This document shows, piece by piece, positions 1 to 64,000 of a stretch of 64,000 nt of DNA (position 1 is its first letter; each line of letters opens with the position of its first letter). Below the pieces are notes generated by a model. It was not told where the DNA came from, made no database searches, and was given only the letters and a program-made list of their open reading frames with translations. Both the position numbers and the translations under genes were made by a program. This DNA comes from Paramesorhizobium endophyticum (lineage in GTDB: Bacteria > Pseudomonadota > Alphaproteobacteria > Rhizobiales > Rhizobiaceae). The stretch is from NCBI RefSeq assembly GCF_014640615.1, contig NZ_BMHH01000020.1:1-64000 (forward strand), in the 5' to 3' direction.

Positions 1-1251
1 CGTCACCGACAATTTCCGCGTCATCAGGCCACGCGATTTTCGGGTTATCGCGTGAACGGGGTATACTCCCCTTTGTTGCGGCTCTATTTCCTTTTTCACA
101 CCCGAGCCGTGTTTGGTGTGGTTGGATGCCCCCGCCTCTTCGGCGAAGCGGGTGATGGAAAAAGCCTCGATCGGCGTCGCCGTATGGCCATCGCGGACAA
201 GCTCGGCCAGCACCTCGCCGACAGCAAGCGCGATCTGGAATCCCGCGCCGGAGAAGCCGAAGGCATGGATGAGGCCCGGTGTCGTGCGGCTTGGCCCAAT
301 AACAGGGTTTTTATCGGGCATCTGCGCTTCCGTGCCGCTCCATGCGCGGATGATCTGGGCATGTTTGAGGCCGGGAAAGAGGCTTGCGGCGCGGTTCATC
401 ATCGTGAGCGCGCCGTCGCCGCGGGGGCGCGAAAAATCCGGATCTGCAAGCGGCAGGCCGCGTTCGCCGCCGACGATGCAATTGCCGCGCTCGACCTGCC
501 GGGCATAGACGCCGCCGCCTTCCATACCGATATTAACGGTCAAAACCGGCGCGAGCGGCTCCGTCACCACCATGGAAGGGTAGATGCGGGTAAGCGGAAC
601 CGGCTCGCCGAACAGCGCTGCGAAATGGTCGGCCCACGCGCCCGCGCTGTTGATGACGGTGCGCGCAGTAATGGCCATCCCCTCCCCCGCTTCCAGCGCG
701 AAACCGCCGCCATTGCGCGTAACGCCCGTTACCGGACAGTTCTCGAGCACATGTACTCCGGCGCGTCTCGCAGCGGCGGCAAAGCCGGTCGAAACCAGAC
801 GCGGATTGGCATGCCCGTCGCCGAGGCAAAAGGAAGCGCCAACCACATCGTCACCCAGGAACGCGAAGCGCCGCCGCAGTTCATTATGGCCGATCAGCGT
901 GAGGTCGAGGCCGTAGTCCGCCACCCTTGCCGCATAGGCTTCGAGCGAAGCCATGTCGGCCTCGCTGGCGGCAAGCTTCAAATGACCGGAAGGCATATAT
1001 TCGCCGTCGATGCCGATCCGCTCTTTGAGGCGGGGCCAGATGCTGTGGGCGCGCTGCGCCAGCGGCAATTGCTGGGGCGGGCGTCCCTGACGGCGCACCC
1101 CGCCATAATTGACGCCGCTTGCCTGCGCACCGCAATAGCTGCTGTCGATGAGCGCGACGCTCATTCCCATTGCGCGCAAGGCCAGCGCTGCGGACGAGCC
1201 GACAAGGCCGCCGCCGATGACAGCCACATCCACGTCGAGACGCTGTCTCAT
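1..1251 (-). CDS. FAD-dependent amine/amino-acid oxidoreductase (DadA/SoxB-like), partial
   Basis: Read on the minus strand, an open frame starts at 1251 and is still open at the window edge, so the 3' end is missing. The N-terminus carries a dinucleotide-binding motif (DVAVIGGGLVGSSAAL) that fits the glycine oxidase/D-amino acid dehydrogenase family. Near the usual family C-terminus (about residue 345) there is an FGFSGAGFQ motif typical of these enzymes. The frame then runs on through a basic, low-complexity tail to at least 417 residues, longer than the usual 375-390. Its ATG overlaps the stop of the next upstream gene (ATGA), so it is the distal gene of the operon. It is probably the beta subunit of a three-part dehydrogenase for an imino- or amino-acid-like compound; the substrate is unknown. 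Confidence 0.82.
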   Translation of the reverse strand, partial: MRQRLDVDVAVIGGGLVGSSAALALRAMGMSVALIDSSYCGAQASGVNYGGVRRQGRPPQQLPLAQRAHSIWPRLKERIGIDGEYMPSGHLKLAASEADMASLEAYAARVADYGLDLTLIGHNELRRRFAFLGDDVVGASFCLGDGHANPRLVSTGFAAAARRAGVHVLENCPVTGVTRNGGGFALEAGEGMAITARTVINSAGAWADHFAALFGEPVPLTRIYPSMVVTEPLAPVLTVNIGMEGGGVYARQVERGNCIVGGERGLPLADPDFSRPRGDGALTMMNRAASLFPGLKHAQIIRAWSGTEAQMPDKNPVIGPSRTTPGLIHAFGFSGAGFQIALAVGEVLAELVRDGHTATPIEAFSITRFAEEAGASNHTKHGSGVKKEIEPQQRGVYPVHAITRKSRGLMTRKLSVT

Positions 1252-2630
1252 TCCGCGGCCTCCCGCGTTTCCGGCCTGAGCAGCATTGGCAGGGGTTTCA
1301 CCGGCGGCTGCGAACGCAAACGCCCGGCGGCATCGATGGGCTTTCCCGTCTCCGCAGCGAGGATTTCCGCAGCCGCCGCGCCACAGAAGCGGCCCTGGCA
1401 GCGGCCCATGCCGGTGCGGCTCACCGCCTTCAGGCGATTGATCTCTTGAATAGAGAAATCACGCACGGATTGGCGCAGCGTACCGGCGGTTACTTCCTCG
1501 CAGCGGCAGACCAGCGTTTCGTCGGCAACTTCCTTCGCCCAATGCGCGGGATAGGGAAAGGCAGCCTCCAGCACATTACGGAAACGGCTGATGCGGGTGA
1601 GTTTCTTCTCCAGCTCTCCCGCCCGTACGCGCGAGTACGGCAGGGCGCGATCCTCGAGCAGGGCCAGCGCCGCGCGCTCACCCGCGAGTTCCGCCGCGTC
1701 GGCTCCGGCGATACCCGTGCCATCACCGGCAAGATAAACGTCCTCGACGCTGCTGCGCCCGCTGATATCGCGCTCGGGCAGCATGGCGCGGTCGCGCTCG
1801 TTGAAGGTGAACTTGCATCCGGCGAGATCAGCAAGCTGGGTCTCGGAGCGCAGGCCCAGCGCATAGCCGATCCCGTCACAGGCAAGGCTCCGCTCACGCC
1901 CCCCCTGTCGCCAGTGGATAGCCGTAACGCGCGTTACGCCTTCGATGGCGAGGCCGGTTATGCCGTAGTGAATGGCGACGCCGTGCAGGCGCAGTTCGGC
2001 GGCAAAGCGCAAGCCTCGCAGGATGACGGACGGCTCAAGCGCGAGTCCCCGCAAGAGGTGGCGCTTCGCCAGCAGCGGCGTACCGTCGAGTACGGCGGCA
2101 ACCTCGACGCCTGCCTTCATATATTGCCAGGCGACGAGATAGAGGAGCGGCCCTGACCCGACAAAAACCACCCTTCTGCCGATGGCGGCGCCTTGGGTTT
2201 TCAGCGCGATTTGCGCCCCGCCGAGGGTGAAAACGCCGGGCAACGTCCAGCCCGCCACGGGAAGCACCCTGTCGCTCGCTCCGGTCGCAAGGATAAGGCC
2301 GTCATAGGCGACTTCCCGGTTCATCCCGTCCACGGCGATCTGCGCTCTGCCATTGCCGAGATTCCAGACGAGCGCTTGCGGCCGATAGTCGATATGACCT
2401 TGCAGCGCGGCGAAATCCCGGTACAGCCGTTCGGCCTTATGCGCTTCCGAGCCGTAGAGCGAGCGGGTACTGCGGCCATCATCCACGAGCCGCTGGCGAT
2501 AAATCTGGCCCCCACAGGCCGGCGCTTCATCCACGATGAGAGGGCGCAGGCCAGCGGCCACGAGGGCTTCGGCGGCGCGCACGCCCGCCGGTCCCGCCCC
2601 GACGATAAGGGGTTGCGGGCGCTCATTCAT
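1248..2630 (-). CDS. FAD/NAD(P)-binding dehydrogenase alpha subunit (HcnB/opine oxidase A-like)
   Basis: This 460-residue protein starts at the ATG at 2630, which overlaps the stop of the preceding 2Fe-2S gene (ATGA). A longer in-frame start at 2729 would read through that gene. The N-terminus has the FAD Rossmann motif VGAGPAGVRAAEAL, with a second dinucleotide site (VFVGSGPLLYLVA) mid-protein. The C-terminal 80 residues hold a BFD-like iron-sulphur domain with the cysteine pattern CRCEE...GRCQGRFCG. This architecture matches HcnB, the opine oxidase A subunit and hydroxyproline-dehydrogenase alpha subunits. It should form a complex with the genes on either side and oxidise a secondary amine or amino acid, passing electrons through FAD and Fe-S centres. 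Confidence 0.88.
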   Translation of the reverse strand: MNERPQPLIVGAGPAGVRAAEALVAAGLRPLIVDEAPACGGQIYRQRLVDDGRSTRSLYGSEAHKAERLYRDFAALQGHIDYRPQALVWNLGNGRAQIAVDGMNREVAYDGLILATGASDRVLPVAGWTLPGVFTLGGAQIALKTQGAAIGRRVVFVGSGPLLYLVAWQYMKAGVEVAAVLDGTPLLAKRHLLRGLALEPSVILRGLRFAAELRLHGVAIHYGITGLAIEGVTRVTAIHWRQGGRERSLACDGIGYALGLRSETQLADLAGCKFTFNERDRAMLPERDISGRSSVEDVYLAGDGTGIAGADAAELAGERAALALLEDRALPYSRVRAGELEKKLTRISRFRNVLEAAFPYPAHWAKEVADETLVCRCEEVTAGTLRQSVRDFSIQEINRLKAVSRTGMGRCQGRFCGAAAAEILAAETGKPIDAAGRLRSQPPVKPLPMLLRPETREAAE

Positions 2631-2908
2631 GCGGCAGCTCCTGTGACAATCTCCATCCCGGCGACGAGCGGCGTGGTGCATGCCCGAGCCCGCGAACCGT
2701 CTGCGAAAGTCACCCAGCAATCCTGGCACGCGCCCATCTGGCAGAAACCGGCGCGCGGGCAGCCCGAGAATTCGCTGATCCGCACCGCATCCCCTGCGTT
2801 CAGGATGGCGGTGAGCAGAGTATCCCCTTCCCGGCCTTCGCAGGGGGTTCCATCGAGTATAAAGGGGATCGGGGGGTGGTTTTTGCGGGCAATACGGTGG
2901 AAAAGCAC
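2627..2908 (-). CDS. Small (2Fe-2S) ferredoxin-like subunit (HcnA-like)
   Basis: The 93-residue protein is a single Fer2_4-type domain. Conserved cysteines lie in SGCPRAGFCQMGACQDCWV, with a further cysteine in RACTTP, giving the four ligands of a plant-type 2Fe-2S cluster. Families with this domain alone (HcnA, SoxA N-terminal segment) are the smallest subunit of three-part amine or amino-acid dehydrogenases. It sits one base after the permease gene upstream and overlaps the FAD alpha subunit downstream, so all are co-transcribed. It should relay electrons between flavin subunits. Confidence 0.85.
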   Translation of the reverse strand: MLFHRIARKNHPPIPFILDGTPCEGREGDTLLTAILNAGDAVRISEFSGCPRAGFCQMGACQDCWVTFADGSRARACTTPLVAGMEIVTGAAA

Positions 2909-2909
2909 G

Positions 2910-3713
2910 TCACTTCTCCCCCACCAAAACCCGGTCCAGCCCGAAGAGGCGGTCGAGCACCAGCATGGCGGCGGCTGTGAGCGCGATCATCAGGGCAGAG
3001 ACGGCGGCCATCATCGGGTCGATGGAATCGGTCGCATACATATACATCTTCACCGGCAGGGTGACCGTCGAGGGCGAGGTCACGAAGATCGACATGGTCA
3101 GTTCGTCGAAACTGTTGATGAAGGCGAGGAGCCAGCCGCCGGTTACGCCAGGCAGGATCATCGGGAGGGTGATGCGGCGGAAGACGGTCCAGCGCGACGC
3201 GCCGAGCGTCATCGCCGCCTGTTCCGCGCTCCGGTCCATGCCGGAAAGCGCGGCAAGCACCAGCCGCAGCACATAGGGCGTGACGATGATGACATGGCAC
3301 AGCACCAGCCAGGCGAAGCTGCCGGTGACGCCGATGAGGGCGAAGAAGCGCAGGAAGGCGACGCCAAGCACCAGATGCGGAATGAGCAGCGGCGAGAGGA
3401 AGAGCGCGTTCAAGGCGTCGCGGCCCGTAAAGCGATTGCGGTCAATCGCTAGGCCCGCCGGGACGGCGATGGCCACGGAAATCGTCGCTGCAAGCGTCGC
3501 CAGCCGCAGCGAATTGCCGAAAGCGGTGATGAAATCTGGATAATCCAGGATGGCGCGGAACCAGCGCAGCGAAAACACGGTCGTCGGTATCGTCAGCGTA
3601 TTCTCGGGGGTGAAGGCGACGAGGCAGACGACGACGAGCGGCGCGAGCACAAAGGCGATGACCAGCGCATGGAAAAGAAGCGCGAAGGGGCCGTTTTTCT
3701 GCATGGCGTTCAC
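2910..3713 (-). CDS. ABC transporter permease (PotC-like)
   Basis: This 267-residue inner-membrane protein has about six hydrophobic segments. It carries the EAA cytoplasmic-loop signature of binding-protein-dependent permeases (EQAAMTLGASRWTVFRRITLP, about residues 164-184), which docks on the ATPase. Length and sequence style match the PotC side of spermidine/putrescine-type (POPT family) importers. Its start overlaps the stop of the PotB-like gene by four bases. With the adjoining dehydrogenase subunits, the transporter probably brings in the substrate that the enzyme oxidises. Confidence 0.9.
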   Translation of the reverse strand: MNAMQKNGPFALLFHALVIAFVLAPLVVVCLVAFTPENTLTIPTTVFSLRWFRAILDYPDFITAFGNSLRLATLAATISVAIAVPAGLAIDRNRFTGRDALNALFLSPLLIPHLVLGVAFLRFFALIGVTGSFAWLVLCHVIIVTPYVLRLVLAALSGMDRSAEQAAMTLGASRWTVFRRITLPMILPGVTGGWLLAFINSFDELTMSIFVTSPSTVTLPVKMYMYATDSIDPMMAAVSALMIALTAAAMLVLDRLFGLDRVLVGEK

Positions 3714-4561
3714 CCCAGAGCCTTGCGCGCCCGTGCTTCGACGGCGCGGTTATAGGCGAGCATGATCACGAGATTGGCGACGAGCACGATGATGGCGATG
3801 GCGGCGCCCATCGGCCAGTTCAGCTCCTGCATGTACTCGTCATAAACGAGCGTGGCCGCCATTTTCAGCCGCCGCCCGCCCAGAAGGCCGGGAATGGCGA
3901 AGGCGCTTGCCGAAAGGCCGAAGACGATGAGGCTGCCGGACAGAAGGCCCATCGAAACCTGCGGCATCACCACGCGCCGCAAGGCTGTAAGGCGTGAAGC
4001 GCCGAGGCTCCATGCCGCCGCTTCCAATTGCGGATCGAGCTTCTGCAAGGACGTCCACACCGGGATGACCATGAAGGGCAGCATGATATGGACGAGCGCG
4101 ATGACGATGGCCGTCTCTGTATAGAGCAGTTTCACCGGGCCAAGGCCTGACGCTTCGAGCGCTGTATTGATGAGGCCCGTGGAGCCGAGCAGCATGCTCC
4201 AGCCGAAGGCGCGCACGACCACCGAGACGAGCAGCGGCCCCAGGATGACCAGAAGGAAGATCGAGCGCCAGGGGCTGCGCATTCGTGAGAGGATATAGGC
4301 TTCCGGCGCGCCGATGAGCGCACAGATAAGCGTGGTGATGAAGGCCAGCCGCAGGGTGCGCCAGAAGATGGAGAGATAATAGCTGTCCGACAGCACCTGC
4401 CCGTAATGGGCGAACGTATAGCCCGTGCCGATGCCGGTTTCGTAACTGTAGGTCAGGAATGAAAGGATCAGCGTCAGGACGAGCGGCACGATGACGAGTC
4501 CGGCAAACAGCACCGCGCCGGGCGCAACCAGCAGCCATGGAGTGGCGGACGGGCGGGTCAT
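3710..4561 (-). CDS. ABC transporter permease (PotB-like)
   Basis: This 283-residue membrane protein is the PotB-type partner permease. It has a long N-terminal periplasmic loop after the first membrane segment and an EAA loop (EAAAWSLGASRLTALRRVVMP, about residues 181-201). Four-base overlaps at both ends with the ATPase and the PotC-like gene show tight translational coupling. It should form the heterodimeric channel with the downstream permease. No periplasmic binding protein for this transporter lies in the window; it may lie beyond the left edge, past the oxidoreductase gene. Confidence 0.9.
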   Translation of the reverse strand: MTRPSATPWLLVAPGAVLFAGLVIVPLVLTLILSFLTYSYETGIGTGYTFAHYGQVLSDSYYLSIFWRTLRLAFITTLICALIGAPEAYILSRMRSPWRSIFLLVILGPLLVSVVVRAFGWSMLLGSTGLINTALEASGLGPVKLLYTETAIVIALVHIMLPFMVIPVWTSLQKLDPQLEAAAWSLGASRLTALRRVVMPQVSMGLLSGSLIVFGLSASAFAIPGLLGGRRLKMAATLVYDEYMQELNWPMGAAIAIIVLVANLVIMLAYNRAVEARARKALG

Positions 4562-5622
4562 GCGCCAGCGCCTTCCAAAGCTTCGACGCGCAGGCTTGAC
4601 GGCGTCCAGTCGAGGCCGACGCGGTCTCCCTCCCCTGCCGGTTCCTCGCCGCTATTGGGCGCCGAGACAGAGAGAAGCCCCGCAGGCGTTTCGACATTGA
4701 ACAGCCAGTGGCCGCCGAGGAAATAGCGGCTGGCGACATGGCCGTTGAGGCGCCCTTCATCCTTGTTGAGAAAGAGTTTTTCCGGGCGGATCGACGCAGC
4801 GACCGGCGCACCGGCGGGGATATCCGGTTCCGCCTCGCCCGCCAGCATAGCGCCCGCCACTTCCACCTTGCCGCCCGCTCCGTCCGGCCACCAGATGCCT
4901 TCGAGCCGGTTCATCCGCCCGACGAAGGAAGAGATGAACGCCGTCGCCGGTCGCTCGTAAAGGCGATAGGGCGCGTCGACCTGCGTCATGCGCCCCGCCT
5001 CCATAACCACCACGCGGTCGCTGATGGATAGCGCCTCCGCCTGATCGTGGGTGACCATGATGGTCGTCGTGCCGACGCTGCGCTGGATGCGGCGCAATTC
5101 GAACTGCATCTCCTCGCGCAGCTTGGCGTCGAGATTGGATAGCGGCTCGTCGAGCAGCAGCACCGGCGGCTCGATCACCAGCGCCCGGGCAATGGCGACG
5201 CGCTGGCGCTGCCCTCCTGAAAGCTGGCGCGGATAGCGCTCCGCCATGCCGCCCAAATGTACCAGCTCAAGGATTTCGCCCACGCGCTTGTCCCGTTCTG
5301 TACGCGGAACTTTACGCATCTCCAGGCCGAAGGCGACATTCTGCGCCACCGTCATATGCGGAAAAAGCGCATAGCTCTGGAAGACGATGCCGAGCCCGCG
5401 GCGGTTTGGCTTCTCATGCGTGATGTCGCGGCCGTCGAGCATGATGCGACCGCTGGTCGGCTCGACCAATCCCGCAATCATCTGCAGCGTCGTCGTCTTG
5501 CCGCAGCCCGAGGGACCGAGCAGCGAGATGAACTCGCCCTTGCCCACGCTCAAATCGACATCGCTGACGGCAGTCAGTTCACCGTAGGACTTGTTGATCC
5601 GCTCAAGCGTCAGAAAAGCCAT
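4558..5622 (-). CDS. ABC transporter ATP-binding protein (PotA-like)
   Basis: This 354-residue ATPase has Walker A GPSGCGKTT (residues 36-44), the Q-loop in FQSYALFPH, the signature LSGGQRQR, Walker B VLLLDEPLSNLDAKLR, and a C-terminal TOBE extension of about 110 residues. That layout is typical of polyamine/iron/sugar-type importers such as PotA. It is the first gene of the minus-strand operon and probably drives uptake through the two downstream permeases. Its promoter region is shared with the divergent IclR gene and holds paired repeats that are good operator candidates. Confidence 0.92.
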   Translation of the reverse strand: MAFLTLERINKSYGELTAVSDVDLSVGKGEFISLLGPSGCGKTTTLQMIAGLVEPTSGRIMLDGRDITHEKPNRRGLGIVFQSYALFPHMTVAQNVAFGLEMRKVPRTERDKRVGEILELVHLGGMAERYPRQLSGGQRQRVAIARALVIEPPVLLLDEPLSNLDAKLREEMQFELRRIQRSVGTTTIMVTHDQAEALSISDRVVVMEAGRMTQVDAPYRLYERPATAFISSFVGRMNRLEGIWWPDGAGGKVEVAGAMLAGEAEPDIPAGAPVAASIRPEKLFLNKDEGRLNGHVASRYFLGGHWLFNVETPAGLLSVSAPNSGEEPAGEGDRVGLDWTPSSLRVEALEGAGA

Positions 5623-5689
5623 GCACCCACCAACCGCACAGTTTGAAACGGTTCAAAGGAGGCGGCAGCTTTTGACCCAAGTCAAATTA

Positions 5690-5739
5690 AAATTCCATTT
5701 AACAGAATTTTTCTTGATTTAATTCCTGTATATAGAATT
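5690..5739. promoter_or_regulatory. Twin operator-like repeats between the transporter operon and the IclR gene
   Basis: Two near-identical interrupted dyads lie 30 bp apart, centre to centre: AATTCCATTTAACAGAATT (from 5691) and AATTCCTGTATATAGAATT (5721-5739). Each is AATTC and GAATT separated by nine bases. Two copies about three helical turns apart in a divergent promoter region are what an IclR tetramer would be expected to bind. The assignment is an inference from position and symmetry. Confidence 0.55.
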
Positions 5740-5773
5740 CTGATCGCAAATCAGGGTTTGGGGATTTCATTTC

Positions 5774-6607
5774 ATGAATACGGAAACCATGCTTCCGCTG
5801 GGGAAAGGGCCCTCCAGCCTGCGCCGCGCGCTTGGATTGTTGCGGGTTGTCGCTAATGGTGACCCCTCGGGTACGCGGCTCAAGGACATCGCCCATGCCG
5901 CCGGCTGCAGCCAGTCGACCGCCCATCGGGCGCTGCAGGATCTGATGGCGGAAGGCTTCGTCGAGCAGGTCGAGGGCGGAAAGCGCTACCGCCCCTCGCT
6001 CGATTTCTTCGTGCTTGCCGCGCGCGCCGGTCAGGTTGGCGGCATCCGCGATCTGGCGAGGCCGGTTCTCCTGCGCCTCGCCACCACTTTGAGCGACACG
6101 ATCTTCCTGCTGGTGCGTAATGGCTATGATGCCGTCTGCATCGACCGCGTCGAAGGCCCCTTCCCTATCCGGTCCTTCACCGGCGATATCGGCGGCAAGG
6201 TGCCCTTGGGTCTCGGACAAGGCAGCCTTGCTATCCTCGCCCATCTACCGGAGGCGGAGCGGGAAGAGGTCATCCGCTTCAACATTCCCCGTCTCATCGA
6301 TCGCGGCTTTCTCGATGAAGCGGGCCTGCGCGCGGCGCTGGCTACCGCAAAGGAGCAGGGCTGGGTCAATCTCAACACCGGTCTCATCCCCGGCATGGCG
6401 GGCGTCGGCGTACCGGTCATCGATGCGCAAGGTCGGCCCGTCGCCGCGCTCAGCGTCGGCACGCTCGCCGAGCGGCTTGGACCCGAGCGATTGCCCGGCG
6501 TGGTGCGGATTCTCAGGACGGAAGCGGCAAATCTCGCGGCGGGCTTAAATCCCTTCGATGTGTCCCTGCGTTATCCGCTGCGAAGCTTAAGCAATATCCG
6601 CCCGTGA
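5774..6607 (+). CDS. IclR-family transcriptional regulator
   Basis: This 277-residue protein has an N-terminal winged helix-turn-helix (about residues 14-75, including LKDIAHAAGCSQSTAHRALQDL) and a C-terminal IclR effector domain. The effector domain carries segments such as VCIDRVEGPFPIRSFTGDIG and a late GMAGVGVPVIDAQGRPVAALSVG that line the ligand pocket in this family. It is divergent from the transporter/dehydrogenase operon and most probably controls it in response to the imported compound. Its last 21 bases overlap the end of the convergent gene. Confidence 0.92.
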   Translation: MNTETMLPLGKGPSSLRRALGLLRVVANGDPSGTRLKDIAHAAGCSQSTAHRALQDLMAEGFVEQVEGGKRYRPSLDFFVLAARAGQVGGIRDLARPVLLRLATTLSDTIFLLVRNGYDAVCIDRVEGPFPIRSFTGDIGGKVPLGLGQGSLAILAHLPEAEREEVIRFNIPRLIDRGFLDEAGLRAALATAKEQGWVNLNTGLIPGMAGVGVPVIDAQGRPVAALSVGTLAERLGPERLPGVVRILRTEAANLAAGLNPFDVSLRYPLRSLSNIRP

Positions 6608-7222
6608 AGATCGGAGGCGGCGCAAGCGTCCCTCGACGATCCAGTTCTCGACCAATTGCTTTTCCGCGGCGAAGGGATGCAATTCCCAGCCGATATGGTC
6701 GAAGCCAGTGAGCACGACGTCGTCACCTGGCTTCGCAAAGCCCAAGAGAACATCCGCAATCGCCACCATGCCGCTCGACGGCACGACATAGGGCGCGGGG
6801 GAAAAGCGGGCAAGGTCCCGGTCTAGCTGTTCGTGGACAGAGGCAGGTATGACGCGATGGGAAAGGCCCGCCGCCGCGGCAAAAGCGGCGAACTCATCCG
6901 TATAGTCGTCGCAGAAATCGCTGAGATCGGGATAGGTTTTGACCAGTTCATCCCGCATGCTCGCGAATTTTTCGCCGGACCGCACGCTCCATATCTCCCT
7001 CGCGTGGAGTACCGCCGGGTTGGTCTTCCAGCCATCGCCATGCAGCATCGCGCGCGCCGGGCGGCCTGTATTGCACACGGCGACAATATCGGTTTTGCCG
7101 CCACCGGCCCCCACCGAGCGGCAATCGTTGAAACGGATCACAATATCCGCCGCATCGATAAAGGCAGCGCCACCGGGCGGCACGCTGCCATTGCCGACGA
7201 TCATGATGGTGCGGGAAGCCAT
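6587..7222 (-). CDS. Sialyltransferase-like (GT29-type) protein
   Basis: This 211-residue cytoplasmic protein has no signal peptide or membrane segment. Its N-terminus (GNGSVPPGGAAFIDAAD followed by VIRFND) resembles the L-sialylmotif of family-29 sialyltransferases, where CMP-sugar is bound. A later segment, PSSGMVAIADVLLGF, resembles the small sialylmotif. Rhizobial homologues are often labelled 'urease operon accessory protein', but no urease genes are here. The sugar donor and acceptor are unknown. Only three bases separate it from the upstream DUF1311 gene, so the two may be co-transcribed, although they share no evident function. Confidence 0.6.
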   Translation of the reverse strand: MASRTIMIVGNGSVPPGGAAFIDAADIVIRFNDCRSVGAGGGKTDIVAVCNTGRPARAMLHGDGWKTNPAVLHAREIWSVRSGEKFASMRDELVKTYPDLSDFCDDYTDEFAAFAAAAGLSHRVIPASVHEQLDRDLARFSPAPYVVPSSGMVAIADVLLGFAKPGDDVVLTGFDHIGWELHPFAAEKQLVENWIVEGRLRRLRSSRADIA

Positions 7223-7225
7223 GAA

Positions 7226-7606
7226 TTACTTCCCGGATGGGGGCATCATCTTTTTCAGTTCGGCAGTGCGTGAGATCGTCCATTGCGTGACGCAATTGAT
7301 GATCAGGAGGGGCTGCATCGAGCCACCCTCCGCCGGCTTGCTACTCGCCGTGCATTGCTGGTCACGGTTGCGGATCCACGCGCGCTGCGCTTGGCGCAAC
7401 GCATCCTGGTCCTTCGGTTGCATAGCCGCCATGACCTGCTTGTAGACCTGGTTGAGCTCAGCATCCGCCGCCCAATATTGGCGGGAGGCGCATCGGTCCA
7501 TGTCCGCCTGCGTGATCGCATTGCTGCAATCGATGCTTGGATCCTGTGCCAAGGCGGGCAAGGCGAACAAAACGAAAAGGACGGCAGCAAGCGAAATTCG
7601 TATCAT
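7226..7606 (-). CDS. Periplasmic DUF1311/LprI-like protein
   Basis: This 126-residue precursor has a clear Sec signal peptide (MIRISLAAVLFVLFALPALA, cut before QDPS). The mature part fits DUF1311, the family of the lysozyme inhibitor LprI. It has paired cysteines (IDCSNA, DRCASR, DQQCTA, INCVTQ) and the typical MNQVYKQ-like segment (AELNQVYKQVMAAM) followed by LRQAQRAWIRNRDQQC. Four cysteines suggest two disulphides in the periplasm. Lysozyme-inhibitor function is known for few members, so the role here is open. Confidence 0.8.
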   Translation of the reverse strand: MIRISLAAVLFVLFALPALAQDPSIDCSNAITQADMDRCASRQYWAADAELNQVYKQVMAAMQPKDQDALRQAQRAWIRNRDQQCTASSKPAEGGSMQPLLIINCVTQWTISRTAELKKMMPPSGK

Positions 7607-7697
7607 CGGTCTGGCTTTCCAAGAATTCCGGCCTAATTCGGAGCCTGCACGCTAAAATGCGGCAAGCCCCGTAAAGGAAGCGATAATCACGGTATTT

Positions 7698-8921
7698 TTA
7701 CGCACCGCGACCACGACCGGAGACCATGCGGACGGTCGCCGCCCCATTGCCCGGCACCACGATCATCTGCTTGACCTTGCCCTGCTTGAACGCCTTGAGG
7801 AAGCGGTCATAATCCCTAAAGGCGACGCAGCCATGCGATTCCGCCCGCCCACCGCGCAGGAGATAGCTGTGGGTGAGGAAGCCATCGCGGCCATATTTGT
7901 TCTTCCCGTCGACAGGAAGCATCCGGATCGCCTCGACGCCATGGAAGCGGCTTTCCCGCATCCTCAAATTATAGGTATGCGGCGGGGTCGGGCCGTTCAT
8001 CTTCACATGCACATAGCGGGGATTGTCCGCCATTTTGCCGATACCGGAATGAGCTTCGAGGACGCTACCATCAGGCATGTATACCTTCGCCGCGCTGATA
8101 TCATAGACCGCGATGCCGTTACCGGCCTTCGGCCTGCTGCCGAACATGTCGCGGAACGCCTGCCCAATGCCGCCCTTCTGAGGATTATCCGGACGCGCGA
8201 AGGCCATGAGTTGCGGCTTCTGCGTCTCGCGGTCATTGTCCCTGTCCACACGCGGGTCGGCCTGCCTTGCGATCGCCCTGGCGCGTTCCGAAGCGGGCTT
8301 GCGGTCCTCGCCGTTCGGCGGGCGAAACTGCGGCAACGGCACATCGTCGGGGAGATCGGCGTCGTCCGTGTCCGGCGCTTCGGCGGTTTCGGTCTCAGCC
8401 GCCTCGTCCATCGTGAGTCCGTCCCTCACCGGCGGCAGCATGGCAGCCAGGGCTGCGCGGGCCGCTCCGCTCTGGATCGGCGCGGCATAGGCCGTCATTC
8501 TTTGCTGCGCGCTGGACGAACCGGCGGAGCGCGACCCGAACCGCTCCGCGGCGGGCGCGGCGGCAAGAAGCACTGGATCGGCGCGCTTCAACGCGCGGGC
8601 GCTTTTATCATCACTGACGACGGAACTCATCATCGCGACAGCCGTTTCTGCCTCGGCGAGCAGTTTCTTCGCCAGGGCGCTCCTCGCCTCCCCATCGAGC
8701 GGTCGGGCCTTCGTGCTATTCACCGAGGAAAGCTGCAGCCGGGGAAGGAAATGGTTGGAGCCGGTGGTGACCGGATTGCTCACCGCCATCATGGCGGTGA
8801 CGGACCAGAGCGTGGCGCTCGCCAGAGCGGCGCCGCCGGAGACCATGAAAAGCGGACGCGCCAGGCGACGCAAGGACTGAGAACAAACGACTTTACGCAC
8901 CAAACGCACACACAAGCCCAT
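7698..8921 (-). CDS. Tlde1/DUF2778-domain protein (L,D-transpeptidase-like), membrane-anchored
   Basis: This 407-residue protein has a short basic N-terminus, one membrane segment (about residues 24-47), a long low-complexity linker of about 200 residues rich in Ala, Pro, Asp and Arg, and a C-terminal catalytic-type domain. That domain has a first conserved histidine in FLTHSYLLRG and the SHGCVAF motif, the His/Cys pair of the Tlde1 (DUF2778) fold related to L,D-transpeptidases. Tlde1 proteins act on peptidoglycan stem peptides; some are type VI effectors. The own-cell membrane anchor and the absence of secretion or immunity genes nearby favour a housekeeping cell-wall role here. Confidence 0.8.
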   Translation of the reverse strand: MGLCVRLVRKVVCSQSLRRLARPLFMVSGGAALASATLWSVTAMMAVSNPVTTGSNHFLPRLQLSSVNSTKARPLDGEARSALAKKLLAEAETAVAMMSSVVSDDKSARALKRADPVLLAAAPAAERFGSRSAGSSSAQQRMTAYAAPIQSGAARAALAAMLPPVRDGLTMDEAAETETAEAPDTDDADLPDDVPLPQFRPPNGEDRKPASERARAIARQADPRVDRDNDRETQKPQLMAFARPDNPQKGGIGQAFRDMFGSRPKAGNGIAVYDISAAKVYMPDGSVLEAHSGIGKMADNPRYVHVKMNGPTPPHTYNLRMRESRFHGVEAIRMLPVDGKNKYGRDGFLTHSYLLRGGRAESHGCVAFRDYDRFLKAFKQGKVKQMIVVPGNGAATVRMVSGRGRGA

Positions 8922-9240
8922 CCATCCCGCGAAACACTCACCGGCGAACCGCCGTTGCGGGATTTCCGAACTGCCTCCATCTTGACCGAAGTTGTGAGAA
9001 AGGATGGGGAAATATGGTTAATTTTTGCTTTGCGGCGGCAGGAAATAGCGAAGCCCGCGTCGCTTGCGTGAAAGCGGGCCGTTAATGCGGTCTCCGCATG
9101 AGGTGACAGGCAGCCCGAAACGAACGGCCCGTCGAATTGGTCGATTTCACCAACGGCGCTTTTCCATTGCATTTGACAATTAAAGCGCCGCGCCTGTCTG
9201 GAGATTTCGGACCCTATTTTTATCCCCTAAACAGGGCATT
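8922..9240. other. Gene-free interval between the Tlde1-like gene and the dehydrogenase operon
   Basis: I see no convincing gene here. On the minus strand it holds the promoter side of the Tlde1-like gene and the downstream side of the cytochrome gene. A hairpin with GCCCGC at 9053-9058 and GCGGGC at 9074-9079 could act as a transcription stop or mRNA-stabilising structure, but there is no clear T run. Confidence 0.4.
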
Positions 9241-10491
9241 TCAGTCCGCGTTCGCCAAGCTTGCACGGAGGGTCTTCACATGCGCCGCGTCGACCGGCGC
9301 TGCGGCGTTGCCCCAGCTGTTGCGCACATAGGTGAGGAGCGAAGCGACCTGTTCATCGGAGAGCCGCCAGGCGAAGGAAGGCATGGCGGGCGCGGTGGGC
9401 GCGGCGCTGGTGGCCGCCCCTCGAGACCCCGCGAGCACGACGCGGATGAGCGTTGTCGGGTCCACTGACTGGACTATGGCGCTTCCAGCCAGAGACGGGA
9501 AGAGACGCGCGGCCCCCTTCCCCGAATCCTGATGACAGGCACTGCACGTGTCCTTGTAGATCGCCCCGCCCGCAATCATGCGGCTATCATCCACCGGCAG
9601 CGGCACGGGAGCGGCTGTGGTGTCCGTCGGCAAGTCCTTCAGATAGGTAGCGATCGCCATCAGATCCTGGTCGGTCAGTTTAGAGGTGGAGTCGGTAATG
9701 ACCTCCGCCATGGGGCCGGATGCAACGGTGTGACGATTCACGCCGGTCTGAAGATATTGGACGATATCGGTGCGCGTCCAGCCCGCCAATCCCTTACGCT
9801 TCGTGTTCGTGATATCAGGCGCAAACCAGTCTTGCAGGGTCGAGCCTTGCAGGAAATTGCCGTTCTCATCCGCCCCGAGCATCGATTTCGGCGTATGGCA
9901 GGTGCTGCAATGCCCAAGGCCCTGAACGAGATAGGCGCCGCGATTCCATTGCGCCGATTTATCCGGATCGGGCTGGAACTCGCCCGGCGTGAAATTGAGC
10001 GCGTTCCAGGCCGCCATATTCTCCCGGATGTTAAACGGGAACGGAAGCTGGTTCGGCTCAACGGGGTTATTCACCGGCTGAAGCGTATTGAGAAAGGCGC
10101 GGATGGCGAGGAGATCATCACGGCTCACCTTGGTATAGGCGGGATAGGGCATGGCCGGATAAAGATGGCCGCGCGGTGCGATTCCCTGCTGTAACGCTTG
10201 CACGAACTGGTCATCCGACCATGCGCCTATGCCCGTTGCGCGGTCCGGCGTGATATTCGGCGACACGATCTTGCCGAACGGGGTATCAAGAGCGAGGCCG
10301 CCCGCATAGGGCATGCCGCCCGGCGCGGTGTGGCAGGCCGCGCAATCTCCGAGCGTCGCGAGATAACGGCCCCGGTCGATCTGTTCGAAGGACTGGCTGT
10401 CCACAGCCCCCTGCCCTTTTGCCTCGACCATTGCGCCAAGGGTGACGGTCAGTATCAAGACCCCGCCACGAAGAACAGAGATTCGTTTCAT
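9241..10491 (-). CDS. Triheme cytochrome c subunit of membrane gluconate/alcohol-type dehydrogenase
   Basis: This 416-residue precursor has a signal peptide and three haem c attachment motifs: CAACH (residues 50-54), CSTCH (195-199) and CSACH (316-320). That triple pattern is the hallmark of the cytochrome c subunit of gluconate 2-dehydrogenase, sorbitol and alcohol dehydrogenases, which pass electrons to ubiquinone in the membrane. Its start overlaps the flavoprotein stop by four bases. It is the last gene of a three-gene operon oxidising a sugar, sugar acid or alcohol in the periplasm. The exact substrate cannot be read from sequence. Confidence 0.9.
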   Translation of the reverse strand: MKRISVLRGGVLILTVTLGAMVEAKGQGAVDSQSFEQIDRGRYLATLGDCAACHTAPGGMPYAGGLALDTPFGKIVSPNITPDRATGIGAWSDDQFVQALQQGIAPRGHLYPAMPYPAYTKVSRDDLLAIRAFLNTLQPVNNPVEPNQLPFPFNIRENMAAWNALNFTPGEFQPDPDKSAQWNRGAYLVQGLGHCSTCHTPKSMLGADENGNFLQGSTLQDWFAPDITNTKRKGLAGWTRTDIVQYLQTGVNRHTVASGPMAEVITDSTSKLTDQDLMAIATYLKDLPTDTTAAPVPLPVDDSRMIAGGAIYKDTCSACHQDSGKGAARLFPSLAGSAIVQSVDPTTLIRVVLAGSRGAATSAAPTAPAMPSFAWRLSDEQVASLLTYVRNSWGNAAAPVDAAHVKTLRASLANAD

Positions 10492-12254
10492 GCCGGCACC
10501 AATGGACCTTCGGATTTGAGATATTGGTTGCGAATCGCGTCCGCAGCCTTGAACGCCAGTGCGCCGACCGTCCCTGTCGGATTGTAGCCGGCATTCTGCG
10601 GAAAGGCCGATGCGCCGATGACGAAGACATTCGGCACATCCCAGCTTTGCAGATATTTGTTGACGGCGCTCGTCGCGGGATCGCTGCCCATGATCGCGCC
10701 GCCGGTATTGTGCGTGCTCTGGTAAGGCACGACCGAATAGGGCCTCTCCTTGAAGTGCGGCACGATCTGGCGCGGCTGCATCGATTTGGCGATTTCCAGT
10801 GTCTTGCGGGCCACGTAATTGACCATTCGGATATCATTGTCCGGGAAGTCGAACGTCATGCGCAGCAGAGGCCTGCCGAACCGATCCTTATAGGTTGGAT
10901 CGAGATCGAGATAATTGCCGCGTGTCGCGTAGCTCGAGCCCTGCATGGTGAGGCTCATCGTCGAGAGGTAATTATCGGTGGTTGCCTTCTTCCAGGCCGA
11001 ACCCCAGCGCGGCGTTCCCGGCGGCGTCGGGCGCGTGGTGATGGGGCGGCCATTCGTCATATTGCACAGCACTCCGGCGCCACCGACGAAATCGAGAGGG
11101 GAATGGTCGAAATTATCGCCGTTGAAATCGTCGACGACCTGCGCGAGGGCGCCGCTCGATATGAAGGGATTGAAGTTCTTGTTGTCGAAGAACATCTCGA
11201 CGGAAGCATCGGTCTGGTAGGCATAGTTGCGCCCGACCGTTCCGGTTCCTGTCTTGGGATCATAGGGCTCGCCTATCCCTGAGACGAGCAAGAGATGCAC
11301 GTTGAACAGGATGAAGGCGCAGACCAGCACCAGATCGCCCGGCTGCTCCCATTCCTGCCCCTGCGCATCGACATAGGTCACGCCCGTGGCGCGTTTACCG
11401 GAGCGGTCGAGATTGATGCGAACCACTTCGCATTCCGTCCGCGCCTCGAAATTCGGCTTTCGCATCAGCACCGGCAGCACCGTCGTCTGCGGGCTGGCCT
11501 TTGAATAATTCGCGCAGCCGAAGCGCTCGCAGAAACCGCAATAGCTGCACGCCCCCATGGCCACGCCGAGCGTGTTGGTATAGCTGCGCGAGGCATTCGC
11601 CGCCGGCTGAGGAAAAGGATGAAAGCCGGCCGCACGGGCGCCTTCCGCGAACAGAACCTGCGCATAGGTCATGTCGAGCGGCGGCAGCGGATATTCGCGC
11701 GACCGCGGCCCCTCGAAGGGATTGCCGCCTTGCTGCACTTTTCCATTGATATTGCCAGCCTTGCCGGAGATGCCGGCGAGATACTCGAACTTGTCGTAAT
11801 AGGGCTCCAATTCGTCATAGGTGACGCCCCAATCCTGGATCGCCAGTTCCTGCGGGATAAATTTCGCGCCGTAGCGCTCCGTCAGATGGCTGCGGCAGCG
11901 GAAATCGCTGGGCAGGAAGCGCCATGCCTGGCCATTCCAATGCACGCCCGCACCGCCGACGCCATTGCCCGGCAGGAACGAGCCGAACTCCCGAATGGGT
12001 AGCGCCTGCTGGCTGATGTTATTGCGGAAAGTCAGCGTGCTCTGCGCCGGCCTCAGGAAAAGGTCCTTCCTGACAGCGAAGCGCAGCTCATCCTGCATGT
12101 AGCCGACATTGAAGTCGGCAGCGGTGTCGCGCCACGGCCCCCGCTCGATGGCAACGACGTCGAGCCCTTCATCGGTCAGTTCGTTGGCGAGAATCGAACC
12201 GGTCCAGCCGAGCCCGATGACGACCACATCCTTGCGCGGGAGCTTCGTGACCAT
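10488..12254 (-). CDS. GMC-family flavoprotein subunit (gluconate 2-dehydrogenase type)
   Basis: The 588-residue protein starts at the ATG at 12254, preceded by an AGGGGG ribosome site; a TTG at 12278 would overlap the previous gene and is less likely. The N-terminus has the ADP-binding motif VVVIGLGWTGSILANEL. The C-terminal GMC domain has HNTGGAIMG and NAGYNPTGTVGAL, placing the usual active-site His and Asn. Four clustered cysteines (GACSYCGFCERFGC) suggest an Fe-S centre, as in related membrane dehydrogenases. It probably travels to the periplasm with its Tat-signal-bearing gamma subunit. Confidence 0.9.
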   Translation of the reverse strand: MVTKLPRKDVVVIGLGWTGSILANELTDEGLDVVAIERGPWRDTAADFNVGYMQDELRFAVRKDLFLRPAQSTLTFRNNISQQALPIREFGSFLPGNGVGGAGVHWNGQAWRFLPSDFRCRSHLTERYGAKFIPQELAIQDWGVTYDELEPYYDKFEYLAGISGKAGNINGKVQQGGNPFEGPRSREYPLPPLDMTYAQVLFAEGARAAGFHPFPQPAANASRSYTNTLGVAMGACSYCGFCERFGCANYSKASPQTTVLPVLMRKPNFEARTECEVVRINLDRSGKRATGVTYVDAQGQEWEQPGDLVLVCAFILFNVHLLLVSGIGEPYDPKTGTGTVGRNYAYQTDASVEMFFDNKNFNPFISSGALAQVVDDFNGDNFDHSPLDFVGGAGVLCNMTNGRPITTRPTPPGTPRWGSAWKKATTDNYLSTMSLTMQGSSYATRGNYLDLDPTYKDRFGRPLLRMTFDFPDNDIRMVNYVARKTLEIAKSMQPRQIVPHFKERPYSVVPYQSTHNTGGAIMGSDPATSAVNKYLQSWDVPNVFVIGASAFPQNAGYNPTGTVGALAFKAADAIRNQYLKSEGPLVPA

Positions 12255-12259
12255 GCCCC

Positions 12260-13012
12260 CTACCCCTTCGCCGCCCAATCGGCGCGGCCCATAATGCTGA
12301 CGGGAGGGAGCGGATAGCGTTCATTATGCCGGGTTACGAAGTCGCGGTAATCATAACGCGCGCCGGGAAAACCGATCATTTTCCAGCTCGCCATATCCTT
12401 GTTGCCGCCATAGATCGGGTCGGCGAAAAACCCCTCCATGGTGTTCTGCAAAAGGAGTTCGAAGAACGTCTTGGCATCCGTACCGCCCAGTTCGACGGTG
12501 CCCTTTTCCAGGCCTTGAAGCACCTGGTCCTGCTCCTCCGGCGCAAGCTCCGCGAAGTTTTTGCCCGAGAAACTGGTGCGACAATATTCGTTGAGCAGCG
12601 CCAGACCCGCGCGGTAGCGCTCTGTCGGCAGGATGGGCGATTGCCGGCCTTGCTGCGGCGTTCCCTTGACGAAAGGCCCCTTCATGTAATCCCGCTCCGA
12701 GCGTCCGAAAAAACCGGCAAGCTGGCGATCGATGAATACGGCGCATCCAGCATCCTTACCGCCGACGCTCAATTCATCAGCCGGAATGAGACGATCGACG
12801 ATAGCCTCCACTGTGACGGCCTCATCATAAGTGAAGAAGAGCCAGGGGCCCGGCTTTACCGGAACCGGCGGACTTGCCGCAAAAGGGCTCCAAGGCAGGC
12901 GCCCCGAAATGGAGCGGGCGACGGCATCGGGCGTCGAGACGAAGAGAACGGTGACGGCGGTGCTCCCGAGGAACTGCCGCCGGCTCATGCTGGAATCGGA
13001 AATTTTCATCAT
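12260..13012 (-). CDS. Gluconate 2-dehydrogenase gamma-subunit family protein (Tat signal)
   Basis: This 250-residue protein begins with a twin-arginine signal (MSRRQFLGSTAVTVLF; it can start at 13012 or at the adjacent ATG). The mature part matches the small third subunit of FAD-linked gluconate and alcohol dehydrogenases, needed for folding and for Tat export of the flavoprotein. Features such as FFTYDEAVTVEAIVDRLIPAD and a C-terminal MIGFPGARYDYRDFV are typical. It is the first gene of the operon, five bases before the flavoprotein gene. Confidence 0.88.
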   Translation of the reverse strand: MMKISDSSMSRRQFLGSTAVTVLFVSTPDAVARSISGRLPWSPFAASPPVPVKPGPWLFFTYDEAVTVEAIVDRLIPADELSVGGKDAGCAVFIDRQLAGFFGRSERDYMKGPFVKGTPQQGRQSPILPTERYRAGLALLNEYCRTSFSGKNFAELAPEEQDQVLQGLEKGTVELGGTDAKTFFELLLQNTMEGFFADPIYGGNKDMASWKMIGFPGARYDYRDFVTRHNERYPLPPVSIMGRADWAAKG

Positions 13013-13346
13013 GGCTTCCCCGACCTGAAAGGTGGCTGACGGAAGTTACTGCGTGAACGGCAGGAAATACAACTGATTATAGATAAATTTCTGTGAAGTT
13101 CTTTGTGAATTGAAATTACTATCCAAAAATAAGCTATACATTACCATAAAAACGAGATTTTATTACTCGATATACGCCAGTTATTGCTTATCGATCGACA
13201 GCCGCCCCGGATGGCAATGGGTCGGCAATCCGTAAAATTCATTACAAATCTTTAATACCGCCATTCATGATGAGTTCACATTTTGGGGACGACTATTACC
13301 CACGCGCCATCTGGCGTCGTGTTGAAAGTCAAGGAGTCTACCTGCC
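13013..13346. other. AT-rich divergent interval between dehydrogenase operon and EF-hand gene
   Basis: There is no gene here. Positions 13050-13190 are clearly AT-rich against the local background and should hold the promoters of both divergent units. A small hairpin (CGCCA at 13305-13309, TGGCG at 13312-13316) lies in the leader of the EF-hand gene. An AAGGAG ribosome site precedes its ATG. Confidence 0.45.
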
Positions 13347-13814
13347 ATGAAATCCCTCCCGGCATATATCATCCTCGCCACATCCATCGTCTTCGTCTCG
13401 CCTGCGCTCGCCCAGGATAGCAATGAGGCCGAGACGGCGGACACAAAGGTCGAACTGTCCGATCACGTTCGCAAGCATATGGATAAGGAACCTGTCGACC
13501 TCACGAAGTTCTCCAGGATGGACGAACTGAAGGCAGCGGATAGCAATGGCGATGGCGTCCTCTCCCGCGAGGAGCTCGAAGCGCTCGCCACTAAGCGCAT
13601 AGCCGCACGCGCCGCCGACCGGATGCAGCGCCGCCTCGACATGAACGGCGACGGCAAGGTCACACTGGATGAAGTGGAGAAGCAGCGGGCGAAGGAGTTC
13701 GCCGCGCTCGATCGCAACAATGACGGCAAGCTCGATCGCAAGGAGTTGCGCGCAGCCAAACGCTTCCACAAGGGCGAGCATCACGGCAAGCGCCCGGAGA
13801 AGCAGGCACACTAA
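13347..13814 (+). CDS. Exported EF-hand calcium-binding protein
   Basis: This 155-residue precursor has a Sec signal peptide (cut after SPALA, before QDSN). Three EF-hand loops follow: ADSNGDGVLSREE, LDMNGDGKVTLDEV and LDRNNDGKLDRKEL, each with the Asp/Asn-x-Asp-x-Asp-Gly pattern and a closing Glu. The C-terminal tail is His/Lys-rich. It is probably a periplasmic calcium-binding or calcium-sensing protein of the type common in Rhizobiales. It stands alone, followed by a strong terminator, so no partner is evident. Confidence 0.85.
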   Translation: MKSLPAYIILATSIVFVSPALAQDSNEAETADTKVELSDHVRKHMDKEPVDLTKFSRMDELKAADSNGDGVLSREELEALATKRIAARAADRMQRRLDMNGDGKVTLDEVEKQRAKEFAALDRNNDGKLDRKELRAAKRFHKGEHHGKRPEKQAH

Positions 13815-13839
13815 CAGTTCTCGTCTGTCGAATACGGAT

Positions 13840-13868
13840 GGCCCGGGGCGCAAATCCCGGGCCTTTCG
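13840..13868 (+). terminator. Intrinsic terminator after the EF-hand gene
   Basis: A perfect 8-bp stem, GGCCCGGG (13840-13847) and CCCGGGCC (13856-13863), encloses an 8-base loop and is followed by a short T-rich stretch. It separates the EF-hand gene from the replication locus. Confidence 0.75.
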
Positions 13869-13912
13869 TCTAAAATACCGACTTTACCGGGGTGAAAATT
13901 CACGGATGGAAT

Positions 13913-13926
13913 TAGACCGCCGTCTA
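13913..13926. promoter_or_regulatory. parS: Candidate parS site, copy 1 (upstream of repA)
   Basis: TAGACCGCCGTCTA is a perfect palindrome whose centre contains CCGCCG. This fits the CNGCNG core of the published repABC parS consensus, though the outer arms differ. An identical 14-mer lies between repA and repB. I found no third copy by eye. Two identical palindromes bracketing repA strongly suggest RepB-binding partition sites. Confidence 0.6.
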
Positions 13927-13957
13927 TTTCCTAAATTCTCTCTTTGAGATCAATCAC

Positions 13958-13987
13958 TTGACTGATTCGGCGAATCGAAAATACAAT
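13958..13987 (+). promoter_or_regulatory. Candidate repA promoter with dyad in the spacer
   Basis: A sigma-70-like pair TTGACT (13958-13963) and TACAAT (13982-13987), 18 bp apart, lies about 130 bp before repA. The spacer contains the perfect inverted repeat GATTC-GGC-GAATC (13964-13976), well placed for repression by RepA, which in this family autoregulates repABC with help from RepB. Confidence 0.5.
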
Positions 13988-14064
13988 TCCTGCCGCATCC
14001 CGGCGGGCATTAACTCTTTATTAACCTAAAACTTCTTGCGGCCCTACAAGAATCGGACATAATG

Positions 14065-14097
14065 ACGGTACTTGAGCAAAAACTGCTCGAATGCCGT
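14065..14097. promoter_or_regulatory. Imperfect dyad in the repA leader
   Basis: GAGCA (14074-14078) and TGCTC (14084-14088) form the core of an interrupted inverted repeat. Its outer arms ACGG (14065-14068) and CCGT (14094-14097) also pair. Its position just before the repA start suggests an operator or a leader-RNA structure that controls repABC expression. Confidence 0.4.
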
Positions 14098-14116
14098 TAC
14101 TTGAGGTCCCCGCGAC

Positions 14117-15319
14117 ATGAATTTCTCCGCTCCGCAGCCAACAGCGCCGTTCGACGACGTCATTCTGTCCCAAGGGCGCGAGATATCCAAGCGCCTCAAC
14201 CAGCTACGCCTCGAGACGTTCCCGCCCAATGCCTCGAAATCCCTGCGGGAGTTTTCGCTGGCCGAGGCGGCCTATTTCCTTGGCGTATCCACCAGCAATT
14301 TAAAGAAGCTGCATCTGGAAGGAAAGGGCGTGGAGCCCACCGTTCATGCCGGCGGCAGGCGCACTTATACTGCCGAGCAGATCATGGAGCTGCGCCATTA
14401 TCTCGACCGCAACGGGCGCGCGGACGTGAAGAAATATGTCCCGCACCGCCGCAATGGCGAGAAACTGCAGGTCGTCGCCGTTGTCAATTTCAAGGGCGGG
14501 TCGGGCAAGACCACTACAGCTGCCCATCTGGCGCAGCATCTCGCCCTGACCGGCCACCGCGTCCTCGCCGTCGACCTCGATCCCCAAGCCTCGCTTTCGG
14601 CCCTGCACGGCATCCAGCCCGAGCTCGACAAATATCCGTCGCTCTATGAAGCGATCCGTTATGACGAGGAGCGGAAGCCTATCGCCGAGGTGATCCGTTC
14701 CACCAACTTTCCGGGGCTCGATATCATTCCGGCGTCGTTGGAACTGCAGGAATATGAATATGACACGCCGCTGGCGATGCAGGACCGCACCTCCACGGAA
14801 GGCAAGACCTTCTGGAACCGTATCGAAACCGCCCTCCGCGATGTCGATGACCGCTATGATATCGTCGTCGTCGATTGCCCGCCGCAGCTTGGCTATCTGA
14901 CGCTGACCGCGCTTGCCGCGGCAACTTCAGTGCTGATCACCGTGCATCCCCAGATGCTGGACCTCATGTCCATGTCGCAATTCCTGCTGATGCTCGGCGA
15001 TATCCTCAAAACAATCCGCCGTGCGGGCGCGCCCGTCGATCTCGACTGGTTCCGCTACCTCATCACACGATATGAGCCTATGGATGTCCCGCAGGCGCAG
15101 ATGGTCGGCTTCATGCAGTCCATGCTGGCGAAGCAAATGCTGAAAAACCCGATGCTGAAATCAACAGCGATTTCCGATGCGGGCCTCACCAAGCAGACAC
15201 TCTATGAAGTCGACAAATCCGCAATGACCCGGTCGACCTATGAACGCGCGATGGAATCGCTCGAAGCTGTCAATTCTGAGATTCGCGAGCTAATTCACCA
15301 GGCATGGGGCCGGAAATAG
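14117..15319 (+). CDS. repA: Replicon partition ATPase RepA (ParA type)
   Basis: This 400-residue protein is the ParA-type ATPase of a repABC module. The N-terminus (residues about 45-110) is a winged-helix DNA-binding region (LAEAAYFLGVSTSNLKKLHLEGKG). The deviant Walker A KGGSGKTT lies at residues 126-133, and the Walker B-like VVVDCPPQLGYLTLTAL follows near residue 255. RepA moves replicon copies apart with RepB bound at parS and represses its own operon. It is followed at once by a parS-like palindrome and then repB. Confidence 0.95.
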   Translation: MNFSAPQPTAPFDDVILSQGREISKRLNQLRLETFPPNASKSLREFSLAEAAYFLGVSTSNLKKLHLEGKGVEPTVHAGGRRTYTAEQIMELRHYLDRNGRADVKKYVPHRRNGEKLQVVAVVNFKGGSGKTTTAAHLAQHLALTGHRVLAVDLDPQASLSALHGIQPELDKYPSLYEAIRYDEERKPIAEVIRSTNFPGLDIIPASLELQEYEYDTPLAMQDRTSTEGKTFWNRIETALRDVDDRYDIVVVDCPPQLGYLTLTALAAATSVLITVHPQMLDLMSMSQFLLMLGDILKTIRRAGAPVDLDWFRYLITRYEPMDVPQAQMVGFMQSMLAKQMLKNPMLKSTAISDAGLTKQTLYEVDKSAMTRSTYERAMESLEAVNSEIRELIHQAWGRK

Positions 15320-15320
15320 A

Positions 15321-15334
15321 TAGACCGCCGTCTA
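15321..15334. promoter_or_regulatory. parS: Candidate parS site, copy 2 (between repA and repB)
   Basis: This is an exact second copy of the 14-base palindrome TAGACCGCCGTCTA, starting two bases after the repA stop codon. parS sites inside the repAB gap are known in other repABC replicons. Identity with the copy at 13913 supports a RepB-binding role. Confidence 0.62.
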
Positions 15335-15389
15335 AAAGCGAAATTTTTCGTGGAAAAACAGATGGCTAGACACAAGCGAAGATGGGCAA

Positions 15390-16379
15390 ATGGCTAGGAA
15401 GAATATTTTCGGCAATCTGATGCAGGCGGAGACGCCCGATTCCGCGGAAGATAATGTCCCGGAATCGGGCTTTCTCAAGTTCGGCGCCGCGAAATCCATA
15501 TCCTCCTCGATTGACGAGCTTGCCCGGCAGGCCTCCAAGCTCACCGAAGGCGAGACCATTGTCGAAATTGATCCGGATCTCATTGACGGGTCATTCATCA
15601 CCGACCGCATGAAAGCCGACGACGAGGCCTATCACGAACTGCTCGCCGCTATCCGGGAGAGGGGGCAGGACACGCCCGTTCTGGTTCGCCCGCATCCGGA
15701 AAAGAGCGGCCGTTATATGATCGTTTTCGGCCATCGCCGGCTGCGGGTCGCCCGGGAGTTGGGGCGTCCTGTCCGCGCCGTGGTCAAGGCGTTGGCTGAT
15801 ATCGACCACATCGTCGCGCAGGGGCAGGAAAACGCCGCCCGCGCCAATCTGACCTTCATCGAGCGCGTTTTGTTCGCAGAGCGGCTGGAACGCCTTGGCT
15901 ATGGGCGCGAGACCATCCAGTCGGCTCTATCCGTCGACTATCAGACGCTGAGCAAGATGCTGACCATTCCGAAGACGATCCCGGCGGAACTGATCGAAGC
16001 GATCGGCCCTGCGAAGGGTGTCGGCCGCGACCGCTGGCTTGAGCTGCGCAAGCTGATCGAGCGCCCTAAAAACACCGAGACTGCCTTGGCTTTTGCGACC
16101 AGCCCGGAGTTTGCAGAGGCAGAGCAGGACCAGCGCTTCGAACTTCTGTTCAATCATCTGAACGGAGCGAGCAAAAAACCTGTCAAGAAGGCGATCCAGC
16201 CGCGCCCAACGCGTGCCTGGTCGGCTGCGGACAACCGGGTAACAGGCGATATCCGCAATACCGGAAAAAGCTTTAACCTGGCTTTGAAAGCGCGGGACGC
16301 TGGCAGGTTCGGTGAATATCTGGCGGCAAATCTCGACCGCCTCTACTCGGAATTCCGGCAAACGGAAAAGGACAGCTAG
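15390..16379 (+). CDS. repB: Replicon partition protein RepB (ParB type)
   Basis: This 329-residue ParB-family protein has the N-terminal ParB nuclease-like fold with the GHRRLRVARELGRPVRAVV box and a central helix-turn-helix region (YGRETIQSALSVDYQTLSKMLTIPK) for binding parS. A C-terminal RepB/ParB dimerisation part follows, ending at residues about 280-329. It loads on the candidate parS palindromes and works with RepA to segregate the replicon. About 70 bases separate it from repA, and a 240-base regulatory gap separates it from repC, as is usual in this family. Confidence 0.94.
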   Translation: MARKNIFGNLMQAETPDSAEDNVPESGFLKFGAAKSISSSIDELARQASKLTEGETIVEIDPDLIDGSFITDRMKADDEAYHELLAAIRERGQDTPVLVRPHPEKSGRYMIVFGHRRLRVARELGRPVRAVVKALADIDHIVAQGQENAARANLTFIERVLFAERLERLGYGRETIQSALSVDYQTLSKMLTIPKTIPAELIEAIGPAKGVGRDRWLELRKLIERPKNTETALAFATSPEFAEAEQDQRFELLFNHLNGASKKPVKKAIQPRPTRAWSAADNRVTGDIRNTGKSFNLALKARDAGRFGEYLAANLDRLYSEFRQTEKDS

Positions 16380-16420
16380 AGCGTGATGCGCTGAAGCAAG
16401 CATCGGGCTCTGGATATTTG

Positions 16421-16453
16421 TTTTAGCCGCATGATCCTACGGGATCATGCTCC
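16421..16453. repeat. Short palindromic intergenic repeat, shortened copy (repB-repC gap)
   Basis: GCATGATCC (16429-16437) and GGATCATGC (16442-16450) pair around a TACG loop and are preceded by TTTTAGCC. The same outer arms and left flank occur in the longer element at 38618-38660, so this looks like a copy that lost its inner hairpin. It lies just downstream of the antisense RNA terminator. Confidence 0.6.
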
Positions 16454-16477
16454 AACAGGAGACTAAACCCGCAAAAG

Positions 16478-16525
16478 AAAAAGGCCCCCAGCGACGCAGT
16501 CGTGGAAGCCCTTCTCAGATGTAGC
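16478..16525 (-). ncRNA. Counter-transcribed antisense RNA controlling repC (ctRNA/incA-type)
   Basis: On the minus strand a -35 box TTGACA (16560-16555) and a weak -10 GATTCT (16537-16532) precede a transcript of about 50 bases. It ends in a strong terminator: a GGCTTCCACGAC arm pairs with a GTCGCTGGGGGCC-type arm, followed by TTTTT at 16482-16478. Size, place and terminator match the ctRNA that lies in the repB-repC gap of repABC replicons and limits RepC synthesis, fixing copy number and incompatibility. Exact ends are inferred from the promoter and terminator. Confidence 0.75.
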
Positions 16526-16619
16526 AATCAGAGAATCTCATTTCCACGAATCACTGTCAAGAGTCTTTAGCGTCTTTTGGGCGAGCGGATTTCTTTTGCC
16601 TTCGAAAAGGTGAAGGAAA

Positions 16620-17825
16620 ATGGAGATTGGTAACATAACGACGCCCTTCGGGCGGCGGTCGATGACGCTTGCCATGTTGACGAATCAGATCAACACGCAG
16701 GAAGCTTCGAAATGCAGAGCTGTGGACAAATGGCAGGTTTATCGCTGGCTATGCGAAGGAAAGGCCATCATCGGCATTTCCGACCGTTCGCTGGCCGTGC
16801 TCAATGCGCTGCTGACGTTCTATCCTGAAAATGAGCTCGCCCAGGAGCATGGTCTCGTCGTATTCCCGTCGAACGCCCAGCTTGCCCTGCGCGCGCATGG
16901 CATGGCGGACGCGACGCTACGCCGTCATCTGGCCGCGCTGGTGGATTGCGGCCTGATCATTCGCCGCGACAGCCCGAACGGCAAGCGTTACGCCCGCAAG
17001 GGGAGGGGAGGGGAGATCGATGAAGCCTTCGGTTTCTCGCTGGCGCCTTTGCTGGCCCGTGCTGAAGAGTTCAAACAAAGCGCAGAACAGGTCCGGGCGG
17101 AAGTTCGCGCCTTGCATCTGGCCCGCGAGCAGATCACGCTCCATCGCCGGGACATCCAGAAGCTGATCGAAGTAGCCGCAGAGGAACGCATTACCGGCCA
17201 TTGGGACGTGCTGTGGGAGCGTTTCAGAGCCGTTGTGGATGCTATCCCGCGCCGCGCCGACCGGATTGAACTGGAGAAAATTGCCGCTGAACTCGCCGAT
17301 CTTCGTTCCGACGTCGCCAAGCTGTTGGAATTACATGTAAATGCTCAAAATGTAAGCGGCAATGAGTCCCAGAATGAGCGGCAGCTATCTAATTCAGATA
17401 CCAAGATCCTTATTGAATCAGATTTAATTTCAAAAAAGGATTTGAATGAAAATCCGGTAAACACGCAGTCTAGAAGACCCGTGGAAGCCTATTCGCTCGA
17501 GCTGGTCCTCCGTGCGTGTCCTGACATTTCCGATTACGCCCCTCACGGCATCGCCAACTGGCGCGATCTGGCGACCATTGCTGCACAGGTCAAAAACTAT
17601 CTCGGCATTTCTGCCCCGGTATATCACGAGGCGGTTCAGGTGCTCGGAACAGAAAGCACTGCCGCGACCATCGCCTGCATGCTGCAGCGGGTTGGACAGA
17701 TCAGCTCTCCCGGCGGCTATCTGCGTATCCTGACGCGCAAGGCGAGGGCAGGGGAGTTTTCCGTTGGACCGATGCTGATGGCCGCTTTGAAAACCAACGG
17801 CTCGACAGCGGGAATGGCGGCATGA
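16620..17825 (+). CDS. repC: Replication initiator RepC
   Basis: This 401-residue protein is the replication initiator of the repABC family. It starts with the typical segment ITTPFGRRSMTLAML after a GAAGGA ribosome site. The N-terminal half contains the winged-helix region (LALRAHGMADATLRRHLAALVDCGLI), followed by a basic and charged middle and a conserved C-terminal domain (ISSPGGYLRILTRKA). RepC binds the origin, which in studied replicons lies inside its own gene. Expression is limited by the antisense RNA just upstream. Confidence 0.95.
   Translation: MEIGNITTPFGRRSMTLAMLTNQINTQEASKCRAVDKWQVYRWLCEGKAIIGISDRSLAVLNALLTFYPENELAQEHGLVVFPSNAQLALRAHGMADATLRRHLAALVDCGLIIRRDSPNGKRYARKGRGGEIDEAFGFSLAPLLARAEEFKQSAEQVRAEVRALHLAREQITLHRRDIQKLIEVAAEERITGHWDVLWERFRAVVDAIPRRADRIELEKIAAELADLRSDVAKLLELHVNAQNVSGNESQNERQLSNSDTKILIESDLISKKDLNENPVNTQSRRPVEAYSLELVLRACPDISDYAPHGIANWRDLATIAAQVKNYLGISAPVYHEAVQVLGTESTAATIACMLQRVGQISSPGGYLRILTRKARAGEFSVGPMLMAALKTNGSTAGMAA
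17330..17470. other. oriV: Candidate origin region (oriV) inside repC
   Basis: This central stretch of repC is much more AT-rich than the rest of the gene, with runs such as GATTTAATTTCAAAAAAGG near 17420. In the repABC replicons studied, the minimal origin is an AT-rich stretch inside repC, and RepC binds there in cis. The limits given are only the visibly AT-rich part. Confidence 0.5.
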
Positions 17826-17854
17826 AACAAAGCCTAAAAATTGCCGACAGGCCC

Positions 17855-17889
17855 GGCGGATTTTCGGGTTGTTTACCGATAAAACCGCC
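17855..17889. terminator. Possible bidirectional terminator between repC and the DeoR gene
   Basis: GGCGG-A-TTTT (17855-17864) can pair with AAAACCGCC (17881-17889) around a 16-base loop with one bulge. It lies between the convergent repC and DeoR genes. The stem is imperfect, so this is tentative. Confidence 0.35.
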
Positions 17890-17914
17890 GCTACGGGATC
17901 GCGCCCATCAAACG

Positions 17915-18736
17915 CTATTTGGACGCGGCGCTTTCCGCCACAGGGACGGCAAGATGCAGTTCCGTGCGGCTTTCGTCCAGTATCCGCTTGAGATTTCCGG
18001 TGGGAACCGTGTCGGTGACTATCATATCCGCCTCTGTGACCGATCCAAGTCGCACCAGAGCGCGGCGTCCGAATTTGCTGCCGTCTATTGCGAGTATCAC
18101 CCGGCCCGCCTGCTGCATCGCCGCGCGAACGGCGGCCACTTCCGCGTAATCATCGTCGCCGATGTCCCCATCATCGTCGATACCGCTCACCGAGATGATG
18201 ACATAATCGAACTTGAAGGCGCGGATGAATTCAGGCGCATTCTGGCTGAAGACGCCCGCATCCACCTGCCGCACAAAGCCGCCGGGCACCGCGATGGTAA
18301 AATCCGTGGCTTCGCTCAAACTGGTCGCCACCCGCAGGCTATAGGTGACCACACGCAGCTCCTTGCGGACCGTGAGCGCGCGCGCCACCGCCTCGCAGGT
18401 CGTGCCCGTGTCGATGAAGACCGAGGCGTTATCCGGAAGAAGCTCGGCCACGCGTTTGCCGATTGCCTCTTTGCGCTCTGCGTTGACCACGCGCCGCTGC
18501 CGGTAGATCACCGGATCGAGCGGTGTCGAGGCGACAGCCCCGCCATGCAGCCTGCGAACCTTGCCCTGCCGTTCCAGCGCCATGATATCCCGGCGCGCCG
18601 TCTGGGTGGTTACGGAAAAGCGAGCGGCGATCTCCTCAAGCGATATGTAATGATTTTCCGCAAGGTAACGGACGAGATAGGCCTGCCGGCGCGCCTTCTT
18701 GCCGTCCTCATCCCCCGGCTGATCCTCAGTATGCAT
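17915..18736 (-). CDS. DeoR-family transcriptional regulator
   Basis: This 273-residue regulator has the N-terminal DeoR helix-turn-helix (ISLEEIAARFSVTTQTARRDI, then LERQGKVRRLHGGAV) and a C-terminal DeoRC sugar-phosphate-type sensor domain. That domain shows the usual FIDTGTTCEAVARAL and later ILAIDGSKFGRRALVRLG segments. Its ligand is probably a phosphorylated sugar or intermediate. No sugar-use genes lie next to it: upstream on the same strand is the end of the peptide transporter operon and downstream is repC, so its target is unclear. Confidence 0.9.
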   Translation of the reverse strand: MHTEDQPGDEDGKKARRQAYLVRYLAENHYISLEEIAARFSVTTQTARRDIMALERQGKVRRLHGGAVASTPLDPVIYRQRRVVNAERKEAIGKRVAELLPDNASVFIDTGTTCEAVARALTVRKELRVVTYSLRVATSLSEATDFTIAVPGGFVRQVDAGVFSQNAPEFIRAFKFDYVIISVSGIDDDGDIGDDDYAEVAAVRAAMQQAGRVILAIDGSKFGRRALVRLGSVTEADMIVTDTVPTGNLKRILDESRTELHLAVPVAESAASK

Positions 18737-18754
18737 GCTGTCTTTCCGATCCTC

Positions 18755-18837
18755 AAAATATCATCGAATACTATTCGGCCAGCATGACCGCGATAAAGCA
18801 CATGCCGTCTGCTTGCGCCGCTTTCAAATGATATTTT
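18755..18837. promoter_or_regulatory. Distant 10-bp inverted repeat upstream of the DeoR gene
   Basis: AAAATATCAT (18755-18764) and ATGATATTTT (18828-18837) are perfect inverted copies 63 bp apart, starting 19 bp upstream of the DeoR start. DeoR-type repressors often bind paired sites and loop the DNA, so these are plausible autoregulatory operators. Confidence 0.4.
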
Positions 18838-18894
18838 TATAGCCGGAATGGAAGCTGCCGACCGATCAGAAGCAAGGAGAGAACGGGCTTGGTA

Positions 18895-20730
18895 TCAGTT
18901 CGCCCACTCAACTCCCAATTCCTGCACCATATGCCCCTCTCCGGCCTGCCGATAAGAACGTATTTCGGGTTGATAATCCGCGGGATGGATGGGACTTTTC
19001 AGCTCGCTGACTTTCAGGACGGGGCGCTGGTCGCGGCGGGAGGGGTCGGGAACCGGAACTGCCGACAGGAGGCGTTTGGTATAAGGATGCTGCGGATTGC
19101 CGAAAATGGCGGCGCGGGGGCCGATCTCGACGATCTCGCCCAGATACATGACGGCGACGCGGTGGCTGATCCGCTCGACCACGGCCATGTCATGGCTGAT
19201 GAACAGGTAGGACAGGCCCATCTCTCGTTGCAGGTCGAGCATGAGGTTGACCACCTGCGCCTTGATCGACACGTCGAGCGCAGAAACCGCCTCGTCGGCC
19301 ACAATTAGTTTCGGGCGCAGCGAGAGCGCGCGGGCAATCGAGATGCGCTGGCGCTGGCCGCCGGAAAACTCATGCGGATAACGGTTTGAAATATCGGGGC
19401 CAAGGCCCACTTGACGCAGCAATTCGCCAACCCGCTCCCGCGCTTCCGCCCGGCTGCCGAGGCCGTGGGCGATGACAGGCTCGGCAATCGTCTCGCCCAC
19501 TTTCATGCTCGGATTGAGGCTTGCGAATGGATCCTGGAAGATAAGCTGAATATCGCGGCGGCGCTCCCGGAAGCCGGAGGAGCTTAAGGAAAGGATATCC
19601 TCGCCATTGAGGCGGATTTCGCCCGATGTCGGGTCGCTGAGGCGCATGATCGTCCGCCCGGTCGTGGATTTTCCGCATCCGGATTCGCCGACCAGCGCCA
19701 GCGTTTCGCCGGGGGCGATGCTGAACGAGACATTTTCCACCGCATGGACTCGCCCGATCACGCGGCGCAAAAGGCCTTTGCGGATGTCGAAATATTTGCG
19801 CAGATCCTTCACCTCGAGCACCGGCCGCGCGCTGCCCGAAGGGGGAGGTGAGATATCTCCATTGTCTTTTGCGCTTGCCGGCAAGCCGGTGGCGCGATTG
19901 ATCTCGATGAATTTCCTGGGCTGCGCCTCGCCCTGCATCGAACCGAGCTTGGGAACCGCCGCCAGCAGGGCGCGCGTATAGGGATGTTGGGGCGCACCGA
20001 AGATGTCGCCGGTCGTTCCGCTTTCGACGATGCGGCCATGCAGCATGACGATGGTCCGGTCGGCGATTTCGGCCACTACGCCCATATCATGGGTGATGAA
20101 GAGGACCGCCATGCCCTCTTCCTGCTGCAACTCGCGGATGAGGTCGAGAATCTGCGCCTGGATGGTGACGTCGAGTGCGGTCGTCGGCTCGTCTGCGATC
20201 AGCAGCTTCGGCCGGCAGGCGAGCGCCATCGCGATCATCACCCGCTGGCGCATGCCGCCCGAAAGACGGTGCGGATAATCGTGGATGCGAGTGGCGGCGG
20301 AGGGGATGCGGACGCGCTCCATCAGGCGCACCGCTTCCGCCTCGGCCGCGCCCCTGTCCATGCCGCGATGGGTCATCAGCACTTCCGCCAGTTGGAAGCC
20401 GATGGTGAGGCTCGGATTGAGCGACGTCATCGGCTCCTGGAAGATCATGGCGATCTCATTGCCGCGGATCTGCCTCATGCCGGAATCGTCGAGCGCGTTC
20501 AACGATTTGCCGGCAAAGCGGATATCGCCCTCGATGCGGCTGCTGCCGGGTGAGAGCAGGCGCATGAGGGCCAGGGAGGTGACGCTTTTGCCCGAACCGG
20601 ATTCCCCCACGATCGCAACGGTCGTCCCCGCCTCGATATCGAAGGAAATGTCGTGAACGACGGTGGTCCATCGCCCATCGCTCAGGAAGGAGACACGCAG
20701 GTTCTGGACGGAGAGCAGCTTGTCTTGCAT
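18895..20730 (-). CDS. Fused double ABC ATPase for peptide/glutathione import (GsiA-like)
   Basis: This 611-residue protein holds two full ABC domains. The first has Walker A GESGSGKS, signature LSGGMRQR and Walker [13 protein letters not shown]. The second has GESGCGKS, signature FSGGQRQR and [12 protein letters not shown], with the oligopeptide-type C-terminal extension after each. The fused DppD-DppF layout is that of GsiA, the glutathione importer ATPase. It is the last gene of an operon with permeases, a binding protein and gamma-glutamyltransferase, which supports gamma-glutamyl peptides as substrate. The Walker B of the second domain has Ala where Pro is usual. Confidence 0.88.
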
Positions 20731-20751
20731 GGAACGACCTTTTCCTTCCGG

Positions 20752-21618
20752 TTACACGAAGAAACTGGCGAGAAAGCGCAGGCAGATGAAGAGAAGAAAC
20801 AGGCCGAAAGCGACTTCCAGCTTCCGCTTCGACAGGCTGTGCGCGAGCCTCACCCCGAAGGGCGCGGCCATTATGCTCGTCGGGATGAAGAGTATGAGGC
20901 CGAGCAGGGATACGTAACCGAGCGCCATGGGCGGCTGCAGCGCCGCCACATCGGGAAATTCGGCGGCGCGCGGCCAGCCCGCATAGATATAGCCGAGCGC
21001 GCCCGGAATGGAGATGAGGACGCCCAGGCCGGATGATGTCGCCACGGCCTGATGGATGGGGCGGTTGTAGAAGGTCATGAACAGGTTGGAAAGCTGCCCG
21101 CCGCCGATGCCCATGAGAGACGACAGCACGCCGATCACCACGCCGACAATGCGCACCGCCGCCTTGCCGGGCAGGGTATCGCCGAGCCGCCAGCCATCCT
21201 TGCCGAAGAGAAGGCGGATGGCGGAAACGCCTGCCACTGCTACAAAGACGGTCTTGAACACTTCCTCTGGCGCGAAGCGGGCGATCACGCTGCCAATGAG
21301 GACGCCGATCACCACGGGAACTGCCCAGACCCGCAGCAGGCCAACATCCACAACGCCGCGCGCCAGATGCGAGCGATAGGAGCGGATCGAGGTAGGAATG
21401 ATGATGGCGAGCGACGTGCCAACGCAAAGCGGCATCCGCACCTCCTCCGGTACCTCCATATAGCGGAACAGCTCATAGAGGATGGGAACGATCACGGTCC
21501 CGCCGCCGACGCCGAAAAGCCCCGCCAGAATGCCGGTCACGCCGCCCGCGACAAGGAGGCCGGTACCCAGCCAGAGCATCTCATAAAGATCGAGTCCCAT
21601 ATCAGCGCCCGACCGCAT
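20752..21618 (-). CDS. TauE/SafE-family sulphite/anion exporter-like membrane protein
   Basis: This 288-residue protein has about eight membrane segments. It shows the two inverted glycine-rich repeats of the TauE/SafE (DUF81) family, GILAGLFGVGGGTVIVPILY near the N-terminus and SLMGIGGGQLSNLFM in the second half. Some family members export sulphite or sulphoacetate after breakdown of sulphonates. Its start overlaps the gamma-glutamyltransferase stop by 17 bases and it is followed by the ATPase gene. It may export a sulphur anion released when cysteine from glutathione is broken down, but that is an inference from context. Confidence 0.85.
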   Translation of the reverse strand: MRSGADMGLDLYEMLWLGTGLLVAGGVTGILAGLFGVGGGTVIVPILYELFRYMEVPEEVRMPLCVGTSLAIIIPTSIRSYRSHLARGVVDVGLLRVWAVPVVIGVLIGSVIARFAPEEVFKTVFVAVAGVSAIRLLFGKDGWRLGDTLPGKAAVRIVGVVIGVLSSLMGIGGGQLSNLFMTFYNRPIHQAVATSSGLGVLISIPGALGYIYAGWPRAAEFPDVAALQPPMALGYVSLLGLILFIPTSIMAAPFGVRLAHSLSKRKLEVAFGLFLLFICLRFLASFFV

Positions 21619-23404
21619 AGGCTTGCATGAGGCGCGGAGTCGCGGCGGCTTTGAGCAGCCCGTTCTCCGTCCGCTCCGCCGCCGTCAGGCGGCCCACGGT
21701 CCATTCATCGACTACCTCGACGTCATGGCCGCGTTTCCTCAATTCTTCGATGACCGGCATACCGATACTCCGCTCGATCACGAGCCGCTTCAGGATCGCC
21801 TCGCGCGGATAGAAGGACGAGGGGAAATGCATGGTATGAAACAGCGGCAGGTCAATGCTTTCCTGCAGATTGAGGCCGTGATGCACACGGCGCAGGAACA
21901 GAAGCATCTGCCATTGGTCCTGCTGGTCGCCGCCCGGCGTGCCGAAGACCATGCGCGGCTTGCCGTGATGGAGAGCGAGCGACGGCGTCAGCGTCGTGCG
22001 CGGGCGCTTGCGCGGCGCAAGGCTCGAGGGCAAACCTTCCTCCAGCCAGAACATCTGCGCCCGCGTGTTGAGGCAGAAACCCAGTTCCGGGATGATCGGC
22101 GAGGATTGCAGCCAGCCGCCGGAGGGCGTGGCCGAGACCATATTGCCGAAACGGTCGATGACATCGATATGCACCGTGTCGCCGCGCTTTTCGGTACGCA
22201 GATGCGCCATGGTCGGCTCACCCGCGCCTGTGCCCTCCTGCTTATGCGCGCCGGTATAGCGGAACTGGGCGATGGCGCGTTCGCGCTGCGCTTCATAGCC
22301 GGGAACCAGCCCCGGATTGAGAATTGGGGAGGCGGCGTCGCCGATGAGCTTGCGGCGCTCAATATTGTAGCTTTCGGACAGCAGGTGCTCCATCGGCACA
22401 GTCACGAAATTCGGGTCGCCGTAATAGACCTCGCGATCTGCGAAGGCGAGCTTCATCGCCTCGATGGTGGTGTGGATGAAATCCGGCCCCACCGTATCCA
22501 TGGCGGCGAGGTCCATGTCTTTCAGCAGCGCCAGCGTTTGCAGGAAGGCCGGTCCCTGTCCCCACGGGCCGGTCTTCGCCACCGTCCAGCCGTGATAATC
22601 ATAGGTCAGCGGCGCTTCATAGCTGGCGCTCCAGCGCGCCATGTCGTCGGCGGTAAGTAGCCCCCTGTGCCGCTTGCCGCTCGTGTCCATCGCCTCGGTC
22701 TCACGGCAGAAGCGGTCGATACTGTCAGCGACAAAGCCGCGGTAGAAGGCGTCGCGCGCGCGGTCGATCTTCGTTTCGCGCGTGCCTGACTCGGCTTCCG
22801 CTTCATCGACGATCCGCTGATAGGTGTCGGCAAGCGCCTCGTTGACGAACAGCTCGTGGGCCGCGGGCAGATTGCCTCCGCGCGCCCATAAGGCGTAGGA
22901 TGTCGGCCATTCCTTCTCGAAGAAAGCCGCCTGATCGCGGATGGTGTTGGCGACGCGCGGCAGCAGCGGGTGGCCATGGCGCGCATAGGAGATCGCGGGT
23001 TCCATCACGTCACGCAGGCTCAGCGTGCCATGGTCGCGCAGCATCAGCATCCATGCGTCGAAGGCGCCGGGCACGACCGTCGCCAGCAGGCCGGATCCGG
23101 GGACGAGATCAAGGCCCTCGCTTTTATAGCGCTCGATGGTCGCCGCTTCCGGCGTCACGCCCTGACCGCAAAGCACTTCGGTTTTGCCCGTGCGTGCGGA
23201 ATGGAAAATGATCGGCACTTCACCCGATGGCCCGACCAGATGCGGCTCCACGACCTGCAAAACGAAACCCGCCGCGACAGCGGCGTCGAAGGCATTGCCG
23301 CCTCGCTCCAGCATGGCCATGCCGGCGGCAGAGGCGAGCCAATGGGTGGATGTTACGACGCCGAAGGTGCCCAGAATTTCCGGGCGAGTAGTGAACATGC
23401 TCAT
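21602..23404 (-). CDS. Gamma-glutamyltransferase family hydrolase
   Basis: This 600-residue protein matches gamma-glutamyltransferases (Ntn hydrolases made as one chain and self-cleaved). The likely nucleophile and cleavage residue is Thr410 in KRGDTVHIDVIDRFGN, and the late TPGGDQQDQWQMLLF glycine-rich segment lines the gamma-glutamyl site. I see no clear signal peptide, so it may be cytoplasmic, unlike E. coli Ggt. Lying between the permease genes and the ATPase gene, it probably cleaves the gamma-glutamyl bond of the imported compound. Confidence 0.88.
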   Translation of the reverse strand: MSMFTTRPEILGTFGVVTSTHWLASAAGMAMLERGGNAFDAAVAAGFVLQVVEPHLVGPSGEVPIIFHSARTGKTEVLCGQGVTPEAATIERYKSEGLDLVPGSGLLATVVPGAFDAWMLMLRDHGTLSLRDVMEPAISYARHGHPLLPRVANTIRDQAAFFEKEWPTSYALWARGGNLPAAHELFVNEALADTYQRIVDEAEAESGTRETKIDRARDAFYRGFVADSIDRFCRETEAMDTSGKRHRGLLTADDMARWSASYEAPLTYDYHGWTVAKTGPWGQGPAFLQTLALLKDMDLAAMDTVGPDFIHTTIEAMKLAFADREVYYGDPNFVTVPMEHLLSESYNIERRKLIGDAASPILNPGLVPGYEAQRERAIAQFRYTGAHKQEGTGAGEPTMAHLRTEKRGDTVHIDVIDRFGNMVSATPSGGWLQSSPIIPELGFCLNTRAQMFWLEEGLPSSLAPRKRPRTTLTPSLALHHGKPRMVFGTPGGDQQDQWQMLLFLRRVHHGLNLQESIDLPLFHTMHFPSSFYPREAILKRLVIERSIGMPVIEELRKRGHDVEVVDEWTVGRLTAAERTENGLLKAAATPRLMQAYAVGR

Positions 23405-23422
23405 GGATTGTTCCTTTGTAGA

Positions 23423-24292
23423 TCAGGTCTCGCGCGGATCGATAGCGTCGCGCAGGCCATCGCCCAGAAGGTTGAACCCCAGCACCACCAGAAAGATGGC
23501 GGCGCCCGGCCAGATCGACATCCAGGGAGCCTGGGAAATGAAGTTCTTCGCCGTATTCAGCATCGAGCCCCAGGAGGGATTGGGCGGCTGCTGCCCGAGG
23601 CCGAGGAAGGAAAGGCTCGCTTCGGCGATAATGGCCGCGGCGATGGTCAGCGTCGCCTGCACGATGATCGGTGAGAGCGAATTCGGCAGGATGTAGCGCC
23701 AGATGATGCGCGGATGGCGCAGTCCTACCACCTTGGCTCCTTCCACATATTCTTCTGCCCGAACCGTCATGACTTGGCTGCGCGTGAGCCGGGCGAAGAT
23801 CGGGGCGGCGGAGAGGCCTATGGCGATCATGGCGTTGGTGAGGCTCGGGCCAAGAAATGCGGCAAGGGCAATGGCGAGGATTAGGAAGGGGATGGCGAGC
23901 GCGGCATCGACCAGACGCGATATCGAGCTATCGAGCCAGCCGCCGAAATAGCCCGCGACAATGCCGAATGGGACCCCGACAATGATGGCAATGAGCACCG
24001 AAACCGCGCCCGCAAGGAGCGATGTGCGAGCGCCATAGGCCATGCGCGCGAAAAGATCGCGGCCGAGCTCATCGGTTCCAAGCCAGTGCTGTAGCGAGGG
24101 CGGTTTGCGCAGTGCGGTGAAGCTGGTCTTGAACGGATCTTCGGTGGCGATGAAGGGTGCGAAAATCGCCAGAAGCACAAAGAAGCCGACCAGAATGGCT
24201 CCGAGCACTGCGGCACGGTTCCGCAGGAATTTGCGAACGGTTCGATTGCCGCGCCATCCGGTTTTGGAAGGAATGCTGATGGCGTCGCTCAT
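23423..24292 (-). CDS. Peptide/glutathione-type ABC permease (DppC/GsiD-like)
   Basis: The start at 24292 overlaps the stop of the upstream permease (ATGA), giving 289 residues; a longer frame to 24376 would intrude on that gene. It has an N-terminal cytoplasmic stretch, the DppC-type opening membrane segment and five further segments. The EAA loop lies near EEYVEGAKVVGLRHPRIIWR. It pairs with the DppB-like permease to form the import channel. Confidence 0.9.
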   Translation of the reverse strand: MSDAISIPSKTGWRGNRTVRKFLRNRAAVLGAILVGFFVLLAIFAPFIATEDPFKTSFTALRKPPSLQHWLGTDELGRDLFARMAYGARTSLLAGAVSVLIAIIVGVPFGIVAGYFGGWLDSSISRLVDAALAIPFLILAIALAAFLGPSLTNAMIAIGLSAAPIFARLTRSQVMTVRAEEYVEGAKVVGLRHPRIIWRYILPNSLSPIIVQATLTIAAAIIAEASLSFLGLGQQPPNPSWGSMLNTAKNFISQAPWMSIWPGAAIFLVVLGFNLLGDGLRDAIDPRET

Positions 24293-25236
24293 GATGCATC
24301 CCTCAAGCGCGGGTTGACCAGAATATAGAGAATGTCGGCAAGGAGGTTCATGAGGATGAAGCCTATCGCCGTGCACAGCACTACACCTTGCACGACCGCA
24401 TAATCCCGGGTGAAAACCGCATCGACAATGAGTTTTCCGAAGCCGGGGATGGTAAATATCTGCTCAGTCAGAACTGCTCCGGCGAGGAGTTCTCCGAAGA
24501 GGAGCGTGGCGAGCGTGATGATCGGAACCAGCGCATTGCGCAAGCCATGCCGCAAGATGACGGTCCGCTCATCGAGGCCCTTGGCGCGGGCGGTGCGGAC
24601 ATAATCGGACCGGAGCACGCCGAGCATGGCCGACCGCGTATGGCGCATCAGCACGCCCGCAAGTCCTGTGCCCAGCACGATGGCCGGCATGATCATGGTG
24701 CGGATATTCTGCCACGGGTCCTCCAGCGGGGAGGTGTAGCCCGACGAAGGCAGCAACTGCCATTCCACCGAGACGACGAGGATGAAGAGGATGCCGAGCC
24801 AGAAATTGGGGATGGAAAGCCCGGAGAGCGCTGCGACATTGATGGTGTAATCGGTGAGCGTCCCCTTGCGTACGGCCGAGATGATACCTGCCGGCACACC
24901 GATCAAGAGCGCCACAACCATGGCGAAGGCAGCGAGCTGGATCGTCACCGGGAGCTTCTGGGCGATGAGATCGAGAACCGGCTTTTCCGTGCGGATAGAC
25001 AAGCCGAAATCGCCGGACAATATCTGCTTCAGCCACACGAAATATTGCACCGGGACGGCATCGTTCAGGCGGTATTTCTCTTGAAGATAGGCAATCGTCT
25101 GCGGGTCGCGATCTTCACCCGCCATCGCCAGGATCGGATCGCCCGGCAGCAGCTTCTGCATGCCGAAGACCAGCACCGAAACCAGAAACAGCGTCGGCAA
25201 TACGACGACGCAGCGCCGTAGGATGAGTTCAAGCAT
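24289..25236 (-). CDS. Peptide/glutathione-type ABC permease (DppB/GsiC-like)
   Basis: This 315-residue permease has the DppB signature start (a single membrane helix followed by a periplasmic stretch with PGDPILAMAGEDRDPQ). It has five more membrane segments and an EAA loop (SDYVRTARAKGLDERTVILRH). It is the first membrane gene after the binding protein, about 70 bases downstream, and overlaps the next permease by four bases. Confidence 0.9.
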   Translation of the reverse strand: MLELILRRCVVVLPTLFLVSVLVFGMQKLLPGDPILAMAGEDRDPQTIAYLQEKYRLNDAVPVQYFVWLKQILSGDFGLSIRTEKPVLDLIAQKLPVTIQLAAFAMVVALLIGVPAGIISAVRKGTLTDYTINVAALSGLSIPNFWLGILFILVVSVEWQLLPSSGYTSPLEDPWQNIRTMIMPAIVLGTGLAGVLMRHTRSAMLGVLRSDYVRTARAKGLDERTVILRHGLRNALVPIITLATLLFGELLAGAVLTEQIFTIPGFGKLIVDAVFTRDYAVVQGVVLCTAIGFILMNLLADILYILVNPRLRDAS

Positions 25237-25305
25237 GGGGGCGGAATCCTATTGGAGATAACAGTCGGAGGCGGCGGGGGAGGCCGCCTCCGCTCTTCGC
25301 GCCGG

Positions 25306-26832
25306 TCAGTTGGTTATGGAAACACCCTTGAGGCGCACCATTCCATCCGGATAGGCGACGAAGCCCTTCAAATCCGCGCGCGCGGCGAACGGCCAGGGCT
25401 GGTAATAGAGATAGACGATCGGCAGCTCGTCCTGCAGGATCGCCTGCGCCTCGTCATAGATCGCCTTGCGCTGCGCCTGATCGGTGGTCTCTCGGGCCTT
25501 ATTCAAAAGCGCGTCCACCTTTTCGTTGCAATAGCCCGCATCGTTGAGATTTCCCTTGCAGGTGTCGAACTGGTGAATATTGCCATCGGGATCGGCGCGG
25601 CCCGACCAGCCGCTTTGTCCGACTTCATAGCTCTTTTCCTTGAGCGCGCTTTGCAGGGCGGCGAATTCGGTCGGGCGCAGCGAGATATCGAAACCGGCTT
25701 CGCTCGCCATGGCTTGGATGAGTTCGTAGACCTGCTGCGAGGTGGAATTGTTGCCATAGGCGATCTCGAACTTGACGCGCTCCAGCCCCGCTTCCTTGAG
25801 CAGAGCCTTCGCTTTTTCCACGTCGCGCGTCACGGTCTCGAACTTCTTGTCATAAGCGAAGCTGGAGGGCGGGAAAGGCTGATGGGCCGGCTGGAAAACC
25901 CCTTGACCCACGACTTCATTGATCGCGTTGCGGTCGATGGAAAGCTCGAATGCCTGGCGCACGCGCTTGTCGTGGCCGATGGGGAAGCTGTCCTTATCGC
26001 CCTTGGTCATGTTGAAAGTCAGCGCCTGATAGCCCGTGCCCGTCACCGGATAGAAGGCGAGCTTGCTGTCATTTTTCACCGCCTCGATATCGGCGGAGGC
26101 GACGCGCTCGATGAGATCGAGCGAGCCGGATTGCAGATTGGCGAGGCGCACGGTGGTGTCCTGAATCGGCAGGAACGTTACCTTGTCGAAATGGTAATTC
26201 GCGGTGTCCCAGTAATCGCTGAATTTTTCAAGGACGATGCGGTCGTTCTGGACGCGGCTCACGAATTTGTAAGGTCCGGAACAGACCGGATTCTGGGCGA
26301 AATCACCATTCGCGAACGCCTTGGGCGAGAGGATCATGCCGGCCCGGTCGGCAAGCTGCGACAGGAGGGAAGCGTCGGGCTTCAAGAGATGGATTTCAAG
26401 ATTGGTGTCGTCCACCACCTTGATGCTGTCGATCGAGGCCACTTCGCTCTTGCGCAGGGATTCGGGAAGGGTTTTTGCCCGTTCCAGATTGGCCTTCACG
26501 TCGGCGGCAGTGATTGTCGCGCCGTCATGGAATTTGCCATTGTTGCGCAGCTTGACGCTCAGGACTTTCCCGTCATCGGACCATTTCCAGCTTTCGGCAA
26601 GCTGCGGCTGGATCTCCAGCTTTTCGTTGATGTCGAACAGCTTGTCGCAAAGGGAGGTGAACACGATGCGCCCGACAAAGGTGCGCGCGCGGTGAGGATC
26701 CAGCACATCGGCATCATCCTGAAGCCCGATGCGTAAATCCGCCGCCAGGGCCGGCAGGGTCACCCCAGCGCAGAGTGCCGTGACGGCGGCGGCAAGGCCG
26801 GTATTGGCAAAATGTCTCAAAATCCGCTTCAT
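25306..26832 (-). CDS. Peptide/glutathione-type ABC substrate-binding protein (DppA/GsiB family)
   Basis: The 508-residue precursor starts at 26832 after a GGGGAAAAAG ribosome site and has a Sec signal peptide ending ALAA before DLRIGLQ. The mature part is a family-5 extracellular solute-binding protein. It has typical segments such as LAESWKWSDDGKVLSVKLRNNGKFHDG and an IDRNAIN motif near the hinge. As the first transporter gene of the operon it delivers substrate to the DppB/DppC-like permeases. The co-located gamma-glutamyltransferase suggests a gamma-glutamyl peptide ligand. Confidence 0.92.
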   Translation of the reverse strand: MKRILRHFANTGLAAAVTALCAGVTLPALAADLRIGLQDDADVLDPHRARTFVGRIVFTSLCDKLFDINEKLEIQPQLAESWKWSDDGKVLSVKLRNNGKFHDGATITAADVKANLERAKTLPESLRKSEVASIDSIKVVDDTNLEIHLLKPDASLLSQLADRAGMILSPKAFANGDFAQNPVCSGPYKFVSRVQNDRIVLEKFSDYWDTANYHFDKVTFLPIQDTTVRLANLQSGSLDLIERVASADIEAVKNDSKLAFYPVTGTGYQALTFNMTKGDKDSFPIGHDKRVRQAFELSIDRNAINEVVGQGVFQPAHQPFPPSSFAYDKKFETVTRDVEKAKALLKEAGLERVKFEIAYGNNSTSQQVYELIQAMASEAGFDISLRPTEFAALQSALKEKSYEVGQSGWSGRADPDGNIHQFDTCKGNLNDAGYCNEKVDALLNKARETTDQAQRKAIYDEAQAILQDELPIVYLYYQPWPFAARADLKGFVAYPDGMVRLKGVSITN

Positions 26833-26878
26833 CTTTTTCCCCTTTTGGTTTTTGTGAAGAGTGCGGTTGTCTTTAAAG

Positions 26879-27613
26879 TTACCCCTCCGTGGGCGGACTT
26901 GCTTTCGCCACGCCCCCGATTTCGGCGATGACCGCATCGCGCAAGGAAGTCACATGGGCGCGCATGGCGGCCTCGGCATCCAGCGGATGAAACCTGCGGA
27001 TCGCGTCCAGAATGGCGGCGTGCTGCTCGACGGAGAGCGCATTACGTCCGTTCGACCGCACCCGGGCGCGGAACTGGCGCCAGGATGGGCTCTGGCGGAT
27101 GCCATTGATCATTTCCATGATGGCGATGAAAAGCTGGCTGCCGGAGGCCTCGGCAATCCTGGCATGAAAGGCTGAATCCCAGCGTTCCCACGAAGCGGCA
27201 TCCGTCGACTGCTCCGCTTTCAGCGCCAGGCGCTCCAGTTGCTGGATCAGAGCAGGAGTGGCGCGCGCGGCAGCCATGCGCGCCAGCGCGGGCTCGATTT
27301 CCACCCGCACATCCATGATTTCGAGCGGGTTGGTATGTTCCGCAAGGCGCTTCGCCGCCATATCGACGAGAGGCGCGGGCTGGCCGCCGAAGGTGCCCTG
27401 GCCCTGTTTGCGCCAGATCAATCCCTCTTCCTCGAGCACGTCAAGCGCCTGGCGGACTGTGCGACGGCCGACGCCCAGCAACTCCGCCAGCTGCCGCTCG
27501 GGCGGCAGACGGATGCTTGCCTCGTCCGAAGGGCTTTCCAGCATCGAACGCAATTTTTCCAAGGCAGCGTCGATTTCCCCGCTGCCTTCCATGGATGACA
27601 AGACATGAACCAT
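26879..27613 (-). CDS. GntR/FadR-family transcriptional regulator
   Basis: This is a 244-residue regulator if read from the ATG at 27613; starts at 27679 or 27592 are also possible and none has a clear ribosome site. The N-terminal winged helix (LPPERQLAELLGVGRRTVRQALDVLEEEGLI) is followed by an FCD-type helical effector domain with His/Asp-rich segments (WDSAFHARIAEASG). It lies just upstream of, and on the same strand as, the binding-protein gene, so it very probably controls the gamma-glutamyl peptide operon and itself. Confidence 0.88.
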   Translation of the reverse strand: MVHVLSSMEGSGEIDAALEKLRSMLESPSDEASIRLPPERQLAELLGVGRRTVRQALDVLEEEGLIWRKQGQGTFGGQPAPLVDMAAKRLAEHTNPLEIMDVRVEIEPALARMAAARATPALIQQLERLALKAEQSTDAASWERWDSAFHARIAEASGSQLFIAIMEMINGIRQSPSWRQFRARVRSNGRNALSVEQHAAILDAIRRFHPLDAEAAMRAHVTSLRDAVIAEIGGVAKASPPTEG

Positions 27614-28014
27614 TGAATTTATTGGTCCGCGCTTGATCCAGCTGGATGATGGTCCTGCTGCATGAAATTTCCCCGGCATTCCTGCCTTATCATTTTGTTC
27701 CCGTCGGCATTATAAACGGCACTTTTTATTTCGTTTCAAGCATGAATTTTGGAATAATGGCGAACCAATAGTCGAATGGTTCAACTGGTACGGCCCCGCC
27801 AACGCAAAGCCGCCATGAGAATGATGATAGGTGGAAGCTTCGGTCAGCGGGCCTGAGCGAACTCTCGGTTGGCAGATATCTAGGCGGCGTCTGGTTGCCA
27901 TCCATTCTTGGACGCTTCTGGATATGCATTAGCGTCATCTTTTCGAGGTGCAGCCATGTATATTGTGAACGGCTTAATTCAACCGAATCACGATTTCCTT
28001 TATGGAAGCCATGC
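27614..28014. other. Interval between the GntR gene and the lipid-kinase pseudogene
   Basis: I see no gene here. A perfect 12-bp palindrome, ATCCAGCTGGAT (27636-27647), lies just upstream of the GntR start and is a weak candidate for its operator. The rest should hold the two divergent promoters. Confidence 0.4.
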
Positions 28015-28883
28015 ATGACGGGCACAGCACTTCTTCTCGTAAATCCGAATTCCCGGCAGGGACGGGAAAGCCTGCCGAAAGTGCGCGATTTGCTGCGCCA
28101 AGCGGGCGTCGAATTCATCGAGTTGCCGCAAGATAGCGGCGAGACCCCCTCCGATGCGATCATAAAGAGGGCGGCACAGGTCGATCGGATCATCGTTGGC
28201 GGAGGTGACGGTAGTCTCAATGCCGCTGCAAAAGGACTGCTGGCCACCGGGCTGCCGCTGGGCGTCCTGCCTTTGGGCACGGCTAATGATTTTGCGCGTA
28301 CGGTCGGCCTGCCGTTCGATCTCCCAGCTGCGGTTAAAATCATCGCCGGAGGAAAGACAGCCCAGGTCGATCTTGGCGACGCCAATGGCCATCCCTTTTT
28401 AAACGTCGCGAGCGTCGGTTTCAGCGCGGACCTCGCCGCCTCGCTGACGCAACAGGCGAAGAAGCGGTGGGGGAAGCTGGGCTACGGGTTGTTGCGGCAC
28501 GATTGCTTGCCGGATCACACCTTTTTACCGCTGTTCTCGAACATGGTGGACAAACCAAAGGCCTTCGAACATTTCAAGTCTCGGTCGGAAATGGGCGCTT
28601 TTACGGCGGCGGTATGAAAGTCCACGCTGACGCTACCGTCTTCGACGGAATGCTCGATGTGTTTAGCCTGGAGGTGAATCACTGGTGGAAGTTACTGGCG
28701 CTGCTTCCCCGCCTTCGCCGGGGAACCCACGGCCAATTGGACGATGTCCGCGCCTTTTCCACGCGCGAACTCACCATAAGCACGCGCAAGCCCATGCCGG
28801 TCAACTTGGATGGAGAGCTCAAGACGCAAACGCCGGTGAGATTCACCATTCAGGAGAAGGCAATTGCAGTGTTTGTGAAGTGA
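28015..28883 (+). pseudogene. Diacylglycerol-kinase-like lipid kinase, single frameshift
   Basis: The first part (from the ATG at 28015) has the kinase fold opening LLLVNPNSRQGR and the nucleotide-binding GGGDGSLNAAAKGL followed by LPLGTANDFART, typical of YegS/DgkA-type lipid kinases. Reading then leaves frame near 28486-28488 and continues in another frame to 28883 (from VVAARLLAG through SVGNGRFYGGGM to the stop). Adding one G to the GGG run at 28486 would restore one chain of about 290 residues, the usual family length. It is either a recent null mutation or a sequencing error. An intact protein would phosphorylate diacylglycerol or a related lipid. Confidence 0.78.
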
Positions 28884-28900
28884 GCAGACCGGCTACCAGC

Positions 28901-30553
28901 TCAGCTCAGGATGTCCGGTAAACCGCCGCGGTAGGCAAAGAGCAGTCCTGTCCATGGGTGGGCAACAATGACCCGGAACCGGTAGCACCCGTCCACTTCC
29001 CAGGCGCCAGCTCTGATATGCGGCCCGAACCGCTTTGGAAGCGGCAATCCGGCGAATTTCCAGCCACAGAATTGCCAGTCAACGCCCCCAGAAGCCGGCT
29101 CAAGGTCGAAAATGAACCGCAGCAGGCCGAAACGCTCTTCAAATAGCCCAAGCGCCCCGGCGTCAGTCAGGTTGGAGGAAAATTGCGCGCTGCCAAAACG
29201 GCGTGTCCATCTCTCACCCCTGTGGTCTTGCTCCAGCACCACCTCGACTTCATGCTTGCCGGTTCGCGGCAGCCCCAACACCAGGCGCAGTAACCTGGCT
29301 GCCATGTTTTCCCCGATCCGGGCAATCGCATGGCCGGATGCGGTGATGTGGCCACCGCCATGCACCGCCCTGACGGAGGAGGGCAGCAGCATCCACTTTT
29401 CGCCGAGCAGGCGCTCAAAAAGGACAGTGCTTTCAGGTAAGCCCTGATCGAGCCGTGTGTGGATCGGCAATTCGGCGAGTTCATGCAGGATATCGCCGCG
29501 CTCCAGTATGCCGGCACAGACCATCGCGCCGCGCCTTGTCTCCTTGCCTAGCAGCAGCGAGCGGACCAGCGCGGCAGCGGGCGCCGCAGGGACGTTGGGG
29601 CCCGCACCGGCCTGTGCCCATAATGCCCAACGTGCGCGGAAAGGGCGATCCATGTCATCCCGGCCCGAGGCCTCTACGATCATGCCGCCACGATCGGAGC
29701 CGAAACCCGCCGTCGCGTCCGCGGCGGTGTGCAGCAGCCCAGCAAATCGCCTTAGGGAGCGGACAATCCCCCAGCGAACCGGGAGGCTGAGCAGGGTCAG
29801 GCCGAGATGCACGGGCATGATCTCATGCCCGGCCATGAACAGTGCTTCGCGGCGAATGGGAAAGCGCATGGGCAGGAGATCGAGATCAGGAGTTTCGCAG
29901 ATCGAGACGAGCCGTTTGCCGAGGCCGGGGATGTGGATCGCGCGAAGGCCGGACCAGCCGGGCACGGTTGTCCAGCCGCCGACGCGCAGAACACGCACGG
30001 GCCGCCCCACATAGGACAGAAGCGCCTTCACGATCGACGGGCCGCGCGTCGTGCGAGCACCGGGCGAAAGTGCAACCATGACGTCATCGATCTGCCGCCA
30101 ATCTTTCACGAGCTCCGCGAGTACTGCATGAGACAGGGCGGGTATGGTGCTGGCGGCGGTGACAGCCAGCACACCTGCCCGCCTCGCTGCTTCGTCCAGC
30201 GCGTCGGCAAAGCCGGCCACGTAGTCGCGGGCATCCGCCAGATCGATGTAATGCGCGCCTTGCCGCACAGCCGCGAGCGCCAGGCGATAATCGCTACCCT
30301 GAAATGGTCCCGCGGCGTCGACAACCAGCCAGGGCGACGTTTCGATCAGTCCTTCCGGGCGCGACCTGTCAAAAGGCTGGACCAGAATGCGAGCGGCAGC
30401 CCCACTCTTGAGAAGCGATGCCCTCAGTGATTGAAGCGCGTCGACGCGGCGCGCTGCCAGGATCAGTTCGATCTGCGTGTGGCGGGATAGCATGGCTGCC
30501 AGACGGCTGCCGAAAGTGCCGGTCGCGCCGACCAGAAGAACGCGCCTCGTCAT
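28901..30553 (-). CDS. Saccharopine-dehydrogenase-like NAD(P)-binding protein with DUF4166-type C-terminus
   Basis: This 550-residue protein opens with a Rossmann motif (VLLVGATGTFGSRLA) and the saccharopine-dehydrogenase-type NAD(P) domain (about residues 1-380). The C-terminal 170 residues (from about HITASGHAIARIGENMAARLLRL) look like DUF4166. Fusions of this kind are known in proteobacteria but have no assigned reaction. It overlaps the DCC-family gene upstream by four bases (ATGA), so the two work from one transcript. Confidence 0.75.
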   Translation of the reverse strand: MTRRVLLVGATGTFGSRLAAMLSRHTQIELILAARRVDALQSLRASLLKSGAAARILVQPFDRSRPEGLIETSPWLVVDAAGPFQGSDYRLALAAVRQGAHYIDLADARDYVAGFADALDEAARRAGVLAVTAASTIPALSHAVLAELVKDWRQIDDVMVALSPGARTTRGPSIVKALLSYVGRPVRVLRVGGWTTVPGWSGLRAIHIPGLGKRLVSICETPDLDLLPMRFPIRREALFMAGHEIMPVHLGLTLLSLPVRWGIVRSLRRFAGLLHTAADATAGFGSDRGGMIVEASGRDDMDRPFRARWALWAQAGAGPNVPAAPAAALVRSLLLGKETRRGAMVCAGILERGDILHELAELPIHTRLDQGLPESTVLFERLLGEKWMLLPSSVRAVHGGGHITASGHAIARIGENMAARLLRLVLGLPRTGKHEVEVVLEQDHRGERWTRRFGSAQFSSNLTDAGALGLFEERFGLLRFIFDLEPASGGVDWQFCGWKFAGLPLPKRFGPHIRAGAWEVDGCYRFRVIVAHPWTGLLFAYRGGLPDILS

Positions 30554-31038
30554 CGCTCGCCTGGCGGTATCGCGTCAACGAAGCGGGCCCGCACATGCGG
30601 TGGTGGCACCATGCAGGCGGCGCGTCTACCGAACAAGCGATACCGGTTGCGGGCGATCCACCGATAGGCGGCATCCCGGATCGGCCGAGGGACCACGCGG
30701 ATGAACCGCAGCCATCGCAATGGTGGAGGCAGACGGCCAAGCATTGCAATCACGGCTTCGCTCGCCTGAAGGGCCTGCCCGTGGTCGAAAAAGAGGAATG
30801 TTGATGGATCGTCGGGATCGATATCGAAGCGTGCGGCGAGGAGCCGGCCATAGGGCGACTGTATGGTGGTGAAGCGAATGGCGCCCGCGCAGTCGATTCG
30901 CAAAACGAATTGCACCTGAGCCGAGCAGAAGGCGCAAAAGCCATCAAACACCATTAATCCATCCGGTGCGTGAAAACCCCCAACAGGTGGATTGGCTCCT
31001 ACGAGGGCAACCTGCCCATCATGCTCAACTTTCGGCAT
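30550..31038 (-). CDS. DCC-family (DUF393) thiol-disulphide-type protein
   Basis: This 162-residue protein is read from the ATG at 31038; an internal ATG at 30954 is also possible. The core begins MVFDGFCAFCSAQVQFVLR, which carries the D-x-x-C-x-x-C motif that names the DCC family. The family is predicted to have a thioredoxin-like fold. It is the first gene of a two-gene operon with the saccharopine-dehydrogenase-like gene. Function is unknown. Confidence 0.75.
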   Translation of the reverse strand: MPKVEHDGQVALVGANPPVGGFHAPDGLMVFDGFCAFCSAQVQFVLRIDCAGAIRFTTIQSPYGRLLAARFDIDPDDPSTFLFFDHGQALQASEAVIAMLGRLPPPLRWLRFIRVVPRPIRDAAYRWIARNRYRLFGRRAACMVPPPHVRARFVDAIPPGER

Positions 31039-31671
31039 GGTTTTCACGCGATGCGCTCCGCGAGGTTTCCGGTCAAACCGGCAGGATTTGTCCGCAGACA
31101 TGGCTGGAAACAGAATACTTACGCCCCCAACGCCTTTCCATGGAACAGGGTTCCCCCCGGAATGGCGGGGGATAAAGACAGCTTCAGAGAAAGCCAGTAG
31201 ACGGCCGAGCGAGAAAGCGGGCTTCGTGTGTGGGCCAGGAACGAGATACACCTCGACAAAACGGGGTGCGATGTTATTCCAATCCGGCCGGTCAGACCGG
31301 CGGACTTCACCCGTCGATCTGAGTATAGATCGCGTCACGAAGCGCCCGGATGTTCTGATTGAGTTCTTTCAATTGCGCTAAACTTTGCCCGGACGTAGCG
31401 ACTAATGCGTCTCCAAGGCAGCCGGCCCGGGACTTCAGGGCGCCCCCCTGGGTGCTCAACTCAACGCCACCACCACCTGCCGTTCATTGTCCGGATTGCG
31501 CGTACGGCGCACCAGCCCGGCAGCATAAACCAGTCTCATCGCAAAAATGAATATCGCGATAACAAATCCAGCCGAACGACAGGTTGTGTATTTCTCGGTC
31601 GAACCGGAAGACGGCTCGCCATGCGACCGCGAATTCCAACGGGGGCATAGGCTTCCCCATTTCCCCGCCTT
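31039..31671. other. Long interval upstream of the DCC gene and beyond the phnF end
   Basis: About 630 bases carry no convincing gene. Open frames on either strand here are short, arginine-rich and lack ribosome sites. A longer in-frame N-terminal extension of the DCC gene reaches to 31338 but has no family similarity that I can see. The region may mark an old insertion or decay boundary next to the phn locus. Confidence 0.4.
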
Positions 31672-32391
31672 TTACGGCTTGAACACCAGTTCGATCCTGT
31701 CGGCCAGGAAGCGGGTGCGAATGAATTGGACGGGCACGTCGTTGAGATCGACATCGATGGCGTTGCTGACGAGGACGATGGAATCTGTGGAGCACTGCAG
31801 CACTTCGGCATCGGCGGGTGAAACTCTCTCGGCGGTCAGCCGGGTCTCGCGCCGGCGATAGTCGTTGAGGCCGTGCTGCTTCAGGGACTGTGTGACGGAG
31901 CCGGTCTCGGCATAGGCGGCGATAATGTTGGGGAACCGTTCGCTGGGGAAATAACCCGTCGAGCGCGAGACCGGCACGCCGTCCACCACGGTCATCTTTT
32001 CCAGTTTGAAGAGCGGCGCGCCAGGTTTCAGCTCCAGCAGAGAGGCCAATGTCCGGTCGGCGGCGACGCGCTGCGAATTGATCAGCCGCCCTGCCGATTC
32101 CAGTGACTGTTTGATCATGTTTTCCGAAAAGCGCGCCCGTGTGCCGATGGGATAGGTAATGCGCGGCTGCACTTCGTTGATGAAGGTGCCGCGCCCGCGC
32201 TCGGCCCGCAGAACCCCTTCATCCGACAGCGCTGAAATCGCCCGCCTGACCGTGTGGCGGTTGACGCCGAATTCCCCGGCAAGCTCGATTTCCGGCGGCA
32301 GGCGGTCGCCGTAACGCCCCTCGGCAATGGCGGCACGTAAGGTGTCCGCGACCCGCCGCCAGCGCGAAATGCCATCATCCATCACATTCAT
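31672..32391 (-). CDS. phnF: Phosphonate operon repressor PhnF (GntR/HutC family)
   Basis: This 239-residue regulator has an N-terminal winged helix (LPPEIELAGEFGVNRHTVRRAISALSDEGVL) and a C-terminal UTRA effector domain, as in HutC and PhnF. It is divergent from the C-P lyase genes, the usual place of phnF. A perfect dyad fitting its family lies just before phnG. It probably represses the phn operon when no phosphonate-related ligand is present. Confidence 0.9.
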   Translation of the reverse strand: MNVMDDGISRWRRVADTLRAAIAEGRYGDRLPPEIELAGEFGVNRHTVRRAISALSDEGVLRAERGRGTFINEVQPRITYPIGTRARFSENMIKQSLESAGRLINSQRVAADRTLASLLELKPGAPLFKLEKMTVVDGVPVSRSTGYFPSERFPNIIAAYAETGSVTQSLKQHGLNDYRRRETRLTAERVSPADAEVLQCSTDSIVLVSNAIDVDLNDVPVQFIRTRFLADRIELVFKP

Positions 32392-32421
32392 CGTTTCACG
32401 CTCTTTCGGAAAATTTTCGCG

Positions 32422-32439
32422 CTGTCATCGACCCGTCAT
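32422..32439 (+). promoter_or_regulatory. Pho box (PhoB-binding site) of the phn operon
   Basis: CTGTCATCGACCCGTCAT holds two 7-base repeats, CTGTCAT and CCGTCAT, 11 bp apart. This fits the PhoB direct-repeat consensus with one mismatch. A -10-like TATAAG follows at 32451-32456, the spacing expected when the Pho box stands in for a -35 element. It implies induction of the phosphonate genes under phosphate limitation. Confidence 0.75.
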
Positions 32440-32471
32440 CGATTCCGCGCTATAAGTCAAAAAAGATCAGT

Positions 32472-32489
32472 TGTCTATACAAATAGACA
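32472..32489. promoter_or_regulatory. Perfect dyad, probable PhnF operator
   Basis: TGTCTAT-ACAA-ATAGACA is a perfect 7-4-7 inverted repeat between the -10-like box and the phnG start, 11 bp before the ATG. GntR/HutC proteins bind dyads of this kind, and a site here would block the operon promoter. It is the best PhnF operator candidate in the window. Confidence 0.72.
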
Positions 32490-32500
32490 AATTGGAGTGC

Positions 32501-32968
32501 ATGATGAAATCATCCGCAAATATGGCGCAAGACCAGCGCAAGCGGGCGCTCGATGCGCTGGCATCGATGCCGGCGGCGGCGCTGAAGGAGCGCTATGAGA
32601 GGATCAGGGCAAGCGCGCCGCAAGCCCTGCCCGTGCGAGGACCAGAGATCGGCGCTGTCATGGTGCGCGGCCGCGTCGGTGGAGGCGGCGCGCCGTTCAA
32701 CCTAGGCGAGGCGAGTGTGACCCGCGCGACGGTGAAGCTTGCGACGGGCGAAGTCGGCCATTCGATCGTGCTGGGGCGCGATCCGGAGAAGGCGAAGGCC
32801 GTCGCGCATCTCGACGCCCTGCGGCAGGTGCCGGAATGGGAGCCGGTCGTCGAGCGCGATTGCGTGACGCCGGCAATCGAAATGCTGGAGACGGAGCGCC
32901 GGAAGCTCGCCGAGGAGACGGCGGCGACGCGGGTGGATTTCTTCACCATGGTGCGGGGAGAGGACTGA
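32501..32968 (+). CDS. phnG: C-P lyase core subunit PhnG
   Basis: This 155-residue protein is PhnG, part of the PhnGHIJ core complex that attaches phosphonates to the ribose of ATP and later cleaves the C-P bond. It shows the family segment APFNLGEASVTRATVKLATGEVGHS and a C-terminal DFFTMVRGED. Two adjacent ATGs (32501, 32504) follow a GGAG site; a TTG at 32471 lies inside the operator and is not used. The stop overlaps the phnH start (TGATG). Confidence 0.93.
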   Translation: MMKSSANMAQDQRKRALDALASMPAAALKERYERIRASAPQALPVRGPEIGAVMVRGRVGGGGAPFNLGEASVTRATVKLATGEVGHSIVLGRDPEKAKAVAHLDALRQVPEWEPVVERDCVTPAIEMLETERRKLAEETAATRVDFFTMVRGED

Positions 32969-33558
32969 TGCAGACCGAAATCTTCGAGGGCGGCTTCGCC
33001 GATCCCGTCTTTACCTCGCAGGCGGTGTTCCGCGCCGTCATGGATGCCTTCGCGCGTCCCGGCACAATTGCGAACTTAAGCGATGTCGCTCAAGCGCCCG
33101 CGCCCATCCCCGCCGCGGCAGCCGCGATCCTGCTGACGCTCGCCGATTTCGATACGCCCGTCTGGCTCGAGGCGGACGATTCCACGGCGGCGAGCCAATG
33201 GCTGTCTTTCCATACGGGCGCTGTGACGACGCCGGATGCGGCGGCTGCGAGCTTCGTCATGCTGAGCGAAGTGTCCAATTTGGACAGTTGGGATCGTTTC
33301 GCGCTCGGCACGGCGGAATATCCCGATCGCTCGGCGACCTTGCTGCTTCCCGTCGCGGGGCTCGACGGCGGCCAGAGGCTCACCCTGCGCGGACCGGGGA
33401 TCGAGAAGATTGCGGTCATCGTGCCGCGCGGCCTTCCCGGAGGGTTCATTGAGACGATGCAGGAGAATGCGCGCCGCTATCCGCTCGGCTTCGACGTCGT
33501 TCTCGTCTGCGGCGGGCAGGCGCTCGCTCTGCCGCGCACCGTCAGGATCGAGGTGTAA
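32968..33558 (+). CDS. phnH: C-P lyase core subunit PhnH
   Basis: This 196-residue protein starts at the ATG overlapping the phnG stop; a much longer frame from 32836 lies inside phnG and is discarded. It carries the PhnH segments FRAVMDAFARPGTI near the start and GPGIEKIAVIVPRGLPGGF later. PhnH is a structural dimer in the PhnGHIJ core. It is translationally coupled to phnG, with phnI two bases downstream. Confidence 0.93.
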   Translation: MQTEIFEGGFADPVFTSQAVFRAVMDAFARPGTIANLSDVAQAPAPIPAAAAAILLTLADFDTPVWLEADDSTAASQWLSFHTGAVTTPDAAAASFVMLSEVSNLDSWDRFALGTAEYPDRSATLLLPVAGLDGGQRLTLRGPGIEKIAVIVPRGLPGGFIETMQENARRYPLGFDVVLVCGGQALALPRTVRIEV

Positions 33559-33560
33559 TC

Positions 33561-34667
33561 ATGTATGTCGCGGTAAAAGGCGGTGAAGCCGCTATCGACA
33601 AGGCGCACAAGCTGCTGGCGGACCGGCGGCGGGGCGACCGCTCCGTCCCGGCGCTGACGCCGGAGCAGATCGTGGAACAGCTCTCGCTCGCCGTGGATCG
33701 GGTCATGGCCGAGGGGTCGCTCTACGATCCAGAACTCGCTGCCATGGCGGTGCGGCAGGCGCGCGGCGATCTGATCGAGGCGATCTTCCTCCTGCGGGCC
33801 TATCGCACGACATTGGCGCGCTTCGGCATGTCCCGGCCCATCGACACGGCTGACATGCGCATCGAGCGGCGGGTTTCCGCCACCTATAAGGATATTCCGG
33901 GCGGGCAATTGCTCGGCCCCACCTTCGACTACACACACCGCCTCATCGATCCGGCGATGGCCGATGACCTGCCCGTCGAAGAACCCGCGCGGCGGGAGGC
34001 GGACATGGAGAGCGACGTCCCTCGCGTCACGGATATTCTTGATAGCGAGGGATTGATCGAACCGGACACATTTTCCGATTCCGAGCCCGGTGACTTGACC
34101 CGCGATCCCGTATCTTTTCCCGCCAGCCGGGACTTGCGGCTGCAGGCGCTGGCGCGGGGCGACGAGGGCTTCCTCCTGTCGCTCGGCTATTCCACGCAGC
34201 GCGGCTATGGCCGCACGCATCCCTTCGTCGGCGAGGTGCGGATCGGCCTTGTGGATGTGGAGATCGATAGCCCGGAACTGGGCTTTGCCGTCAACATCGG
34301 CGCGATCCGCGTCACCGAGTGCCAGATGGTCTCGCAATTCACGGGATCGAAGGACGCAGGCCCGCGCTTCACTCGCGGCTATGGCCTCGTCTTCGGCCAG
34401 TCGGAGCGCAAGGCGATGGCGATGAGCCTCGTTGACCGGGCGCTCCGGGCCGATGAATTCGACGAGCAGCGCACGGCCCCGGCCCAGGACGAGGAATTCG
34501 TGCTGGCGCATTGCGACAATGTCGAGGCGACCGGCTTCGTCGAACATCTGAAACTGCCGCATTACGTGGACTTCCAGGCCGAGCTCGACCTTCTGCGCCA
34601 GCTTCGCCGGGAAAGCGAGCAGGCGCATCAACAGGATGATCAGGACATCAAGGAGGCGGCGCAATGA
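33561..34667 (+). CDS. phnI: C-P lyase core subunit PhnI (purine nucleosidase component)
   Basis: This 368-residue protein is PhnI. It starts with the family signature MYVAVKGGEAAIDKAHKLLA and has the QLSLAVDRVMAEGSLYDPELAAMAVRQARGD region and the late GYSTQRGYGRTHPFVGE block. Together with PhnG, PhnH and PhnL it replaces adenine on ATP with a phosphonate to make the ribose-linked phosphonate triphosphate. Length matches the family, and the stop overlaps the phnJ ATG by four bases. Confidence 0.95.
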   Translation: MYVAVKGGEAAIDKAHKLLADRRRGDRSVPALTPEQIVEQLSLAVDRVMAEGSLYDPELAAMAVRQARGDLIEAIFLLRAYRTTLARFGMSRPIDTADMRIERRVSATYKDIPGGQLLGPTFDYTHRLIDPAMADDLPVEEPARREADMESDVPRVTDILDSEGLIEPDTFSDSEPGDLTRDPVSFPASRDLRLQALARGDEGFLLSLGYSTQRGYGRTHPFVGEVRIGLVDVEIDSPELGFAVNIGAIRVTECQMVSQFTGSKDAGPRFTRGYGLVFGQSERKAMAMSLVDRALRADEFDEQRTAPAQDEEFVLAHCDNVEATGFVEHLKLPHYVDFQAELDLLRQLRRESEQAHQQDDQDIKEAAQ

Positions 34668-35545
34668 CGCTCCCGGCCTATAATTTCGCTTATCTCGACG
34701 AGCAGACCAAGCGCATGATCCGCCGCGCGATTTTGAAGGCAATCGCCATTCCCGGCTATCAGGTACCGTTCGCCTCGCGCGAAATGCCGATGCCCTATGG
34801 CTGGGGCACGGGCGGCGTGCAGGTGACGGCCTCAATCCTCGGCCCCGACGATGTGCTGAAGGTGATCGACCAGGGCGCCGACGACACCACCAACGCCGTC
34901 TCGATCCGCGCTTTCTTCGCCAAGACAGCCGGCGTTGCAACGACAACCAAGACGGCGGAGGCGACGGTAATCCAGACGCGGCACCGCATCCCCGAGATGC
35001 CGCTTAAAGAGGGGCAGATCCTCGTCTATCAGGTCCCCATCCCCGAGCCGCTGCGCTTTCTGGAGCCGCGCGAGACCGAAACGCGCGTGATGCATGGGCT
35101 GGAGGAATACGGCCTTATCCAGGTGAAGCTCTACGAGGACATCGCCCGGCACGGGCACATCGCCACCACCTATGCCTATCCGGTCAAGGTCGAGGGCCGC
35201 TATGTAATGGACCCGTCGCCGATCCCGAAATTCGACAATCCGAAAATGCACAATTCCCCGGCGCTCCAGCTTTTCGGCGCGGGCCGTGAAAAGCGCATCT
35301 ACGCGCTACCGCCCTATACCCAGGTGGTGAGCCTCGATTTCGAGGACCACCCATTCTCCATCCAGCGCTTCAGCCAGCCTTGCGCGCTCTGCAACGCTAC
35401 CGGCGTCTATCTCGATGAGGTCGTCACCGACGATCGCGGCGGACGGATGTTCGTCTGCTCGGATACCGACCATTGCGAGACGCGGCGGGCCGAAGGCCAT
35501 AGCGGTCCGGGCCTTCCACAAATCCAGCAGGAGGACGTAGCATGA
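34664..35545 (+). CDS. phnJ: C-P lyase PhnJ (radical SAM C-P bond-cleaving enzyme)
   Basis: This 293-residue enzyme breaks the carbon-phosphorus bond of ribose-phosphonate phosphate using a 4Fe-4S cluster and S-adenosylmethionine. The four conserved cysteines are Cys240, Cys243, Cys265 and Cys271 (CALC...CSDTDHC), with the same spacing as in E. coli. The IPGYQVPF segment near residue 30 contains the glycine proposed as the radical site. All the key residues are present, so the enzyme should be active. It overlaps phnI and phnK by four bases each. Confidence 0.96.
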   Translation: MTLPAYNFAYLDEQTKRMIRRAILKAIAIPGYQVPFASREMPMPYGWGTGGVQVTASILGPDDVLKVIDQGADDTTNAVSIRAFFAKTAGVATTTKTAEATVIQTRHRIPEMPLKEGQILVYQVPIPEPLRFLEPRETETRVMHGLEEYGLIQVKLYEDIARHGHIATTYAYPVKVEGRYVMDPSPIPKFDNPKMHNSPALQLFGAGREKRIYALPPYTQVVSLDFEDHPFSIQRFSQPCALCNATGVYLDEVVTDDRGGRMFVCSDTDHCETRRAEGHSGPGLPQIQQEDVA

Positions 35546-36315
35546 GCGACCCGATCATTTCCGTCCGCGATCTGGAACGGCGTTACGGTTCCTTCATCGG
35601 CTGCACGGATGTCTCGTTCGACGTCTGGCCGGGAGAAGTGGTGGCCATCGTCGGGGAATCCGGGTCCGGCAAGACGACGCTTCTCAACTGCGTCTCCGGG
35701 CGGCTCCCACGCTCGTCCGGCTCGATCCGCTACCGCATGCGGGACAATCGCTTTTCCGACCTCGCCGAGCTTTCGGAGGCGGAGCGCCGCTTCCTGATGC
35801 GCACGGACTGGGGCTTCGTCCACCAGAGCCCCGCCGACGGCCTGCGCATGCGCGTTTCGGCGGGCGCCAATGTCGGCGAGCGGCTGATGGCGGTGGGCGA
35901 GCGGCACTATGGCAATATCCGCCGGACGGCAGCGGATTGGCTCGCCCGGGTGGAGATTTCCCCCGAGCGGATAGACGACCAGCCGGTCGCCTTTTCCGGC
36001 GGCATGCGGCAGCGCCTGCAGATCGCGCGCAATCTTGTCACCCATCCCAGGCTTATCTTCATGGACGAGCCGACCGGCGGCCTCGACGTGTCGGTGCAGG
36101 CGCGGGTGCTCGACCTGCTGCGCGGGCTGGTGACGGACATGAACCTCGCCGTCATCATCGTCACCCATGACCTCGCCGTCGCGCGGCTCCTGTCGCAGCG
36201 CATCATCGTGATGAAGAGCGGGCGCATTGTCGAGACGGGCCTTACCGACCGAGTGCTGGACGATCCCCGCCACGCCTATACCCAGCTTCTCGTCGCCTCG
36301 ATCCCGGAGTCCTGA
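35542..36315 (+). CDS. phnK: C-P lyase ATPase subunit PhnK
   Basis: This 257-residue ABC-type ATPase has Walker A GESGSGKTT, signature FSGGMRQR and Walker B LIFMDEPTGGLD. PhnK binds the PhnGHIJ core as a dimer and uses ATP to remodel it; it is not a transporter. Position after phnJ and overlap with it, plus the PhnK-specific family style, support this over a transport role. Confidence 0.93.
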   Translation: MSDPIISVRDLERRYGSFIGCTDVSFDVWPGEVVAIVGESGSGKTTLLNCVSGRLPRSSGSIRYRMRDNRFSDLAELSEAERRFLMRTDWGFVHQSPADGLRMRVSAGANVGERLMAVGERHYGNIRRTAADWLARVEISPERIDDQPVAFSGGMRQRLQIARNLVTHPRLIFMDEPTGGLDVSVQARVLDLLRGLVTDMNLAVIIVTHDLAVARLLSQRIIVMKSGRIVETGLTDRVLDDPRHAYTQLLVASIPES

Positions 36316-36318
36316 CCC

Positions 36319-37062
36319 ATGATTTTGGAAGCGAAAAAACAGCCGATGGCGGACGGAGCGGTGCTGTCTCTTGCCCGAGTGGCGAAGTCCTTCACCATGC
36401 ACCTGCGCGACGGGCTGGTGCTGCCGGTGGTGGAAAATGTGGCCTTCGATCTTTTCCCCGGTGAATGCGTGGTGCTGGCCGGGCCATCGGGCGCGGGCAA
36501 GTCCTCGATCCTGCGTATGGTCTACGGCAACTACGCCGTCGATGGAGGCCACATCTGGGTGCGCGCAGAACAGGACGAAGCGCCCCATGATCTTGCGACC
36601 GGCGATCCGCGCCTCATCCTCGCCTTGCGGCACCGCGCCATTGGCTATGTCAGCCAGTTCCTGCGGGCAGTGCCGCGCGTGGCGGCGCTCGATGTGGTGG
36701 CCGAGCCGCTCGTCTCCCGTGGCGTAGACCGAACGGAGGCGCGGGAAAAGGCGGCGCAGCTGCTGCAGCGGCTCAACCTGCCCGAAGCGCTGTTCTCCCT
36801 GCCGCCCGCCACTTTCTCAGGCGGAGAGAAGCAGCGGGTCAATATCGCAAGGGGCTTCATCACGGACCATCCCATCCTTCTTCTGGACGAGCCGACCGCC
36901 TCGCTGGATGCGGCCAACAGGGATGTGGTGATCGAAATGATCCGCGAGAAGCTTGCAGCCGGCGTCGCCATTCTCGGCATTTTCCATGACCAGCCGGTGC
37001 GCGACGCGGTGGCGACGCGGATGATCGACGTATCGGGCTTTTCAGCGCGGAGGGCTGCGTGA
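36319..37062 (+). CDS. phnL: C-P lyase ATPase subunit PhnL
   Basis: This 247-residue ABC ATPase has Walker [10 protein letters not shown], signature FSGGEKQR and Walker [13 protein letters not shown]. PhnL acts with PhnG, PhnH and PhnI in the first step, forming ribose-phosphonate triphosphate, and is known to join PhnK on the core. It starts three bases after phnK and overlaps the next gene by four bases. Confidence 0.92.
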
Positions 37063-37766
37063 TGCCGAAACTGTCGGAAAATGTTCCCTATATCGACGAA
37101 ACGGCGCGCGTCAGCCAATCGACGCTCGGGCGCTACACCGAAGTAGCGGCGCGTACGCGCATGAGCGAGACGGTGCTGGGCGATTACTCCTATGTCATGG
37201 AGGATTGCTCGATCTGGTGCGCCGAAATCGGCAAATTCGCCAATATCGCCTCGGCCGTCCGCATCAATGCGCCGAACCATCCGACGTGGCGGGCGACGCT
37301 GCATCATTTCACCTACCGGGCGGGCGATTATTTCGACGGCGCTGATGACGAGGAGAGCTTCTTCGAATGGCGGCGCAGCAGGCGTGTGGTCATCGGCCAC
37401 GATGTCTGGATCGGCCATGGCGCGACGATCCTCTCGGGTGTCACGGTCGGCAATGGCGCTGTCATCGGCGCGGGCGCGGTCGTCTCACGCGATGTCGCCC
37501 CCTATACGATCGTCGGCGGCGTTCCGGCGCGGCTCATCCGCGAGCGGTTCAGCGCGGAACTGGGGCGGCGCATGGACCGGCTCGCCTGGTGGGACTGGCC
37601 CCATGCGCGGCTGGCCGAGGCGCTCGAGGATTTCCGCAGGCTGCCGGCGGAGGATTTCGTCGCTCTTTACGACAGCCGGGAAAATTTCATCGATCCGTCA
37701 TCGAACGATCATGCTGGCATCACCGAACCGGGCTTTAACTTTGAAAAACAGGGAGAAGGCGCATGA
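37059..37766 (+). CDS. Phosphonate-locus hexapeptide-repeat transferase
   Basis: This 235-residue protein has a left-handed beta-helix core built from hexapeptide turns ([36 protein letters not shown]), the layout of XAT/CatB-type acyltransferases. A variant of this fold recurs in C-P lyase operons (the phosphonate-metabolism hexapeptide family) and may acetylate aminoalkylphosphonates, the job of PhnO in E. coli, although it is not related to PhnO. It overlaps both phnL and phnC by four bases, so it is clearly part of the operon. No acyl acceptor is proven. Confidence 0.82.
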
Positions 37767-38602
37767 CGGCAATCGCTGTTTCCAATCTCTCGAAAAGCTA
37801 TAGCGGCACCCGGGCGCTGAACGATGTCAGCCTCACGCTCGACAAGGGCGAGATGGTCGCGCTGATCGGCGCGTCCGGATCGGGCAAAAGCACGCTCATC
37901 CGCCACATTGCCGGGCTTGAGGCGGGCGATGGCGGCAAGGGGCGGATCGAAATATCTGGCGAGCTGACGCAATCGGCGGGGCGCTTCCTCCGCGGTATCC
38001 GGCGCGGGCGGGTTGCGGTCATCTTCCAGCAATTCAACCTTGTCGGACGCCTTTCCGTGCTGACCAATGTGCTGATCGGGCGTCTGGGGCGCATGCCGCG
38101 CTGGCGCGGAACGCTCGGCCTTTTCAACAAGGCGGAGAAGGCGAAGGCGCGCGCGGCGCTGGAGCGCGTCGGCATTCCGCAGGTGGCGGCCCAGCGGTCC
38201 TCGACCCTGTCGGGCGGCCAGCAGCAACGCGCCGCCATTGCCCGCACGCTGGTGCAGGAGGCCGAAATCCTCATCGCGGACGAGCCGATTTCCGCGCTCG
38301 ACCCGTCGGCCGCCCGCCGCGTCATGGACGTGCTGGCCGATATCAACGCCAAGGACGGCATCACGGTGCTCGTTTCGCTGCATCAGGTCGAATATGCGCG
38401 CCGCTATTGCCCGCGCGCCATCGCCATGCGCGACGGTGCCATCGTCTATGACGGCCCGTCCTCGGCCCTTACCAACGATTTCCTCGCCCGGCTCTATGGC
38501 TCGGCATCGGAAGAACTCGTCCTGCCGGATGGTCCGGCGGATAGACTGGCGGCCATGGAGGCGACAGCCAGGATAGGTCGGGCTGAGCTCATACCAGCCT
38601 GA
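37763..38602 (+). CDS. phnC: Phosphonate ABC transporter ATPase PhnC
   Basis: This 279-residue ATPase has Walker A GASGSGKS, the Q-loop in [17 protein letters not shown], signature LSGGQQQR and Walker [14 protein letters not shown]. The [22 protein letters not shown] block is characteristic of PhnC. With PhnD and PhnE it imports phosphonates. A palindromic repeat of about 43 bases separates it from phnD. Confidence 0.94.
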
Positions 38603-38617
38603 ACCTTGTTTATAGCC

Positions 38618-38660
38618 GCATGATCTTATCCGAAAAGTCTGCAACTTTTCGGGATCATGC
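38618..38660. repeat. Short palindromic intergenic repeat, full copy (phnC-phnD gap)
   Basis: The element has outer arms GCATGATC (38618-38625) and GATCATGC (38653-38660) and inner arms CCGAAAAGT (38630-38638) and ACTTTTCGG (38644-38652). A shortened copy with the same outer arms and left flank lies between repB and repC. Repeats of this form are widespread in intergenic gaps of Rhizobiales. Here it could affect mRNA stability within the phn operon. Confidence 0.7.
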
Positions 38661-38681
38661 TCTCAAAACCGGAGAACACAG

Positions 38682-39674
38682 ATGAACGCGATACTGAAAA
38701 GCATGGCGGCGATGTCCGTCGTCTTTACGATGAATTCTGCGGCTCTGGCCGAGACGATCAATTTCGGCATCATCTCCACGGAGTCGCAGCAGAATTTGAA
38801 GACGAAATGGCTGCCGTTTCTCGACGACATGAAGAAGCAAACCGGCCTCGACGTGAAGCCGTTCTTCGCCTCGGATTATGCCGGCGTGATCGAAGGCATG
38901 CGCTTCAACAAGGTGCAACTTGCCTGGTATGGCAACAAGTCGGCGATGGAGGCGGTTGACCGCGCCGATGGCCAGATCTTCGCCCAGAGCGTGCCTGTCG
39001 GCGGCGAGCCGGGCTATTGGTCGCTGGTCATCGTGCCCAAGGATTCGAAGCTCCAGACGATCGATGATGTGCTCAAATGCGACCATAGCCTCAATTTCGG
39101 CCTGGGCGACGTCAACTCCACCTCGGGCTATCTCGTGCCGATGACCTTCATCTTTGCCAAGAACGGCATCGATCCGAAGAAGTGCTTCAAGAACCTGACC
39201 AACGCCAATCACGAAACCAACGCCATGGCCGTCGCCAACGGCCAGGTCGATGCCGCTGCCAATAACACCGAGAACATGGCGCTGATCAAGGAAAACAACC
39301 CGGAAGCCTATGCGAAAATCCGGGAAATCTGGCGCTCGCCGCTGATCCCGTCCGACCCCGTTGTGTGGCGCAAGGATCTGCCGGAAGAGGCGAAGGCGAA
39401 GATCCGCGATTTCTTCCTGACCTATGGCACGGAGAAATCGACCGGCAATGCCGAGGAGGAAAAGCAAGTCCTCGCCGGCCTCAAATGGGCTCCCTTCCGC
39501 GCCTCCGACGATAACCAGCTCCTCCCTATCCGCGTCATGGAACTGACCAAGGCCATCGGCCAGACGGAAGGCGACACCAAGCTCAGCGCCGACGAAAAGG
39601 CCGCGAAGATCAAGAAGCTGACCGAGGAGAAGGCCGGGTATGAGGCGGAGTTGGCCAAGCTGACGAATGGGTAA
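38682..39674 (+). CDS. phnD: Phosphonate ABC transporter substrate-binding protein PhnD
   Basis: This 330-residue precursor has a signal peptide cut near AALA before ETINFGII. The mature protein is a PhnD-type type-II binding protein with the LTNANHETNAMAVANGQVDAAANNTENM block typical of the family. It captures phosphonates in the periplasm for PhnE/PhnC. It stands between two different intergenic repeats, one on each side, unlike the rest of the tightly packed operon. Confidence 0.94.
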   Translation: MNAILKSMAAMSVVFTMNSAALAETINFGIISTESQQNLKTKWLPFLDDMKKQTGLDVKPFFASDYAGVIEGMRFNKVQLAWYGNKSAMEAVDRADGQIFAQSVPVGGEPGYWSLVIVPKDSKLQTIDDVLKCDHSLNFGLGDVNSTSGYLVPMTFIFAKNGIDPKKCFKNLTNANHETNAMAVANGQVDAAANNTENMALIKENNPEAYAKIREIWRSPLIPSDPVVWRKDLPEEAKAKIRDFFLTYGTEKSTGNAEEEKQVLAGLKWAPFRASDDNQLLPIRVMELTKAIGQTEGDTKLSADEKAAKIKKLTEEKAGYEAELAKLTNG

Positions 39675-39697
39675 ATCCTTATTCGCCGCGCGAGTGA

Positions 39698-39855
39698 CAC
39701 CCCCCTCTGCCCTGCCGGGCATCTCCCCCACAAGGGGGGAGATTGGATGGCATCGGTCAAGGCGCCTTATTCTGCAACGCTGACGATTGGCGAAAGCGGA
39801 AGTCACATCAATCTCCCCCCTTGTGGGGGAGATGGCCGGCAGGCCAGAGGGGGTG
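39698..39855. repeat. Pair of inverted intergenic repeat arms (phnD-phnE gap)
   Basis: Two arms of about 47 bp, 39698-39745 and 39809-39855, are nearly perfect reverse complements of each other, separated by 63 bp. Each contains a small hairpin (ATCTCCCCCACAAGGGGG...). Read as RNA the whole could fold into a long stem. It matches the kind of mobile palindromic repeats that spread in Rhizobiales genomes. The insertion lies inside an operon and pushes phnE 223 bases from phnD. Confidence 0.7.
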
Positions 39856-39897
39856 CCTGCCGTTCCGCCATGGGCTAATCTTAAGGGACTGAATGCA

Positions 39898-40707
39898 ATG
39901 AGCGATTTGACATCGGTGGCAAGCGCGGAGCCAAAATCCGTGGCCGACGACCGTGGCGGTTACCGCAATCTCCTCTTGCTGGCGGGCGTGGTTCTGGCGC
40001 TGGCATTAAGCTGGGGGCCGGCGGAAATGGGCCGCTGGATCTTCCTCTTCACCGATGCCGGCAACATGGCGCAATATGCGCGCGGTTTCCTCCGACCCGA
40101 TTTCTCGGAATGGCGGTATTATTTCGGCGAAATCGTGGTCACGGTCCAGATCGCGCTCTGGGGCACCTTCCTCGCCGTGATCCTGTCGGTGCCGTTCGGC
40201 ATTCTCTCGGCAAGCAATATGGCGCCCTGGTGGATACGCCATCCCGTCCGGCGGCTCATGGATTTCTTCCGCGCCATCCATGAGGTGGTGTTTGCGGTGC
40301 TGTTCGTCGTGGCGGTGGGCCTCGGCCCGTTTGCCGGGGTGATGGCGCTGTTCATCCACACGACGGGCATTCTCGCCAAGCTCTTTTCCGAGGCGGTGGA
40401 GGCCATCGACCCGCGCCCGGTGGAGGCGATCCGCACGACGGGAGCCTCGCGGGTGCAGCAGGTGATCTTTGGCGTCATTCCGCAGGTGCTGCCGCTCTGG
40501 ATTTCCTTCTCGCTTTACCGGCTCGAATCCAACATCCGCTCCGCCACCGTTCTCGGCCTCATCGGCGCGGGCGGCATCGGGCAGGTGATGTTCGAGACGA
40601 TCCGCGGCTTCTACTATTCGCAGGCGGCGGCCATCCTGATCCTCGTCGTCCTCACCGTCACCCTTATGGACCTCTTGTCGCAGAAATTGCGCAAGCTGGT
40701 GATCTGA
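39898..40707 (+). CDS. phnE: Phosphonate ABC transporter permease PhnE
   Basis: The start at 39898 (MSDLTSVAS) gives 269 residues, the usual length; an upstream in-frame ATG at 39787 would translate part of the intergenic repeat. The protein has about six membrane segments and an EAA loop (DPRPVEAIRTTGASRVQQVIFGV). It forms the import channel with PhnC and PhnD. Only one phnE is present, whereas many phosphonate importers encode two, so it must act as a homodimer. Confidence 0.93.
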   Translation: MSDLTSVASAEPKSVADDRGGYRNLLLLAGVVLALALSWGPAEMGRWIFLFTDAGNMAQYARGFLRPDFSEWRYYFGEIVVTVQIALWGTFLAVILSVPFGILSASNMAPWWIRHPVRRLMDFFRAIHEVVFAVLFVVAVGLGPFAGVMALFIHTTGILAKLFSEAVEAIDPRPVEAIRTTGASRVQQVIFGVIPQVLPLWISFSLYRLESNIRSATVLGLIGAGGIGQVMFETIRGFYYSQAAAILILVVLTVTLMDLLSQKLRKLVI

Positions 40708-40745
40708 TCTCTCGCAATCTTCCCCTCCCAGCCGGATATCCGACC

Positions 40746-41882
40746 ATGAATGAAATCGTCTTTTCCAACTGCAACATCGTCTTCCCCGACCGCGTCATGC
40801 ACGGCTCCGTGCTGATCCGGGACGGCCTGATCAGCGACATCTCCGCCGGCAGTTCCGCAGCGGGCACGGATTTCGAAGGCGATTATCTCATTCCCGGCTG
40901 CGTGGAACTGCATACGGACCATCTGGAGACGCATTTCCAGCCGCGCCCTAGGGTGCGCTGGGACATGAACGCGGCCTTGCAGGCGCATGACGGGCAGGTT
41001 GCCACAGCAGGCATCACCACAGTCTTCGACGCCTTGCGGGTGGGGCTCGATGGCGACACCGAGCTTCTGGCCGCCGATATGTCGGCCATGGCCGCCACCA
41101 TTTCCGCCGCCCATGCGGGCAAGCGGCTGCGCGCGGAGCATTTCATCCATCTGCGCTGCGAGGTTTCGGTTTCCGATGTGGTCGATCATTTCGACACGAT
41201 GAAGACCAATGACCGCATCCGGCTGGCATCGCTGATGGACCATGCGCCGGGGCAACGGCAATTCGTCAATCTGGAAGCCTACCGGATCTATTATCAGGGC
41301 AAGAAGAAGCTGAGCGATGAGGAATTCGCCCGTTTCAGCGAAAGGCGCATCGCGGAAAGCGAGGCGAACTCCCCGCGCAACCGGCACCTCATCGCCGAGC
41401 GCTGCCACGGCCAGTCGATCGCCATCGCCTCGCATGACGACGCGACGGCGGAGCATGTGGCAGAGGGCATCGAACTCGGCGTCACGCTGGCGGAGTTCCC
41501 CACGACTGTCGAGGCCGCCCTGGCATCGCGAAAGGGAGGACTACAGGTGCTGATGGGGGCTCCCAATGTCGTGCGCGGGGGGTCCCATTCCGGTAATATT
41601 TCGGCGTTGGAGCTGCTTGAAAACGGCGCGCTCGATATTCTGTCCTCCGATTACGTGCCGTTCAGCCTGCTTCAGGCGGTGTTTCTCTTGGCGGACAAGC
41701 GCATTCTCGATTTGCCGTTGGCGGTGCGCCTCATTTCGGACAATCCGGCCCGCGCGGCGAAACTTGAAGATCGGGGGCGCATAGAGGCCGGTCGCCGCGC
41801 CGATCTGGTGCGCGTGCGGGCCGAAGCCAGCCTCCCGCCTTATGTCGCCGGTGTGTGGCGGGAGGGAAAGCGTGTCGCCTAA
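40746..41882 (+). CDS. phnM: Alpha-D-ribose 1-methylphosphonate 5-triphosphate diphosphatase PhnM
   Basis: This 378-residue amidohydrolase-fold enzyme removes pyrophosphate from the ribose-phosphonate triphosphate so that PhnJ can act. It has the metal-binding motif HTDHLETHF near residue 58, a further His in ASHDDATAEH and a C-terminal amidohydrolase-type LSSDYVPFSLLQAVFLL. Length matches the family. Its 3' end overlaps phnN by 11 bases. Confidence 0.94.
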   Translation: MNEIVFSNCNIVFPDRVMHGSVLIRDGLISDISAGSSAAGTDFEGDYLIPGCVELHTDHLETHFQPRPRVRWDMNAALQAHDGQVATAGITTVFDALRVGLDGDTELLAADMSAMAATISAAHAGKRLRAEHFIHLRCEVSVSDVVDHFDTMKTNDRIRLASLMDHAPGQRQFVNLEAYRIYYQGKKKLSDEEFARFSERRIAESEANSPRNRHLIAERCHGQSIAIASHDDATAEHVAEGIELGVTLAEFPTTVEAALASRKGGLQVLMGAPNVVRGGSHSGNISALELLENGALDILSSDYVPFSLLQAVFLLADKRILDLPLAVRLISDNPARAAKLEDRGRIEAGRRADLVRVRAEASLPPYVAGVWREGKRVA

Positions 41883-42438
41883 CCGTCTTGGCATTTTTAT
41901 CGCCATCGTCGGCCCGAGTGGCGCGGGCAAGGATACGCTGATGCGCGAGGCCCGCGCGCTGCTTGCCGGGCGGACGGACATCCGCTTCGCCCGCCGCGTG
42001 GTGACGCGCGTAGCCGACACGACGTTGGAAGATCACGACACGATGGATGAAGCCGCTTTCCGAGCTGCGGCGAGGCGAGGCGTATTCTGCCTGTCCTGGC
42101 AGGCGCACGGGCTTCGTTACGGCCTGCCCCGCGCACTTAAGGATAGCGTGAGCGCGGGATGCGCGGTCGTGGCCAATATCTCCCGCCGCGCGATCCCTGA
42201 CGCCACGCGCGTTTTCCCGGTGATAGATGTGATCGAAATCACCGCACGGCCCGAAATCCGCGCCGAACGCCTGATGCGTCGTGGCCGCGAGACAGAGGCC
42301 CGCGTGCGGGAACGGATAGCGCGGGACGTGGCATGCGACATCCCGCTTTCCGTGCGCCGCTTCATCCGCATCGATAATTCCGCGGGTCTTGAAGAAGCCG
42401 CCCGGATGCTTGCGAAACATCTCCGAGATATCGTTTAG
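41872..42438 (+). CDS. phnN: Ribose 1,5-bisphosphokinase PhnN
   Basis: The GTG at 41872 is the most likely start because it puts the Walker A motif GPSGAGKDT about 15 residues in; an ATG at 41842 lies deep in phnM. The 188-residue protein is a guanylate-kinase-like P-loop enzyme that phosphorylates ribose 1,5-bisphosphate to PRPP, returning C-P lyase ribose to metabolism. No phnP (cyclic phosphodiesterase) follows it in this window. Confidence 0.9.
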   Translation: MSPNRLGIFIAIVGPSGAGKDTLMREARALLAGRTDIRFARRVVTRVADTTLEDHDTMDEAAFRAAARRGVFCLSWQAHGLRYGLPRALKDSVSAGCAVVANISRRAIPDATRVFPVIDVIEITARPEIRAERLMRRGRETEARVRERIARDVACDIPLSVRRFIRIDNSAGLEEAARMLAKHLRDIV

Positions 42439-42684
42439 CCGGCTGAACGGCTACCGTGACGTTTTCCGGTTCATCAGCCTCAAGGTCCAGCCGGATCGAG
42501 ACATTGATACGTCCAGGGCGCTCGCGCGGAAATACTTACGAGGATGACAGGCTGGGCGCGGAAGCGTACATTCCAACTGATTCTGATTCGCTCCCTGGAT
42601 TTCGTTGGCATTCGGAATCTGTCGGTCGCCCCGGAAATCTACTTACTATCAGGTAAGCGAATAATAATGCCGCCAAGGTGCCGG

Positions 42685-44157
42685 ATGAACTATTATAAGC
42701 TGCGATCCGGGATCGTTTTGACTTTTCCTTTTCTATTGGCTGCGTGCGTTACTGTCGGGCCGGATTACCAGCAGCCGGTGGTGGTGACGCCAGCGGGCTG
42801 GAGCAGCAAGGCCGATACGCGGGCGCCTCGCCTGGGCAATTGGTGGAAGAACCTCAACGATCCGGTCCTCGACCGGCTGATCGCCGATGGCGTCGCCGGC
42901 AGCCCAGATGTGGCGACGGCGAAAGCGAAGGTGCGGGAGGCCCGTGCCAACCTGACCGCTGCCGGAGGGGTGCTTTATCCGGCACTTGACGCCGGCGGGA
43001 GCTATACGCGCTCCGACAGCGCCGGCATGCCCGTCTCGAAGCAGGCGAGCCTGAGCTTCAAGACCCAGTGGGAACTCGATCTCTTCGGCGGCAACAAGCG
43101 CGGCGTCGAGGCGGCCTATTATCATCTGGAATCCCAGAACGAGCAGTTGCGCGCCGCCCTCGTCACGCTTATCGGCGACATCGCCACCAATTATGCCCAA
43201 TTGCGCGGGACGCAGGCGAGCATCGCCATCGCGCAGCGTAACGCCGCCTCGCAAAGACAGACCGTGGCGCTGACGCGCAACAAGCTGGATGCGGGCGATA
43301 TCACGGCGGTCGATCTGCTCAATTCCGAAACGCAGGCGGCATCCACGGCGGCGCAGATACCCAATCTGCGGATCAATTATGCCAAATACCTGAACCAGCT
43401 TTCCGTGCTGACGGGCCGCTCCCCCATCGTGCTGGCGGGTCTCCTCGACAAGAGCCGGCCGATCCCGGCTGTTCCGCGCAATGTTCCCGCCGGGGTGCCT
43501 GCCGATCTGCTTTTGAGCCGGCCCGATGTCCGCGCGGCGGAGCGCGATTACGCCAGCGCCACGGCCAGCATCGGCCAAAAGCAGGCTTTGCTTTACCCGG
43601 ATGTTTCGCTCGCGGGCAATATCAGCACCGGCGGCTCCCGCATCGGTGACCTAGGCAGGCTCTCGACGATCAGCTGGAGCTTCGGGCCGAGCCTCAGCAT
43701 CCCGATCTTCAACGGCGGGCAGCTTAATGCTAATGTCGAAGCGGCCAGAGCCACGCGGGACCAGTCCTTCATCGCCTATCGCAAGGCGATCTTGACCGCG
43801 TTGAGCGAAGTGGAAAACGCCAGCGTGGCGCTCAACCAGAACCGTTTGCGCGTGGCACAATTGCAGAAAATTGCCGGCAATTACCGCAAAATCAACGAGC
43901 TGACGCTCGACCAATATGAGGCCGGGGCCAAGAGTTTCGTCGAGGTGCTGGAGGCGCAGCGCAATCTCCTGTCCGCCGAAACCGATCTGAGCCAGGCGCG
44001 AACCAACCTGGTTCTCAACTATATCGACCTGCAGAAAGCGCTGGGCGGCGGCTGGGGCGGTGTCGTCGATGTGGAAAAACCGGAAGTCGTCGACGGCTAT
44101 ACCGGCCCGCGCTTCGTCCAGCCCGCCCAGCCGGCACATGATGAGAGGCGCCTATGA
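42685..44157 (+). CDS. NodT-family outer-membrane efflux lipoprotein
   Basis: The ATG at 42685 follows an AAGGTG site and gives 490 residues. A lipoprotein signal ends in LLAAC with Cys21 as the lipid-carrying residue. The mature part is a TolC/NodT-type outer-membrane factor with two related repeats (ANYAQLRGTQASIAIAQRNA and ALNQNRLRVAQLQKIAGNYR). It forms the outer channel of a tripartite export system with the MacA- and MacB-like genes; its stop overlaps the adaptor ATG (ATGA). Confidence 0.92.
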   Translation: MNYYKLRSGIVLTFPFLLAACVTVGPDYQQPVVVTPAGWSSKADTRAPRLGNWWKNLNDPVLDRLIADGVAGSPDVATAKAKVREARANLTAAGGVLYPALDAGGSYTRSDSAGMPVSKQASLSFKTQWELDLFGGNKRGVEAAYYHLESQNEQLRAALVTLIGDIATNYAQLRGTQASIAIAQRNAASQRQTVALTRNKLDAGDITAVDLLNSETQAASTAAQIPNLRINYAKYLNQLSVLTGRSPIVLAGLLDKSRPIPAVPRNVPAGVPADLLLSRPDVRAAERDYASATASIGQKQALLYPDVSLAGNISTGGSRIGDLGRLSTISWSFGPSLSIPIFNGGQLNANVEAARATRDQSFIAYRKAILTALSEVENASVALNQNRLRVAQLQKIAGNYRKINELTLDQYEAGAKSFVEVLEAQRNLLSAETDLSQARTNLVLNYIDLQKALGGGWGGVVDVEKPEVVDGYTGPRFVQPAQPAHDERRL

Positions 44158-45356
44158 CACCACGCTCGAAACGCCGTTTCCGGTGGCGGCTCTGGCTGGG
44201 GATTCTCATCCCGCTGCTGCTCATGGGCTATTGCGCCCTGCGAACCGTCACGAAGGAAGCGCCGCTGCCGGCGACGACCACGATCCGGCGCGGCGATATC
44301 GAAAGCTCGGTGCTCGCCACGGGAACGCTGCGGCCCAAGGTGCTGGTCGCGGTTGGCGCGCAGGTGACGGGCCGCGTCCTTTCGCTCAAGGTGAGGTCGG
44401 GGCAGAAGGTAAAGGCTGGCGAAGTCATCGCCCTCATCGACTCGACCAATCTTCAAAACGAGTTGAACAAGGCCGAGGCCCAACTGCGGCAGAACGAAGC
44501 GACCCGCGACCAGAACCTCGCCGATCTGGAACTGGCGCAGGAGGATCTCGCCCGCAACCAGATGATGATCGGCAAGAATGCCGTCGCCCGCGCCGAATAT
44601 GACAAGGCGGTTAGCAATGTAAAGGCCAAGCAGGCGCAGGTCGCTTACGCCGAAGCCACGATCGAGGCTTCCAAAATCGGCGTGCAGATCGCCCAGACCA
44701 ATCTCGGCTATACCCGTATCACGGCCCCGATCGACGGGACGGTGCTCGCCACCGCCGTTCAGGAAGGCCAGACGGTCAACGCCCAGCAGAGCGCGCCGAT
44801 GATCGCCGTGATCGGCCAGCTCGACACCATGACGGTGGAGGCCAATATATCGGAAGCGGACATAACGCAGGTTCGTGTCGGCATGCCGCTCTATTTCACC
44901 ATATCCAGCCAGAATTCAAAGCGCTACGACGCGAAGCTCGAGCAGATCGAGCCAGCGCCCGATTCGATCGTCAGCGACAAGAGCTTCACCCCGTCGACAC
45001 AGTCCGCATCCTCCAGTTCGCCCACCGCTTCGGCCATCTATTACAAGGGGATATTCAGTGTTCCCAACCCGGATGGGCTGCTTCGAACCTATATGACGGC
45101 TGAGGTCCACATTATCCTGGCCAATGCGAAGGATGCGCTGATCGCCCCGGTTTCCGCCATGAAGCCGACCAATGAGCCCAACAAAGCGACCGTTCGCGTC
45201 GTGACCGATGGCAACAGGATCGCGGAGCGGACCGTCGAGACCGGCATCACCGACAAGGTCAACACGCAGATCCTGTCGGGCCTGAAAGAAGGTGACAAGG
45301 TTGTCGTGGATAGCGGCAGTCCTCCGGCGGGCAACGGCCGAAGAGTGGTATTCTGA
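44154..45356 (+). CDS. MacA-like periplasmic adaptor protein
   Basis: This 400-residue membrane-fusion protein has an N-terminal membrane anchor (about residues 10-32), lipoyl-type halves (VLATGTLRPKVLVAVGAQVTG and ITAPIDGTVLATAVQEGQTV) around an alpha-helical hairpin of coiled coil (about residues 110-185), and a beta-barrel domain. This is the MacA layout for ABC-type tripartite efflux. It links the inner-membrane MacB-like protein to the NodT-family channel. Confidence 0.92.
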   Translation: MTPRSKRRFRWRLWLGILIPLLLMGYCALRTVTKEAPLPATTTIRRGDIESSVLATGTLRPKVLVAVGAQVTGRVLSLKVRSGQKVKAGEVIALIDSTNLQNELNKAEAQLRQNEATRDQNLADLELAQEDLARNQMMIGKNAVARAEYDKAVSNVKAKQAQVAYAEATIEASKIGVQIAQTNLGYTRITAPIDGTVLATAVQEGQTVNAQQSAPMIAVIGQLDTMTVEANISEADITQVRVGMPLYFTISSQNSKRYDAKLEQIEPAPDSIVSDKSFTPSTQSASSSSPTASAIYYKGIFSVPNPDGLLRTYMTAEVHIILANAKDALIAPVSAMKPTNEPNKATVRVVTDGNRIAERTVETGITDKVNTQILSGLKEGDKVVVDSGSPPAGNGRRVVF

Positions 45357-45357
45357 G

Positions 45358-47322
45358 ATGGCTAAAAGGCCGCTGATTTCGCTCAAGGGCGTGTCCCGGC
45401 TATATCCGTCGGGCGATGAGGTCACGACCGCCCTGAAGCATGTCGACCTCACCATCGAGCGCGGCGAGATGGTGGCGATCATCGGCACGTCCGGCTCCGG
45501 TAAATCCACGCTGATGAACATCCTGGGGTGCCTCGACCGCCCGTCGGAAGGAGAATATCTGATTTCGGGCCGCTCGACATCGGAACTTGAGCCCGATGAA
45601 CTGGCGCAATTGCGGCGTGAGCATTTCGGCTTCATCTTTCAGCGCTATCATCTGCTGGGTGAGCTGGATGCGCTGGGGAATGTCGAAATCCCCGCCATCT
45701 ATTCGGGGCAAAGCCGGGAAGCGCGGCGCGAGAGGGCCGCAGCCATTCTCGAACGGCTGGGAATGGGCGACCGCGTCCATCATAGGCCGAGCCAGTTGTC
45801 TGGCGGCCAGCAGCAGCGCGTTTCCATCGCCCGCGCCCTCATCAACGACGCCGATGTCATCCTGGCGGACGAGCCGACAGGCGCCCTCGACAGCCATAGC
45901 GGCGAGGAGGTGCTGGGCATCCTCCAGGAATTGAACCGCGAAGGCCACACCATCATCATCGTCACGCATGACCGGCAGGTGGCGGCGAGGGCGCAGCGCA
46001 TCATCGAAATCCGCGACGGCGAAATCGTCTCCGACACGCGGACGGACGGTGGCGGGGACGGGACGGAAGCGCAACGGCTGGACCATCGCAAAGCCGGAAA
46101 GCCGCGTTTCCTTTCGAGCTTTCGCGACCGCTTCTCCGAGGCGTTCACCATGGCGCTGCGCTCGATGAACGCGCACCGGCTGCGGACATTCCTGACGATG
46201 CTCGGCATCATCATCGGCACGGCGTCGGTCATCAGCGTGGTGGCGCTGGGCCAAGGAACCCGCGCGAAAATCCTGAACCAGATCAGCGCACTGGGCACCA
46301 ACACGCTTTACATCAACCCCGGCAAGGGCTTCGGCGACCTGAGAGCCGCGCAGGTCACCACGCTTAACATCGCCGATGCCGAGGAGATCGCGAAGCTTCC
46401 CTATGTGATCGCCGCGACGCCCTATAATGCGACGAGCTCGACCGTCCGGGTCGGCGACAAGGAAGTCAGCGTTTCCGTCAATGGCGTGGGAGCTGAATAT
46501 TTCGCCACCCGAAACACCCAATTGCTGGAAGGCCGCTTCTTCGACCAGCGCAACGTGACCGATATGTCGCAGGTGGCTGTCATCGATGACACCACCAGCA
46601 AGACGCTTTTCCCCAATGCGGCGGGGTCGGTGATCGGCAGGATCGTTCTTTTGAAGAACGTGCCTATCCGCATTATCGGCGTCTCAAAGGCGGAGGAGAA
46701 CGGTCCGGGCGCCGGGCAGAGGCTGACGGTCTACCTGCCCTATACGACGGTGGAGACCCGCATGACGGGCTCGCAGTCCTTGCAGATGATCATGGTGCGC
46801 ATCGCCGATACCATGAATCCCTCGGTGGCCGAGGCGACGATAACGGCCTTCCTGACGAAAAGGCATGGCACGAAGGATTTCTCGATCTTCAACACCGGCA
46901 CGCTGCAGCAGACCGTGCAGGCGACGACCGCGACGCTCGCCCTTCTTATCTCCAGCATTGCCGCCATATCGCTGTTCGTCGGCGGGATCGGCGTCATGAA
47001 CATCATGCTCGTGGCGGTTTCGGAACGGATCAACGAAATCGGTGTGCGCATGGCCGTCGGCGCGCGGCAGAGCGATATCCTGCAGCAATTCCTGATCGAG
47101 GCCGTTCTGGTCTGCCTCATCGGCGGCGTGCTCGGCATTCTCATCGCCACCGGATTGGGCGAGCTTTTCGCGCAGTTCGTGCCAGATTTTCGCTTAATAT
47201 ACTCGCCCGCCTCCATCGTCATCGCCATCCTCTGCTCGAGCCTCATCGGCATCGGCTTCGGCTTCGTTCCCGCCCGCAACGCCTCGAAGCTCGATCCCGT
47301 GGTGGCGCTGGCGCGGGATTGA
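45358..47322 (+). CDS. MacB-like ABC exporter (ATPase-permease fusion)
   Basis: The ATG at 45358, one base after the adaptor stop, gives 654 residues. The N-terminal ATPase has Walker A GTSGSGKS, signature LSGGQQQR and Walker B VILADEPTGALD. The C-terminal part has four membrane segments, with the first after residue 260 (LRTFLTMLGIIIGTASVISVVALG) and three at the end, around a large periplasmic domain. This is the MacB architecture for macrolide, siderophore or peptide export; the actual substrate is unknown. No dedicated regulator lies next to the operon. Confidence 0.92.
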   Translation: MAKRPLISLKGVSRLYPSGDEVTTALKHVDLTIERGEMVAIIGTSGSGKSTLMNILGCLDRPSEGEYLISGRSTSELEPDELAQLRREHFGFIFQRYHLLGELDALGNVEIPAIYSGQSREARRERAAAILERLGMGDRVHHRPSQLSGGQQQRVSIARALINDADVILADEPTGALDSHSGEEVLGILQELNREGHTIIIVTHDRQVAARAQRIIEIRDGEIVSDTRTDGGGDGTEAQRLDHRKAGKPRFLSSFRDRFSEAFTMALRSMNAHRLRTFLTMLGIIIGTASVISVVALGQGTRAKILNQISALGTNTLYINPGKGFGDLRAAQVTTLNIADAEEIAKLPYVIAATPYNATSSTVRVGDKEVSVSVNGVGAEYFATRNTQLLEGRFFDQRNVTDMSQVAVIDDTTSKTLFPNAAGSVIGRIVLLKNVPIRIIGVSKAEENGPGAGQRLTVYLPYTTVETRMTGSQSLQMIMVRIADTMNPSVAEATITAFLTKRHGTKDFSIFNTGTLQQTVQATTATLALLISSIAAISLFVGGIGVMNIMLVAVSERINEIGVRMAVGARQSDILQQFLIEAVLVCLIGGVLGILIATGLGELFAQFVPDFRLIYSPASIVIAILCSSLIGIGFGFVPARNASKLDPVVALARD

Positions 47323-47340
47323 CGCGAGAAGGTTCTCGCG
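47323..47340 (+). terminator. Hairpin directly after the MacB-like gene
   Basis: CGCGAGAA (47323-47330) and TTCTCGCG (47333-47340) form a perfect 8-bp stem with a two-base loop, starting one base after the stop codon. There is no T run, so it may stabilise the mRNA end instead of stopping transcription by itself. Confidence 0.45.
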
Positions 47341-47552
47341 CTCACCCCTCGATGCGCGCGCCGGTTATCAATATCGCGGTAGAGCGAACGCTCAGCGGTT
47401 TGTTCGTCGGGTCGGTTTTAACTACTCGTTAAAAATACGGAATTCCCAGCCATGCATGCATTGCAACCCTGCCCAGGACGATTCCGTAGTAGTGCCTCTG
47501 TCCATAGCAATGTATTTTTGATGAACAAGATAATTTCGACAAGGGGTCTCCC

Positions 47553-47699
47553 ATGATCAAGCCAATCAAACGCCTAGCAAAAGCTCTCCGGGGCCGTTCT
47601 CGAGAAGAAAAAGAATTCGCATATCTTTCGGAAGCTCACGATCTGATCGATCTGGAATATCGGCAACGTCAGATCGATCGTGGCATCCTGGGACGCTGA
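47553..47699 (+). CDS. DUF3563-family micro-protein
   Basis: This 48-residue reading frame follows an AAGGGG ribosome site. It starts with a basic stretch (MIKPIKRLAKALRGRSREE) and ends with an acidic/aromatic helix (LIDLEYRQRQIDRG), the pattern of DUF3563, a small family frequent in Rhizobiales. It stands alone. Function is unknown. Confidence 0.7.
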   Translation: MIKPIKRLAKALRGRSREEKEFAYLSEAHDLIDLEYRQRQIDRGILGR

Positions 47700-48088
47700 G
47701 GCGGCCAGCCCTTCGGGTGTCTGATGCCAGCTTCGCCGGGCAACACGGTCAAGGTCCGCTTTCCGGAAGCGATGCCGGGTGATCGACGCGATGGCCTGGA
47801 AGACCGTCGCCAAGTGGCGGAAGCGCATGTCCCATATCGGACTGCCCGGCTGGTTTGAAGCAACCAGGACCGACAGTTCTCTCGGTTGAGGGAAAGGGGG
47901 CATCGGTGCCTTCCGCGCTACACGCTGCTGCCGCTCGATGATGTCGATATAATTGCACGTACAAACATATTTTTGGAGAAGCTAAACATATGTGGCCTGA
48001 TGCTCCGACAGGGGGGCTGCATCAGGTCGGAAATGATATAAAGGAGGGCGTCGGCGGCCTTCATTGATCGCTATGAATTGCGGGAGCG
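47700..48088. other. Interval between the DUF3563 gene and the MFS gene
   Basis: I see no convincing gene. A minus-strand frame from 47903 to 47574 runs antisense over the DUF3563 gene and resembles no family I know. A stretch near 47960-48040 is more AT-rich and probably holds the promoter of the MFS gene. Confidence 0.35.
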
Positions 48089-49351
48089 ATGATGGGACAC
48101 GAGAAACAACAGCTGAATTACGTCCTGCTCCTCGTCGCGGGATCAGGACTTGTAAGCACCGCGCGCGCGATGACGCTCTCGTTCCTTGCCATCAAGCTTC
48201 AGCAGTCATTCGGGCTCGGTCCAGCCATGATTGGTGCGCTTTTGGGGATCGGTCCCCTGGTCGGCGCCGTTGCGGCTCCCTTCGCAGGTACCCTGTCCGA
48301 CAGGGTGGGACGCAAGACCGTGATGATGCTCACCCTGGTTTCAATGGCCCTTGCATTGGTTGGCATGGGATTGGCCGAAACCGTCGTGGCATTTTGCGTC
48401 GCTCAGGTCGTGGCGGCTATTGCTCTGGCGATCTATGAGCCGATTTCCCGCGCCCTGATGAGTGACGTTTGCCCCGAGCCGCTGCGTCTCAAGTACTTTT
48501 CCTGGCGTTACACGGCCACGAATGCCGGCTGGGCCGTCGGACCGCTGGTCGGGATTGCCGCCGGTGCTGCGTCGACCGCTCTTTTCATCATTGCAGGCGT
48601 TGTCTACGCGATGTTCGCGCTCGTCCTGCACGTGCAGCGGGTTCCGGTTCACAACAGAACGGATGCTTCGCAAGCTCCAGCACAGGCGCCGCTGCTGGGA
48701 AGCCTGAAGGCTGCGATCCGCGATCCACGGCTGGCTTTCTTTGTCGGCGGCGGCACATTGCTGATTGCGGTTTATGGGCAGTGGTCGGCGACGCTCGCCC
48801 CCTACCTTACGGGGAATGTCGCCGGAGGCATGGAAATCTATGCCTATCTCGTTTCGATCAACGGGGTGGCCGTCCTGATTGGGAACCCGTTCGCGCGCCG
48901 ATTCATTGAACGCGCCGGCGCGCTGAATGCCCTGATAGTCGGCTGTGTTCTGTTCCTCTTCGGTGAAATCGGGTTTCTCAGCGCCGCCGGCTTTTGGGGG
49001 CTGGCGGCCGCGATGGTCGTTTTCACCATTGGCGAGATTCTCGTCGTGCCTTCCGAATATATGCTCGTCGACGGCATCTCGGACAACCGGAACAGAGGCA
49101 GTTATTTCGGCGCTCACTCGTTTTCTACGATCGGCAATTTCGTGGGACCGACGCTGGGCGGCGCCATGCTCGGCGCTTTTGGCGGACCTGGGATGTTCCT
49201 GCTGTTTGCCGGATTTGCGGCCCTCAGCGCAATTCTGTTCGCCATTGGCACGCGCATGCCACCGCCGAAAATGGCGACACATCAATCTTCGGCAGGCTCG
49301 CCGGAAACTGCAGCCGGGCCATATTTGCGCGGTGCTTGCCTCGCCGCATGA
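48089..49351 (+). CDS. Major facilitator superfamily transporter (drug-efflux type)
   Basis: This 420-residue membrane protein has about twelve hydrophobic segments. The first cytoplasmic loop has an MFS motif A (GTLSDRVGRK), and the style resembles the MdtH/drug:H+ antiporter group. It can start at 48089 or at the next ATG (48092). It is convergent with an AraC regulator. Substrate is unknown. Confidence 0.85.
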   Translation: MMGHEKQQLNYVLLLVAGSGLVSTARAMTLSFLAIKLQQSFGLGPAMIGALLGIGPLVGAVAAPFAGTLSDRVGRKTVMMLTLVSMALALVGMGLAETVVAFCVAQVVAAIALAIYEPISRALMSDVCPEPLRLKYFSWRYTATNAGWAVGPLVGIAAGAASTALFIIAGVVYAMFALVLHVQRVPVHNRTDASQAPAQAPLLGSLKAAIRDPRLAFFVGGGTLLIAVYGQWSATLAPYLTGNVAGGMEIYAYLVSINGVAVLIGNPFARRFIERAGALNALIVGCVLFLFGEIGFLSAAGFWGLAAAMVVFTIGEILVVPSEYMLVDGISDNRNRGSYFGAHSFSTIGNFVGPTLGGAMLGAFGGPGMFLLFAGFAALSAILFAIGTRMPPPKMATHQSSAGSPETAAGPYLRGACLAA

Positions 49352-49388
49352 ATTGAGGATGGCGGCGGAAGTCCGCGGTCCTATGAAT

Positions 49389-50408
49389 TCAGACCGGGCC
49401 GCTTGCGAAGCGGTGGCCTGTCACCGGCCGTTGCGCGAAACGATTGCGGTAGACCAACGGGCTGACCCCGTAAAGCCGGCTAAACTGAAACCTCAGGTTC
49501 TCGGCGCTTCCAAGTCCGGTCGCCCCGGCGATGTCATCGGGAGTGGCGGAGCCCGTCTCCAGCAGGATGCGGGCCTGCTCCAGCCGCTCCCTGAGAATCC
49601 ATTTGAGCGGCGGCAGGCCGGTCAGGGCGTGAAAACGGCGCTGAAAGGTGCGTTCGCTCATGCCGGCATGGCGGGCGAGGGAGGCGACCGTATGCGGAAG
49701 GCGGAGGTTGGCCAGAATATGGTCCAGGATCGATGACAGCCGGTCCGCCTCCCGCCTCAGGGGCACGGGGCGCTCGATGAACTGGGATTGTCCACCCTGG
49801 CGATGGCTGTACATCACCAGGCGCCGGGCCACATTGTTGGCAAGCTCCGCTCCGAAATCCGAGCGGACGACATGCAGGCACAGATCGATCCCCGCTGAGC
49901 TGCCCGCCGAGGTGAGAACGTCTCCATCATCGATATAGAGGCAGTTCGCGTCGATCTCGATGGTGGGGTAGCGCCGGGCGAGACCTTCGGCAAAGCGCCA
50001 ATGCGTCGTGGCGCGGCGGCCGTCGAGCAAGCCGGCGGCTGCAAGGACGAAGGCGCCGCCGCAGATGGAGATGATGCGCGCGCCGCGGCGGTGAGCGCGG
50101 ACCAGCGCGTCGCAGATCTGGTCCGGCACAGGCGCCTCCGGCCCGCGCCAGCCCGGTACGATGATCGTTCCCGCCGCGTGCAGATCGGCCTCGGTGCCCG
50201 TCGCCGCGACAGTCAGGCCGCCGCAGGCATGAAGAACCGGGCCCTCCAGCGAAACCGATTGGAAGCGGTACCAGTCCGGCCCGGCTTCGGGGCGGGCCAA
50301 GCCGAAGACTTCGGTGGTGATCCCGAACTCGAAGGTGCACAGGCCGTCATAAACCAGGCTGACGACATGCCTGTTCGCGGGAAAGCGGGCGGTCTCATTT
50401 TTTGGCAT
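49389..50408 (-). CDS. GlxA/FtrA-type AraC-family regulator
   Basis: The ATG at 50408 gives 339 residues with an N-terminal DJ-1/PfpI-like domain (about 15-185, with ISICGGAFVLAAAGLL at the usual nucleophile-elbow cysteine) and a C-terminal AraC double helix-turn-helix (HAGMSERTFQRRFHALTGLPPLKWI; ATGLGSAENLRFQFSRLYGVSPLVYR). This is the GlxA/FtrA architecture. It is divergent from the NTF2-like and gamma-carbonic-anhydrase-like genes, which it may control. Confidence 0.9.
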   Translation of the reverse strand: MPKNETARFPANRHVVSLVYDGLCTFEFGITTEVFGLARPEAGPDWYRFQSVSLEGPVLHACGGLTVAATGTEADLHAAGTIIVPGWRGPEAPVPDQICDALVRAHRRGARIISICGGAFVLAAAGLLDGRRATTHWRFAEGLARRYPTIEIDANCLYIDDGDVLTSAGSSAGIDLCLHVVRSDFGAELANNVARRLVMYSHRQGGQSQFIERPVPLRREADRLSSILDHILANLRLPHTVASLARHAGMSERTFQRRFHALTGLPPLKWILRERLEQARILLETGSATPDDIAGATGLGSAENLRFQFSRLYGVSPLVYRNRFAQRPVTGHRFASGPV

Positions 50409-50422
50409 GAATGCAATCTTAT

Positions 50423-50444
50423 CTGGCAATCCTGCCACTGGCAA
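50423..50444. promoter_or_regulatory. Direct repeats in the AraC divergent promoter region
   Basis: CTGGCAA occurs twice, at 50423-50429 and 50438-50444, 15 bp apart, overlapping the dyad TGGCA-ATCC-TGCCA (50424-50437). It starts 15 bp upstream of the regulator's ATG in a 91-bp divergent gap. AraC proteins often bind such direct repeats, so this is a likely operator. Confidence 0.45.
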
Positions 50445-50499
50445 CCGGCGCTTCGGCCATGCGACACCGGCACCCGGCAAACAATCACGGGATAATACG

Positions 50500-50880
50500 A
50501 TGCGCCGCGACGACGACCTTCTCAACGCTATACAGACCTATTTCGACGCCCTGTACGCCTGCGACCTCGCACTCTTCGACCAGATTTTTCATCCGGCATG
50601 CAGCCTGTTCGACGCGGATGAAGGGGCGATCACGGTCGATCCGATCGCGGACTATCGCGAGGTGATCGCCCGGCGCGAATCTCCGGCAAGCCGCTTGCAG
50701 GATCGCGAAGACGAAATCATCCTGATCGACTGGCTTTCACCCGCTGCCGCTACCGTGAAGGTCAGGCTGCGGATCCACGCGAACATCTTCATCGATCATC
50801 TTTGCTTCGTGAGAGGCGTCGAGGGCTGGCGGATCGTCGCCAAGGTCTGGCGTCTTGAACGTCTGGCGGCATCGTCGTAG
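50500..50880 (+). CDS. NTF2-like protein (lumazine-binding-like family)
   Basis: The ATG at 50500 gives 126 residues. An NTF2-like fold is suggested by the N-terminal helix (LLNAIQTYFDALYACDLALFDQIFHPACSLF) and three later beta strands, as in small hydrolase- or isomerase-like binding proteins of the Lumazine_bd_2 type. It lies 8 bases before the gamma-carbonic-anhydrase-like gene, so the two form an operon divergent from the AraC-type regulator. The reaction is unknown. Confidence 0.72.
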   Translation: MRRDDDLLNAIQTYFDALYACDLALFDQIFHPACSLFDADEGAITVDPIADYREVIARRESPASRLQDREDEIILIDWLSPAAATVKVRLRIHANIFIDHLCFVRGVEGWRIVAKVWRLERLAASS

Positions 50881-50888
50881 CGTTCGGG

Positions 50889-51509
50889 ATGAGACAGGAG
50901 AGTGAAACATTGATTTTGTCGTATGAAGAACGGTCGCCATCGATCGATCCCGATGCCTGGGTCGCGCAGGATGCGACGGTCTGTGGCGATGTTATCATCG
51001 GCGCGGGCAGCAGGATCATGCATGGTGCCCGCCTGGTGGCGGAAGCCGGCGGCTCCATCCGCATCGGACGGAATTGCATCGTGCTCGAGAATGCCGTGAT
51101 CCGCGCCACGAGCCGCCATGACTGTTCCATCGGTGATCATTGCCTGCTCGGTCCTAACAGCCATGTGGCCGGCGCACAAATCGACGATGAGGTTTTCGTC
51201 GCCACCGGGGCAGCCGTGTTTCACGGGGCGCAGATCGGGCGCGGGGCGGAGGTCCGCATCAACGGGACCGTGCATCTGCGGACGCGGTTGGAGCCGGGCT
51301 CGACCGTGCCGATCGGTTGGGTCGCTGTCGGCGACCCCGCGCAAATTCTGCCGCCGGACCAGCACGAAGCCATCTGGGCCCTCCAGAAGCCACTGGATTT
51401 TCCCGGCTTTGTCTATGGCGTCGACAGGAACTCTCCCGATGTGATGAAGTCCATAACATCGGGCCTGTCCAAAGCTCTTGGGATTCATCGAGACGAGAAC
51501 AGCCGGTAG
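50889..51509 (+). CDS. Gamma-carbonic-anhydrase-like hexapeptide-repeat protein
   Basis: This 206-residue protein is a left-handed beta-helix with hexapeptide turns (VCGDVIIGAGSRIMHGARLVA; IGDHCLLGPNSHVAGAQI; VFVATGAAVFHGAQIG) of the gamma-CA/YrdA/CaiE family. The C-terminal extension after about residue 150 has no family match that I see. Histidines in the turns (such as FHGAQIG) could bind metal, but the full three-His set of active gamma carbonic anhydrases is not clearly present. It is in an operon with the NTF2-like gene. Confidence 0.78.
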   Translation: MRQESETLILSYEERSPSIDPDAWVAQDATVCGDVIIGAGSRIMHGARLVAEAGGSIRIGRNCIVLENAVIRATSRHDCSIGDHCLLGPNSHVAGAQIDDEVFVATGAAVFHGAQIGRGAEVRINGTVHLRTRLEPGSTVPIGWVAVGDPAQILPPDQHEAIWALQKPLDFPGFVYGVDRNSPDVMKSITSGLSKALGIHRDENSR

Positions 51510-51568
51510 ATGCCGGTGGTATCGCGGGCATTGGAAGCGGTGCCCGGCTCCGTCGGAACCGCGGCTGA

Positions 51569-51603
51569 AGTGTGGAAAGGCACGAAGCTTTCCACACTCT
51601 TTC
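51569..51603. terminator. Strong hairpin terminator between convergent genes
   Basis: AGTGTGGAAAG (51569-51579) and CTTTCCACACT (51588-51598) form a perfect 11-bp stem with an 8-base loop, followed by CTTTC. It lies between the convergent gamma-CA-like and ABM-family genes and can serve the former as an intrinsic terminator. Confidence 0.7.
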
Positions 51604-51622
51604 AGAACTTGCCGCGCCGCGG

Positions 51623-51988
51623 TTATCGCGTCATAGGCTTGGGGAGAATCAGGTCCCCGACCGTGTAGATGTGGAATTCACTTTTCGAGACCTCGTCCAG
51701 CTTCCGGAACTTCTCGGCAAATACAGGATCGGAAAAGAATTCGTCGACATTGCCGGCTCCCTGGATTGCCTCGATGTTGACGACCGTCTGCCCATCCGTG
51801 CTTTTTGCAAGGCTGCTCCAGAGGAACCCTTCCTTTCGTTCGGCGACGTAATGCACGACATCCTGGATGATGGCAAAAGCTTGTTCCTGCTTTCCCGGGT
51901 GGGCGTGAATGACGTTGACCACGAAGGTCGTGGGAGCGGGAGAGGCAGCAAAAGCTGCAAGAGGTTTCGTTTCCATGCGTGTCTCCAT
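51623..51988 (-). CDS. Antibiotic-biosynthesis-monooxygenase (ABM)-family protein
   Basis: This 121-residue protein has an ABM-type alpha/beta fold (FVVNVIHAHPGKQEQAFAIIQD; AKSTDGQTVVNIEAIQGA; FFSDPVFAEKFRKLDE). Family members are small dimeric monooxygenases or stress-related enzymes. It can start at 51988 or 51976. It is divergent from the LysR gene across a 112-bp gap with two dyads, so LysR probably controls it. Confidence 0.8.
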   Translation of the reverse strand: METRMETKPLAAFAASPAPTTFVVNVIHAHPGKQEQAFAIIQDVVHYVAERKEGFLWSSLAKSTDGQTVVNIEAIQGAGNVDEFFSDPVFAEKFRKLDEVSKSEFHIYTVGDLILPKPMTR

Positions 51989-52039
51989 TTGAAGCCGGGC
52001 TGTTTCAGCCGCGGCAGCATCTGGATAGCGAAGGAAAAA

Positions 52040-52088
52040 TAGGGGATAAATGGGCCGCTATTCCCTACATAAAGGAAGAAAATTCCTT
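52040..52088. promoter_or_regulatory. Two dyads in the ABM/LysR divergent region
   Basis: TAGGGGATA (52040-52048) and TATTCCCTA (52059-52067) form an imperfect inverted repeat with a 10-base spacer. A second dyad, AAGGAA (52072-52077) and TTCCTT (52083-52088), lies next to it, close to the LysR start. Paired sites of this kind are usual for LysR proteins that control a divergent gene. Confidence 0.45.
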
Positions 52089-52100
52089 AATGGGGAAACC

Positions 52101-52988
52101 ATGGACAAGCTCGGAACGCTCGGCATATTCATCCAGGTTGCGGAAGCGGGAAGCTTCGTAGCGGCCGGTCACCGTCTCGGCATCTCCGGATCCGCCGTCG
52201 GCAAAGCCATTGCGCGCCTGGAGGATGAGTTGGGCGTGCGATTGTTCAATCGCTCGACCCGCAGCATGGCAATGACGGAAGAGGGGAGTTTCTTCCTCGA
52301 TGCATGCCGGCGCATCCACTCTGAATATGAGACTGTCCAGGCGCAGCTTTCCCGATCGCAAATGGTTCCGCGCGGGCAACTTCGTGTCAGCCTTCCGCTG
52401 GCGGGCATGCTCCTGATGCCGACGATAGCGGGCTTCATGGATGCCTATCCGGAAATCAATCTCGATCTCGATTTTACCGATCGCCTGGTGGACGTCATTG
52501 AGGAGGGGTTCGACGCAGTCATCCGAACGGGAGAGGTCAAGGACACACGGCTGATGAGCCGCAAACTCGGCACTTTCAGGCACAGGATCGTGGCGGCGCC
52601 CGGCTATATCGAGGCTCATGGGTGTCCGGAGGTACCCGAAGATTTGGCCCGGCACCGCTGTCTTCACCACCGTTTCGCCAATTCCGGAAAGCTCGAGCCT
52701 TGGCCGCTCGTTCGCGATGGTCGTGAACTCAGGATCGACCTGCCGGTTACGACGGTCGCGAGCACGCTTGAGCCCTTGATCTTCCTTGCGGAGCGATCAT
52801 TCGGGATCACTTGCCTTCCTCCATTTGCCGTGGCTTCCGAAATCGCCGACGGCAAACTGGTGCCGTTACTGGACGATTATCTCGCCGATACGGGCACTTT
52901 CTGTGTTCTCTGGCCGACCAATCGATATCTTTCTCCAAAAGTCAGGGCGTTCGTGGACTATATGGCGGCCAATCTTTTCTCCAAATGA
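52101..52988 (+). CDS. LysR-family transcriptional regulator
   Basis: The ATG at 52101 gives 295 residues with the LysR N-terminal helix-turn-helix (FIQVAEAGSFVAAGHRLGISGSAVGKAIARLEDELGVRLFNRSTRSM) and a C-terminal periplasmic-binding-protein-like effector domain. It is divergent from the ABM-family gene, its likely target. Its 3' end overlaps the C-terminal remnant of the broken MFS gene on the other strand. Confidence 0.9.
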   Translation: MDKLGTLGIFIQVAEAGSFVAAGHRLGISGSAVGKAIARLEDELGVRLFNRSTRSMAMTEEGSFFLDACRRIHSEYETVQAQLSRSQMVPRGQLRVSLPLAGMLLMPTIAGFMDAYPEINLDLDFTDRLVDVIEEGFDAVIRTGEVKDTRLMSRKLGTFRHRIVAAPGYIEAHGCPEVPEDLARHRCLHHRFANSGKLEPWPLVRDGRELRIDLPVTTVASTLEPLIFLAERSFGITCLPPFAVASEIADGKLVPLLDDYLADTGTFCVLWPTNRYLSPKVRAFVDYMAANLFSK

Positions 52989-54084
52989 GAACGCGCCCAT
53001 TGCGACGGCGAACAAGGTAGCGATGAGGCTCGACCCCGAGGCGATCAACGATGCGCCCAAACCAGCCACTTCACCAAGCGAGCGCATGGCCATCGCGTTC
53101 AGATTGCGAAGAGGATCCCGATGGCGAAAAAGGCGGCGAAGCCGAGCAGCATGAGAACCGGGAGGGGTGGCCGTCCGCCCCATAGGGTCGCGGCAAGCAG
53201 TATTAAAAGACCTGCGACGGTCAGGCCCAGAAAGGCGACGCGCGCCATGGCGTCCATTCCGAAGCGCTGGACGAGTTTCGCATTGAGAAACGAGGCAAGC
53301 CCTATTCCCGCCGCAAGCGCCGCGAAGTAGAGGGGGAAGGTTTCGGCGATCCCATAGGCATCGAGGAAGAGATCGGCCGCCGTGCCGAGATAGAGAAGCT
53401 GTGCGCCGAATACCAAACCGGTGGTCGCGATCAGCATCGCCACGCGGCGGTTCGACAGGATGCGCATCCGTTCGACAGAAGCAGTTTCGGACGGAAGGCT
53501 ATTCGTTTGTCGACGGGCAATGTCTCGGGTTGCCGCAGCACCAGCCAAAGGCCGAGCAGGCCGGCCATCACGAGATAGAGCACAAAAACACCGCGCCACC
53601 CGCCAATCGCGATAATGCCTTGCCCCAAGGCGGGTGCCAGCGTCGGCACCAGGATGAAAAGCGTGAACATGAAGGACATGACACGCGCCATGGCATCGCC
53701 TTCGAACGGGTCCCGGATCATGGCCCGCGTCGCGATCTTCGGACCGGCAACGCCCGCCCCCTGGAGAAGCCGCCCGAGGATCACCATCTCGAGCGACCCG
53801 GCCAGCATGGCTATGATTGTGCCGAGGGCATAAACGCCGAGGCCGAGGACAAGCGCTTTCTTCCGTCCGATGGCGTCCGAGAGAGGCCCAAGAAACAATT
53901 CGCCAAACGCCATGCCGAAGATGAAGAGCGAGATGACATGCCGCGTGGAGAGAGGAGGCGTCACGCCGACATCCGCTCCGATCTGCCGTAACCCAGGCAA
54001 AAGCGCGTCGAAGCTGATCGAGGTGATCGACGTCAGAAGGGCATAGAGAGCGATGCACTCGCGAAAACTGATGGAAAGGGTCAT
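52866..54084 (-). pseudogene. Bcr/CflA-type MFS drug exporter, two frameshifts
   Basis: Reading starts at 54084 with a proper Bcr/CflA N-terminus (DALLPGLRQIGADVGV; PLSDAIGRKKALVLGL; LLQGAGVAGPKIATRAMIRD). It leaves frame near 53475 (after about 200 residues) and resumes in a second frame (NRRVAMLIATTGLVFGAQLLYLG to a stop at 53099). The last segment (NLNAMAMRSLGEVAGLGAS...) lies in a third frame, ending at 52866. Each shift equals loss of one base. The three parts add up to about 400 residues, the normal family length, so one gene has decayed or was mis-sequenced twice. An intact form would export drugs such as bicyclomycin or chloramphenicol. Confidence 0.8.
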
Positions 54085-54439
54085 AGGCCTTCTGCACGCA
54101 AGTGCCGACTGGGCGGCGCTAAAATGAAGTCGAAGTCAATCCGGTAATCACCCGTGGTATGGATGCTTCACCCTTTCAGCGTCAATGGCCGGCGTCGAAT
54201 ATCGACCAGCCTGCCATTTCTCCACCGAATGGCTCGGCCTGCTGTTTATGCGGGTTTTGATGGAAACCAGCAGGTGAGAGAACAGATGTGGCTTGAAGCC
54301 TATGGAAGCGGCAGTGAACAGGCTTCGTCATTCTGCCACAGTCGACGAGTTGTCACATTGCGAGCCATGGCTATGGGTGACATGATATCCGCTTGCCAGC
54401 CGCCGCGTCCGCGTCCGGTCCATCCGCCTGGCCCAATAA
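54085..54439. other. Interval between the MFS pseudogene and the peptide-binding protein
   Basis: I see no gene in this stretch. It should hold the divergent promoters of the MFS remnant and the binding-protein operon. A plus-strand open frame crossing it is arginine/proline-rich and has no family character. Confidence 0.4.
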
Positions 54440-56071
54440 ATGACTATGCCGAATGCAAGGGAATGCAGCTTCGTGAAAATCTATGGGAAAATATTGTCGG
54501 CCGCACTCGTGGCGACCGCGCTCAACAGCACTGCCGCGGAACAGGTCTTCGCCAAGACCCTCGTCTATTGCTCGGAGGCATCGCCTGAAAACTTCGATGC
54601 CGCGCAGACGACATCCGGCGCGGTCTATGACGCATCGGCGCGCAACATATCGAACGGTTTGATCAAGATCAAACGCGGCTCGACGGAACTGGAGCCGGGC
54701 CTTGCCGAGAGCTGGGAAGTCTCGCCCGACGGCAAGGAATATACGTTCCACTTGCGCAAGGGCGTCAAGTTCCACACGACGAGCTTTTTCACCCCGACGC
54801 GTGAGTTCAACGCCGATGACGTGATTTTCTCGTTCGAGCGCCAGAAGGACAAGAACAACCCGTTTTACAGTGAAGGCACCTGGCCGCAATTCGGCGCCTA
54901 TTCCTTCCCTTCGCTGATCGACCGTATCGAGAAGATCGACGACCACACGGTCAAGTTCGTTCTGGCCCATCCCGAAGCGACCTTCATTTCCACGCTGTCG
55001 CTGACCTTCGCCGTCATCCAGTCGAAGGAATATGCCGACAAGCTTGTTGCCGAAGGCCGGATTTCGAATCTGAGCCAGCAGCCGATCGGAACCGGGCCAT
55101 ACCAGTTCATCGCCTATCAGAAGGATAGCGTCATCCGCTATCAGGCAAACCCGGATTATTGGGGCGGCAAGCAGAAGATCGACAATCTCCTCTTCGCCAT
55201 CACGCCGGATGCAGCGGTGCGCGAGCAGAAGCTGCGGTCGGGCGAGTGCCACGTTATTGCGTCGCCGAACCCCGCTGACATCGCCGAGATGAAGAAGGAC
55301 CCGGCGCTCACGATGCTGCAGAAGGAGGGGCTCAACCTTTCCTACCTCGCCTACAACACCCTGCAGAAGCCCTTCAACGACGTGCGCGTGCGCAAGGCGT
55401 TGAACATGGCGGTCAACAAATCCGCCATCATCGATGCGGTTTATCTCGGCGCGGCGATTCCCTCGGTCAATCCGCTGCCGCCAAGCGTCTGGGGTTATAA
55501 CAAGGACGTCAAGGACGATCCTTACGATCCCGAAAAGGCGCGCAAGCTTCTCGATGAAGCCGGCGTCAAGGATTTAACGATGAAGATCTGGGCCATGCCG
55601 GTCCAGCGCCCCTATATGCCGAACGCCCGCCGCGCGGCGGAGCTTATACAGGCGGACTTCGCGAAAGTCGGCGTCAAGGTGGAGGTCGTCAGCTATGATT
55701 GGGGCGAATATCTCAAGCGCTCGCTGGAAAAGGACCGTGACGGCGCAGTCATGCTCGGCTGGACGGGCGGCATCGCCGACCCGGACAATTTTCTTGCCGC
55801 GCTTCTGGGCTGCCAGGCCATCGGCAGCGCCAACCGCGCGAACTGGTGCAATCCCGATTTCGAGAAGCTGATCCAGGCGGCCAAGCTGACGCCCGACAGG
55901 GAAGAGCGTACGAAGCTTTACGAGCAGGCGCAGGTCATCTTCAAGGAGCAGGCCCCGTGGCTGACCATCGCCCACCAGATCGTGGAGCAGCCCGTCAGCA
56001 AAAAGGTCAAGGATTTCCGCATCGATCCCTTCGGCGGCTATCTCTTCGAAGGCGTCGATATCGAGGAGTAA
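54440..56071 (+). CDS. Peptide ABC transporter substrate-binding protein (DppA-type)
   Basis: This 543-residue precursor belongs to extracellular solute-binding family 5. The start is uncertain: the ATG at 54440 or a GTG at 54473 that gives a cleaner signal peptide (VKIYGKILSAALVATALNS). Mature segments such as LVYCSEASPENFDAAQTTSG and NPDYWGGKQKIDN match dipeptide/haem-binding DppA. No permease or ATPase genes follow in the window; the next gene is peptidase T, with a hairpin in between. It may feed a transporter encoded elsewhere. Confidence 0.88.
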   Translation: MTMPNARECSFVKIYGKILSAALVATALNSTAAEQVFAKTLVYCSEASPENFDAAQTTSGAVYDASARNISNGLIKIKRGSTELEPGLAESWEVSPDGKEYTFHLRKGVKFHTTSFFTPTREFNADDVIFSFERQKDKNNPFYSEGTWPQFGAYSFPSLIDRIEKIDDHTVKFVLAHPEATFISTLSLTFAVIQSKEYADKLVAEGRISNLSQQPIGTGPYQFIAYQKDSVIRYQANPDYWGGKQKIDNLLFAITPDAAVREQKLRSGECHVIASPNPADIAEMKKDPALTMLQKEGLNLSYLAYNTLQKPFNDVRVRKALNMAVNKSAIIDAVYLGAAIPSVNPLPPSVWGYNKDVKDDPYDPEKARKLLDEAGVKDLTMKIWAMPVQRPYMPNARRAAELIQADFAKVGVKVEVVSYDWGEYLKRSLEKDRDGAVMLGWTGGIADPDNFLAALLGCQAIGSANRANWCNPDFEKLIQAAKLTPDREERTKLYEQAQVIFKEQAPWLTIAHQIVEQPVSKKVKDFRIDPFGGYLFEGVDIEE

Positions 56072-56097
56072 ATCCTTCGCTTAAGCCACACCATCGG

Positions 56098-56121
56098 ATA
56101 GCGGGCGGCGTTGCCCGCTAT
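56098..56121 (+). terminator. Hairpin between the peptide-binding protein and pepT
   Basis: ATAGCGGGC (56098-56106) and GCCCGCTAT (56113-56121) form a perfect 9-bp stem with a 6-base loop, followed by a T-rich stretch. It could be a partial terminator that lowers pepT expression relative to the binding protein. Confidence 0.6.
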
Positions 56122-56155
56122 TCTTCATTTTTGATTGAGGCCAAGAACAAGACCC

Positions 56156-57388
56156 ATGGACATCGTAGAACGCTTCCTCGCCTATGTCAGCATCAACAGC
56201 ACCGCCGTACCCAATGCAGGCCAGCTGCCTTCGAGCCCCGGGCAGACGGTGCTTGCGAAACTCCTCGCAGATGAAATGCGTGCCATGGGCATGAGCGTCG
56301 AGGAGCGCGATCATTCGATCATGGTGGGCACCTTGCCCGCCAATGTGAAAAATCCAGACCACAAATTCCCCACCATCGCCTGGGTCGCCCATCTCGATAC
56401 CTCAAGCGAATATACGACCGATACCCACGCGCATGTAGTCGACTATCAGGGCGGCGATATTCTGCTCAACACGGCGACCGGCGCGACGATGCGGGTTTCC
56501 GAATTCCCCGAACTTGAACGCTATATCGGCGACCGGATCATCGTTACCGATGGAACCAGCCTGCTAGGCGCGGACAATAAATCCGCCATTGCCGAGATCA
56601 TGCATGCTATGCAGGTGCTGATCACCCATCCGGAAATCGAGCATGGTGAGGTGAAAATCGTCTTCGTTCCCGATGAGGAAATCGGGCTTCTCGGTGCAAA
56701 GGCCCTGGACGTTGCCTCCCTCAATGCCGATTTCGCCTATACGCTCGATTGCTGCGCCATTGGCGAGATCGTCTATGAAAACTGGAATGCCGGTGAATTC
56801 CGCCTGACCTTCAAGGGCCAGCCGGCGCATCCGATGTCGGCGAAGGGCAAGCTGCGCAATGCCATCCTCTATGCGCAGGCGTTCATTGGGATGATGCCGG
56901 GCGGTGAGCGTCCCGAATATACCGAGGGCACCGAAGGCTATTATTGGGCGAAGGGCATTCAGGGCACGGTCGCTGAAACGACGCTGGTCATCGATATCAG
57001 AGATTTCACGCGCGATGGCTTCGAGGCGCGCCGGGCTTTCATCGAAAATATGGCCGCGAGCTTCAACCAGCTTTACGGCGCCGGCACGGTCCATGTGGAT
57101 TTCAAGCCCGTCTACCGGAACGTCGCCGAAAGCCTGCAGGGCGAGAACCGCTATTCGGTCGATCTGGCGCTACGGGCGATGCGCGCCATCGGAGTGGAGC
57201 CGGCACCCGTGCCGATGCGCGGCGGCTATGACGGCGCGGTGCTGTCTGAAAAGGGCCTGCCTTGCCCCAACCTCTTCTGCGGCGCGCATAATTTCCATTC
57301 GATCTATGAGTTTCTTCCGGTCAGCTCCCTCACCAAGGCGTCGGAGATGGTGATCCAGATATTGAAGAGCGCCAGGCAGGCAAAATAG
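56156..57388 (+). CDS. pepT: Peptidase T (tripeptide aminopeptidase)
   Basis: The ATG at 56156 gives 410 residues, close to the 408 of E. coli PepT. It is an M20-family di-zinc aminopeptidase that trims tripeptides in the cytoplasm. Metal-ligand motifs are present: AHLDTSSE, GTSLLGADNKSAIAEIM (with bridging Asp), PDEEIGLLG (catalytic Glu), TLDCCAIGE and a C-terminal FCGAHNFHS. The dimerisation segment FKGQPAHPMSAKGKLRNA is also typical. It lies downstream of a peptide-binding protein, so the pair can capture and then digest small peptides. Confidence 0.93.
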   Translation: MDIVERFLAYVSINSTAVPNAGQLPSSPGQTVLAKLLADEMRAMGMSVEERDHSIMVGTLPANVKNPDHKFPTIAWVAHLDTSSEYTTDTHAHVVDYQGGDILLNTATGATMRVSEFPELERYIGDRIIVTDGTSLLGADNKSAIAEIMHAMQVLITHPEIEHGEVKIVFVPDEEIGLLGAKALDVASLNADFAYTLDCCAIGEIVYENWNAGEFRLTFKGQPAHPMSAKGKLRNAILYAQAFIGMMPGGERPEYTEGTEGYYWAKGIQGTVAETTLVIDIRDFTRDGFEARRAFIENMAASFNQLYGAGTVHVDFKPVYRNVAESLQGENRYSVDLALRAMRAIGVEPAPVPMRGGYDGAVLSEKGLPCPNLFCGAHNFHSIYEFLPVSSLTKASEMVIQILKSARQAK

Positions 57389-57423
57389 CCCCGGTGGGAG
57401 GCGCATTGAGCCATATTGCAGGT

Positions 57424-57457
57424 CCGGCGCGATGGAGTAGCCATTCCATCGCGCCGG
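57424..57457. terminator. Strong hairpin between convergent pepT and the AztD-ZinT gene
   Basis: CCGGCGCGATGGA (57424-57436) and TCCATCGCGCCGG (57445-57457) form a perfect 13-bp stem with an 8-base loop. It lies in the 93-bp gap between convergent genes and probably serves both as a terminator or mRNA-end structure, although no T run follows. Confidence 0.6.
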
Positions 57458-57481
57458 CTGGTCAGGATGGGCGTGCGCCCG

Positions 57482-59272
57482 TTAGTGCGCCATCATCTCG
57501 CGCACGATTTCCTTCGCGCCCATAGAGGATGGATAATAGGTCGGCCAGTTCGTCACTTCCTTCAGCAGGGCGGCGCGGTCATTGCCCCAGTAGAGATGAT
57601 AGTGGTCGGCGGTTTCCGGCGCGATCTTGTGGTCGCTGAACTGGATATATTGCGGCGCGGCCTCGTCGCCCTCCACCTTTTTGAAGATGAAGCGAACACC
57701 GCGATTGCCCTTCTCATAGGTCAGGATCTCGTGGCCATCGCCTGCATAGCGGGCCCGCAGCGGCTTCCCCTTTTCAAAGAATGTCACGGTGTCGCCCTTG
57801 ATCTCGATCCGCTCGACATTTGTCCGGTAGCCGATGTCATAATAGGCGCGGTATTCGTCGGCGGACTTGCCGCCTTGCTTGGCCTTGTGTTCCATCACTG
57901 GATCGAGTGTTCCGTCCTGGAGATAGGGATAGACCGACTGCCAATCTCCAGCCCAGTCCGAAAGGGGGCGCTCCTTGACTTGGCTATCCTCGAAATAGCC
58001 TTTGTACACAGGGTCATTATGGTCATGGGAATGCCCGTGAGCCGCGCCTGAGCCGCCGACGGCGACGATGGAGAAGGGCTGGCCTTCGACCGGGATCGTG
58101 CGGATTTCCTTCACCGTTTCCGGGTCGATCACACGGATGGTGGAACGGCGCGGATCGGTGATGGCTATCTCACCATCGGCAACGGCCAAGCGCGGGCGCG
58201 GATCGCGCCAATGCCCGTCCTTGCTGTAGGGCTCCGTGACTTTGCCCTTGCGGACGACCTCGCCCTTGATCACATCAAGCACATGGAGATTGCCGTCTTC
58301 GGTAAGGATGTAGGCATTGCGCAGTTCTGCCGGGTCGAGCACGAAATCGACGCGCCGGGTCGGAAGCTCGACCAGCCGGTACGGCTTCTCATTGTCCGGG
58401 TCGATGAGGGCGAGTTTGTCCTCCCCGTAATTGCCAAGGAAAAACTGCATCGCCTTGCCGCCAAGTAGGGTGCTTGTATAGCCCTTCGGGAAGTCGGCAG
58501 GGTAGGGGAGCATTTGCAGCTTCGGGCCGTCGATGCCGCCCGGACGGGCGATCAGAACGCCTTCCTTGCAGCCGAAGGCGACGAGACGCGCGGATGTGGC
58601 TTCGCCATGAAGGTCCGTGCATGTGGCGATGTCGCCAACCTGCTTTCCATCCTTGTCGACAACGCGCAGCCCGATGCGGGGCGGCAGCTTGTCTGGCGCG
58701 GTCTCGGCTTTCGTGTCGGGCACCGATACGAGGACATGGCGGCCCATGGTAACAGCGACACCGTGATGGGGCTTGGTCGTATCGATGCTGCGCACCTGCA
58801 CCTTGCCTTCGAGAAGGGCCGCTTCGTCGATAATGTCCGCCTTGCCACCACGGTCATAGAAAAGCACCGCATGGTCGTCATGCGGAACCACATGGCCCGG
58901 CCGCGCGCCTTCGAAGGTCACGGGAAGAAGCGCGGTGTCCGTGACGTTGAGATCGCGATGATCGCCGTGGTCGGAAAATTCGATGCCGCTCTTGATGACA
59001 TGGGTGATGTCCTGGTCTGCCTGCGTGGCGAAAATCGTCTGTCCGGAGGCGCTGGCGGTCAGCGCTGCATAGCCCTTGAGCTGATAACGGCCAAGCTCCT
59101 TGCCCGTTTCGAAATCGATGGCGCGAACGACCGGCTGCGTGTGGTCGGCGACGAAGAGGCGCCAGGCTTTCTCCGTATCATGGTCGTCCTCTGCGAGCGC
59201 GCCCTGCGCGGTGAGGGCGAGAGCTGCCGCCATGATGGCTGTCACGCGGTTCCGATTGGCGAATATTCTCAT
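57482..59272 (-). CDS. Fused zinc chaperone: AztD-like beta-propeller plus ZinT domain
   Basis: The ATG at 59272 follows an AAAGGA site and gives 596 residues with a Sec signal peptide (ending GALA). Residues about 25-400 resemble AztD, a periplasmic zinc metallochaperone with a beta-propeller fold, including His-rich loops (SDHGDHRDLN; GHVVPHDDHAV). A His-rich linker (HGHSHDH, 412-418) leads to a full ZinT domain (about 420-596). The three ZinT zinc ligands are kept with correct spacing: His548, His557 and His559 (SDH...HYH). Both halves hand zinc to a ZnuA/AztC-type importer, so the fusion should be a one-chain periplasmic zinc carrier. No aztABC or znuABC genes are in the window. Confidence 0.88.
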   Translation of the reverse strand: MRIFANRNRVTAIMAAALALTAQGALAEDDHDTEKAWRLFVADHTQPVVRAIDFETGKELGRYQLKGYAALTASASGQTIFATQADQDITHVIKSGIEFSDHGDHRDLNVTDTALLPVTFEGARPGHVVPHDDHAVLFYDRGGKADIIDEAALLEGKVQVRSIDTTKPHHGVAVTMGRHVLVSVPDTKAETAPDKLPPRIGLRVVDKDGKQVGDIATCTDLHGEATSARLVAFGCKEGVLIARPGGIDGPKLQMLPYPADFPKGYTSTLLGGKAMQFFLGNYGEDKLALIDPDNEKPYRLVELPTRRVDFVLDPAELRNAYILTEDGNLHVLDVIKGEVVRKGKVTEPYSKDGHWRDPRPRLAVADGEIAITDPRRSTIRVIDPETVKEIRTIPVEGQPFSIVAVGGSGAAHGHSHDHNDPVYKGYFEDSQVKERPLSDWAGDWQSVYPYLQDGTLDPVMEHKAKQGGKSADEYRAYYDIGYRTNVERIEIKGDTVTFFEKGKPLRARYAGDGHEILTYEKGNRGVRFIFKKVEGDEAAPQYIQFSDHKIAPETADHYHLYWGNDRAALLKEVTNWPTYYPSSMGAKEIVREMMAH

Positions 59273-59646
59273 TGTGTTCCTTTCTTTCGTGGCAAGGTAG
59301 TCCGGTCTTTCCGCTGCGATCCGCAATGGAATGCGGAAATGCATTGATACGTTATTAAATTACAATTCGTAATAACATTACCGCAGCGCTGGCTGTCAAT
59401 CTCAGAATCGTGGAGGTCCGCGTTGCGGATGAAATATGAGGGAGGCGGCCGGAGTGCGGTCCCGGCAAATTTGCCAAGTTCCGCGCTCGGCCGTTCCGAG
59501 GGCGAGGGCTTTCCAATAATTGCGCCGCCCGTGCCGTATGTTCCCTCGCAAAGGACGAAGGAACGCTTGCTTGACCGCGCGCAATTGCTCTTTCCCATCC
59601 GTCGTCTAAGCTAGGCCCCGTCTGAAGCGAGAGACGGAGGCCCTCA
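59273..59646. other. Divergent interval upstream of AztD-ZinT and the CoA-ligase gene
   Basis: There is no gene here. An AT-rich patch (59341-59381) holds dyads that suit a zinc-responsive repressor. A small hairpin, CCGTCT (59618-59623) with AGACGG (59632-59637), overlaps the GGAGG ribosome site (59636-59640) of the downstream CoA-ligase gene. Confidence 0.45.
59369..59381. promoter_or_regulatory. Candidate Zur-type operator
   Basis: GTAATAACATTAC is a perfect 5-3-5 dyad in an AT-rich patch about 100 bp upstream of the AztD-ZinT start. A related half, GTTATTA, lies close by at 59351. Its base composition and position fit a Zur (zinc-responsive repressor) site, expected for a zinc-uptake chaperone. 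The assignment rests on context only. Confidence 0.4.
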
Positions 59647-62322
59647 ATGACTATCCGCAATCTCGAACATGCTGTCGCGCCCCGGTCTGTGGCTGTCTTC
59701 GGCGCGTCGGTCCGGCAGGGTTCGGTCGGCTGCACCATCATGGAAAATTTCCTCAAGGGCGGGTTCGAAGGGGAGGTCTGGCCCGTCAATCCGAAATATG
59801 GCGAGATTCTGGGGCGCCCCTGCTATGCGGACGCGGAGGCGCTTCCCGCCGCGCCGGACCTTGCGGTGATCGCCACGCGGCCCCAGACAGTACCGGACAT
59901 CATCCGCGCGCTCGGCGAAAAGGGAACGCGGGCCGCCGTGGTAATCACCGCCGGCTTGACACGGGAAAACGGCTTGCGGCAGGCCATGCTCGATGCCGCC
60001 CGGCCCCACCTGTTCCGCATCATCGGCCCCAACACCATTGGCCTCCTCGTTCCCTCGGCAAAGCTCAATGCGAGCTTCGCCCATATCGACCCGCAGCCCG
60101 GCGGCCTCGCGCTGTTGTCGCAATCGGGTGCGATCACCACCTCGCTCATCGACTGGGCGGCGGATGAAGGCATCGGCTTTTCCAATATCGTTTCCCTTGG
60201 CGACATGGCCGATGTCGACGTGGGCGACTATCTCGACCTGCTCGCGGGCGATGCCAAAACACGCGCGATCCTGCTTTATCTCGAAAGCGTTCCCGACCCG
60301 CGCAAGTTCATGTCGGCTGCGCGCGCCGCCGCGCGTATCAAGCCGGTTATTGCGGTGAAGGCGGGCAGGCACGCCACCGCCGCCAAGGCCGCCGCCACCC
60401 ATACCGGCGCGCTTTCCGGCTCCGACAAGGTGGTGGACGCTGCGCTCAGCCGGGCGGGCATTTTGCGTGTGCGGGGCCTCGGAGAGCTCTTCGACGCCGC
60501 CGAAACGGTGGCGCGCTTTCCCCGGCTGGAACGTTCGCGCGTCGCCATCGTCACCAATGGCGGAGGGGCGGGCGTGCTCGCAGTCGATACGCTCGCGGAT
60601 CTCGACGGCGAGTTGGCGGAATTATCCCCTGCTACCATCGAGCGGCTCGACAAGATATTGCCCGCCGCCTGGTCGCACGCAAACCCCGTGGACATCATCG
60701 GCGACGCGCCGGCAGGGCGCTACAGCGCGGCGGTCGCGGCCGTCGCAGACGATCCCGGCGTCGATGCGCTGCTTGTGATCAACTGCCCGACTGGGCTTGC
60801 TTCTCCGGCTGAAGCCGCCCGGGCCGTGGCTGGGCTGACGGAGGCCGGCATGATTGGCGGCAAGCCGGTTCTCACCTGCTGGCTGGGGGAGAAGACCGCC
60901 CGGGAAGGCCGCCATATCCTGCAGGAAGCGGGCCTTGCCAGCTTCGAGACGCCCGCCGCCGCGGCCACCGCTGTCTCTTACCTGAGCGGATGGTCGCGCG
61001 CGCAGAAGGCGCTTATGCGCGTGCCTTCGAGCCGGGGCGAAGACATTCATGGCGACCGCGAGGCGGTTCTCGCGATTTTCCGGAAGGCGGCATCCGAGGA
61101 CCGGCGGATGCTCACCGAGCCCGAGGCAAAGGCGGTCATCCGCGCCTATGGCATCCCCGTGCCGGAAACGGTGACGGTGCGCACGACCGAGGAGGCGTCA
61201 AAGGCGGCGGAAGGGTTGCTCCAGACCTCGCGCGTGGTGGTGAAGCTGCTTTCCAAGGAGATCACGCATAAATCGGATGTCGGCGGCGTCGTGCTCGATA
61301 TCGAGACCCCGCAGGGCGCAGCCGAAGCGGTGCGGAACATCGAAAGCCGGCTGCGCGAAGCGGGGGACGCGGATAAGATCGACGGCTTCGTGGTGCAGCC
61401 GATGATTACGGGGAAGGGCGCGCAGGAGTTGATCCTGGGCGTCAGCCGCGATCCTGTCTTCGGGCCTGTCATCCTGTTCGGTGCGGGTGGAACCGCCGTG
61501 GAAATCCTCGACGATACGGCGATAGCGCTTCCCCCGCTCGACAGCGTGCTTGCCGGGGACCTCATCGACCGCACCCGCATCGGACGGCTTCTGGCGGGCT
61601 ACCGCGACCGCCCGCCCGCCGACCGCGAGGGCATCGTCCGGGCGCTCAACGGCTTGTCGCAGCTCGTCGTGGATTTTCCCTGCATCGTCTCGATGGACGT
61701 CAACCCGATTCTGGCCGCAAGCGACGGCATCGTCGCGCTCGATGCCCGCATCGAGATCGCGCCTGACGATGTCGAAGTGCCGGGGCCGAACCCTGCGCTT
61801 GCCATCCGGCCCTATCCCGCGGCCTGGGAGAAGGAATTCAGCCTTGCGGATGTTAACTACCGCCTGCGGCCGATCAAGCCGGTGGATATCAGGCTCTTTC
61901 CGGAATTCCTTGCCAAAATCTCGCCCGAGGATATCCGCTTCCGCTTTCTGGCGCCACGACGGCACTTTCCCGACGAGATGCTGCTGCGGCTCACGCAGAT
62001 CGATTATGAGCGCGAGATCGCTTTCCTCGCCGAGCGCAAGGATACCGGCGAAATGGCTGGCATTGTCCGTCTCTTGTCCGACCCGGACAAGGAGAAGGCG
62101 GAATATGGCATCCTCGTTCGCACCGACCTGCAAGGCCACGGGCTGGGCTGGACGCTGCTGCGGCATGCCGTTGATTATGCGAGGGCCGAGGGGTTTTCGC
62201 AGTTCGAGGGCTTCGTCCTCAGCGAGAACATCAGGATGCTCGCCATGGCCGAGGAATTCGGCTTCAAGCTCGCGCCGCACCCGCAGGAGGCAGGCGTGGT
62301 CATCGCAACCTTGGCACTATAG
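59647..62322 (+). CDS. NDP-forming acyl-CoA ligase fused to GNAT acetyltransferase (Pat-like)
   Basis: This 891-residue protein starts after a GGAGG site. It holds a CoA-binding domain (about 8-130), succinyl-CoA-ligase-like domains (about 150-440), an ATP-grasp domain (about 480-700) and a C-terminal GNAT acetyltransferase (about 720-891, with the acetyl-CoA motif LQGHGLGWTLLRHAV). This is the layout of the protein lysine acetyltransferase Pat/PatZ. His252 in the THTGAL motif, the phosphohistidine of active NDP-forming acyl-CoA ligases, is kept here, whereas some Pat proteins have lost it. It may therefore make acyl-CoA as well as acetylate proteins. It stands alone. Confidence 0.88.
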   Translation: MTIRNLEHAVAPRSVAVFGASVRQGSVGCTIMENFLKGGFEGEVWPVNPKYGEILGRPCYADAEALPAAPDLAVIATRPQTVPDIIRALGEKGTRAAVVITAGLTRENGLRQAMLDAARPHLFRIIGPNTIGLLVPSAKLNASFAHIDPQPGGLALLSQSGAITTSLIDWAADEGIGFSNIVSLGDMADVDVGDYLDLLAGDAKTRAILLYLESVPDPRKFMSAARAAARIKPVIAVKAGRHATAAKAAATHTGALSGSDKVVDAALSRAGILRVRGLGELFDAAETVARFPRLERSRVAIVTNGGGAGVLAVDTLADLDGELAELSPATIERLDKILPAAWSHANPVDIIGDAPAGRYSAAVAAVADDPGVDALLVINCPTGLASPAEAARAVAGLTEAGMIGGKPVLTCWLGEKTAREGRHILQEAGLASFETPAAAATAVSYLSGWSRAQKALMRVPSSRGEDIHGDREAVLAIFRKAASEDRRMLTEPEAKAVIRAYGIPVPETVTVRTTEEASKAAEGLLQTSRVVVKLLSKEITHKSDVGGVVLDIETPQGAAEAVRNIESRLREAGDADKIDGFVVQPMITGKGAQELILGVSRDPVFGPVILFGAGGTAVEILDDTAIALPPLDSVLAGDLIDRTRIGRLLAGYRDRPPADREGIVRALNGLSQLVVDFPCIVSMDVNPILAASDGIVALDARIEIAPDDVEVPGPNPALAIRPYPAAWEKEFSLADVNYRLRPIKPVDIRLFPEFLAKISPEDIRFRFLAPRRHFPDEMLLRLTQIDYEREIAFLAERKDTGEMAGIVRLLSDPDKEKAEYGILVRTDLQGHGLGWTLLRHAVDYARAEGFSQFEGFVLSENIRMLAMAEEFGFKLAPHPQEAGVVIATLAL

Positions 62323-62339
62323 GCATTGCCTGAACCGAG

Positions 62340-62369
62340 CCGCCCCACGAAAAATTTTCATCGGGGCGG
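62340..62369 (+). terminator. Hairpin after the CoA-ligase gene
   Basis: CCGCCCC (62340-62346) and GGGGCGG (62363-62369) pair around an inner AT stem (GAAA with TTTC). It lies 17 bases after the stop codon and just upstream of the sigma-factor gene. There is no T run, so termination is uncertain. Confidence 0.5.
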
Positions 62370-62401
62370 ATTAAGATCATGATCGGCTCCGTATATAGGG
62401 C

Positions 62402-62938
62402 ATGATCAGATCCAGAAACCGTTTCGATATTGTCGGACAGCTCGGCTCGCTGCGGCGCTATGCGCGTTCGCTGACGCGCGACGCCACCGAGGCCGAGGAT
62501 CTGGTGCACGATGCGCTGGTGCGGGCCTATGAGCGGCGCGCAACCTGGCGCTCGGGCGGCAATTTGCGGGCTTGGCTGCTTTCGATCATGCACAATGCAT
62601 TCATCGACCGCGCCCGGTCGCGGCGTGCCGAAGCCGGGCGCATAGACGCGGCGTATCAACTCACGGAAACCCGCGCGGACCCGCCGCAGGAGCACGTCGT
62701 CCGGCTTGCGCAGGTGCGGCAGGCCTTCTTCGGTCTGCCTGAGGACCAGAGGGCGGCGCTGCATCTCGTCGCCATCGAAGGGCTCTCCTATCAAGAGGCG
62801 GCGGATGCGCTGAAAATACCCTTGGGCACGCTGATGTCCCGGATAGGCCGGGCCCGCGCTACCCTTCGCGCCCTGGAGGCGGACGCGCCCTCACAACCAA
62901 GAACCCACCTCAAGATCATCGGAGGCCGCGATGAGTGA
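62402..62938 (+). CDS. ECF-type RNA polymerase sigma factor
   Basis: This 178-residue protein has sigma region 2 (AEDLVHDALVRAYERRATWRSGGNLRAWLLSIMHNAFID) and region 4 (LPEDQRAALHLVAIEGLSYQEAADAL followed by PLGTLMSRIGRARATLR), with no region 3. This is the usual ECF layout. Its last bases overlap the next gene, a membrane protein that is very probably its anti-sigma factor. The signal it answers is not evident from the sequence. Confidence 0.92.
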   Translation: MIRSRNRFDIVGQLGSLRRYARSLTRDATEAEDLVHDALVRAYERRATWRSGGNLRAWLLSIMHNAFIDRARSRRAEAGRIDAAYQLTETRADPPQEHVVRLAQVRQAFFGLPEDQRAALHLVAIEGLSYQEAADALKIPLGTLMSRIGRARATLRALEADAPSQPRTHLKIIGGRDE

Positions 62939-63704
62939 GCCGCGCGACCCCATTCTCGATACAGACCTCGACGCCTATGTCGACGATCAGCTCGATGTTT
63001 CCCGCCGCATCGCGGTCGAGGCCTGGCTATCCGGCCATCCGGACGCAGCTGCCCGGGTGATGGCCGACCTGCGGACGCGGGACGAATTGCGGCTCGCGCT
63101 TGCCGGCTCGAAGAGTGCCGCGCGGCCCGCCACTGCCGATGCCGCGCGCCGGCTGGAGCGGGGGCTTTCCTATGGCCGGTTGTTCGCGAGCCTTCAGCGC
63201 GTCGCCGCCATCGGCCTGCTCGTCACCGCCGGCTGGCTGGCGAACGAGGCCTTCGGGCCGCTGAAGATAAGGGAAAGCGTCGCGTCCACGCCGCCGCCCG
63301 CCTATGTCGAGGATGCTGTGCGGGCCCACAGGACCAGCATGGTTCGCGCCGAGATGGCGTCGCAGCCGGAAAGCCGCGACCTCGATGCAGGCGAAATCCG
63401 CGCCGCCACCGCCATCGTCATGCCGGACCTGCCGAAGGACTGGCGGGTCAAGGATGTGCAGATCTACCCCTCGCAATACGGCCCCAGCGTGGAAGTCGCC
63501 ATCGGCAGCGAGGATTTTGGCGACCTTTCGCTTTTCGCCGTCCGGCCCGGCGTCTTCGACGTCGTCTCGCCCAAGATGGCGGCGATCGACGGCGCATCGG
63601 CGGCCTATTTCCAGATCGGCGACGTCGCCTACACGCTCGTCGCCAAGCCGGAGGCCAAAGATCTCGAGCGTGCAGCCGAAAGGCTCGCCCGTTCGCTTCA
63701 CTAA
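62931..63704 (+). CDS. Membrane anti-sigma factor (cognate to the upstream ECF factor)
   Basis: This 257-residue protein has an N-terminal cytoplasmic part of about 80 residues (DTDLDAYVDDQLDVSRRIAVEAWL), one membrane segment (about 85-105, RVAAIGLLVTAGWLANEAFG) and a C-terminal extracytoplasmic domain. The short DLDAYVDDQLD opening is a feature of FecR/anti-sigma-like regulators. No zinc-binding His/Cys motif is visible. Overlap of 8 bases with the sigma gene supports co-production and mutual control. Confidence 0.85.
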   Translation: MSEPRDPILDTDLDAYVDDQLDVSRRIAVEAWLSGHPDAAARVMADLRTRDELRLALAGSKSAARPATADAARRLERGLSYGRLFASLQRVAAIGLLVTAGWLANEAFGPLKIRESVASTPPPAYVEDAVRAHRTSMVRAEMASQPESRDLDAGEIRAATAIVMPDLPKDWRVKDVQIYPSQYGPSVEVAIGSEDFGDLSLFAVRPGVFDVVSPKMAAIDGASAAYFQIGDVAYTLVAKPEAKDLERAAERLARSLH

Positions 63705-63728
63705 TCTCATCAACCCCGAGAGGATGTC

Positions 63729-64000
63729 ATGAACACACCAAACTTCGGATACCAGACGGCCCATGCGAAGCCCGACGCCGCCCTTTTCGACGAGGGGCTG
63801 CGCCAGCATATGCTGCGCGTTTACAACTATATGGGTCTCGGCCTTGTGGTGACGGGCCTTGTCGCCTTCGCAGTCGCCTCGACGCCTGCGCTTTACGTGC
63901 CGATTTTCTCCACCCCGCTCAAATGGGTGGTGATGCTCGCGCCGCTGGCCTTTGTGCTGTTCTTCTCGTTCCGCATGCAGAGCATGTCGGCTGCCAGCGC
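63729..64000 (+). CDS. Bax-inhibitor-1/YccA-family membrane protein, partial
   Basis: The frame from the ATG at 63729 is open at the window edge (90 residues seen). It begins with a hydrophilic N-terminus (FGYQTAHAKPDAALFDEGLR) followed by membrane segments (HMLRVYNYMGLGLVVTGLVAF; WVVMLAPLAFVLFFSF), the pattern of the bacterial BI-1/YbhL/YccA family. These are predicted seven-helix inner-membrane proteins, some acting as pH-gated calcium leak channels. The end is outside the window. Confidence 0.85.
   Translation, partial: MNTPNFGYQTAHAKPDAALFDEGLRQHMLRVYNYMGLGLVVTGLVAFAVASTPALYVPIFSTPLKWVVMLAPLAFVLFFSFRMQSMSAAS

Follow-up and report, generated by a model that had tools for sequence, protein, structure and literature searches.

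Why would a bacterium carry two zinc carriers, AztD and ZinT, in one polypeptide, and to which importer would such a protein hand its metal? The question is raised by the aztD–zinT fusion gene of Paramesorhizobium endophyticum, which lies on the minus strand at 57482..59272 of the 64,000-nucleotide stretch of DNA analyzed here (the window). Few bacterial extracytoplasmic zinc chaperones are known. AztD and ZinT are among them, and each has so far been treated as a helper of importers with no relation to the other; a recurrent fusion suggests that they act in one route, and offers a natural construct for measuring zinc transfer between defined sites and then to AztC or ZnuA. We propose that the protein is probably a Zur-controlled periplasmic two-domain zinc metallochaperone, which would feed AztC where that protein is present and otherwise, as here, ZnuA. 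Each half belongs to a known family. In the open-licence literature that mentions AztD we found no description of the fusion, its recurrence or its fixed joint.

The Fusion Gene and Its Product

The gene consists of one uninterrupted frame encoding 596 amino acids plus a stop, and a whole-genome search found its product once in the genome. An in-frame ATG upstream, at 59344, would give a protein of 620 amino acids; the start at 59272 is favored because, on inspection, it has the ribosome-binding-like sequence GAAAGGAAC in front of it and opens a signal peptide. This predicted Sec-type peptide (59192..59272, minus strand, residues 1–27; MRIFANRNRVTAIMAAALALTAQGALA followed by EDD) was likewise assigned by inspection and ends in ALA directly before EDD. 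Behind it follow, in order, the AztD propeller, a His/Asp-rich linker and the ZinT domain. Domain searches bore out the original prediction that AztD and ZinT occupy one chain: the NCBIfam AztD model NF038015 matches residues 41–407 with 420.6 bits (cut-off 400), as expected for the region read as an AztD-type propeller (residues 25–400), and the Pfam ZinT model PF09223 matches residues 420–596 with 279 bits (cut-off 27). From its sequence, the product is predicted to be a single secreted (periplasmic) protein built from two normally separate zinc carriers.

A sequencing or assembly error that joined two genes, which would have undone this reading, is ruled out by relatives with the same fusion together with purifying selection. 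Genomes G001, G002 and G003 bear the same one-frame fusion at 86–89% identity, as do many other genomes, and dN/dS against three relatives is about 0.1 for each half, so that both halves are under purifying selection. A damaged copy in G208 (L134/L230) has lost about residues 185–381 of its AztD half and keeps an intact ZinT half, a sign that the two halves can decay separately.

The AztD and ZinT Halves

The AztD β-propeller domain (58040..59191, minus strand, residues 28–411) was assigned from the NCBIfam match, a structural model and conserved ligands. The AlphaFold2 model is confident over approximately residues 32–412, and its nine best Foldseek matches in the PDB, 6cmk, 6n01 and 6ck1 among them, are all AztD chains with TM-scores of 0.95–0.97 over the target. 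Among solved structures, the AztDs of Citrobacter koseri and Paracoccus denitrificans come nearest. When the ligands and disulfide defined for P. denitrificans AztD (PMC6689063) are mapped through the alignment, site 1 corresponds to H127/H170/H222, site 2 to H102/H105/D107 plus H412, and the disulfide to C218/C235, all of these residues being invariant in the alignment. No match to the cluster A-I binding-protein domain (PF01297) was found in this N-terminal half, which is AztD. The protein thus shares with the AztDs of the AztABCD systems of P. denitrificans and C. koseri (PDB 6ck1, 6cmk) the propeller fold, both sites, the disulfide, the equivalent of His408 (here H412) and a Zur-type box; it differs from them in bearing a C-terminal ZinT domain and in belonging to a genome without aztABC.

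The ZinT domain (57485..58015, minus strand, residues 420–596), identified by the Pfam match, carries the zinc triad H548/H557/H559, and the original assignment of these three residues as zinc ligands is supported by their retention in 38/38 fusions. The AztD ligands are kept alongside the triad across these 38 distinct fusions, except where the AztD half is truncated or deleted (L134, L309, L310). Compared with solved structures, the second half is closest to the ZinT domain of AdcA (PDB 7jja, E 1.9e-56). The NCBIfam ZinT equivalog PRK10306, which describes a single-domain secreted protein, scores 216.5 bits and remains below its cut-off of 300, an AztD domain being present at the N-terminus here. 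Structure prediction, which had been suggested as a check on both folds, was confident for the propeller; the ZinT half, for which a lipocalin-like fold is expected, was modeled with low confidence because only five aligned sequences covered it. For this half the assignment is by sequence, which matches solved ZinT domains strongly.

Two known arrangements of ZinT invite comparison. ZinT (YodA) of Enterobacteria, a partner of ZnuA, has the same domain and three-His zinc site, but is a separate secreted protein, whereas here the domain is attached behind AztD. In AdcA of streptococci (ZnuA-like and ZinT domains; PDB 7jj9), ZinT is likewise the C-terminal part of a zinc-uptake protein, behind a short linker; AdcA's N-terminal partner is a permease-docking binding protein, whereas the one found here is a chaperone propeller.

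The Junction

Between the two domains lies the His/Asp-rich junction HGHSHDHND (58013..58039, minus strand, residues 412–420), which begins with H412, the equivalent of His408 in P. denitrificans AztD. H412 aligns with the C-terminal (fourth) zinc ligand of AztD transfer site 2, and the nearest unfused AztDs end exactly at GGSGxxH, their final residue being this ligand; ZinT has therefore been joined immediately behind the transfer site. The stretch HGHSHDH (412–418) had earlier been read as a linker, which holds insofar as the joint is His-rich, but it is not linker alone, since its first residue is an AztD ligand. Past the site-2 His, the fusions run into a His/Asp-rich stretch and then into ZinT, with the joint in all of them directly after that His. 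The linkers measure 10–40 residues (median 20), contain 4–12 His (median 6), are 27% H and 17% D in composition, and remain His/Asp-rich in every fusion. Because some unfused AztDs have His-rich tails and unfused ZinTs have His-rich N-termini too, the stretch could derive from either parent.

Evolutionary History of the Two Halves

The fusions occupy three deep clades of the AztD tree, A (20), B (11) and C (4). Clade C, to which the window's fusion belongs, branches among unfused rhizobial AztDs with identities of up to 80%. The fused/unfused label requires 8 changes on this tree, 6 of them forced by well-supported branches, and a single clade of fused AztDs is rejected (p = 1e-69, 76-row set). 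The data are compatible with a single clade of fused ZinTs (p = 0.47 in a 36-row set, 0.22 in a 77-row set). Across 35 proteins compared for both halves, each tree is rejected by the sequences of the other half (ZinT data against the AztD tree, p = 9e-6; AztD data against the ZinT tree, p = 8e-42). AztD identity averages 39–44% between clades and 62–85% inside a clade; for ZinT the corresponding figures, grouped by AztD clade, are 74–77% and 76–88%. Corrected AztD distance rises from 0.40 within clades to 1.11 between them and ZinT distance from 0.28 to 0.32, where within-clade pairs would predict a ZinT value of 0.44 from a linear fit or 0.72 from a fit through the origin; the size of this excess is uncertain, as the within-clade correlation of AztD and ZinT distances is modest (r = 0.46).

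One ancient fusion passed on by purely vertical descent with losses is rejected as the whole story, since the two trees reject each other and the near-threefold increase in AztD distance from within to between clades is matched by hardly any in ZinT distance. Judged by the tree, the same joining is found on three or more distant lineages of AztD. The simplest reading is exchange, more than once: ZinT modules would have been transferred to AztDs, or the AztD half in front of a ZinT would have been replaced by another. With AztD halves in three deep clades and ZinT halves that do not follow the split, the halves appear to have been shuffled repeatedly at the same joint; new joinings and swaps both fit, in either direction. 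A more specific proposal, to which we hold only tentatively, is that ZinT can be transferred as a module and has been added repeatedly to different AztDs, in every case directly behind the site-2 ligand, creating a relay chaperone whose partner range would have widened from AztC to ZnuA and which could thereby survive the loss of its importer.

The original prediction also regarded the fusion as a Rosetta-stone link between the two families. That link is strengthened by the recurrence on several AztD lineages, but it finds no counterpart in gene order, as unfused aztD and zinT were not neighbors in the inspected loci: no adjacent, separate pair that could be a precursor was seen in unfused AztD loci with flanks of up to 9 kb. 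One candidate pair, in G1007 (L304, 7496–9578), has its two halves in different, overlapping frames and looks like a fusion frameshifted near the junction rather than two genes.

The main rival to a two-domain chaperone, one that we consider plausible if somewhat less than evenly so, is that the halves are independent modules on a tether, produced in 1:1 amounts and secreted together but exchanging no zinc. The range of linker lengths and His counts would suit a flexible tether, unfused AztD and unfused ZinT are each widespread, and the G208 copy retains its ZinT half behind a broken AztD half; a joint that always falls right after the site-2 His, followed by a linker that is always His/Asp-rich, nevertheless suggests a tether that handles metal, and the same architecture is met on three AztD clades.

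Promoter and Importer Partners

The fusion promoter contains a candidate Zur box, GTAATTTAATAACGT (59349..59363, minus strand), which is the best match in the window on both strands at 17.7 bits, the next unrelated site scoring 11.8 and five simple shuffles peaking at 10.6–14.9. The matrix was built from five P. denitrificans sites with p-values (PMC5387054, Table 7), and, this matrix being small and the shuffles few, the box is rated strong but unproven. It is identical at 14/15 positions to a site of 23.3 bits between znuA and znuC in the same genome, GTAATTTAATAACAT. A second, weaker Zur-like site, GTAATGTTATTACGA, lies at 59367..59381 (minus strand; 10.6 bits). Elsewhere, stand-alone fusions mostly have strong Zur boxes, and many fusions inside operons have no box directly in front. 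From these sites we infer that the fusion is likely to be under Zur control.

No zinc importer was found next to the fusion gene in the window, as had been noted; its neighbors there encode an M20-family peptidase, an oligopeptide-type binding protein, an acyl-CoA-ligase/acetyltransferase protein and a sigma factor. (Also within the window, an MFS transporter gene at 53099–54097 on the minus strand is apparently split by a frameshift near 53431, its N-terminal half in the 53431–54084 frame and the remainder in the 53099–54097 frame.) The ZnuA-family proteins of the genome are encoded outside the window. A whole-genome search in which such proteins were typed by comparison with solved structures yielded only two, a SitA/YfeA-type protein on contig C6 and ZnuA on C11, and no AztC, so that the usual association with aztABC is lacking. 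On C11, an autoinducer synthase gene is located downstream of znuB (L256, 7740–8348).

In other genomes the expected importer genes do sit beside the fusion. AztC is encoded within 8 kb at 21/38 large fusion loci and ZnuA directly upstream at 2/38 (G012, G923), with a CobW/COG0523 gene only at 4/38 and no partner at 11/38. Fusions that adjoin aztC often have CobW/COG0523 and Fur-family genes nearby too. Thus, G003 has aztABC divergent from the fusion, G004 has aztABC, the fusion and cobW in a row, and in G012 and G923 znuA lies immediately upstream and znuB and a Fur-family gene run divergently. Together with the Zur box, these aztABC operons and znuA neighbors support the proposed link to zinc importers.

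ZnuA is kept in 10/10 genomes that have an intact fusion without an intact AztC (G000, G001, G181, G230, G272, G349, G354, G960, G996 and G1113), the listed completeness of which is 99–100%, although absence of AztC from a draft can be an assembly gap; in G001, ZnuA is the only ZnuA-family protein. In G1023 (L347) and G1113 (L348), an aztC stump comprising the last 60–70 residues stands just upstream of an intact fusion and the rest of the azt importer was not found at either locus, which suggests that the chaperone outlived its own importer. G1113 has ZnuA; G1023 lacks it and encodes a further AztC-like protein elsewhere.

These partners bear on two further alternatives to a chaperone that feeds an importer. 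That the protein is a reservoir or buffer mainly storing periplasmic zinc, without an importer partner in its own genome, would accord with the absence of an azt operon there, but seems unlikely given the Zur-type box common to the fusion and znuA/znuC, the 23/38 fusion loci that adjoin AztC or ZnuA, and the retention of ZnuA in all the genomes examined that have an intact fusion and lack AztC. A relic of a lost azt operon, decaying in place, is highly improbable: the fusion does stand alone between unrelated genes and other stand-alone copies have aztC stumps, but its low dN/dS applies to both halves, two of the three relatives compared also carry it away from azt genes, and the Zur box and all ligands are retained.

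Proposed Function

For the two-domain chaperone, the following scheme may be envisaged. Under zinc shortage, the AztD half would bind scarce periplasmic zinc at its pore site and at transfer site 2, and the ZinT half would do so at its three-His site. The metal would then be delivered to the cluster A-I binding protein of a zinc ABC importer, which in most relatives would be AztC, encoded next to the fusion. In the window's bacterium the recipient is most likely ZnuA of ZnuABC, since the genome has no AztC and only ZnuABC. As ZinT is attached directly behind the fourth site-2 ligand, the fusion would hold the two sites close, and ZinT could then offer a docking arm as well as a store of zinc during hand-over. 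The passage of zinc between ZinT and site 2 within one molecule is plausible but unproven.

AztD is reported to give AztC zinc from site 2 only, and that of P. denitrificans not to donate zinc to ZnuA (PMC6689063); delivery to ZnuA would therefore have to rest on the ZinT half or on altered specificity. ZinT has been linked to ZnuA, and in AdcA the ZinT domain and a His-rich loop are described as aiding the binding domain under shortage (PMC6689063, PMC7858048); according to PMC7858048, no direct interaction of ZinT has been observed in vivo in Gram-negatives. A fusion that unites the delivering site with an arm known to approach ZnuA-type proteins favors a chaperone for zinc shortage. As PMC6689063 puts only nearly half of AztDs in association with a ZnuA-family protein, co-encoded aztABC is typical of AztD rather than defining.

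Distribution and Annotation

The fusion, whose wider occurrence had been put forward for checking, is encoded with both halves in a single frame by at least 28 of the 396 family genomes and by at least seven further genomes of the order sample, each count taken among the matches listed. The class-wide sample gave a ZinT match in 5/385 genomes, and no further full fusions were found among the 398 genomes of the phylum-wide sample. As far as these searches reach, Hyphomicrobiales appear to be where the architecture is concentrated. In Phyllobacterium zundukense A18/3m, one plasmid has a fusion-length match behind aztC (L327) and another an unfused AztD with aztA and aztC (L328), so that different azt loci meet in one cell.

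Plasmid records that name such proteins AztD only or ZinT only hide the architecture, which makes this a gene-naming problem. At L327 (6001–7731 of plasmid NZ_CP104972.1) only the ZinT part of the fusion-length match is annotated as a gene, and a fusion-length match in NZ_CP104968.1 is labeled AztD only. Separately, a record titled Bacillus subtilis SK6B4 (L084) contains an AztD near-identical to those of Pseudochrobactrum and is probably mislabeled or contaminated.
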